Source: a virus
Strand: one strand, 5' to 3'
Virus record (IMG/VR): IMGVR_UViG_3300006737_000121
Coordinates: 1 to 29,359 of that record
Length of the DNA stretch: 29,359 bases
Part shown: piece by piece, positions 1-29,359 of the stretch
Position numbering within the stretch: the first letter of the stretch is position 1
Layout of the letters: each line of letters starts with the position of its first letter
Notes under the pieces: model-generated
Told to the model about the DNA's origin: nothing
The model's input: only the letters and a program-made list of their open reading frames with translations
The model's database searches: none
Position numbers and translations under genes: made by a program

Positions 1-177
1 CAAGCACCTTATCAGGATATAGATAAGGATGAGTACAAAAAGTTCTTGACAAAGATGCCAAAGAATGTAGACTGGTCATTGTTGCAAGAGTTTGAAAAAG
101 AGGATACCACATCAGGTGGACGTGAGTTGGCATGTACTGCAGGTGTGTGTGAAGTAGTAGATTTAACAGCAGCATAG
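1..177 (+). CDS. Ribonucleotide reductase large subunit, C-terminal end (partial)
   Basis: The frame is open from base 1 and ends in TAG at 175-177, leaving 58 residues of a longer protein. The end reads ELACTAGVCEVVDL, with two cysteines spaced CxxxxC (residues 45 and 50 of the fragment). Ribonucleotide reductase catalytic subunits end in such a pair, for example CESGAC in E. coli NrdA, which re-reduces the active-site disulfide after each turnover. The preceding acidic stretch (EFEKEDTTSGG) also fits phage RNR tails. The enzyme makes dNTPs for phage replication. The class (I or II) cannot be told from this fragment. It is followed 13 bases later by the next gene, which has its own AAAGGAG site. 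Confidence 0.75.
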   Translation, partial: QAPYQDIDKDEYKKFLTKMPKNVDWSLLQEFEKEDTTSGGRELACTAGVCEVVDLTAA

Positions 178-190
178 AAAGGAGAAATAA

Positions 191-436
191 ATGAGCCTAA
201 GAGATATGCTAATAGATGCACAGACTTCTTATTTAGTGGGCGGTATTAATAAGCACAAAGCTAACATAGAAGTATATATGAATAACACAATCGGTATCGG
301 AGAGCATTCAGATATTATAGAAACTATAGAACTAGAACTAGAAAAACTATCTAATTATCACGACAAGCTAGAGATGCTTGTTAAATACTTCCCTAAAACA
401 ACGGAGTCTGATAATGCGAAGAAACAATCTAAGTAA
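191..436 (+). CDS. Small conserved-type phage protein, unknown function
   Basis: This is an 81-aa protein with a clear AAAGGAG site seven bases before the ATG. The body is mostly helical and charged (IGEHSDIIETIELELEKLSNYHDKLEMLVKYF), which suggests a short coiled coil. No catalytic motif or membrane segment is visible. It lies between the RNR gene and an RMF-like gene in a run of tightly packed small genes, so it belongs to the nucleotide-metabolism/takeover block. I do not recognise a function. Confidence 0.7.
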   Translation: MSLRDMLIDAQTSYLVGGINKHKANIEVYMNNTIGIGEHSDIIETIELELEKLSNYHDKLEMLVKYFPKTTESDNAKKQSK

Positions 437-656
437 ATATGATGCTCCACTGCGTATACAATACCAGTGGGGCTATGATGCCTTTAAGCGTGGTGGTAGA
501 CTGGTCACTAAGAATGGCAGGCAAGTGTACCAAGAGAACCGTCCTAACCTTGACCCTAACACCATGCAGTATCGTGAGTGGCAGCGTGGTTGGAACGATG
601 CTTACTATGAGAACTTAGATAAGGGTAAGTACAATGGGGTTAAAGGAAGAGGCTGA
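414..656 (+). CDS. Ribosome modulation factor-like small protein
   Basis: This is an 80-aa basic protein. The ATG at 414 is chosen over the one at 378 because a GGAG lies seven bases before it and the protein pattern starts there; it overlaps the end of the preceding gene by 23 bases. The pattern YxWGYDAFKRGG at residues 17-28, a Pro/Asn linker, then WQRGWNDAYY at residues 56-65 resembles the GYxAG(I/L)xGR ... WLGGWREA layout of RMF, the small bacterial protein that pairs ribosomes into inactive dimers. Whether the phage form binds ribosomes is inference. The alternative is a generic small phage protein with the same fold. Confidence 0.55.
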   Translation: MRRNNLSKYDAPLRIQYQWGYDAFKRGGRLVTKNGRQVYQENRPNLDPNTMQYREWQRGWNDAYYENLDKGKYNGVKGRG

Positions 657-678
657 ACAGTGGATGAAGGAGAGGTAC

Positions 679-1017
679 ATGAGTAATATTACAGCAACGG
701 AGTACCAAAGACGGGCTTCAGAAACGGCAATATACCCAGATAATAAAGCATTAGAATATCTAACATTGGGATTGGCTGGCGAGGCTGGTGAGATTGCTAA
801 CAAAGCAAAGAAGCTAATACGTGACGGTGCAGATAGAGAAGAACATCACGCTAAACTAAATGCTATTGGTCACGAGATTGGGGATGTTATGTGGTATTGC
901 GCTATGCTTGCTAAAGAAGTGGACATGAACCTTGGTAGAATCATGGAAGACAACTTGGACAAACTGGCTGATAGAAAAGCTAGGAATCGTTTACAGGGTG
1001 ACGGTGATAATCGTTAG
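679..1017 (+). CDS. mazG: MazG-like nucleoside triphosphate pyrophosphohydrolase
   Basis: This is a 112-aa single-domain MazG-type protein. The metal-binding signature ExxE...ExxD is present: E35 and E38 in LAGEAGEIANKAKK, E66 and D69 in HEIGDVMWY. Such enzymes hydrolyse (d)NTPs to the monophosphate and pyrophosphate; in marine phages they have been proposed to clean nucleotide pools or affect (p)ppGpp. I place the start at 679, not at the upstream ATG 634, because AAGGAG lies six bases ahead and the family pattern (EYQ..ASETAIYP) begins just after it. The longer start would give 127 aa. It ends the rightward gene run, next to RNR, which fits a role in dNTP supply. Confidence 0.85.
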   Translation: MSNITATEYQRRASETAIYPDNKALEYLTLGLAGEAGEIANKAKKLIRDGADREEHHAKLNAIGHEIGDVMWYCAMLAKEVDMNLGRIMEDNLDKLADRKARNRLQGDGDNR

Positions 1018-1102
1018 GTATGCACCGTTTGTTGCTATCGTTGGCTGGCTCTTGTATGCCATTGGCATGGGGCTGGCTAATGATATATGCGATTGTGTAT
1101 AG
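998..1102 (+). CDS. Possible 34-aa single-span membrane peptide
   Basis: A GTG-initiated frame overlaps the end of mazG by 20 bases and stops with TAG at 1100-1102, directly against the last codon of the opposing late block. After a few residues it has one hydrophobic span (YAPFVAIVGWLLYAIGMGLA) and a short tail with two cysteines (NDICDC). An AGGAA lies 11 bases before the GTG. The hydrophobic character and the exact fit in the gap support a real gene, but it is short, has a weak start and no recognised family. It could otherwise be chance. Confidence 0.4.
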   Translation: MTVIIVRYAPFVAIVGWLLYAIGMGLANDICDCV

Positions 1103-4100
1103 CTATTCTGCAGTTCTTGCAAGTCTACGTCCAATTGCTATAGCCTTTTTTAAATGGTTAATGTCCGGCTCAAACTCTTGCATTTCTATGACAGTGCGTC
1201 CGTATGCGCCCTTATAATATTCGTCTGCTAGACTTGTTTCTAAATCACTTAACTTTCCATATTGAGCACGGTCAAATGGGGTATATGGTTTGCTTTTATC
1301 CCGCCTTGCCTCTAGTTTAGCCAATTGTTTTGCCCTGCCTCTGTACATCTTCATGTACCCATTTAACATAGCACGTTTTTTATTATCACTTTTAGATAAA
1401 TATCTTTCAGAAGTAACTAATCTACTTATTTCTTTTTCTACCATAGGGCCGAGTGCTTTTTTTACTAAAGCATCTGCTTTCTTATCTCCTGACCCCGGCA
1501 CTATTTCAAATCTCTTAATACCGAATCTATCAAACTCTTTCTCAGCAGGATTGCGTAGCGCTTCCCTTCTTGCACCAGTAATCTGACCTATCAATGGACT
1601 TTGCCTGTATATATCACCCTCTCGTGTAGGACTTTCGATAGCAGGCAGGGACTTAGCTAAACCGGGTAAGTCTTTTATTAATGTATTTTTTAATGCACTC
1701 GTAAATCTCTCACTTGCACCAACGCCCTCTGTTTGTTTAGCATCTCGCACAACAGCGGCCTCTGTATCATACGCTGCTTGTATGTCTCTGACTACACGTA
1801 TAGGAGTGGCAGCACCACCAAACATCTCACCTACATAACCACCCACCATTTCAAATATTCTTTCTGTTGTTCTTGCATCCTTTTCTTTTATCAACTCTGC
1901 AAAATTATCTATAACAAAAGAACTCGCCCCTGTTCTAAATTGTGCGCCTGTGAACGCTTCAAAAAACTCTTTACCCTCTATTGGTGCTGCTTGGTCAGAC
2001 GATAGTTTAACAATCACATCAGCTAAAGCTAAGTACGGCGTTAATGGGAAGAAAGGTCTAAGGTCTGTTGTCGTGCCATCTTCATTTTTATAATTGTAGA
2101 ATTTTATGTCCTGATTATCCGCACGATATTTTACTGCAGCATACAATGCAGCCGTTCCCATTATACCCTTAGAAAAATCAGCCCGTGCTTGTGCTAATGC
2201 TTTAGATGCCTTTTGTCCCTGCTTGGTTGCTAAATCAGTTTTACCCACAGCCTTTGCTGCATTAGCCATAGACTGTGTATACTTTGCCATACCATATCTG
2301 TAACCTGCAGTCACCATGCTAGTTGGCATATACTTCATTTGAAACTGCAAGGCATTGACCATAAATCTGCCGAAGGGAAATGCTGCCGTGCCTAGAGGTC
2401 CGGGTACAGGACCAAGTGCTTCATTAAACTTTAGGAAGGCATGTCCTAATCCATCGCCTGCTCTACCAGAACCCGGCTTTGGCATACGAGAGAATGTAAA
2501 TTCAAGGGAGTCTTCTACAGCCTCTGACAAAATTCTGGTTGGCAAAGACCTACCTGCAGCAGCGAACTCTTCAAGACTTTTATACTGACCCGTTTTAGTT
2601 GGATTATCAACAATTACATTAGCCCGTCTGAGTCTTTTGTCTATTGCGTCCGTAAATATAGCACGTCTGAAGAATAAATCTTGCGCAATATTCAATCCGT
2701 TTAACTTCTTAGTTATAAAACTTAATGACTCACCAACACCTTGCTCTTCTAAAGTTCTATCCATACGAGCAGCGAGTTTTGGATTATGTGTTAATAACAT
2801 ATCCGTTAACTCAGCAGTTCCAGTAACATGACGCATACGTTCTAATCTACCAAACGAGTCTTTAACAATATTCCGTAATGCTGTGGTTGCACCAGTAGAA
2901 GCATTACCTGTCATGCCAGCATCAGCCCCTCTTCCTATTTGATACATAGCAGACTCCATTGCGTCTGCACCTATATCCATAGTTAATCTTGTAACACCTG
3001 TTGCTACGTTACGAACAGTGGTGGCTACCTGTGTAACCATCAACGCTCTACGCTCACGGTCTATGCGCTGCATAAATTCATGTGCTTTACTCATTGGCCC
3101 TATGATAGTGTCTGCTTGGCTATCCCCTATAATTGCTTTAGCTAGTTCTGGGTCAATCTCTCTTACTCCCTTTATAATCTTACCTGCTCTACCAAAAGAA
3201 CCCAAGAACTTACCTGCATCACTTACACTAGTGCCAAAGGCATTTACAAATTGCTCTGTGGTTAGACCAGCACGAGTGATAGCATTTTCTAGCGTATCAC
3301 CATCAACATCAAGACCCTCTAACACATCTGCAAGACCCCTTTCTGTGTCAGTCCCACGCAATGCACGGATAGTTTGTTCAGCTACTTCATCCGCGCCTTT
3401 TCCTTTTGCTCTATCTAGCGCATCCGTTACTAATTTACCCACCACCTCTGATGCTTTCGTATCCACGTCAACCATTTCACCAAGGGTGCCAGCGTCAGCT
3501 AGGTCTTGAATTACGTTGGTTACAACCATGCCCATACGCTGCATGAGTTCAGTATTAAATTGAGTTTGAGTTAGGCCACTATCAGCCTGCTGACCCAGCA
3601 TGTCTAGTGTTTGTCTACCTGCCGATGTATCAAATATACCTGAAGCAGACTGAGTGGTTGCTTCCATTGAACGCTCACCAGCTTCTTTAGCAGCTTGCTC
3701 TGCTATTGTTTTGTTACGAGAGGTAAGACCCTTTGCTATTTGATACTGCTTAATACGCATCTGACGTGCGTTCTTTAATATTTGCTCACCACCTAAACCA
3801 CCAGAAAGTTTTGCTCCTAACGCACCAGCACCAAGACCCACTGTGCCAACTATACCAGCACGTAGCAAACTCTTTTCATCTGGCGTGGCATCACCATACT
3901 TCTGTGTAAGCATCTCCACTTCTTGTAGCTTTAAATCCTGCACAGCAGCAGCACCTGCTTCTACAGCAATACCTGCCGCTGCTATCTTACCAGCCTTAGT
4001 GGTAAGCATACGCTTGGCAGACAGCTTTGCTGCTTGTTCTATAGCAGCCTTTTTACCACCAGCTTTGAGTGCTGCTATCACGGCACGTGTGCCTACAGTT

Positions 4101-4816
4101 TTAGCAACCGCACCTGCACCAAAGCCTATGTAGTTGAGTGGGTCACTGATTAATGCCTTACCAAAATCTCTCATGGCAGATATAGAACCTGTACCACCTT
4201 CTTCATAAAACGATGGTAGACGGTCAAGCTGACTATACAAGTAGCCAAACTTCATACGTTGTTCTTCGTTGGCGTTACGCACCCAATCTAACTGCTGTCC
4301 TAAATCAATACTATTAAACTCAAACTCACGGGTATGAGACAAGAAGCGTTTTAAATAATCTTCGTTGCTTTCATCTTCTTCTTGTTTGCCTTCCTCACCC
4401 ATACGGTTCTCGCTATACTCACGTAGCATGTCCATATACTGACCATCAGACGCAAGTTCTTGGAACGACAGCATGTCATCTGTCTGTTGCTCTTCTGGAT
4501 TATCATATTGTTTAGGTTGAGGGGGAGATAAAACAGATACGACTTCTGCTTCTTCTTCTTCTGGGGCGGGTTGCCGTTGTCCGGCTAGTTGAGAGCCAAT
4601 GTACTCTTCAAGATTAAATTCTTCACCATCTTCAGTGGTAGGTTCTTCTACTACTGGAACTTCTGCTTCTGCAGTTCCTGATAATTGAGATGATATATAC
4701 GCATCAAGGTCAAACTCTTCTGTTTCACCAGATAGGTTTTCTTCATCCTCTCTCTCATCTTCTTCTTTAGAAAGTTGAGAGGTCACGTATGCGTCAATGT
4801 CAAATGCCTCTGCCAT
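1103..4816 (-). CDS. Large internal virion / DNA-ejection protein
   Basis: This 1237-aa protein is the last gene of the late block. The first about 90 residues are very acidic and hold three copies of one short motif: FDIDAYVTSQLS (5-16), FDLDAYISSQLSG (35-47), FNLEEYIGSQLAG (67-79). A long Ala/Gly-rich helical part follows (around residues 230-350), with stretches that could insert in membranes. The rest is helical and ends in a basic tail. Size, composition and place next to other internal proteins match podovirus ejection proteins in the style of T7 gp15/gp16. No lysozyme or transglycosylase motif was seen. No Shine-Dalgarno is visible before the ATG, which sits six bases after the upstream gene, so coupling is likely. 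Confidence 0.7.
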   Translation of the reverse strand: MAEAFDIDAYVTSQLSKEEDEREDEENLSGETEEFDLDAYISSQLSGTAEAEVPVVEEPTTEDGEEFNLEEYIGSQLAGQRQPAPEEEEAEVVSVLSPPQPKQYDNPEEQQTDDMLSFQELASDGQYMDMLREYSENRMGEEGKQEEDESNEDYLKRFLSHTREFEFNSIDLGQQLDWVRNANEEQRMKFGYLYSQLDRLPSFYEEGGTGSISAMRDFGKALISDPLNYIGFGAGAVAKTVGTRAVIAALKAGGKKAAIEQAAKLSAKRMLTTKAGKIAAAGIAVEAGAAAVQDLKLQEVEMLTQKYGDATPDEKSLLRAGIVGTVGLGAGALGAKLSGGLGGEQILKNARQMRIKQYQIAKGLTSRNKTIAEQAAKEAGERSMEATTQSASGIFDTSAGRQTLDMLGQQADSGLTQTQFNTELMQRMGMVVTNVIQDLADAGTLGEMVDVDTKASEVVGKLVTDALDRAKGKGADEVAEQTIRALRGTDTERGLADVLEGLDVDGDTLENAITRAGLTTEQFVNAFGTSVSDAGKFLGSFGRAGKIIKGVREIDPELAKAIIGDSQADTIIGPMSKAHEFMQRIDRERRALMVTQVATTVRNVATGVTRLTMDIGADAMESAMYQIGRGADAGMTGNASTGATTALRNIVKDSFGRLERMRHVTGTAELTDMLLTHNPKLAARMDRTLEEQGVGESLSFITKKLNGLNIAQDLFFRRAIFTDAIDKRLRRANVIVDNPTKTGQYKSLEEFAAAGRSLPTRILSEAVEDSLEFTFSRMPKPGSGRAGDGLGHAFLKFNEALGPVPGPLGTAAFPFGRFMVNALQFQMKYMPTSMVTAGYRYGMAKYTQSMANAAKAVGKTDLATKQGQKASKALAQARADFSKGIMGTAALYAAVKYRADNQDIKFYNYKNEDGTTTDLRPFFPLTPYLALADVIVKLSSDQAAPIEGKEFFEAFTGAQFRTGASSFVIDNFAELIKEKDARTTERIFEMVGGYVGEMFGGAATPIRVVRDIQAAYDTEAAVVRDAKQTEGVGASERFTSALKNTLIKDLPGLAKSLPAIESPTREGDIYRQSPLIGQITGARREALRNPAEKEFDRFGIKRFEIVPGSGDKKADALVKKALGPMVEKEISRLVTSERYLSKSDNKKRAMLNGYMKMYRGRAKQLAKLEARRDKSKPYTPFDRAQYGKLSDLETSLADEYYKGAYGRTVIEMQEFEPDINHLKKAIAIGRRLARTAE

Positions 4817-4822
4817 CTGTCG

Positions 4823-6307
4823 CTACTTTGGTGTGCCATCAGGGTTATGGGTATCTCCATATGTGGATATCCACTCGTTGTATGCGTTAGAACCGGGTGT
4901 AAGTGAGGTTAATGCCACGGGTGCATTTTGTTTTGGAGTAGTACCGCTTGGCACAAAATCTCTAGGCGGTGGTTTACTTGCTATAGCATCCATAGCTATT
5001 TGAGATAGCGTTGCATCATCAACATCACCATAATATTGAACCATCATATTGTACAAAGACTCAGCATCTTTTGCTTTTCCTTTAAAGGCATCTGCAAATG
5101 AACTAGGAGTTGTATATTTTGTAGTGAGCCTTTTTGCAATTTCTTCAGCGGAAGGTTGCGTACTGCTGGCAGCAGCAGCGGCATCAGCGGCTTGCCCACC
5201 ATCATCTACAGTAAATGAGGAACGAACTGCACTCGTTACATTGTCTAGTCCAAGTAGGCGTGAGGCATCATCGGCCTCACTACCACGAAAATCTCCACTC
5301 TCGTCAAGTATATTGTCTGCAACCCAGCCTTTCTCCCATGCACTTTCTTTTTCAGTCCAGTAGTTTTTCGCATCTGGCCCCTCAATAATTTCGCCATCAT
5401 CATTTTCTATAGTAAATACACCCTCATTAGTTAAATTCCATTTATGTTTTTCTTTTAGCTTTCTATAACCTGCACTATATCCTGTGGATATTTGACTTAA
5501 TGTCGGACCTGTTGCACCCTTTTCAGCAGATTTAAATGCAGCATAGGTTGATATAAGTTGAGCATTTTTTTCTTTCATTGATGTAATTTCTTCGGCAGGT
5601 ACAGTTTCCCCAAAAAGATTTGTTCCATTAGCAATCATATAAAGATTATTACCTATTTGCCTTTCTAAATCTGGTAAGCTATTTGCTAATTCATTTCTGG
5701 CACGAACACTTGTAATTAATTTACTACGGTCAAGAACACCACCTGTTAAACCTTTGATTGCTTCACGCTCACGAGGTGGTATAAGTTTGTTGACACTACT
5801 AGATATACCTTTACCCATATCTTTCATACCGAGACCAATCTTAGCTAAACCAGACATATCTTCCATCTGCACATCTAAGGCTGCTACCTCTGTAGCAAAT
5901 CCTTTACGTGCAGCATCTAGGGTTAGGTCTTCATATTGAGAAAGGTCAACACCTTTTAAGTCAAGATTCTCTACTAAATTATATTTCATTCCTGCATTAC
6001 GTGTCTCATCCATTGATTTTATAAATGCTTCTACTTGGTCAACATCACCACCAGCAGCTTTAAATGCAGCTACACCTGCGGCTATATCACCATCCATTTC
6101 ATCTATCATACGGTCAAGCGCATCATTAGTTCTTCTATCTCGCTCTTCTGCTAAGTCCATTTTTTGTGCTTGACGTGTTTGCCAAAACTTACGTGCAGCA
6201 CTCATTTCTTCATCACGTTTATCCATAGCGTTACGTAAAGACTTATCAACACTCGTTGCTAAACCTGTTACTAGTCCTGTTCCAAAGCTGCCGCTAAACA
6301 ATCCCAT
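4823..6307 (-). CDS. Internal virion / ejection-type protein
   Basis: This is a 494-aa protein with a glycine-rich N-terminus (MGLFSGSFGTGLVTGLA), a charged region likely to form a coiled coil (about 20-80, KRDEEMSAARKFWQTRQAQKMDLAEERDRR in pieces), and a longer helical body. An Ala-rich segment lies around residues 375-385. It shares one base with the preceding stop (TAATG), and GGAG lies inside the last codons of the upstream gene. Its place just before the 1237-aa protein suggests that the two act together as internal core or ejection proteins. The exact role is not shown by any motif. Confidence 0.6.
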   Translation of the reverse strand: MGLFSGSFGTGLVTGLATSVDKSLRNAMDKRDEEMSAARKFWQTRQAQKMDLAEERDRRTNDALDRMIDEMDGDIAAGVAAFKAAGGDVDQVEAFIKSMDETRNAGMKYNLVENLDLKGVDLSQYEDLTLDAARKGFATEVAALDVQMEDMSGLAKIGLGMKDMGKGISSSVNKLIPPREREAIKGLTGGVLDRSKLITSVRARNELANSLPDLERQIGNNLYMIANGTNLFGETVPAEEITSMKEKNAQLISTYAAFKSAEKGATGPTLSQISTGYSAGYRKLKEKHKWNLTNEGVFTIENDDGEIIEGPDAKNYWTEKESAWEKGWVADNILDESGDFRGSEADDASRLLGLDNVTSAVRSSFTVDDGGQAADAAAAASSTQPSAEEIAKRLTTKYTTPSSFADAFKGKAKDAESLYNMMVQYYGDVDDATLSQIAMDAIASKPPPRDFVPSGTTPKQNAPVALTSLTPGSNAYNEWISTYGDTHNPDGTPK

Positions 6308-6792
6308 TATGTTCTCCGTGCCATCAAGCCTTTAGGCTCTTCGTCATCTTCATCTTTGTCTACCATTTCTTTAGTGTCTACTTCATCCAGTGACCGTTTG
6401 TATTGTAAAGCATACTTTGCTAATTGAGAATCTCTAGCCATATTTCTATCTGGATTTTGCAATCCTGTTTCGTATTCAATACCAGCACTATCGCCTAGCA
6501 TCATCATTAATTCTATTAGTAACGGCACAACAAGTAATCCAACGTCAACGGAGTGTTTGCCCTCCATTACACTGCCAAGCTGCAAACTATTAGCTATAGT
6601 TGTTACAGGAACCCCCATTCCCATAATATCTATAAGCTGTTCCATAAACTCTTCAGATGTCATGCTACTCATATAATACTCAATAGCTTCATCTACAGTA
6701 GGGAACTGTGCTGGTGTTTGCCACGGCCTATCACCTAGCTCATGCGTCAAAGACATTCCGGGTATAGGAGCATCAAATAATTCTTCAGCCAT
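6307..6792 (-). CDS. Conserved phage structural-type protein, unknown role
   Basis: This is a 161-aa acidic protein opening with ELFDAPIPGMSLTHELGDRPW and carrying GVPVTTIANSLQLGSVMEGKHSVDVG, followed by a hydrophobic stretch (LLVVPLLIELMMMLGDSAGI). From memory this opening and the MEGKHSxDVG stretch recur in marine phage virion genes of unknown role. The ATG overlaps the end of the upstream gene by eight bases. The nearest AGGG is 12 bases upstream, so it is probably coupled. It sits among the ejection proteins. Confidence 0.6.
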   Translation of the reverse strand: MAEELFDAPIPGMSLTHELGDRPWQTPAQFPTVDEAIEYYMSSMTSEEFMEQLIDIMGMGVPVTTIANSLQLGSVMEGKHSVDVGLLVVPLLIELMMMLGDSAGIEYETGLQNPDRNMARDSQLAKYALQYKRSLDEVDTKEMVDKDEDDEEPKGLMARRT

Positions 6793-7000
6793 TTTTTATT
6801 TCATCCCTGTGCCTACGCACAATCTGCATTTGTTTTGCTACACGAACTGCAGGGTTAGATAAGTCTAAACCAGAGTCTATTTTAGCCATACTTGTTTTTG
6901 AAAGCAAGCCACCTTTTGGTTTTTCAGGTGTATCGCTAGGCATGTTCTCTATATCCATATTATAGTATGCTCTAACAACATCAGTAAGCGCACGAGACAT
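6785..7000 (-). CDS. Small basic protein, unknown function
   Basis: This is a 71-aa protein with AGAGGAAACATC directly before its ATG, overlapping the end of the 863-aa gene by 20 bases. The middle (KPKGGLLSKTSMAKIDSGLDLSNPAVRVAKQ) looks partly unstructured and the end is basic. No membrane segment or catalytic motif is seen. Tight packing on both sides supports a real gene. I infer a minor virion or assembly role from position only. Confidence 0.55.
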   Translation of the reverse strand: MSRALTDVVRAYYNMDIENMPSDTPEKPKGGLLSKTSMAKIDSGLDLSNPAVRVAKQMQIVRRHRDEIKNG

Positions 7001-9572
7001 GATGTTTCCTCTTCTTCTTTTCTACTACTAAATCCATCAACTTTTTAGTTGCCCATTTTAATGGCGGCACTTTTGATATTACTTTTGCATAGGTTTCTCC
7101 GTGCTTCATGTACAAGTTCTTAAACCATTTGGGTGAGTCATACTGTAACCATGTGCGGAATATAAACCACTGAACATTTTGTTTGCCATATACTTCACGG
7201 GCTACCCAGCATCCTGACATAATCCATGCGCTACCTAGCGTACCAATTAGACTACCTACCGCGCTACCTGCTGCAGATGAGGAGCCTTCTGCTGCGACTG
7301 CGCTACGTGTAGCAGCATCTAATTCAGCTATAGCCAAAGCGTTGTTACGGTCAATTTGATTTTCTGCAGATGTCCACGCCCACTCCATAGTGTCAGCATA
7401 ATAATTCCATAAGTTACTATATGCCTGTTTGCTAATATCTAGAATAGCATTAGCGTTAAGTTCGTTAGTACGATTAATGGCTGCGGTATCTGCAGTAGCA
7501 ATCTGTCTACGCCACTGTGCGTTAGACTGTGCAATTACAAGTTGATTTTGGGCATTAAATTGGTCACGTTGATTATTTAACTCAGCATTAAATCTTGCTA
7601 TGGTATTAGTCTGACCTGCGTTAAATTGTGACTGCGCATTTTGCTGCGTTGCATTAAACTGTGCCACTTGATTAGACAAGTTAGCAAAAAATTGGTCTAC
7701 TTGATTTTGACTAGCTGCATTAAATTGTCTAGCTGCGTTTGCTGCAGCAGTGTCTGTGAACAATGACTGCGCACGTTGTTGCGCTTTAAACAAATCTGTC
7801 TGTTGTCTGTTAGATAAGTTAGCCATATCAATCTGCAAAAATGATTGTGCATTTTGTACTGCAGCCTGCTGACGATTACTTAAATTAGCAACATCTAACT
7901 GCGCTAAAGCTGAAGCATTAGCCATTACAAGAGCCTGCGTATTAGACAGGTTCTGTAGATTCATCGTGTTTGCTACACGACTATTTTCTAACTGCACTTG
8001 TTGTTCTGCAGTAAAGTTTTGATTAGCTACATCTGCAATTCGCGCAGCATTTTGTACGCGCATTTGGAATGCTTGGTCAAACTCTTGACCTATAAATCTA
8101 GCACGTTGTTCTGCAGCAAGCATAGCAGCTTGTTGACGGTTAGATAAATTCTGCGCATCAAAACGGGCAATTGTTTGTGCATCTGCTTGTGCAATAGGCA
8201 ACGCACTTTCCATAGCTGCCTGTACAATAGCCTGCCCAGCTAAAGACGAAGCTCCTAAACCGCGCTGCGCCATAGCTGCATTAGCATTTCGGATAGCTCC
8301 TGCGGCCCATGCTGGTGTGTTACCACCTACAAATTGCTGCATTAATCCATCAAGTTGATTTTGTACTAAAGCCTGTGCTGATGGATTAGCTGATGCTGCA
8401 GCAGCCTGTGTCTGTGCAGTAACTGCAGCAGCAGCAGCAGCATCTACACCTGTCCCCGTGATAAGTTCGCCTGCTTGTACCTGCCTTTGTACAGGATTAT
8501 TTATAAGAGTAGCATTACCCTGCGCAGCCTGTAGGTTGCCCACAGAGGACACTGTTTGTTGAGCAGCAGTAACCTGTGCGCGAGGGTCTACAGGGTTAGC
8601 CTGCGCAGCTTGTGTAGCCTGCATTGCAGTGTTTATAGCAGGTGCTGACTGTGCAGCAGTCATTGTATTTGCCTGCATAGCACTAGGCATTTGTGCTTGT
8701 CCAGTCGTAGCCATAGCTGTAGGCGTAGCTATCTGACCAGTCAAAACACCTACTCCGCTTGACACATCTTGTGAGGGGTCTGTTTGTGTTAGTTGTGCTA
8801 CAGTTTCACCACCGACAGGCACACCGGGGCTGTACATCTGTTGCACAGTAAACGGTTGAATACCCGGCTGATTAGCTTGAGGTGTTGGCACAGTAGCAAT
8901 AGGAGTGCCTTGTTGCCCTGTCGCACCTGTAGTTGCTACAGAAGGTGCTTGTGCTGTACCGACTGAGCCACTTACAGGTACACCGCCTACTGTACCACTA
9001 CCTGCAACACCTGTAGGTGAACCAGTTACTGTACCACTTACAGGTACGCCACCTATGGTGCCTGTGCCACTAACACTACCACCTATTGTAGAATTTGGAG
9101 CCGTGCTAGGGAAACCGGGAACTTGTTGTTGATTAACTAACGCACCGCCGCCTGCAGGTTGTATTGGTTGTTGTGCTGCTGCTTGTGCTTGTGCTTTGGC
9201 TAATGCTTGTTGTGCTTGTGGTAAGCCTGTTTGTTGTAACTGATTTAGTTCTGCTATCATACTATTAAGGACGTTAGTATCGGGGTTACCTTTATTGTTT
9301 TCGTTGTCTATTAGCCTTTCTAATGTTGCCATCCGTGATTGTATATTAGTAACATTTTGTTGTGCTGTTGTTACAGTGCCACCATTAGCAAACTTTTGTA
9401 CCATACCACCTTGTGCCATTTTTCTAGCAGCATTAGTATACATATTCATTTGCTGTTGTCTGGCTGGGTCTTGTTCAATAAACTCTTGGAACTTATTCAT
9501 GTCACCAGAATAGCCCATAGTCTTAGCAATCTTGTTCATAGCCTCTGGCTTAAATGCTTTAAACTGCATCAT
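6981..9572 (-). CDS. Ala/Gln-rich repetitive structural protein with conserved C-terminal module
   Basis: This 863-aa protein has a patchwork build. The N-terminus has a short helical region and the QGGMVQKFANGG motif (about 53-65). Next come a coiled coil, a Gly/Thr/Val repeat (GTGTIGGVPVSGTVTG and GSGTVGGVPVSGSVGT), and a long low-complexity Ala/Gln region. About 200 residues with repeated ANLSNRQQA and (Q)FNAxxQ units follow, predicted helical. The end is a Gly/Ser stretch and a module starting near residue 788, CWVAREVYG ... FRTWL ... HGETYAKVI, then a basic tail. That C-terminal module recurs in marine phage virion proteins as I recall. Position and helical repeats suggest an internal core or ejection protein. 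A tail-associated rod is the alternative. It overlaps the upstream gene at ATGATG. Confidence 0.6.
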   Translation of the reverse strand: MMQFKAFKPEAMNKIAKTMGYSGDMNKFQEFIEQDPARQQQMNMYTNAARKMAQGGMVQKFANGGTVTTAQQNVTNIQSRMATLERLIDNENNKGNPDTNVLNSMIAELNQLQQTGLPQAQQALAKAQAQAAAQQPIQPAGGGALVNQQQVPGFPSTAPNSTIGGSVSGTGTIGGVPVSGTVTGSPTGVAGSGTVGGVPVSGSVGTAQAPSVATTGATGQQGTPIATVPTPQANQPGIQPFTVQQMYSPGVPVGGETVAQLTQTDPSQDVSSGVGVLTGQIATPTAMATTGQAQMPSAMQANTMTAAQSAPAINTAMQATQAAQANPVDPRAQVTAAQQTVSSVGNLQAAQGNATLINNPVQRQVQAGELITGTGVDAAAAAAVTAQTQAAAASANPSAQALVQNQLDGLMQQFVGGNTPAWAAGAIRNANAAMAQRGLGASSLAGQAIVQAAMESALPIAQADAQTIARFDAQNLSNRQQAAMLAAEQRARFIGQEFDQAFQMRVQNAARIADVANQNFTAEQQVQLENSRVANTMNLQNLSNTQALVMANASALAQLDVANLSNRQQAAVQNAQSFLQIDMANLSNRQQTDLFKAQQRAQSLFTDTAAANAARQFNAASQNQVDQFFANLSNQVAQFNATQQNAQSQFNAGQTNTIARFNAELNNQRDQFNAQNQLVIAQSNAQWRRQIATADTAAINRTNELNANAILDISKQAYSNLWNYYADTMEWAWTSAENQIDRNNALAIAELDAATRSAVAAEGSSSAAGSAVGSLIGTLGSAWIMSGCWVAREVYGKQNVQWFIFRTWLQYDSPKWFKNLYMKHGETYAKVISKVPPLKWATKKLMDLVVEKKKRKHHVSCAY

Positions 9573-9796
9573 TTACTTAATGCCCTATCTAGTTTATCTT
9601 CGACACGATGCAGTGCTTCCATCACACGGTTCATGTCTTCTCTTAATTCATTCTTTGTAGCGTAGTCTTCGCGTGTTCTATTTAGTAGTATATCTATGCG
9701 CTTAATCTCTGACATCTGATTGCGAAACATCCACAGCGCAGGCGCAATTACCAGCGTCAGGATAATGTTCCAGAACATCATGCTTGACAATTCCAT
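9569..9796 (-). CDS. Small membrane protein with coiled coil (holin/spanin-like candidate)
   Basis: This is a 75-aa protein with one N-terminal membrane span (MMFWNIILTLVIAPALWMF, residues 6-24) and a charged helical remainder with heptad character (ILLNRTREDY, ELREDMNRVMEALHRVEDKLDRAL). One span plus a coiled coil is compatible with an inner-membrane spanin or an unusual holin, but no endolysin lies beside it, and no lipobox partner was seen. It sits between fibre genes and internal-protein genes and shares its first base with the end of the preceding 59-aa gene. Confidence 0.55.
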   Translation of the reverse strand: MELSSMMFWNIILTLVIAPALWMFRNQMSEIKRIDILLNRTREDYATKNELREDMNRVMEALHRVEDKLDRALSK

Positions 9797-9975
9797 TAGT
9801 CAGCATCCGCTATAGTTATAGTCCCAGCAGCTACCTGCCGCATAATCTCATCATAGTGAATATTACCTACAGCCCCAACTGGTACAGACATTTCGGTTTG
9901 ACCATTACAATTAAACTTTATTGATATGTTGTTACCACCTTCATCTGTAACATATTTTAAATTAGTAAAGGTCAT
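9796..9975 (-). CDS. 59-aa phage protein with SVP...HYDEIMRQVAAGTITIADAD end
   Basis: I start this at 9975, where GGAG (inside the last codons of the upstream fibre gene) lies seven bases before ATG; a longer frame to 10092 runs into the fibre gene and is not needed. The protein has a beta-rich first half (MTFTNLKYVTDEGGNNISIKF) and the end NIHYDEIMRQVAAGTITIADAD. Small phage proteins with a VP.. N.HY.EI..WVA.G.TI..AD pattern are often found beside tail-fibre genes. The function is unknown; fibre assembly is a guess from position. Confidence 0.55.
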   Translation of the reverse strand: MTFTNLKYVTDEGGNNISIKFNCNGQTEMSVPVGAVGNIHYDEIMRQVAAGTITIADAD

Positions 9976-9976
9976 T

Positions 9977-11089
9977 TTATAACTCCGATGCAAAATCGAA
10001 CGAAACTTCAATAGCACCACTAGCACCATTTGACTGAATAGTTGCGCCACCACCTGTAACAAATGCACTTCCGCTTGATGAAGCAGCCGCAATACCTATC
10101 TGTGTTACATTCACATCTGAAGCCGCTACTGCAATAGAATTTAAAGCGTATGCAAAATTAGTAGAGTTCACAGTTTTATCAATTGTTAGTGTGGGCTGCA
10201 CTCGCATTGGCTGTGGAAAATATATAATGCCTGTGCCATCATCGCCGCTATAAGTTCTTATTGTACAAAACTCTCCGTAAGCGTTTGTTTTCTTTAATCT
10301 GTAGAAATATCTGAGACAATCTTTTAAATCTTCAGCATACGTTTTGTGTTCAAATGATGAGGCAGTTGTGCCTATTTCAAGTTGAACACCTGTAATTTCT
10401 ATAAAGTTATCTGTGCTTGCAAAAATACTTCCTATGCCAGCGGCACGATTTGCATTGGTAGTAGCAGCCAAAGCATCATCGTTTATAGTGCCGCTAGTAT
10501 ACGTGCTACCCGCATGAAGCCAAAAGTTTACTTCTAATTCACTTGAGTTATCGTCATCAATCTGTGTGCTAGAGGCGGCTGGCACAGTCATAGTATACCT
10601 TGCCCAATCCGTTCCTATTGTGTGAACTTTACTAATTTGTTTGTTTGTTCCGTTAGTAAGCAGTACTTCAGATGCAATGGCTCTACTTTCATTTGACCTA
10701 GCGTAAAACGAAAGCGTAAATCCTTTTGTTGATGTGCTACTATTTTTAAATTTTTGTAAATTTTGTCCTTCAATTTTTTGACTAAATATAAAATATTCTC
10801 CAGCAGCTATTGAAGTATCAACAGTTGTGCATTGAATCTTCATGCTGTTTGAAAAACCTGCGAGGTTTGTAACTGCTGTTTGCGTCATGCTTACACGACC
10901 AGCAGATGTTGAGCCTATATAAAGACCCCATCTATCTACATTGTTATACGCAGTAACACCATCAGCACCTACACCTGTTGATGTAGTGCTTCTCTGTGCT
11001 ACTTGCATAGCACCATTAATAATAGCATTTACATTAGAAAATGCCGATTGTGAACCTATAAGTGCCGCTAGTTCTGCTGCTTTACTCAT
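9977..11089 (-). CDS. Tail fibre / receptor-binding protein with carbohydrate-binding-like fold
   Basis: This is a 370-aa beta-rich protein. The start NAIINGAMQVAQRST (about 21-35), the VDRWGLYI segment, KGFTLSFYARS, DWARYTMTVP, and ITGVQLEIG ... FEHKTYAEDLKDCLRYFYR (about 235-265) follow the order seen in phage tail-fibre proteins with a carbohydrate-binding-type beta sandwich. The C-terminal 100 residues are Ser/Gly/Ala-rich and look like a second beta domain. It probably contacts a host surface glycan. It is the last member of the fibre array and starts inside an ATGA overlap with the GDLA tail of the preceding gene. That tail provides its GGAG site, seven bases before the ATG. Confidence 0.75.
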   Translation of the reverse strand: MSKAAELAALIGSQSAFSNVNAIINGAMQVAQRSTTSTGVGADGVTAYNNVDRWGLYIGSTSAGRVSMTQTAVTNLAGFSNSMKIQCTTVDTSIAAGEYFIFSQKIEGQNLQKFKNSSTSTKGFTLSFYARSNESRAIASEVLLTNGTNKQISKVHTIGTDWARYTMTVPAASSTQIDDDNSSELEVNFWLHAGSTYTSGTINDDALAATTNANRAAGIGSIFASTDNFIEITGVQLEIGTTASSFEHKTYAEDLKDCLRYFYRLKKTNAYGEFCTIRTYSGDDGTGIIYFPQPMRVQPTLTIDKTVNSTNFAYALNSIAVAASDVNVTQIGIAAASSSGSAFVTGGGATIQSNGASGAIEVSFDFASEL

Positions 11090-11472
11090 GCTAAGTCTCC
11101 GTGTGCTACACCAGTAAGAATGTCTGGGTCTACTGCACTTGTGCTTTCATTCGCTCTGGATGTTAGATACATGGAGCCAGCAAGTTGAACCCCATCTGCA
11201 CCCAACTCCGCACTAAGAACATCACCACTTAAACCAGCAGACGTTACAACAGAATAGTCAGCCGCGCCAAAACTGCTTGTAAAATTGCTTCTACCTATTC
11301 CTGTGCCTACATCATCTAAACTAGATACGTTAAAACTTCCAATGATTGAAGCGGTGCCGACAAGTTCAACTCTTGAATGTGCTTTTGCACTACCCCCTGC
11401 AACAAAGCTGGTGGCGATACTATTATTACCGCTGGCATCCTTCAGGGTGTTTACTCTAAGTTCGCTTGCCAT
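11086..11472 (-). CDS. Stand-alone fibre module, GDLA family copy 7
   Basis: This 128-aa member has the family start MASELRVNTL, SFNVSSLDDVGTG at residues 46-58, then NFTSSFGAADY, and ends GDLA. The region between the core motif and the tail is unlike the other copies, as expected if each copy carries its own binding surface. In other phages this kind of module occurs as a domain within tail fibres; here it is a gene of its own. Its ATG shares one base with the previous stop (TAATG). Its own GGAGACTTAGCA tail is the ribosome site of the 370-aa fibre gene. Confidence 0.75.
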   Translation of the reverse strand: MASELRVNTLKDASGNNSIATSFVAGGSAKAHSRVELVGTASIIGSFNVSSLDDVGTGIGRSNFTSSFGAADYSVVTSAGLSGDVLSAELGADGVQLAGSMYLTSRANESTSAVDPDILTGVAHGDLA

Positions 11473-11855
11473 TATGCTAAGTCTCCATGCACAGTGAAAT
11501 AATCAACACCATCACCAGCACTATTACCTGCACTACTAGAAAGTAACGTAAAAGAACCAGTAGCGTCAGTTCCAGATTGTTGAATATGCTTTTCTCCAGA
11601 GATTGCTGGGAAAACGTAGTTGGCACTTGCCATTGCGTTTGTGAAACTGGGTGTAAAATTTCCTGCTGAATTATCAGCGACACTGGCAATGTTGAGGCTG
11701 TCATTCACAGCAGGTGTAGTTTGGTTATATTTAGCCCACGCCTTCGCCAACCCCTGCTGAAGATTAGTCGTGGTTGAGTTGCCTTCGCCAGTAACACTAA
11801 TAGAGCCAGCGGTTGTTACACCTGTCAGGGTATCTACTTTAAGAATACTAGCCAT
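11472..11855 (-). CDS. Stand-alone fibre module, GDLA family copy 6
   Basis: This 127-aa member starts MASILKVDTL and holds VTGEGNSTTTNLQQGLAK at residues 21-38, a stretch shared residue for residue with copy 2 (14332-14763). The core SLNIASVADNSAG is at 53-65, followed by FTNAMASANY and the GDLA end. The shared stretch differs from copy 2 at many synonymous positions, so it is kept at the protein level and is not a fresh copy. It has TAATG overlaps at both ends. Confidence 0.75.
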   Translation of the reverse strand: MASILKVDTLTGVTTAGSISVTGEGNSTTTNLQQGLAKAWAKYNQTTPAVNDSLNIASVADNSAGNFTPSFTNAMASANYVFPAISGEKHIQQSGTDATGSFTLLSSSAGNSAGDGVDYFTVHGDLA

Positions 11856-12220
11856 TATGCAAGGTCTCCGAATGTAACTGCGCTAACCCTATTTGAATCC
11901 GCAACAGAATCGCTTTCATATGTTTCAATATCATAAAGAGCAGTTGTTGGGTTTGCACACGCAATAGACTTACCTGTATTTGTTGATGCTGCTTGTGAAT
12001 TATTACCAAATGCATAATCTGCGTTGGACATAGCATTAGTGAATGTTACTCGCCCTACCCCTGTTTGCTGGTCTGTCAAACTGCTAACTTGAAAACTGTC
12101 ATCTATGGTATGACCAGTGCCATATTTTATCCATTGCCTTGCCGCAAACTGCTTAGTCAATGCAACAGGCCCAGTACCAGCCTTATCTGCAATAGTATCT
12201 ACATTCAATACGCTGGTCAT
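11855..12220 (-). CDS. Stand-alone fibre module, GDLA family copy 5
   Basis: I start this 121-aa member at 12220 (MTSVLNVDTI), not 12232, because that ATG forms an ATGA overlap with the upstream stop, has GGAG seven bases ahead and fits the family N-terminus. The core is DSFQVSSLTDQQTG (41-54), then FTNAMSNADY, ending GDLA. This is the only copy whose tail Leu codon is CTT instead of TTA. The tetrapeptide is kept although the base changed, which argues for selection on the peptide as well. Confidence 0.75.
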   Translation of the reverse strand: MTSVLNVDTIADKAGTGPVALTKQFAARQWIKYGTGHTIDDSFQVSSLTDQQTGVGRVTFTNAMSNADYAFGNNSQAASTNTGKSIACANPTTALYDIETYESDSVADSNRVSAVTFGDLA

Positions 12221-12675
12221 ACGATACTCCAATAACCATTAACGGTGACTGTGGCGTTCTGTGTAATAGGCCCAGCCGACACGCCATTCTCATCGCTGTC
12301 AATCGTAATATCTGCGCTAATGGTTTGCCCATTTAAGCGGATGATACTGTTGTTACCTTTGAAGGGATAGCGTGTATCACTCTCTGTTTTGGTGTAGCTG
12401 CTTGCTACAGCAAAAGTGTCATACACCACCATCTCAACAATATCGTTAGTGTTGGCACCTGTGACTAATACAACGCTTGTGCCTGTCGTAGCAGCATAGT
12501 CAGTACCGGGCTTGAGAAGCACGCCGTTCTGATACACGTCCATGTACAGGCTGTCTGTATAGCTCAGTGTTTTTGCATCTCCGTCACTGCCACTGAATGT
12601 TGTTTGACTAGATGTAGCTTGATACACGAAGCGGTTACGAACACCAAACTCTGGGGACTTTCCTATGTATGGCAT
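12217..12675 (-). CDS. Tail-fibre type protein, MPxxGxxP family (152 aa)
   Basis: It starts MPYIGKSPEFGVRNRF and has a first beta domain (SGSDGDAKTLSY ... YMDVYQNGVLLKPGTDYAATTGT) and a second (NNSIIRLNGQTISADITI ... GPITQNATVTVNGYWSIV). A paralogue lies at 15128-15580 with the same two-part layout. In marine phages such segments form the shaft or attachment part of tail fibres. Its last codons, TGG AGT, carry the GGAG used by the next gene. It lacks the GDLA end. It may be the adaptor to which neighbouring modules attach, but that is inference. Confidence 0.7.
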   Translation of the reverse strand: MPYIGKSPEFGVRNRFVYQATSSQTTFSGSDGDAKTLSYTDSLYMDVYQNGVLLKPGTDYAATTGTSVVLVTGANTNDIVEMVVYDTFAVASSYTKTESDTRYPFKGNNSIIRLNGQTISADITIDSDENGVSAGPITQNATVTVNGYWSIV

Positions 12676-13085
12676 TACGCTAAGTCTCCTGCACCTATCA
12701 TGTACAAATCATCGACATCTGAATCGCCGGGTCCATTTGTTACATTTACATTTAATCTGCTGTCCGATGCTGTAGGAGTGTTTAGTTCTTGAACTACATA
12801 GGGTCTACTACTGCTTTCATCTTTATTACAGGTGCCTAATATTGTTCTGTTTCTGCTGGAGAAAGCATTCGTAAAATTAAAATCGTATATTCCCGTTCCC
12901 TCATCAGAAGCAGAACTTTGATTAAAGCTATCTCTAAGAGCTATCGTTCCCGTGCCGTCTAGGGTAGCAAATGTTTTTATCAACCCCTGAATGACGCTAG
13001 TAGTAACAGCACCGCCTTCTGAATTGGATGTGGTGGTGTTATTAATCCCCGCGCCTAACGCTGATAATATTTTAGTTAAAGGCAT
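12675..13085 (-). CDS. Stand-alone fibre module, GDLA family copy 4
   Basis: This is a 136-aa, more diverged member. Its start is MPLTKILSALG rather than the LKVDT type. VIQGLIKTFATLDGTGTIALRDSFNQSSASDEGTG (31-65 in pieces) and FTNAFSSRN identify the family, and it ends GDLA with the last codon GCG instead of GCA. A GGA lies after the upstream stop, so this copy has its own intergenic site and is the first gene of the second half of the array, after the chaperone-like pair. Confidence 0.7.
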   Translation of the reverse strand: MPLTKILSALGAGINNTTTSNSEGGAVTTSVIQGLIKTFATLDGTGTIALRDSFNQSSASDEGTGIYDFNFTNAFSSRNRTILGTCNKDESSSRPYVVQELNTPTASDSRLNVNVTNGPGDSDVDDLYMIGAGDLA

Positions 13086-13095
13086 AACCTATTCC

Positions 13096-13470
13096 TTATG
13101 CGTAAGGGCTGTCACCCAGTACAGATGTGTCCCAAGCTGCTTTGAGCTTTGCAATGGTGTCTGCATTGTTAATTGCAGAAGCGGCAGGTGCGTCACGCAA
13201 TGCCTTCTTCTTATTTACAGAAGCAGTCTTTGCAGAAGCATCATCAGCCTCTAGTGCTTTCATATATACAACATCCTCTGCCTCAAGCAGTGGCTTGCGA
13301 ACTTCACGGATTTTGTCCTTGAAAATAACTTTAGCAGCAGCCATATCTTCAGAAATGACTTTGCCACTTAATGACCATGCACCACGAAAGTGACGGTCAG
13401 AAGGAACGGTTGCGGTTGAAGCATCAATCTGATTCCCGTCCTTGTCTACGATGTATGTTGTTGGTGCCAT
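13096..13470 (-). CDS. Tail assembly chaperone-like protein
   Basis: This 124-aa protein has an N-terminal beta hairpin (TTYIVDKDGNQIDA), the motif VPSDRHFRGAWSLSG at residues 22-36, and a helical half: DKIREVRKPLLEAEDVVYMKALE and KKALRDAPA. The (K/R)xxR..LL...D ... A....W/LRD.P order recalls phage tail-fibre assembly chaperones, which help fibres fold but are not part of the virion. The assignment rests on this pattern only. It shares the P..R..R.AW motif with its upstream neighbour. It has its own GGAG after the preceding stop. Confidence 0.55.
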   Translation of the reverse strand: MAPTTYIVDKDGNQIDASTATVPSDRHFRGAWSLSGKVISEDMAAAKVIFKDKIREVRKPLLEAEDVVYMKALEADDASAKTASVNKKKALRDAPAASAINNADTIAKLKAAWDTSVLGDSPYA

Positions 13471-13481
13471 TAGTTTTCTCC

Positions 13482-13955
13482 TTATGCAGCCAATTCAGTG
13501 ACGCTTAGTTCTTCAGTAATCTTCCAAGCATTGCGCCACTCACGTGTACCCGGAAGCTGTTCTTTGCGGCATATAACCATCTTAGGTTTGTTGCCCTCAT
13601 CCCAATTGCGCCATACATGCTGTGGGCAATCTTTCATAATTAAGTATTCTAGTGCTTGCTCTTCTGTCATAGCCTCTACAGGCTTTGTGTTGTGTAGCAA
13701 GTGTCCACGAGTATGTTTTACAAAGTCAGGCTTTGCTTCATCTTTTGCTAGTTCCCAATATACCTGTACTGGTGGTAAGATACCGCCCTGTAGGGCTGCT
13801 GCCATCCAGTTAGGGTCAGGCACAAGTATCTTTGCGCATTCGTCTATGTTGTCTTCGTATACTACACGATAGTCTGACTGATGTGGCTCAAGATTTTCTT
13901 TTGCCCAACATAGTCTATCAAATAGGTGTGTGCCTTGAAACTCTGGTGTCTGCAT
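13482..13955 (-). CDS. Unknown protein, probable partner of the chaperone-like gene
   Basis: This 157-aa protein is rich in Trp, His and Pro (LFDRLCWAKENLEPHQSDYRVVYEDN, VYWELAKDEAKPDFVKHTRGH, CPQHVWRNWDEGNKPKMVICRKEQLPGTREWRNAWKI). The C-terminal LPGTREWRNAWKI matches VPSDRHFRGAWSL of the next gene. The first half could be a distinct small domain. It ends ELAA. I infer a role in fibre assembly from the shared motif and the position inside the fibre array. No enzyme motif is recognised. Confidence 0.55.
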   Translation of the reverse strand: MQTPEFQGTHLFDRLCWAKENLEPHQSDYRVVYEDNIDECAKILVPDPNWMAAALQGGILPPVQVYWELAKDEAKPDFVKHTRGHLLHNTKPVEAMTEEQALEYLIMKDCPQHVWRNWDEGNKPKMVICRKEQLPGTREWRNAWKITEELSVTELAA

Positions 13956-14332
13956 TATGCTAAGTCTCCTAAAATCATAGAGCCAACTGGATAATCTTGA
14001 TAAGACACAGAGGTGTTAGCTGCACCTGTGCCATACTGTGCTGTTGTTGTTGCACTCGTAGAAGCAAGTACAAACACTACATTTCCGTTTTCATTCTGTA
14101 CAGTTAGGTTTATTGCATAAGTAGCATCAGACATGGAATTTGTTAAATTTACATCTACTTGACCTGTTGCCCTATCATCTATTGAACTAACATTTAATGA
14201 TTTTGAAATTGTTGTTCCATCGGCTGTATTGTTTGCAAACGCCTTCGCACTACCCTCAACAACGAACTTTGTATCTACAGAGCCGGAGGTGCTGTGTTCT
14301 AGGGTATCTGCTTTGATTTTTCCTAGTGCCAT
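13955..14332 (-). CDS. Stand-alone fibre module, GDLA family copy 3
   Basis: This 125-aa member starts MALGKIKADTLEHSTSG. Around residues 24-32 it has VVEGSAKAF, close to VAGGSAKAH in copy 7. Its core is SLNVSSIDDRATG (45-57) followed by LTNSMSDATYAI. It ends GDLA with GGAGACTTAGCA and shares one base with the start of the 157-aa gene. Of the seven copies it is the only one followed by a chaperone-region gene. Confidence 0.75.
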   Translation of the reverse strand: MALGKIKADTLEHSTSGSVDTKFVVEGSAKAFANNTADGTTISKSLNVSSIDDRATGQVDVNLTNSMSDATYAINLTVQNENGNVVFVLASTSATTTAQYGTGAANTSVSYQDYPVGSMILGDLA

Positions 14333-14763
14333 TATGCTAAGTCTCCAAATACTGCTGCTTGATTTAATATGGCATCAAGATAGCCGCCATCATAAGTCGC
14401 AAAAGAATAACCCGTTGTAGCAATACCAAGTGTCAAACTACTTGCAGTTGTACCTAAAGCAGTATCAGCAGACCCTCCAAAGTTGTCAGACGTGGCATAA
14501 TTATTAGAAACACCTATCGGAGCATTATTAGTATTTCCCATATTATTAGAATAAAGTAGATGGTATAACCCAGTTCCTACGTCTGTAATACTACTTGCAT
14601 TAAAACTATCTCTAATTGCAGGCGTACTTGTACCATTAAAATTGGCCCAATGTTTTGCCAACCCCTGTTGCAAGTTAGTGGTTGTGCTATTACCTTCACC
14701 TGTTACAAGGATAGACCCAGCAGTGCTTGTGCCAGTGAGTTTGTTTGTTTTTACCTCACTCAT
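14332..14763 (-). CDS. Stand-alone fibre module, GDLA family copy 2
   Basis: At 143 aa this is the longest copy. It starts MSEVKTNKLTGTSTAGSI, then VTGEGNSTTTNLQQGLAK (20-37, identical to copy 6), HWANFNGTSTPAIRDSFNASSITDVGTG (core 53-65) and a variable Gly/Thr/Ala-rich half rich in tyrosines near the end. It closes FGDLA. Its start lies in an ATGA overlap with copy 1, and its tail provides GGAGAC for copy 3. Confidence 0.75.
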   Translation of the reverse strand: MSEVKTNKLTGTSTAGSILVTGEGNSTTTNLQQGLAKHWANFNGTSTPAIRDSFNASSITDVGTGLYHLLYSNNMGNTNNAPIGVSNNYATSDNFGGSADTALGTTASSLTLGIATTGYSFATYDGGYLDAILNQAAVFGDLA

Positions 14764-15131
14764 GCTAAGTCTCCAAATAACGCATAATTTCTACCGTCTG
14801 CATCTGATGCTGATGAAGTAGAGTGTGTCTTTAAAACCATACTAGATGTTGCCCGAACATATGTTCCACTAAGCTCTTGAATACATGCAATGAAACTGTT
14901 TTCTTTTGCGGTGCCGATATTTGAAAAATTTGCATTACTCATATTGTTAGTGAAGTTTGCCCTAACTACACCAGTATCTTCATCTGTAAGACTAGCTACA
15001 TTAAACGACCCCGTAATACTAGGAGTTCCATCGCCCTCAATAAAGGCCCACATTTTAGCTGGACTTTGATTAGTCAACGTAGCCGCACCACCGCTCGTGC
15101 TTTGTATGGTATCTGCTTTTAATGTACTCAT
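14760..15131 (-). CDS. Stand-alone fibre module, GDLA family copy 1
   Basis: This 123-aa member is the first of the array in transcription order. It starts MSTLKADTIQSTSGG, has SPAKMWAFIEGDGTPSITGSFNVASLTDEDTG in two adjoining parts (core 42-54) and FTNNMSNANF (60-69), and closes FGDLA. The ATG lies in an ATGA overlap with the preceding fibre gene. Only a weak GGTGA precedes it, so translation may depend on ribosomes finishing the upstream gene. Confidence 0.75.
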   Translation of the reverse strand: MSTLKADTIQSTSGGAATLTNQSPAKMWAFIEGDGTPSITGSFNVASLTDEDTGVVRANFTNNMSNANFSNIGTAKENSFIACIQELSGTYVRATSSMVLKTHSTSSASDADGRNYALFGDLA

Positions 15132-15580
15132 AGCGTCACCAATGTCCCGCCAGACTCGACTGTAAGTGTAACACCAGAAGCCACAGTAAACGGACCAGTT
15201 ACGTTGGCGTTCTCTGTGGCTAGGATAGTGGTGTCTACAGTCAGACTTTGATTGTTTGTGCGGAAGATACCGCCAGACTTAAAATTACCTCTGTTTTCTG
15301 CGGCAGGTGAAATAGACCCAGAAGACACGCCCATGTACATAACAAAGATGTTGTTGCCAGAGTTACTTGATGGCGCTTCATCAAAGGTAAGTGCAGTTCC
15401 ATTAGGTACAGTATATGAACCATCTGGTTCTTGCACTACACCGTCTACTGAAACAATAATGTCTTCTGCACGAGCCGTTTGATTTAGGGTAAAGATAGTT
15501 GTTGAACCATCTCCGCTAAACTCTTGGCGCGTTGGCCTAGACTGAAAGCTGGCGTTAGGTAGGTTGCCTAGAAAGGGCAT
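15128..15580 (-). CDS. Tail-fibre type protein, MPxxGxxP family (150 aa)
   Basis: It starts MPFLGNLPNASFQSRPTRQEF and continues SGDGSTTIFTLNQTARAEDIIVSVDGVVQEP, then YTVPNGTALTFDEAPS ... IFVMYMG, a beta domain common in marine phage fibres. The second part holds FRTNNQSLTVDTTIL ... NVTGPFTVASGVTLTV, matching the GPIT...VTV end of its paralogue at 12217-12675. It heads the first group of GDLA modules. Its ribosome site GGAGATAACCTA is formed by the last codons (MEIT, stop) of the upstream gene, with which it shares one base. Confidence 0.7.
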   Translation of the reverse strand: MPFLGNLPNASFQSRPTRQEFSGDGSTTIFTLNQTARAEDIIVSVDGVVQEPDGSYTVPNGTALTFDEAPSSNSGNNIFVMYMGVSSGSISPAAENRGNFKSGGIFRTNNQSLTVDTTILATENANVTGPFTVASGVTLTVESGGTLVTL

Positions 15581-15909
15581 TAGGTTATCTCCATAATACT
15601 CAAGGCTGTGTCTGCACTATTAGCAGTATCAGAAACTACGCTAATTGTGTGCGTTGTTTCCATCACGATTTTGTTACCTGACATGTATTCAAATGCACCA
15701 CCTGCAGGTATCGGTATATTTTTAGCCAAGAACACAGTAGATGCTGCACTTAGCTTTATATCTACTGTGATTTGGCTTGACGTAGTGTTAGAAATAGTCA
15801 GACCAATAACCACAGTAGTTGTTGACGCAGGAACGGTATAAATATTCATCGCTGCATTAGCTGCAGTGCTAGACCCATCAAACGTCTTTACTTTGAAGGT
15901 ATTAGCCAT
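15580..15909 (-). CDS. Small beta-rich virion protein (109 aa)
   Basis: This 109-aa Thr/Ser/Ala/Ile-rich protein has no charged helices. The pattern MANTFKVKTFDG, NIYTVPASTTTVVIGLTISNTT, IPIPAGGAFEYMSGNKIVM, and the end SIMEIT is one I associate with small phage tail-associated beta-sandwich proteins. It has its own AGGAG after the upstream stop. Its place at the head of the fibre block, right after the 149-aa protein, suggests a tail or fibre-base component. No precise role is supported. Confidence 0.6.
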   Translation of the reverse strand: MANTFKVKTFDGSSTAANAAMNIYTVPASTTTVVIGLTISNTTSSQITVDIKLSAASTVFLAKNIPIPAGGAFEYMSGNKIVMETTHTISVVSDTANSADTALSIMEIT

Positions 15910-15919
15910 AACTTACTCC

Positions 15920-16369
15920 TTACGCTACATCATCTAGCAATGCTGCCACTACACAAGTTACTGTGCTTGAAGAAGAGATTGCGTGAATGTCTCCGACAGT
16001 AGTGTTTGGCAGATTAGCATAAAAGCTATGACCAGCTTTAATCTTGATAGCGTCTCCTGCGCTTGTTGAAGCAGTGCCAGCATCAAGGACAATGTATACG
16101 TCATTGCTTGAATCCGTGTTTTTAATAAACAAGAAGTTGACTTTATCACCAGTTGCAATAGCTGTAGGTGCAGTGTCATCGTCTACTGCAGTATAGTCAA
16201 TAAAGTTACCAGCCATCAAGTCTGTGCTAGAATTAGACACACTTGTTAGCTTGTAATACCATTTATCGTTTGCATCTGCAGGTGATATTGTCATGCTGCC
16301 AGAGATAGTCTTGGCAATCTCATCAGGCAATACCGTTGCCTGTACGGTTACTGAGGCATCGTCTGCCAT
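15920..16369 (-). CDS. Small beta-rich virion protein (149 aa), first gene after fibre promoter
   Basis: This 149-aa acidic beta-rich protein includes VTVQATVLPDEIAKTISGSMTISPADANDKWYYKL in sections, NFLFIKNTDSSNDVYIVLDAG and IKIKAGHSFYANLPN. The last two read like a beta sandwich in which a value-holding strand pair repeats, as in small phage structural proteins. It ends DDVA. AGGAG lies six bases before the ATG, and a consensus promoter lies about 30-60 bases upstream, so it is the first gene of its transcript and may be made in high amount. Confidence 0.6.
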   Translation of the reverse strand: MADDASVTVQATVLPDEIAKTISGSMTISPADANDKWYYKLTSVSNSSTDLMAGNFIDYTAVDDDTAPTAIATGDKVNFLFIKNTDSSNDVYIVLDAGTASTSAGDAIKIKAGHSFYANLPNTTVGDIHAISSSSTVTCVVAALLDDVA

Positions 16370-16403
16370 GATATACTCCTATTGTTATATCTAATATACT
16401 ATA

Positions 16404-16432
16404 ATTATACCACAACTATAGTATTTTGTCAA
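16404..16432 (-). promoter_or_regulatory. Consensus sigma70 promoter for the fibre array
   Basis: On the minus strand, TTGACA (16427-16432) and TATAAT (16404-16409) are both perfect and spaced by 17 bases, with TG at the extended -10 position (TGGTATAAT). An A-run (AAAAAGTGC) lies just upstream of the -35. The predicted start is near 16397, leaving a leader of about 28 bases before the 149-aa gene. It fills the only real gap in this part of the block, at 16370-16439. Confidence 0.85.
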
Positions 16433-16452
16433 GCACTTTTTATCCAAGTGCT
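16432..16452. repeat. Inverted repeat next to the fibre promoter
   Basis: AGCACTT (16432-16438) and AAGTGCT (16446-16452) are perfect complements around a 7-base centre. The repeat spans the stop codon of the 727-aa fibre gene and touches the -35 hexamer. No T-run follows on the minus strand, so it is not a typical terminator. It could be a weak RNA 3' hairpin or a protein site. Confidence 0.4.
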
Positions 16453-18623
16453 ATAGCTAATGCAGTCGCACCAGCGTCTGCGTCTGCTTGAGATATACCA
16501 CCCGAAGGTAGGTTTGTTAATTGAGAACCATCTACCGCTGGTAATCTTGCAGAGCCATCAAGTACAACAACATTACTTGCAGATGTGCCTGTATCTGCAA
16601 CTGCTGCCGTGCCTAATCCAAGAGATGTACGTGCAGTAGCACCTGTTTCAAGCACAAAGTTTGAACCATCGCCAACAATAAAACCACCGTCTGTAACAGC
16701 GAGGCCAGCCACATCTTGCAGTTGTGCGTCAAGACGTGCATTAGCTACTGTACCAGAAAGCTGACTAGCGTTTATTGTTTTGTTTGTTAAAGTTTGGGTT
16801 GCAGTTGTACCAACTATTTCTTGGTCACTGCCCGGCGGTAACGTCAACACATTTGTTACACTTGCAGAGTGAGGCTGTGATTTAACAATTTGTCCATGAC
16901 TGTTGCTTTCACAGTTAAACTGTATAGCACCGGGGTTGCTATTACCACGAACTGTTACATGCCCCGTGCCTTTTGCCTCAAGGTCAAAGTCAATGTTAGA
17001 ATCATCACCTGTAGCTGATACTTTCGGTGCGCTGCCTGTAGCAGCATTAGTTATATCAAACTGATTGACTGCAGAGCTTGTTGTCTGGAATATAATTTGT
17101 TCGTTGCTATTTTCATCAGCAATAAAATGTGCATCGTCAATAAGTATATTGTGGCTATTTGTATCTAAGTTGCCACCAAGTTGAGGACTGCTATCTTCTA
17201 CGATGTTTGATATACCGCCACCACCGCCAGAAACTAAGTTGCCGACTGTAACTTTACGAAGTGCAGAAGCAGAGTCATCAAATATAAGAACAAAGTCATT
17301 TGTTGTGTCCATACTGGACTCAGCAGTTTGTCCTGAAATAACATTAGCATTGACCATTGCTGTTTCTACGGCATCGCTTGCAATAGTTACAGCACCGTTG
17401 CTTGCAATAGTTACATCACCAGATACAGCTACAGGATTAAAGTTAGTTCCGTCAGCAACCATAATGTGACCAGAGGTATTTGTACCCATAGTCAGGTCAT
17501 CACCAGAAATAGTCAAGTCACCAGCTATTGTTGCATCTGCACCAGAAAAAGTCATGGCTGTTGTAGTACCTGACTTAATTATAAGATTACCAGAAGTATT
17601 TGTTAAAGAGCCATAAGTTGTCCCTGCATCTTTCAAAAACACATCACCACCATCTGCATCAAGCACGATGTCTGTACCAGCATCAAGAGTAATTGTGCTG
17701 CTGCTATCTATTTCTTCAATGATGGGTGTGGTAAGAGTTTTGTTGGTAAGAGTTTGTGAGCCAGCTAATGTAGTAACTGTGCTGTCAATAGCAAAGGTAA
17801 CAGCGTTGCCAGAACCGCTGGTATCAATACCTGTGCCACCTGTAAAGGTGAGAGTTTCACTATCTAGGTCAATGCTTAATGCACCACCTGAGTCTGCTTG
17901 AAAATCTAAATCTTCAGCAGTAATTTGTGCATCTACGTATGCCTTAATAGATTGTTGTGTAGCAAGATGTGACGCACTATCCGAAGATAAATCATCTTCA
18001 TCTTTGATAGATGTGCCACTAATCGTGCCATTAAGAACTGCGCTTGTTAATGTTTTGTTTGTAAGAGTTTTAGTTGTAGCAGAAAGATATGTGTCAAATG
18101 TATCAACACTTGTATGCCGCATTGTGCCAGCATCGTTAGTCACAATACCATCGCTACCAGCTACGGCTGTAGTGCCTACAGATGTGCCACCGTCCATTAT
18201 ATTAAGTTCAGCACCTGTTACAGTTAACGCTGTGCCATTAAGATTAAGTGCATCTACGTTTGCAGTGCCATCAATAAATAAGTCTTTAAACTTTTTACTG
18301 CTAGAACCAAGGTCAATGTCATCATCTGTGGTAGGCTCAATCACACCATCTTTAACAACAAACTGTTCTGTAGATGTGCTGGATACGTCAATACTAAATT
18401 CTATTTGATTGTTGCCATCATCAACAACAACTTTGTTAAGAGGAGTAGCTACACCGGGGTCTCCAATCAATCCAATGACTGGACCTTCTGCTGCTGTACC
18501 ATCATGTTTATGTCCTGAAGTGTTTACAAAAGCTGCTAGTATCTGATTAAATTCATCATTACTATCGGCTGCTTGGATAACATCACCGTCACTAAATGTG
18601 GATTGTCTGGTATAACCTGCCAT
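16440..18623 (-). CDS. Large tail fibre protein
   Basis: This 727-aa protein is rich in Ser, Thr, Asp and Gly. Near the start it has GHKHDGTAAEG, then DLGSSSKKFKDLFIDGTANVDALNLNGTAL in two parts, a unit typical of phage fibres. TLTNKT occurs three times as shaft repeats (TLTNKTLTSAVLNG, TLTNKTLTTPIIEE, TLTNKTINASQLSG), together with other beta-helix-like stretches (ITLDAGTDIVLDADGG, SGDVTIASNGAVTIASD). The end is SQADADAGATALAIALG. It is likely the main side fibre carrying the smaller modules encoded downstream, but that link is inference. AGGAGA for its start lies in the last codons of the stopper gene. Confidence 0.8.
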   Translation of the reverse strand: MAGYTRQSTFSDGDVIQAADSNDEFNQILAAFVNTSGHKHDGTAAEGPVIGLIGDPGVATPLNKVVVDDGNNQIEFSIDVSSTSTEQFVVKDGVIEPTTDDDIDLGSSSKKFKDLFIDGTANVDALNLNGTALTVTGAELNIMDGGTSVGTTAVAGSDGIVTNDAGTMRHTSVDTFDTYLSATTKTLTNKTLTSAVLNGTISGTSIKDEDDLSSDSASHLATQQSIKAYVDAQITAEDLDFQADSGGALSIDLDSETLTFTGGTGIDTSGSGNAVTFAIDSTVTTLAGSQTLTNKTLTTPIIEEIDSSSTITLDAGTDIVLDADGGDVFLKDAGTTYGSLTNTSGNLIIKSGTTTAMTFSGADATIAGDLTISGDDLTMGTNTSGHIMVADGTNFNPVAVSGDVTIASNGAVTIASDAVETAMVNANVISGQTAESSMDTTNDFVLIFDDSASALRKVTVGNLVSGGGGGISNIVEDSSPQLGGNLDTNSHNILIDDAHFIADENSNEQIIFQTTSSAVNQFDITNAATGSAPKVSATGDDSNIDFDLEAKGTGHVTVRGNSNPGAIQFNCESNSHGQIVKSQPHSASVTNVLTLPPGSDQEIVGTTATQTLTNKTINASQLSGTVANARLDAQLQDVAGLAVTDGGFIVGDGSNFVLETGATARTSLGLGTAAVADTGTSASNVVVLDGSARLPAVDGSQLTNLPSGGISQADADAGATALAIALG

Positions 18624-18626
18624 AAA

Positions 18627-20132
18627 TTATCTCCTCGCGTCAGCCTGAAACTCTAGTTGAAAACCTTTTAAAGAATATGGGATAGATGTGCCTCTATCGT
18701 TTACACGTAACGCCATTGCAAAGCCACTACCTTCTACAGGTTGTCTAATTATTGGGTTTATGTTACCGCCGTAAGTAGCAGTGCCATATGTAGATGAACC
18801 ATAAACAGCCACTATGGACGTACTATTAAATGGATATGCTGCAGGTCTAGGAGCATTGCCTGTTTCATAATCATATCTAAGAAATAAATCTGCGTTTACG
18901 ATACCCTCTGGTGCATAGTTTATAGTTACTCTTTGGAATCTTTTTCTTATGCCAGCATCGCCCATAATAAAATCGGGAGAGCGATATTTACCTGTTACAT
19001 CACTACCGTCAAAGTTATTGCCTTTTTCTTGACGATAAACAAAACCATCAAAGTCTCCATGCAATACTATGCTATCACCAGAAACAACTACACTATCTGT
19101 ACTATTTGCCCGTATGCCTCGTAAGTCAGCAAACTCATAGCTATTTATTTTACGAACACAAATTAAACCTTTTGTTGTGTTTCTAGGAATGCTGGCATTT
19201 GAAAAGAAAATTCTGTATTGAGTTTTGTCTGGTATAACAACGCTGTTAAATTCATCTACATCAGACACCCCTGCAAATCTTTCTTGTACAGGTTTACTAA
19301 TTGTGCCTAGCTCAACATCCCCAATTTTTTCCGTGCCTGCAATAGTTCTCAAGCCATCTTTACTTAGGAATACAACATCACCTGCAAACTCTTGTATAGT
19401 AAAACCATTAGAGCAGCCTATTTCCCGTGTTATAGGTTGAACGGTAAAATCAGCTATTGTACTTCCTGCTAGTCTAAAAATTCTTTCTTCACAAAAGATA
19501 TACAAGAAATCTCTAAACGGAACTAATCCAGTTATAGGACTATCTACAGCTATAGTTCCTGCACCGTTTGCTACAGAAAAATCATCATCAGTAAATGGCG
19601 CAGTAAACACTAACTCTTGCGGATTACTTGACATACCAGCAAAAAACAAAGCATCTTTAAATCCAGTAACAATAGACGGGTCTGCTGGTGAGCCTGTGCC
19701 TGTTAAATCTGTAACTGTGGTGTTGTCATACTTAGATGCAGGATTAGAACCGTCTGCCCATACTATAAAATCTGTACCTGCTAAATTATATCTAAAGAAT
19801 GTATATCTACCTGCACTTGTTCTGCCTGTATCAATCTCTGTCCAACTACCTGTAGCTCCACCTTTGTGTACCTTACCACCTCTAGCTGCAATTACGTTGC
19901 CCTTAAAATATGCAGACATTAAGACAGGCTCAGAAGAACTTGAGTCTTGTGGAACTATATTACTATTCCATTTTTGGTAGCCTGATATTCTTCTATACCC
20001 ACCTGTGATAGACGGTTCAAAGTTTTCTAATTCTGTGGCTGTTCCCGGTTGTTGTGCAAAAGGAGTTTGGTCTAATATTAATCCACCCTCACATGCAAAT
20101 AAAAATGGATTAACGCCAGATGCATCTGCCAT
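18627..20132 (-). CDS. Head-tail stopper / tail hub protein (P22 gp10-like)
   Basis: This 501-aa beta-rich protein starts near FLFACEGGLILDQTPFAQQPGTATELENFEPSITGGYRRISGY in overlapping sections, followed by repeated propeller-like strands (GKVHKGGATGSWTEI, PQELVFTAPF, GLVPFRDFLYIFCEERIFRL, DVVFLSKDGLRTI, DFDGFVYRQEKG). The KGNVIAARGGKVHKG and FCEERIFRLAG signatures recur in stopper/hub proteins that follow the adaptor in podoviruses. It would sit under the portal-adaptor ring and retain DNA. Placement right after the adaptor gene supports this. No enzyme motif is present. Confidence 0.7.
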   Translation of the reverse strand: MADASGVNPFLFACEGGLILDQTPFAQQPGTATELENFEPSITGGYRRISGYQKWNSNIVPQDSSSSEPVLMSAYFKGNVIAARGGKVHKGGATGSWTEIDTGRTSAGRYTFFRYNLAGTDFIVWADGSNPASKYDNTTVTDLTGTGSPADPSIVTGFKDALFFAGMSSNPQELVFTAPFTDDDFSVANGAGTIAVDSPITGLVPFRDFLYIFCEERIFRLAGSTIADFTVQPITREIGCSNGFTIQEFAGDVVFLSKDGLRTIAGTEKIGDVELGTISKPVQERFAGVSDVDEFNSVVIPDKTQYRIFFSNASIPRNTTKGLICVRKINSYEFADLRGIRANSTDSVVVSGDSIVLHGDFDGFVYRQEKGNNFDGSDVTGKYRSPDFIMGDAGIRKRFQRVTINYAPEGIVNADLFLRYDYETGNAPRPAAYPFNSTSIVAVYGSSTYGTATYGGNINPIIRQPVEGSGFAMALRVNDRGTSIPYSLKGFQLEFQADARR

Positions 20133-20141
20133 TTAAAACTC

Positions 20142-20858
20142 CTAAAATGTCGCTACATTAATACCATATCTTTGCGAGTGTGGCATGTATGTTGACCTAA
20201 CATAATCTGTTCTATTCAAAAGAATAGATTGCATATGCTTTATACCTTCTTCAAATCGACTAAAATTTAACCCATACTGCTGCGCTTCACCCCGATACTG
20301 ATAGCCATACGCAGTAGCACCATCTGCTATAACTTGTCTAAACTGTTCGGGTATAGTAGGAACATCTGTAGCTGCAGTTAAAGCTGTAGGGCGAGAATAC
20401 CTTTCATACTTTAATTCATATGCTTTATCGGGATAAGGGTATAAGCCATAGTTATTATCTGGTGTTCGGAATACATATGTAGGCACACCACCTGACCCAC
20501 CTGTGGTTTCTTGGTCTATAAATCTATCTACGTATTCTTTGTAATCAAGAACTCTTAGTGTAACACCTGCTACTCCTAACGTATCATTTTTACTTATACG
20601 GAAAGTTTCGTAGTCTACGTGTTGTGTTCCGGCAGGTATTGTGTAACGAGTTTGACTTGCAACTAATGTTTGTGTTTCTGTTGCGTGACTAAAAGGCCAG
20701 CCATATTCTCGTTGATTAATGTAATTAATAGCATCGTTTACTGCATTTTGACATTGTATTTGAAACCCTCGTGCTGACGTAAAACTAGCTGCTGTTAAAG
20801 CAGGTTCGTTCATACGTGCAAGAACTTCGTTTGTCAAACCCAAGTAATCGTATGCCAT
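20142..20858 (-). CDS. Head-tail adaptor (P22 gp4 / T7 gp11-like)
   Basis: This 238-aa protein has the common order of podovirus adaptors: YDYLGLTNEVLARMNEP at the start, NAVNDAINYINQREYGWPF, TRYTIPAGTQHVDYETFRI, YGLYPYPDKAYELKYERYSRP and PTIPEQFRQVIADGATAYGYQYRGE, then a helical end. It docks below the portal to extend the DNA channel. It is about the usual size. It lies downstream of a transcription terminator, so its level is probably lower than that of the capsid genes. GAGGA precedes the ATG. Confidence 0.8.
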   Translation of the reverse strand: MAYDYLGLTNEVLARMNEPALTAASFTSARGFQIQCQNAVNDAINYINQREYGWPFSHATETQTLVASQTRYTIPAGTQHVDYETFRISKNDTLGVAGVTLRVLDYKEYVDRFIDQETTGGSGGVPTYVFRTPDNNYGLYPYPDKAYELKYERYSRPTALTAATDVPTIPEQFRQVIADGATAYGYQYRGEAQQYGLNFSRFEEGIKHMQSILLNRTDYVRSTYMPHSQRYGINVATF

Positions 20859-20869
20859 ATTAAATCCTC

Positions 20870-20907
20870 AAAAGAAAGTGAGGGGGCAAGTTGCCCTGCC
20901 CCGTCAC
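20870..20907 (-). terminator. Rho-independent terminator after capsid/decoration genes
   Basis: On the minus strand the stem is GTGA + GGGGCA pairing with TGCCCC + TCAC, with one C.C mismatch and an 8-base loop (20878-20907), followed by TTTCTTTT (20870-20877). It lies between the decoration and adaptor genes. Since the adaptor has no visible promoter, read-through is expected, making this an attenuator that keeps capsid mRNA high and neck mRNA lower. Confidence 0.8.
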
Positions 20908-20913
20908 ATTATG

Positions 20914-21408
20914 TTACGCGAGTGCGTCTCGGTCTACCTCATCGGCGGTCAATGAACCGGGGTCATCAACATCCAAGCAGACAGCAAACATGCGGATTTT
21001 ACCGCCTGTTGTAGTACCTGTCATTGCTTGAATTTCAACGTCAATAGTATCTGAAGTGCCACCAATAAGAACAGGAGTTTGTCCTGCCTTAAATGCATAG
21101 TCACCTACAGATGCACCATCAAAGTCAAATCCATCAACAAAGTTGTCCAAGTCCCCACCAGTAATACCGAAGTCAAAATCTGTGTCGGTAGAAGTACCAG
21201 CGTGAGCCGAAGTTACCTCAAAACCAGCACACATGATGAGTGTATTAGCTGGGATAGTCAGACCCGGAATGACATCGTTAGCAGCAAGGGCAGTACCCTT
21301 ATCTGTAACAGCTTGTGCAAAATCCAACTCTGCTGAAAGCAAGTAAGGTTTACGACCACGTGCGTCATTTCCACGTGCTACAGAAGTAGTATTATCACCT
21401 AAAGCCAT
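20914..21408 (-). CDS. Probable head decoration / minor capsid protein
   Basis: This 164-aa protein is acidic and Gly/Thr/Asp-rich: ARGRKPYLLS in short form near the start (NDARGRKPYLLSAELDF), VIPGLTIPANTLIMCAGFEV, DTDFDFGITGGDLDNFVDGFDFDG, and the end VDRDALA. It follows the capsid gene with 13 bases between them and shares its mRNA up to the terminator, which fits a protein needed in many copies. Decoration or head-fibre is inferred from size, composition and position. Confidence 0.6.
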   Translation of the reverse strand: MALGDNTTSVARGNDARGRKPYLLSAELDFAQAVTDKGTALAANDVIPGLTIPANTLIMCAGFEVTSAHAGTSTDTDFDFGITGGDLDNFVDGFDFDGASVGDYAFKAGQTPVLIGGTSDTIDVEIQAMTGTTTGGKIRMFAVCLDVDDPGSLTADEVDRDALA

Positions 21409-21421
21409 AATTCAGTCTCCC

Positions 21422-22519
21422 TTACGCCAAGCAATAAGCCGCAGTTGCGATTGCTTCAGGACGAAGAATCTTGCGGCCATACAGATGCATACCACGGACA
21501 ATATCAGCAAAGCTGTCCGGGTCGCGATAAGTCTCGGTCTTGTTAATCTGCTCTGCAGTTGCAACAGCAGAAGAATGACCAGCCACGATTATGCCCATGT
21601 TTGACGTGTTAGGACCGCCTGTAGTTGCAGGGCCAGTACCCAGCGAAGGCAAGTTGTTAGACGAATAAACTTGGAAACCGTGAAGGTTGTTTATTACAAG
21701 ACCATTCTGAAGACCAGAGCCACCAAAGTCAGAGTTTAGAAGACGTGAATCTTCGTCCTTCAACACCTCAATGAAAACTGGGTCAAGAACGAGCCAGCGT
21801 CCTTGGGTATCAACATTTTGTTGGTCCATCAGACGTGACATACGTGCAATGATTTGCAGCGGGAATGCGTTACCAGCAGTGCTGGACTTAGCAGCCGTTG
21901 CGCCACCTGCACGTGGCTCAATACCAATACAGTTGTTTGCAGAACCTGCAGAACCTGATGCATTAGTAAAGTCAGATGCGTCCAAAGACATAGACGCAAG
22001 CAATTCAGCACCAACTAGGTTGGCACCACCAGAAGCACTGGTTACAGCCTTGCTACCGTTAACAGTTGTGTTAACAGCGTTAGGTGCGCCATGAATAGCT
22101 GATTGCTTAAAGCCTGACAGATAGCCAAGAACTTCTTGGTCCATCTGGTCAGCGAGGCGATACGCAGCACGGTCACTTGCCAAAGATTGGAAGTTTACGT
22201 GTGAGTGTGCCTCTTCGATGTCGTCAACCTTAAATGCAAAGTAGTTAGCTTTGTCAATAGTAAGGTTGAAATCTTCATCGTCAAGGTCTTGCGGCGTGAT
22301 AGTTGTACCACGTGCATATTCCTTAACGGTGATTTCGGGTTCCTTGATAATCTTAACGGAATCCCCCATCTGCGCGATTTCACCAAAGTAGTCATTGTTG
22401 GTGATTGCTTCAACAATAGATGCCTTGCGGAAAGCAAGCTGCACCTGTTTGCTGTATATAATGGGAGAGAAATTACCATTAGGAAGATTACCATAACCAC
22501 TAGCAGTAGTAAATGCCAT
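21422..22519 (-). CDS. Major capsid protein
   Basis: This 365-aa protein starts at 22519 (MAFTTASGYGNLPNGNFSPIIYSKQVQLAFRK in parts) with CGGAGA ahead; a longer frame to 22540 lacks this site. The first half carries AITNNDYFGEI, GDSVKIIKEPEITVKEYARGTTI and ANYFAFKVDDIEEAHSHVNF, typical of HK97-fold coat proteins of marine podoviruses (P22-coat type). The second half has RGMHLYGRKILRPEAIA. It forms the icosahedral shell. Scaffold upstream and decoration downstream fit. It is transcribed from a strong promoter at 22700-22727 with a long leader of about 170 bases. Confidence 0.85.
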   Translation of the reverse strand: MAFTTASGYGNLPNGNFSPIIYSKQVQLAFRKASIVEAITNNDYFGEIAQMGDSVKIIKEPEITVKEYARGTTITPQDLDDEDFNLTIDKANYFAFKVDDIEEAHSHVNFQSLASDRAAYRLADQMDQEVLGYLSGFKQSAIHGAPNAVNTTVNGSKAVTSASGGANLVGAELLASMSLDASDFTNASGSAGSANNCIGIEPRAGGATAAKSSTAGNAFPLQIIARMSRLMDQQNVDTQGRWLVLDPVFIEVLKDEDSRLLNSDFGGSGLQNGLVINNLHGFQVYSSNNLPSLGTGPATTGGPNTSNMGIIVAGHSSAVATAEQINKTETYRDPDSFADIVRGMHLYGRKILRPEAIATAAYCLA

Positions 22520-22569
22520 GATTAAATCTCCGTTTAGCATTATTTTACAGATGCAAACTCACAAGACTA

Positions 22570-22653
22570 TTAGAGGCTGATTTTCTTGGGTGTGACTGTA
22601 CGGGTCAGGCCAAGGTCTTCAGGTAATCCGTAAGACTTTGCTGTTTGCGACAT
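22570..22653 (-). CDS. Possible 27-aa leader peptide before the capsid gene
   Basis: In the long capsid leader there is an ATG frame of 27 codons: MSQTAKSYGLPEDLGLTRTV then TPKKISL. The composition is protein-like and ends basic. It starts four bases after the 30-bp dyad, about 40 bases from the predicted RNA start. There is no Shine-Dalgarno ahead of it because the dyad takes that space. It may be a small virion or regulatory peptide, or a chance frame. Confidence 0.4.
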   Translation of the reverse strand: MSQTAKSYGLPEDLGLTRTVTPKKISL

Positions 22654-22656
22654 TCA

Positions 22657-22686
22657 GTGTAACAATATTGCGCAATAAAGTTACAC
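22657..22686. repeat. 30-bp interrupted dyad in the capsid leader
   Basis: GTGTAAC at one end and GTTACAC at the other are perfect complements, and the centre ATTGCGCAAT is itself palindromic; only two base pairs on each side break the symmetry. It lies at about +7 to +36 of the predicted capsid transcript. This is the position of an operator or of a 5' mRNA hairpin. No T-run follows, so termination is unlikely. Confidence 0.6.
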
Positions 22687-22699
22687 TAATCTGACTATA

Positions 22700-22727
22700 G
22701 TTATACCCATATATAACTATTTGTCAA
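22700..22727 (-). promoter_or_regulatory. Sigma70-type promoter of the capsid transcript
   Basis: On the minus strand, TTGACA (22722-22727) and TATAAC (22700-22705) are spaced by 16 bases, with AAAAAAGTG just upstream. The -35 lies inside the last codons of the 2OG oxygenase gene. It resembles the fibre promoter at 16404-16432 before, within and after the hexamers (AAAAAGTG, TTGACAAA, TATAAyTATAGT). The predicted start is near 22693. Confidence 0.8.
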
Positions 22728-23385
22728 CACTTTTTTCTTTCGGCACTTCAATAAAATTCATATTCATGCTGAAAGACCTACGCTCACCCTTCGTGTAGAA
22801 AGGATATACGCAGTGAAATAGTTGTGAAGGGAACACATAGAAGTCGCCCACTTGGGGTTTGACTACAAAGTTTGTACAAGTATATCCTGATGGTGTGCCT
22901 GATGCAAACTGTATGTGTCCATTAGCAGGATGATGGTCTTTATAGTCCTCTTCCCACTCTTCCTCTATACCTTCAGGTAGCTGCAGATAACCCACACAAG
23001 ACAATCTTGACCCTGTGTGTATATGTAATGGATTGTATTCATTTTCAAATTGTCTAACAAACCAACCTGAAATTACCTGCAGTCCATAGTTATAGTTTTC
23101 TACATCTAATGACTTTGCTCCAAGAGAGTTTCTTATTTCTGAATAGGCTTGGTATTTACCTACAAATTGTCCCAAACCCTCTTGTGCAATCTTTATTATT
23201 TCATCATCAAATGCTAACTCTGCTTTTACTTTGCCCACTAAATTATCTGAATAGTCTTCTAATCTATCAGACATTTTACTATTTAGACTTTCAACTAACT
23301 CATCTGGCATACGATAGTATCCCATAGTTGGACCGAAAGGGGCAAATAGTTCCATTTCTTTTTGTGGTTTATATATGATACTCAT
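22717..23385 (-). CDS. 2OG-Fe(II) oxygenase-like protein
   Basis: This 222-aa protein has the features of small phage 2-oxoglutarate/iron hydroxylases: NPLHIHTGSRLSCVGYLQLP with H121 and H123, GDFYVFPSQLFHCVYPF with H191, and ERRSFSMNMNF with R203 as the likely 2-oxoglutarate contact. The family adds hydroxyl groups to proteins or small molecules using O2. The exact second metal ligand after H121/H123 is not certain from sequence. It is the only enzyme inside the head operon, between scaffold and capsid, and overlaps the scaffold stop by ATGA. Hydroxylation of a capsid or host protein is possible but unproven. Confidence 0.75.
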   Translation of the reverse strand: MSIIYKPQKEMELFAPFGPTMGYYRMPDELVESLNSKMSDRLEDYSDNLVGKVKAELAFDDEIIKIAQEGLGQFVGKYQAYSEIRNSLGAKSLDVENYNYGLQVISGWFVRQFENEYNPLHIHTGSRLSCVGYLQLPEGIEEEWEEDYKDHHPANGHIQFASGTPSGYTCTNFVVKPQVGDFYVFPSQLFHCVYPFYTKGERRSFSMNMNFIEVPKEKSVDK

Positions 23386-24260
23386 CGTGCAGAACCGCTT
23401 ACATCATATACAAACTTACCAGAACGAATAGCTTCCATGATTTCATCAGAATGCTTTTCGTATTCTTGTGCAGACATTTTCTGTACTTCTGACTCTTTTA
23501 TATAAGTAGAAGTTTCATCCTGTTGTGGTTTACTTCTTGAGTCTTTTGTTGATACAGATTTAGCTGCAGCTTTATCTGACTTAGGCTTATCTTTCTTAAT
23601 ACCCATATCAGCTTTGTATAAGTCAATGGCTCTAGCAGCAGAACGTGCATCATTGTCATTGTCATACAGCGCATCTTGTACCCACTTAGGCTGCTCTTCT
23701 GCCCAGTCGTGAAACTCATCGCTGTCACGTATCTCACCAAAGTCGGGGTGTATATGCATTAGTTCTGCTTCAGCTTTTTCTTTAGTAGCACTAGACTGCA
23801 ACTCATCAATTGCTTTCATTCTTTCTTCAAGGGCAGTAGATTGCTCACGTGCCTTTTTCATAGCAATTGTTTCTACTATAGCTGCTACATCTGGATAGTC
23901 TGCTGCCCATTGTTCAATGTCCTCATCAGACTTAGGCAGTTTCATTTCTTTCTGTGCGGCTTGGCTCAGTTGAGATTTAAGCGATTCAATCTCTTTCTTA
24001 AACTCTTCGGCCTGTTGCTGTTGATGTCTACGCAAGTCAGAGTAACGCTTCTTAAATGTTTTTTCCTCTGCGTTCTTAGGTTCTTCTTCTTCTGGTTCAG
24101 TAGCTTCTTGTTCTACCTCACCCTTCTGCTCTTTCATCAACTGTTCTAGTTCTTCTTCTTCCATCTTGCGTTTTTCTTCGTTAGTATACTTACGATTTGC
24201 AAACGCGATTTTTTTTTCGGGCTTCATTTCTTCAGCCATAATTGTAGCTTGTTCAGCCAT
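23382..24260 (-). CDS. Capsid scaffolding protein
   Basis: This is a 292-aa, strongly charged, Glu/Lys/Gln-rich protein. The chosen start at 24260 (MAEQATIMAEEMKPEKK) has GAGGAG ahead; the upstream ATG at 24284 does not. Long coiled-coil stretches (KRKMEEEELEQLMKEQ, RHQQQQAEEFKKEIESLKSQLSQ in parts) and a middle segment DYPDVAAIVETIAMKKAREQ fit internal scaffolds that direct shell assembly and then leave. Its place between portal-side genes and the capsid gene agrees. Confidence 0.75.
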   Translation of the reverse strand: MAEQATIMAEEMKPEKKIAFANRKYTNEEKRKMEEEELEQLMKEQKGEVEQEATEPEEEEPKNAEEKTFKKRYSDLRRHQQQQAEEFKKEIESLKSQLSQAAQKEMKLPKSDEDIEQWAADYPDVAAIVETIAMKKAREQSTALEERMKAIDELQSSATKEKAEAELMHIHPDFGEIRDSDEFHDWAEEQPKWVQDALYDNDNDARSAARAIDLYKADMGIKKDKPKSDKAAAKSVSTKDSRSKPQQDETSTYIKESEVQKMSAQEYEKHSDEIMEAIRSGKFVYDVSGSAR

Positions 24261-24331
24261 TGTACTTCTCCTCGTTGGGGCCAACCGTAGCCACGCCGGG
24301 GTGGGGGATTAGGTAGCCAACATATTGTGAA
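24261..24331 (-). other. GC-rich gap before the scaffold gene
   Basis: About 70 bases, clearly richer in G and C than the flanks. The minus strand carries GTTGGCTACC and GTGGCTACGGTTGG as near direct repeats and a small GTTG/CAAC hairpin just before GAGGAG. No promoter hexamers and no T-run were seen. It may be a folded leader or an RNA-processing site. Confidence 0.35.
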
Positions 24332-26002
24332 TTATTTTTTAGAAGCTAATCCACTCCGCTTCATTTGTTTGGCTAGACCACCAGATTTAAACCTAGATTT
24401 ATCACCGGGATAACCACCTCCGCCGCTTCTGGAAGGACCTGAAGCTGCGTCAGCTTGTCTATCAGTTAATCCACTAAAAGCTCCATCGTCGTCTCTTTGA
24501 ACATCACCACCAGATGGGTCTGATGTAGATTTTTTGGCTCTATCAGCAGCCTTGGTAAAGGCACCTCCTTTTGTAGTATCTTTAATTTTTGCCATCTCCG
24601 CAGCAGTAGTTTTTGTATAATCAAGCCCTGCGGATTCTGCGGTTCCTTTTAAACCAAGCCCCTTATCACTTAATCTTGCACCCGGTCCCGGTGCTATACC
24701 ACTAGCTTCAATACCAGCTTTACCACCTTTGCCAGCTTCTGCTTTGTCTGTTACCCCACTAGCACGTGCCGCACTACTACTAAAATCCTCCCTTGCCTTA
24801 TTCAGAGCCGTTTGCGCAGCTTCTTTTTCTACTACTGTTGCACTAGCACTTTCTATAGTAGCTGCTGCTTTTGCATAATCGGCAGATGCATTAGCCATAT
24901 TACCTAATTCTGCTCTCAAACTTTTCTCTGTAAAAAAACTATAATCTTCAGCTAAACGTGCTATTTCGCTGTCAAATACTGATTTACTCATAACACCTCT
25001 AGCAACTAAACCCACTACAGGATTTATTAATCCTGCAATAAAACTAGCTATATTAGCTGGCTCTTTTATCGCCGAGCCGATATCGTCAAACGGATTTGTT
25101 ATGTTGCTAAAACTTTTACTAAACATAGACAGACCTTTTGTTGTTGCCGGGTCAAAAAAACTACCCGGTTCACCCCCATAATCTTCAGGTTTTGGTGGTG
25201 AGCCATCGCCGCCCGAATCATCCATATCTTTAACCTGTGTTTGACCAAGTGTAGAAGGTACTATTTCTTCTTCAAGTTTAGGCTGGTCTGCCATAGGTTT
25301 ATACCCTTCAGGTATAGGATAAATAGGTTGACCATTCTTAAAAGGTATTTGTAAAGTTTGTCCCGCTTCATTTTGATAAGTGCGAAGCTCATCATACTGT
25401 CCTGCTTTAGTCCCCACTGTTTCTGCAAAAGTTGGTAAATTAGTTGTTTGCAAAGCTGTTGTATATTGAGGGCCAGTAAATTGCGCAGGCTGAAAAAATG
25501 GCGTAACACCACCGTAAGGTGTAAAGCCTGTAGGTTGTCCTTGATAACCTTGATAGCCTGTAATTCCAGTTGTGCCTGTTTGATATACTCCTGTTATCGG
25601 ATTAATTTGATTAGGTGGGGACGGGGGTACAAAGCCACCTACTTGAAAGTTTAATTCATCTTGTCCATCATCTTCTACTTCTAGGTCGTACTCATCAAAA
25701 GGTAAATCATCTGGCATAACAGCTTCTTCACTATTGCCCATCTGACCCATAGCTTCCATTTCAGCTAAACCTTGTTTTGCTTCTTGACGCATACGCATTA
25801 AGTTTTCAAGGCCAATGTAACGCACTACATCTGCAGGAATAACAAATTCTCCCTCACTCAACTGTGCAGGTATATCATCACGTACTTCTTCTTGTGTTGA
25901 ACCCGGTGGCACATCATTGCCAGACACAGGGTCTGTTGTGCCACCCTCATCCATGAGACCGCCATCATCAAAGAGTTCTATTTGTTGTGCCATCTTAGCC
26001 AT
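24332..26002 (-). CDS. Conserved marine-phage structural protein with DIPAQLSEGEF motif
   Basis: This 556-aa protein starts at 26002 (MAKMAQQIELFDDGG), chosen because AAGGG is nine bases upstream; ATGs at 26011 and 25993 also exist. The stretch EVRDDIPAQLSEGEFVIPAD and VVRYIGLENLMRMRQEAK (39-76) is, to my knowledge, a hallmark of a widespread podovirus virion gene next to the portal. Pro/Gly/Tyr-rich repeats follow (GVYQTGTTGITGYQGYQG), then a hydrophobic part (SFIAGLINPVVGLVARGVM), an Ala-rich helical part, and a basic end SGGLAKQMKRSGLASKK. The function is unknown; it may be an internal head or neck protein. Confidence 0.7.
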   Translation of the reverse strand: MAKMAQQIELFDDGGLMDEGGTTDPVSGNDVPPGSTQEEVRDDIPAQLSEGEFVIPADVVRYIGLENLMRMRQEAKQGLAEMEAMGQMGNSEEAVMPDDLPFDEYDLEVEDDGQDELNFQVGGFVPPSPPNQINPITGVYQTGTTGITGYQGYQGQPTGFTPYGGVTPFFQPAQFTGPQYTTALQTTNLPTFAETVGTKAGQYDELRTYQNEAGQTLQIPFKNGQPIYPIPEGYKPMADQPKLEEEIVPSTLGQTQVKDMDDSGGDGSPPKPEDYGGEPGSFFDPATTKGLSMFSKSFSNITNPFDDIGSAIKEPANIASFIAGLINPVVGLVARGVMSKSVFDSEIARLAEDYSFFTEKSLRAELGNMANASADYAKAAATIESASATVVEKEAAQTALNKAREDFSSSAARASGVTDKAEAGKGGKAGIEASGIAPGPGARLSDKGLGLKGTAESAGLDYTKTTAAEMAKIKDTTKGGAFTKAADRAKKSTSDPSGGDVQRDDDGAFSGLTDRQADAASGPSRSGGGGYPGDKSRFKSGGLAKQMKRSGLASKK

Positions 26003-26225
26003 TAACTGCATCCCTTAATGTTTTAATATTACGCAACACCGCAATCGCCCCTTGCGCACGGTGCATTAAAATTACACTATCACCTTGTTCTAATGTACGA
26101 TGTTGTTGTTCTATCAGTGTGTCTATATAACTACTGAAGTGGTCCCACTGGCGTTTGTTGCTGACCAGCGGCTTGAGCTTGTTGAGGAGTTCCTTGTTGT
26201 CCACTTGCACTAAATCCTTGTTCAC
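25995..26225 (-). CDS. Small protein overlapping the portal gene end
   Basis: This protein is up to 76 aa, starting at GTG codons only (26225, 26210 or 26204); AAGGA sits best for 26210/26204. The body VSNKRQWDHFSSYIDTLIEQQHRTLEQGD and RAQGAIAVLRNIKTLRDAVNG (in parts) is helical and protein-like, and the RAQG.I..LR...LRD end recurs in small phage genes beside portals. It overlaps the portal gene by up to 95 bases in another frame. It is probably a portal- or packaging-associated accessory protein, by position only. Confidence 0.6.
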   Translation of the reverse strand: MNKDLVQVDNKELLNKLKPLVSNKRQWDHFSSYIDTLIEQQHRTLEQGDSVILMHRAQGAIAVLRNIKTLRDAVNG

Positions 26226-28263
26226 CCGGTACAGGAGCTTGTCCTACACCTATGTTGCCACCACCTGCGCCTGTCGGGTCCATAGCATCTGCACCCGGCG
26301 GTGCTTGTTGTTCTTGCATTGGTGCTTGGAAGCCCTTCATAATTTCTGCTTGCAGTGCAGCTTCACTCATATTGTTAGTTACTTTGTCGGGGTCTAAGTC
26401 CATAGACTTTGCAATCTCACGGATTACATATTGGAACTTAGCAAAAGGTGCGAGTGCAGGATTACTTGCAATCTGCAAGAACTGCATTAGTCGTTGACTA
26501 CGAACTTCGTTAGCCATCAAACTTTCTGTGCCACGTGCCTTAACTTCTAAGTCACCTTTTATTTCAGGGTCAAAGTCAAACTGCATATTAAATCTAAACA
26601 GACCCTCACCCAAAGGCCGTAGCAAATAGTCATCTACATTTTTTATAACAGTCTTTGTGCCACCAGCAGCAGCATTCATTAACATAGATATACCAGACGC
26701 CGTGCGTCCTACACCTGCTACCCCCGTCTGTCCGTGAGCAAATGATGGAAAGCCTGTGCTTTCATCTGCCAGCACACGAGCCTTGTCAAACAACATCATA
26801 TTTTCTTGCGCTACATTTGGAAACTTTGTGCCAAAGATAGCTTGACCCGGTGCGCCACCTTGTCTACGAAATATCTTGCCCGGATATAATGACAGGTCTT
26901 GACCCGGCACTAAGTTAGTTTCATCTACCTCAACAATCAAGTTGCCAGACAGAACAGCATTGTCAACAGCCATACGCATAAAACCGTTCATCAGTGTCTG
27001 CGTATCGTCCATGTTTTCAGCAATACCCACACCAAAGAATGAGTATGGATTTAGTTCATATGGTGCAGCAGAATATGGTATCTTTGATGGCTTAAATGGA
27101 TTAAGCACCATACGCAAAAGTTTATTGTTACATACCCAAATATTTGCTTGTAGTTCATCAAACTCTTTTAATTCTTTTGGTATATCTACATCTTGCTCTT
27201 CAAGAAGCTCAACATCAACCATACCCCAATACTCAAGAACTTCAAAGCGGTCAATGCCATGTTCTGGTGCATAGTCAGTTAGGTCTTCTTCCCAATACTT
27301 CTTAGTATAGTTTTCGCCCATCTGGATGACTTCATCAATAACACCACTTCTAAAGTATGGACGCTTCTTTAGATTACGCAATTGGGTGCGTGACATTTTA
27401 TGACGCTCAATAACATATTGCGCTTCATCCATATTGTTTGCATCTGGGTCTGGATAAAAGTTCCAAACAGATACATGGTTTACTTGTGGTATTGTTTTAA
27501 ACAAAGGGTCATAGTTACCATCATCACCCCAATTAGGATATTCCTTGTCAACAGCAAACGGGCCTTTCATTACACCCGTACCAAACAATGCCATTTCAAA
27601 TGCCGCACTACGCAAATGTTTAGTTGCGCCAGACTCTTCTAACTGGTCATGTATTTTCTTTTGCATTTTCTTTGCAGCAATCATTGCTGGACTAAATGCA
27701 ATAGCAGTAGGTGTTTGTCCCGGTCCTTCTTTTAGTTTATCTTGTACTGGCTCCAATTTATTTTCCAGTACCCCAAGTTTTTCTTGAAGACTCGTGGCAG
27801 TCGCACCTGTTGGGAAATCCATTCCGTCTCCCGCAAAACCGTAGGGACTGGAAAGTGCAGTTTCACTACGTAATTGTTCTGGTTCTTTAGGGTCAAAATG
27901 TACATCGGCTACTACACCTTCTGGTAATTCAGTTGGCTCAATAGATAAAGGAAAACGCTGGTTAGCAAACAGAACGTCTACAATTTGTCCATATGCTGCC
28001 AGCGTTTTAGTTTTTGTAACTTTAATAAATACACGAGATTTTTCTGCTTCAGTAAACTGAACGTCTGGGCCGTATAAACCCCTATAATTACGATATGCCC
28101 GTAGCCAACGCTCTTCGTCCTGATACCTATAATCTTCAGAACGACTATACCTATCCATAATAAAAGGTATAATATTAGTTACATCAGTGTCAGTTTGAGA
28201 TGTATCATCTGTATCTTCCAGAGCGATAGCATCATCTTCAATCATAATTTCATCTTCAGCCAT
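26131..28263 (-). CDS. Portal protein
   Basis: This 710-aa protein follows the terminase by 11 bases, with AAGGA before its ATG. It has an acidic N-terminus, then RYRYQDEERWLRAYRNYRGLYG in short pieces (DEERWLRAYRNYRG), KVTKTKTLAAYGQIVDVLF, the PDPDANNMDEAQYVIERHKMS segment, FFGVGIAENMDDTQTLMNGFMRM, and GISMLMNAAAGGTKTVIKNVDDYLLRPLGE, the order expected of portals of this phage type. Twelve copies form the packaging and exit vertex. The last about 60 residues are Gln/Pro/Gly-rich and probably disordered; the next gene starts inside them. Confidence 0.85.
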   Translation of the reverse strand: MAEDEIMIEDDAIALEDTDDTSQTDTDVTNIIPFIMDRYSRSEDYRYQDEERWLRAYRNYRGLYGPDVQFTEAEKSRVFIKVTKTKTLAAYGQIVDVLFANQRFPLSIEPTELPEGVVADVHFDPKEPEQLRSETALSSPYGFAGDGMDFPTGATATSLQEKLGVLENKLEPVQDKLKEGPGQTPTAIAFSPAMIAAKKMQKKIHDQLEESGATKHLRSAAFEMALFGTGVMKGPFAVDKEYPNWGDDGNYDPLFKTIPQVNHVSVWNFYPDPDANNMDEAQYVIERHKMSRTQLRNLKKRPYFRSGVIDEVIQMGENYTKKYWEEDLTDYAPEHGIDRFEVLEYWGMVDVELLEEQDVDIPKELKEFDELQANIWVCNNKLLRMVLNPFKPSKIPYSAAPYELNPYSFFGVGIAENMDDTQTLMNGFMRMAVDNAVLSGNLIVEVDETNLVPGQDLSLYPGKIFRRQGGAPGQAIFGTKFPNVAQENMMLFDKARVLADESTGFPSFAHGQTGVAGVGRTASGISMLMNAAAGGTKTVIKNVDDYLLRPLGEGLFRFNMQFDFDPEIKGDLEVKARGTESLMANEVRSQRLMQFLQIASNPALAPFAKFQYVIREIAKSMDLDPDKVTNNMSEAALQAEIMKGFQAPMQEQQAPPGADAMDPTGAGGGNIGVGQAPVPGEQGFSASGQQGTPQQAQAAGQQQTPVGPLQ

Positions 28264-28274
28264 ACTATTTTTCC

Positions 28275-29359
28275 TTAGTATCCAAAGGTCGCATCTGCTA
28301 CTTGCATACCGCCACCGGGTCTACCCATTGGGTCATAATCAAATATACTAAATCTTGGTCTGGACATTATACCATATCTTAACGCATCGTACAAGTGGTC
28401 TTCCGACTTCGTGTCAATATCTTCTGGATTTTTCTTGTCCAAAGGAATGGACGGTAACTGGGAAGTGAGGTTTGTGCAAGTATTAAAGAAAACAAGTCTA
28501 GGCTCCTCTGTAAATTCATCTATCTGTAGTCTTCGGTGTACTTCGTTTTTACCCGCTACACGACTACCTCTACTTCTATCAGAAGGTCTCCAACGACATC
28601 CTTTGCTAATCATTTGTTCTGCCAAAGAAGGACCAGTATCGCCACGTTTATGCCACAAAGAGCTATCTAAAACACCGTACTTAATATTACCATCTTCAGC
28701 TTCTGCTTCTAGAATCATATCTGCCAAGTCTGTGGCAAGGACTTTAGAAACGTAGAGTTCTCTATATACAACAAGTTGTTCATCAGGCGCAACGGCAAAC
28801 CAAACAACACCACTATAGCTACCGTAGCCATAATCGCAAGCCCGAAACTTAACCCAATTGCTAGGAATACGATAAGGCTCAACGACATGAACATTCCTAT
28901 CGAACTCAGTAAAGGCTGCTCCTTCTTTAATATCCCAATCACCTTCCAGAAGTTGCCTTCTCTGTTGCTCTGGAAGAGAAAGGAGCATGGCTTCGTAATC
29001 ACCTGCTTCCGCAAGGTATGGATTATCAGAAAGTCTTGCGGGTATAAATCGTCTTTTGAATAAAGGCTTTCCAGCCTTGCTATGTCCTGCTGGGTATCGT
29101 AGGACTTCGGTTGTTTCAATATCGGTTGCATCGAAGGCTCTATCATATGGCGAAGGGTCAATGAACATCTTCTTGACCCAGTGATGACCTCTACCGCCGG
29201 GGTTGGTCGTAGCCCTCATAAAAATTGGCAAGTCGTTTGCAGTGGACCGTAGACGTGACCGCATGTAATTCCATGCATACGGTGTGGCCCATTGTGTCAA
29301 CTCGTCAAAGCCTATCCAGCTAAATGCCAGACCCTGATAGCGCAAGACATCTTCATCCC
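28275..29359 (-). CDS. Terminase large subunit (partial, N-terminus outside window)
   Basis: The reading frame stays open to the window edge, so only the C-terminal part (about 361 residues) is present. Visible are the Walker B region LAFSWIGFDELTQW with the DE pair, the coupling motif RATTNPGGRGHHWVKKMF, and the nuclease domain with acidic residues in RACDYGYGSYSGVVWF, YGVLDSSLW and SEDHLYDALRYG. The protein cuts concatemeric DNA and drives it through the portal. The Walker A motif must lie beyond 29359. The frame begins ...DEDVLRYQG, so a TTG at 29345 is not the true start. Confidence 0.9.
   Translation of the reverse strand, partial: DEDVLRYQGLAFSWIGFDELTQWATPYAWNYMRSRLRSTANDLPIFMRATTNPGGRGHHWVKKMFIDPSPYDRAFDATDIETTEVLRYPAGHSKAGKPLFKRRFIPARLSDNPYLAEAGDYEAMLLSLPEQQRRQLLEGDWDIKEGAAFTEFDRNVHVVEPYRIPSNWVKFRACDYGYGSYSGVVWFAVAPDEQLVVYRELYVSKVLATDLADMILEAEAEDGNIKYGVLDSSLWHKRGDTGPSLAEQMISKGCRWRPSDRSRGSRVAGKNEVHRRLQIDEFTEEPRLVFFNTCTNLTSQLPSIPLDKKNPEDIDTKSEDHLYDALRYGIMSRPRFSIFDYDPMGRPGGGMQVADATFGY

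Follow-up and report, generated by a model that had tools for sequence, protein, structure and literature searches.

Seven small tail-fibre proteins with slot-specific addresses and exchangeable heads, probably receptor-binding tips, in an HMO-2011-type marine podovirus

What do seven short, separately encoded fibre-like proteins build in a single phage operon? The window analysed here (29,359 nt) comes from a marine podovirus of the HMO-2011 type, of which it is a fragment. It matches HMO-2011 at 83% at the DNA level, on pieces, and in gene order; the portal, major head protein and terminase have PHROG matches, and portal, capsid, tail and terminase genes are syntenic, as in HMO-2011-type phage. 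Viruses of this type are an abundant kind of oceanic bacterial virus. The features of the operon are given below; each tip protein (S1 to S7) consists of an N-terminal address and a C-terminal head.

16404..16432, minus strand: predicted sigma-70 promoter, TTGACA-17-TATAAT, 12/12 consensus match, directly 5' of the tip operon
15920..16369, minus strand: s149, first gene of the operon, structural-type protein, kept in a subset of relatives
15580..15909, minus strand: s109, small protein of the phrog_1276/26609 type (PHROG)
15128..15580, minus strand: F150, candidate fibre base/adaptor, first gene of the first tip set (phrog_18673 tail fiber, E 1e-25)
14760..15131, minus strand: S1 tip protein, address 1-26, head 27-123 (PHROG 11355; AF2 pLDDT 86)
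14332..14763, minus strand: S2 tip protein, address MSEVKTNK..LQQGLAK (PHROG 11355, address comparison)
13955..14332, minus strand: S3 tip protein, address MALGKIKADTLEHS..VVEGSAK (PHROG 11355, address comparison)
13482..13955, minus strand: A157, candidate tip chaperone, highly conserved, directly 3' of the tip triplet
13096..13470, minus strand: C124, tail-fibre-assembly-like (phrog_20196, E 2e-33; weak matches to phrog_4912/8746, tail fiber assembly)
12675..13085, minus strand: S4 tip protein (PHROG 11355); relatives often hold other proteins in this slot
12217..12675, minus strand: F152, second candidate fibre base/adaptor (phrog_18345 tail fiber, E 1e-5)
11855..12220, minus strand: S5 tip protein, ATG start at 12220, address MTSVLNVDTIADK..LTKQFAAR (PHROG 11355, address comparison)
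11472..11855, minus strand: S6 tip protein, address MASILKVDTLTG..LQQGLAK (PHROG 11355, address comparison)
11086..11472, minus strand: S7 tip protein, address MASELRVNTLKDASG..VAGGSAK (PHROG 11355, address comparison)
9977..11089, minus strand: E370, larger terminal fibre protein with the constant start MSKAAELAA (phrog_4492 tail fiber, E 2e-51)
11081..14774, minus strand: 20-nt repeat GGAGACTTAGCATAATGGCA, seven copies, one per junction between a tip gene and the next gene, encoding GDLA and the next start (repeat search)

Among 40 related loci, the predicted promoter matches the consensus at 12/12 positions in 25 and at 10/12 or more in 29, and lies about 45-63 bp 5' of the first gene. A PHROG search with s149 gave no match.

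The seven genes originally predicted are present, on the minus strand, and encode proteins of 123, 143, 125, 136, 121, 127 and 128 residues, all ending in GDLA. S5 has 121 residues when read from the ATG at 12220; the 125-residue ORF begins at an upstream TTG. The predicted 1- or 4-base overlaps occur at TAATG or ATGA junctions (among them F150/S1, 15128-15131; S1/S2, 14760-14763; S2/S3, 14332; S5/S6, 11855; S6/S7, 11472; S7/E370, 11086-11089), and the two fibre genes (F150 and F152) and the chaperone-like pair (A157 and C124) are interspersed as described. All seven tip proteins match PHROG 11355 ("tail fiber protein", E 5e-8 to 2e-19), as do all 109 members of alignment A2, and one tip protein recovers the other six in the window (E 2.5e-8 to 6.7e-13), so their likeness is not due to chance. 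Pfam searches assigned the tip proteins to no family, PDB sequence searches found no match to them, and an Rfam search gave no match.

Overlaps of 1-4 bases could also be the trace of an ordinary tail-fibre gene fragmented by sequencing error or decay. This explanation is exceedingly improbable, and is already refuted by conservation: the genes are likewise separate in the isolate HMO-2011 and in dozens of independent contigs, which rules out a frameshift artefact, as well as in prophages, and no tip gene lacks a start motif, an address or a putative ribosome-binding site of its own.

An alignment mixing the seven proteins was too variable to serve as a seed for contig scans, so relatives were gathered with the conserved A157 instead. 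In 80 related loci, tip proteins feature an N-terminal address of 26-38 residues followed by a C-terminal head of about 100 residues. The best match of an address in another locus occupies the same slot in 293 of 309 proteins, and in 192 of 200 after clonal relatives are collapsed (2000 label shuffles gave a mean of 36 and a maximum of 60). The best match of a head falls in the same slot in only 32 of 200 cases, against 32.8 expected; heads are therefore position-independent, and they are hypervariable. In a second, more distant set of loci, same-slot matches were obtained for 107 of 117 addresses versus 35 of 117 heads. Compared by its first half alone, the S7 address is nearest to that of S2, not S3.

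Comparison of copy number and order in relatives, as had been suggested, revealed that just three genes separate the fibre base from the A157-type gene in 81 of 89 loci, unrelated phage backbones included. Slots occupied by C1q, Peptidase_S74 or Peptidase_G2 fibre proteins usually retain the first 8-12 or so residues of the slot. For instance, MSEVKTNK is found in 10 slot-2 proteins of the tip type and in 15 ORFs that are of other types or unassigned, and is absent from other slots. Similarly, the MSKAAELAA start of E370 precedes unrelated bodies in relatives.

We propose that these genes form an adhesin operon for a multi-tip host-recognition apparatus, in which receptor-binding tips, each encoded by a gene of its own and probably homotrimeric, would be plugged into a rack by their address peptides; we consider this reading likely. 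Of the three options originally put forward, interchangeable receptor-binding tips have strong support, as heads shuffle among positions and phages while N-termini stay fixed. Each address would direct its tip to a specific socket in the tail-fibre complex, and these sockets most probably lie on F150 and F152 or close to them; the head, a predicted beta-sandwich of about 100 residues, would bind the host surface. Distinct tips may stand together on one branched fibre. There is an even chance that each virion displays all seven tips at once in fixed sockets, that host recognition evolves combinatorially, and that a base, three plugs and a chaperone pair constitute an adhesin standard shared across families by phages of Alphaproteobacteria and some cyanobacteria.

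A second of the original options, a hetero-oligomeric fibre, would have S1, S2 and S3, and likewise S5, S6 and S7, assemble obligately on F150 and F152 as heterotrimeric tips. This would account for the strict number of three genes between fibre base and A157, and fits the three distinct position-specific addresses. However, heads within a triplet are unrelated and are exchanged independently across slots, which makes a co-adapted head-head interface unlikely. Moreover, the slots can be filled by fibre proteins with C1q, S74 or G2 domains, and in known phages such proteins are homotrimers. Since any slot fits unrelated heads and established trimeric fibre domains serve as alternatives to them, hetero-oligomeric tips are disfavoured and appear unlikely.

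The predicted head fold resembles that of solved fibre tips at middling scores. Among PDB structures, the S1 monomer model (AF2 pLDDT 86) is closest to the C-terminal tips of phiAB6 (Z 7.8), Pam1 (7.6), AP22 gp53 (6.4), LKA1, K64-1 S2-4 and an R-pyocin fibre, and also to Helix pomatia agglutinin (5.6). The highest-ranking VIA-align rows are C-termini of tailspikes and fibres with Z scores of 5-7.8, which are above unrelated rows but below 8 and hence middling for a monomer model; Foldseek matches had E > 0.01. Homologues of the head do occur as C-terminal tips of long fibres, as evidenced by fused fibres of 491 residues (locus L118) and 712 residues (L207), both directly 5' of the A157 and C124 genes, and by further fused-fibre loci. 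Under the third option, a decoration system, broadened here to decoys and non-specific adhesins, the tips would not determine host specificity. Some phage head-decoration proteins have Ig or lectin folds, and the many tip copies would suit a decorative role as well. Other phages, in contrast, bear the head as a conventional fibre tip, and the tip proteins are assigned to a tail-fibre PHROG and encoded in the tail-fibre region. Such hypervariability is a usual mark of host recognition, marine metaviromic islands being an example (PMC3909814). Decoration is thus the less likely option, and a distinctly improbable one.

Exchange of heads is directly visible in DNA. Heads in different slots can be 0.90-1.00 identical, and in the clearest swaps the identity of the outer flanks is only 0.40-0.61 on either side (random 0.44). 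The S1 head of the window is found elsewhere behind an S3 address (92%), an S6-type address (80%), an S1 address (77%) and an S7 address (52%). When the S5 and S7 heads alone served as queries, essentially a single contig, with identical heads, was retrieved. Heads behave as exchangeable cassettes, which would be moved or replaced between sockets and phages with assembly left untouched. The route may be homologous recombination that uses two conserved stretches, the address DNA 5' of the head and the GGAGAC..GCATAATG junction 3' of it.

Constant starts and hypervariable heads are reminiscent of diversity-generating retroelements, invertase shufflons and similar dedicated diversification machines, yet heads differ by replacement of the whole domain rather than by point changes to a template. 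Neither reverse transcriptase (PF00078) nor serine recombinase (PF00239) was found in 10 related records, which include the complete HMO-2011 and possibly some fragments; controls matched known genomes. A single inverted repeat was found; its arms are 80% complementary, and it does not lie at tip boundaries. Both ideas were dropped on the absence of the two families from these records, and such a machine is very improbable as the source of head diversity.

A157 has at least 595 relatives in IMG/VR and directly follows the tip in fused-fibre phages too. Its model (AF2 pLDDT 82.5) matched no known fold, and DVV SI2 A157, used as a query, retrieved no viral contigs. A157 and C124 are most likely folding chaperones for this type of head. 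F150 divergence tracks that of the S1 address (r 0.67, partial r 0.66), a correlation confounded by gene adjacency; the matching test with F152 was weak for S6 and S7. F150 and F152 profiles converge. Neither protein has a Pfam or PDB sequence match.

Slot-specific conserved N-terminal peptides on several putative RBPs, as found here, characterize anchor-branched multi-RBP systems, and the rack is most likely a miniaturised version of these. Ackermannviridae (Kuttervirus CBA120, S117) carry several RBPs per virion, numbered TSP1-TSP4 by conserved slot-specific N-termini, with variable C-terminal modules, some 91-100% identical on different TSP types, and a common junction motif (PMC8432352). 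A designed fifth TSP was unstable (PMC11414711). TSPs and window tips share slot-specific N-termini and near-identical C-terminal modules on different slots. However, TSPs are enzymatic tailspikes of 700-1200 residues with large XD/TD docking domains, in up to four copies, whereas the tips have about 125 residues and addresses of 26-38, number seven or more per phage, and show almost complete decoupling of head and address. In K1-5, secondary RBPs dock on an adaptor via a short conserved N-terminal hepta- or undecapeptide (PMC6872550). Short conserved N-terminal peptides on secondary RBPs are likewise a feature of G7C, KP32 and phiK64-1/RaK2. The window differs from K1-5, G7C, KP32 and phiK64-1/RaK2 in its far more numerous slots with position-specific peptides and its tiny, non-enzymatic-looking cargo; sequence searches with F150 and F152 detected neither an XD domain nor a T4 gp10-like adaptor or branching domain.

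Other systems share single traits. Alteromonas phages A5 and V22 possess a fibre-chaperone host recognition module common to different families (PMC10579305), but with a single large fibre and no rack of small tips. Metaviromic islands, from the same environment, contain hypervariable tail fibre and C1q genes (PMC3909814), but these are described as under-recruiting genes, without slot addresses or head exchange. HMO-2011 itself (GU557055) has the matching operon and order, with "putative tail fiber" genes and a C1q protein in one slot, though annotated only gene by gene. The original statement that no system of this form had been described therefore requires qualification: tail-fibre annotations already existed for the HMO-2011 genes, but in the open-access literature searched we found no description of their address/head architecture or shuffling. 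This annotation had escaped the original prediction, as had the slot-specific addresses, the fixed triplet and the putative ribosome-binding site behind GDLA.

The address/head rule accounts for the apparent lack of kinship among short genes when such genomes are compared with their close relatives. It also makes the system readable from sequence: 8-12 residues suffice for the socket code, and heads can be catalogued by type and assigned to hosts. The tips provide a small natural example of a phage adhesin in which docking and binding seem separable, the phage appearing to rebuild its grip on the host by exchanging small parts. The rack is also present in prophages of cultivable alphaproteobacteria, which makes it testable.

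The GDLA tail is unusual in its codons, with GGA used in 98% of cases (23% elsewhere), GAC in 95% (36%) and GCA in 92% (38%), followed by TAATG or TGAGTG. Judged from these codons, the DNA of the common tail doubles as the ribosome-binding site of the next gene. Given the strong codon bias, a purely protein-level reading of GDLA is incomplete. In DVV SI2, the motif is retained as protein with other codons; constraints on protein and on DNA thus both seem to act.

The window covers 29 kb of the genome of an HMO-2011-type marine podovirus. It has recognisable genes for a portal, a major head protein and a terminase, gene order is common to the window and Puniceispirillum phage HMO-2011, and pieces of the region match HMO-2011 DNA at 83%. 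The seven small proteins (S1-S7, 121-143 residues, ending in GDLA) that the original prediction had grouped as one set each have a match in PHROG 11355 "tail fiber protein" and also match one another. They are products of separate genes and are divided into an N-terminal address that is constant for each slot, or gene position in the array, and a C-terminal head that is shuffled; the genes are arranged in fixed triplets. The features of the region, with the letters used for gene layouts, are as follows.

9977-11089, minus strand: E370, terminal fibre protein (E)
11086-15131, minus strand: S1-S7, small tip proteins (M), interspersed with F152, C124 and A157
12217-12675, minus strand: F152, candidate fibre base or adaptor (F)
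13096-13470, minus strand: C124, chaperone-like protein (C)
13482-13955, minus strand: A157, chaperone-like protein (A)
15128-15580, minus strand: F150, candidate fibre base or adaptor (F)
16404-16432, minus strand: perfect sigma-70 consensus (TTGACA-17-TATAAT), a sequence match only, just before s149
Transcription order, minus strand: T727 fibre, s149, s109, F150, S1, S2, S3, A157, C124, S4, F152, S5, S6, S7, E370

The promoter consensus is found at the same position in HMO-type relatives, matching at 12/12 bases in 25 of 40 and at 10/12 or more in 29 of 40, so the set from s149 to E370 is probably one transcription unit. The perfect TTGACA-17-TATAAT promoter is absent from alternative backbones carrying the same tip cassette.

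Two sets of loci were compared. The first comprised 80 of at least 595 IMG/VR relatives, retrieved by the conserved A157 gene; the second comprised 80 further, more distant loci featuring other structural genes, for which the homologue in Microcystis phage Mel-JY33 served as query. The layout F-M-M-M-A-C-X-F-M-M-M-E is very regular across the first set. In loci having both F and A, exactly three genes lie between them in 81 of 89 cases (four in 6, two in 1 and one in 1), and the unit therefore comprises one base gene followed by three tips and then the A-C pair. In HMO-type phages, a second F-M-M-M set follows this unit. The two sets are likely to derive from a duplication, since the S1, S2 and S3 addresses are closest to those of S5 (39/41), S6 (32/33) and S7 (46/49), respectively. 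In the opposite direction, the pairing is found for S5 and S6, whereas the S7 address is nearest to S2; duplication is thus not fully proven.

In five loci (L052, L064, L070, L074 and L075), the tip cassette lies behind quite different structural genes (encoding proteins of 225, 222, 256, 290, 225, 100, 150 residues, among others), so the cassette has passed from one phage backbone to another. Another phage type (L188, L191, L192 and L201) has larger arrays, in which there are up to about seven tip-like genes and some ORFs match the module twice. Loci L202-L209, from alphaproteobacterial genomes, include probable prophages carrying F-M-M-(M)-A-C units in Terasakiella, Curvivirga, Microvirga and Methylocystaceae contigs, as well as the Labrenzia alba locus, which has a fused single fibre.

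To compare addresses and heads, 309 M proteins were cut at the alignment column following "..AK". The mean similarity of addresses (26-38 residues) is 0.68 within slots versus 0.22 between slots, whereas heads show no slot effect (0.177 versus 0.174). Loci sharing a near-identical head were then collapsed, leaving 200 proteins, and slot labels were shuffled within loci as a null. The best match in another locus came from the same slot for 192 of 200 addresses (shuffle 36, maximum 60) versus 32 of 200 heads (shuffle 33); the independent second set gave 107/117 and 35/117, respectively. The first residues alone are diagnostic of the slot. For instance, MTSVLNVD starts are confined to slot 5, MASELRV is found in 30 slot-7 proteins versus 4 others, and MSEVKTNK, among M proteins, occurs only in slot 2 (10 proteins), as well as in 15 non-M or unassigned ORFs.

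Heads near-identical in DNA are found in different slots, flanked by unrelated DNA on both sides. For instance, the head DNA of S6 in L033 and S1 in L031 is identical (1.00), while upstream and downstream identities are 0.44 and 0.52 (random sequence, 0.44). Where slots have a common address class, as do S1 and S5, identity runs into the last address codons. In other contigs, the S1 head of the window follows any of four different addresses; among related loci, some heads are exactly alike and others completely different, with addresses alike throughout. Of three window heads scanned against 2.9 million viral contigs, two had no close relative apart from one contig with identical heads, so the head repertoire is very large.

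In the AlphaFold2 model, the head (residues ~27-119) is all-beta and confidently predicted, with pLDDT mostly >90, and the first 20 residues are less ordered. Among solved structures, the head is closest to C-terminal tip domains of tailspikes and fibres (phiAB6, Pam1, AP22 gp53, LKA1, K64-1 S2-4 and R-type pyocin) and to the snail lectin HPA; the Z values (5-7.8) are modest on their own. The expectation that such modules are usually domains is supported, as many predicted viral proteins carry the module alone or within long fibres. "Dunaliella viridis virus SI2" has a 491-residue fibre, and a Labrenzia alba contig a fused single 712-residue fibre, each ending in this head and followed by A and C homologues. 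Consistent neighbours and fused relatives strongly support assignment of the predicted head to the tailspike/fibre C-terminal tip class.

Codon usage in 281 proteins ending in GDLA is strongly biased (GGA 98% versus 23% elsewhere, GAC 95% versus 36%, GCA 92% versus 38%), and these codons are followed by TAATG or TGAGTG. In the window, the GDLA region is a 20-nt repeat present at all seven junctions. The tail thus most likely also provides the next gene with its ribosome-binding site and coupled start; it may be a recombination handle too. The ending is kept as protein too, with GELA, GRLA and GTLA variants in distant members.

In some phages, a quite different protein occupies a tip slot. Slot 6 of HMO-2011 encodes a C1q-domain protein starting with MASVLKV, as other slot-6 proteins do, and many slot-2 proteins of 180-410 residues start with MSEVKTNK and end in other domains; some replacements are only similar, not identical, at the start (MSLIKT.., MSKILVNTIG..). 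In examples of such proteins, Pfam confirmed the domains C1q, Peptidase_S74 and Peptidase_G2; it also identified two small genes adjoining such proteins in HMO-2011 as Phage_tail_APC chaperones. The replacements are fibre domains of recognised kinds that have a chaperone of their own or one built in. Alternative heads accompanied in the same slot by a small Phage_tail_APC-like gene were observed in HMO-2011 (L008; slots 2 and 6), L015, L025, L033 and L043, as if each head class brought its own chaperone. Most economically, each slot would encode an independent, probably homotrimeric, fibre tip, with A157 and C124 serving M-type heads. In distant homologues (L117 and L118), the A157 C-terminus and the C124 N-terminus have a P-x-DR-x-FR-x-AW motif in common, which may point to an element that was split or duplicated.

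The address may dock the tip at a specific site, perhaps on F proteins: covariation with F150 is seen for the S1 address (partial r 0.66, controlling for A157) and not for heads, with gene adjacency as a confounder. The head would bind a host surface molecule, and heads may be swapped by homologous recombination. Searches of ten related records turned up neither a reverse transcriptase nor a serine recombinase.

The general principle is already established in Ackermannviridae tailspikes: there are several receptor-binding proteins, their N-termini are conserved and specific to the slot, and their C-terminal modules can be exchanged, the same module being found on different TSP types (PMC8432352). 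In K1-5-like and Klebsiella phages, docking through short peptides is known (PMC6872550). The tips described here resemble Ackermannviridae tailspikes in their slot-specific N-termini and exchangeable modules; what is new is that they are scaled down to ~100-residue heads with short addresses. No published description of the tip system was found in the open-access library searched. Also new are the number of slots, the fact that head and slot are almost fully independent in statistical terms, the standard triplet unit accompanied by its own partner genes, and the spread of this unit over phage backbones and alphaproteobacterial genomes.

Elsewhere on the minus strand of the window, 6981-9572 encodes an 863-residue protein with repeated "ANLSNRQQ" segments, in the position of an internal virion protein and with no PHROG match, and 18627-20132 encodes a 501-residue tail protein similar over most of its length to PHROG 5107 "amidase" (E 9e-84).
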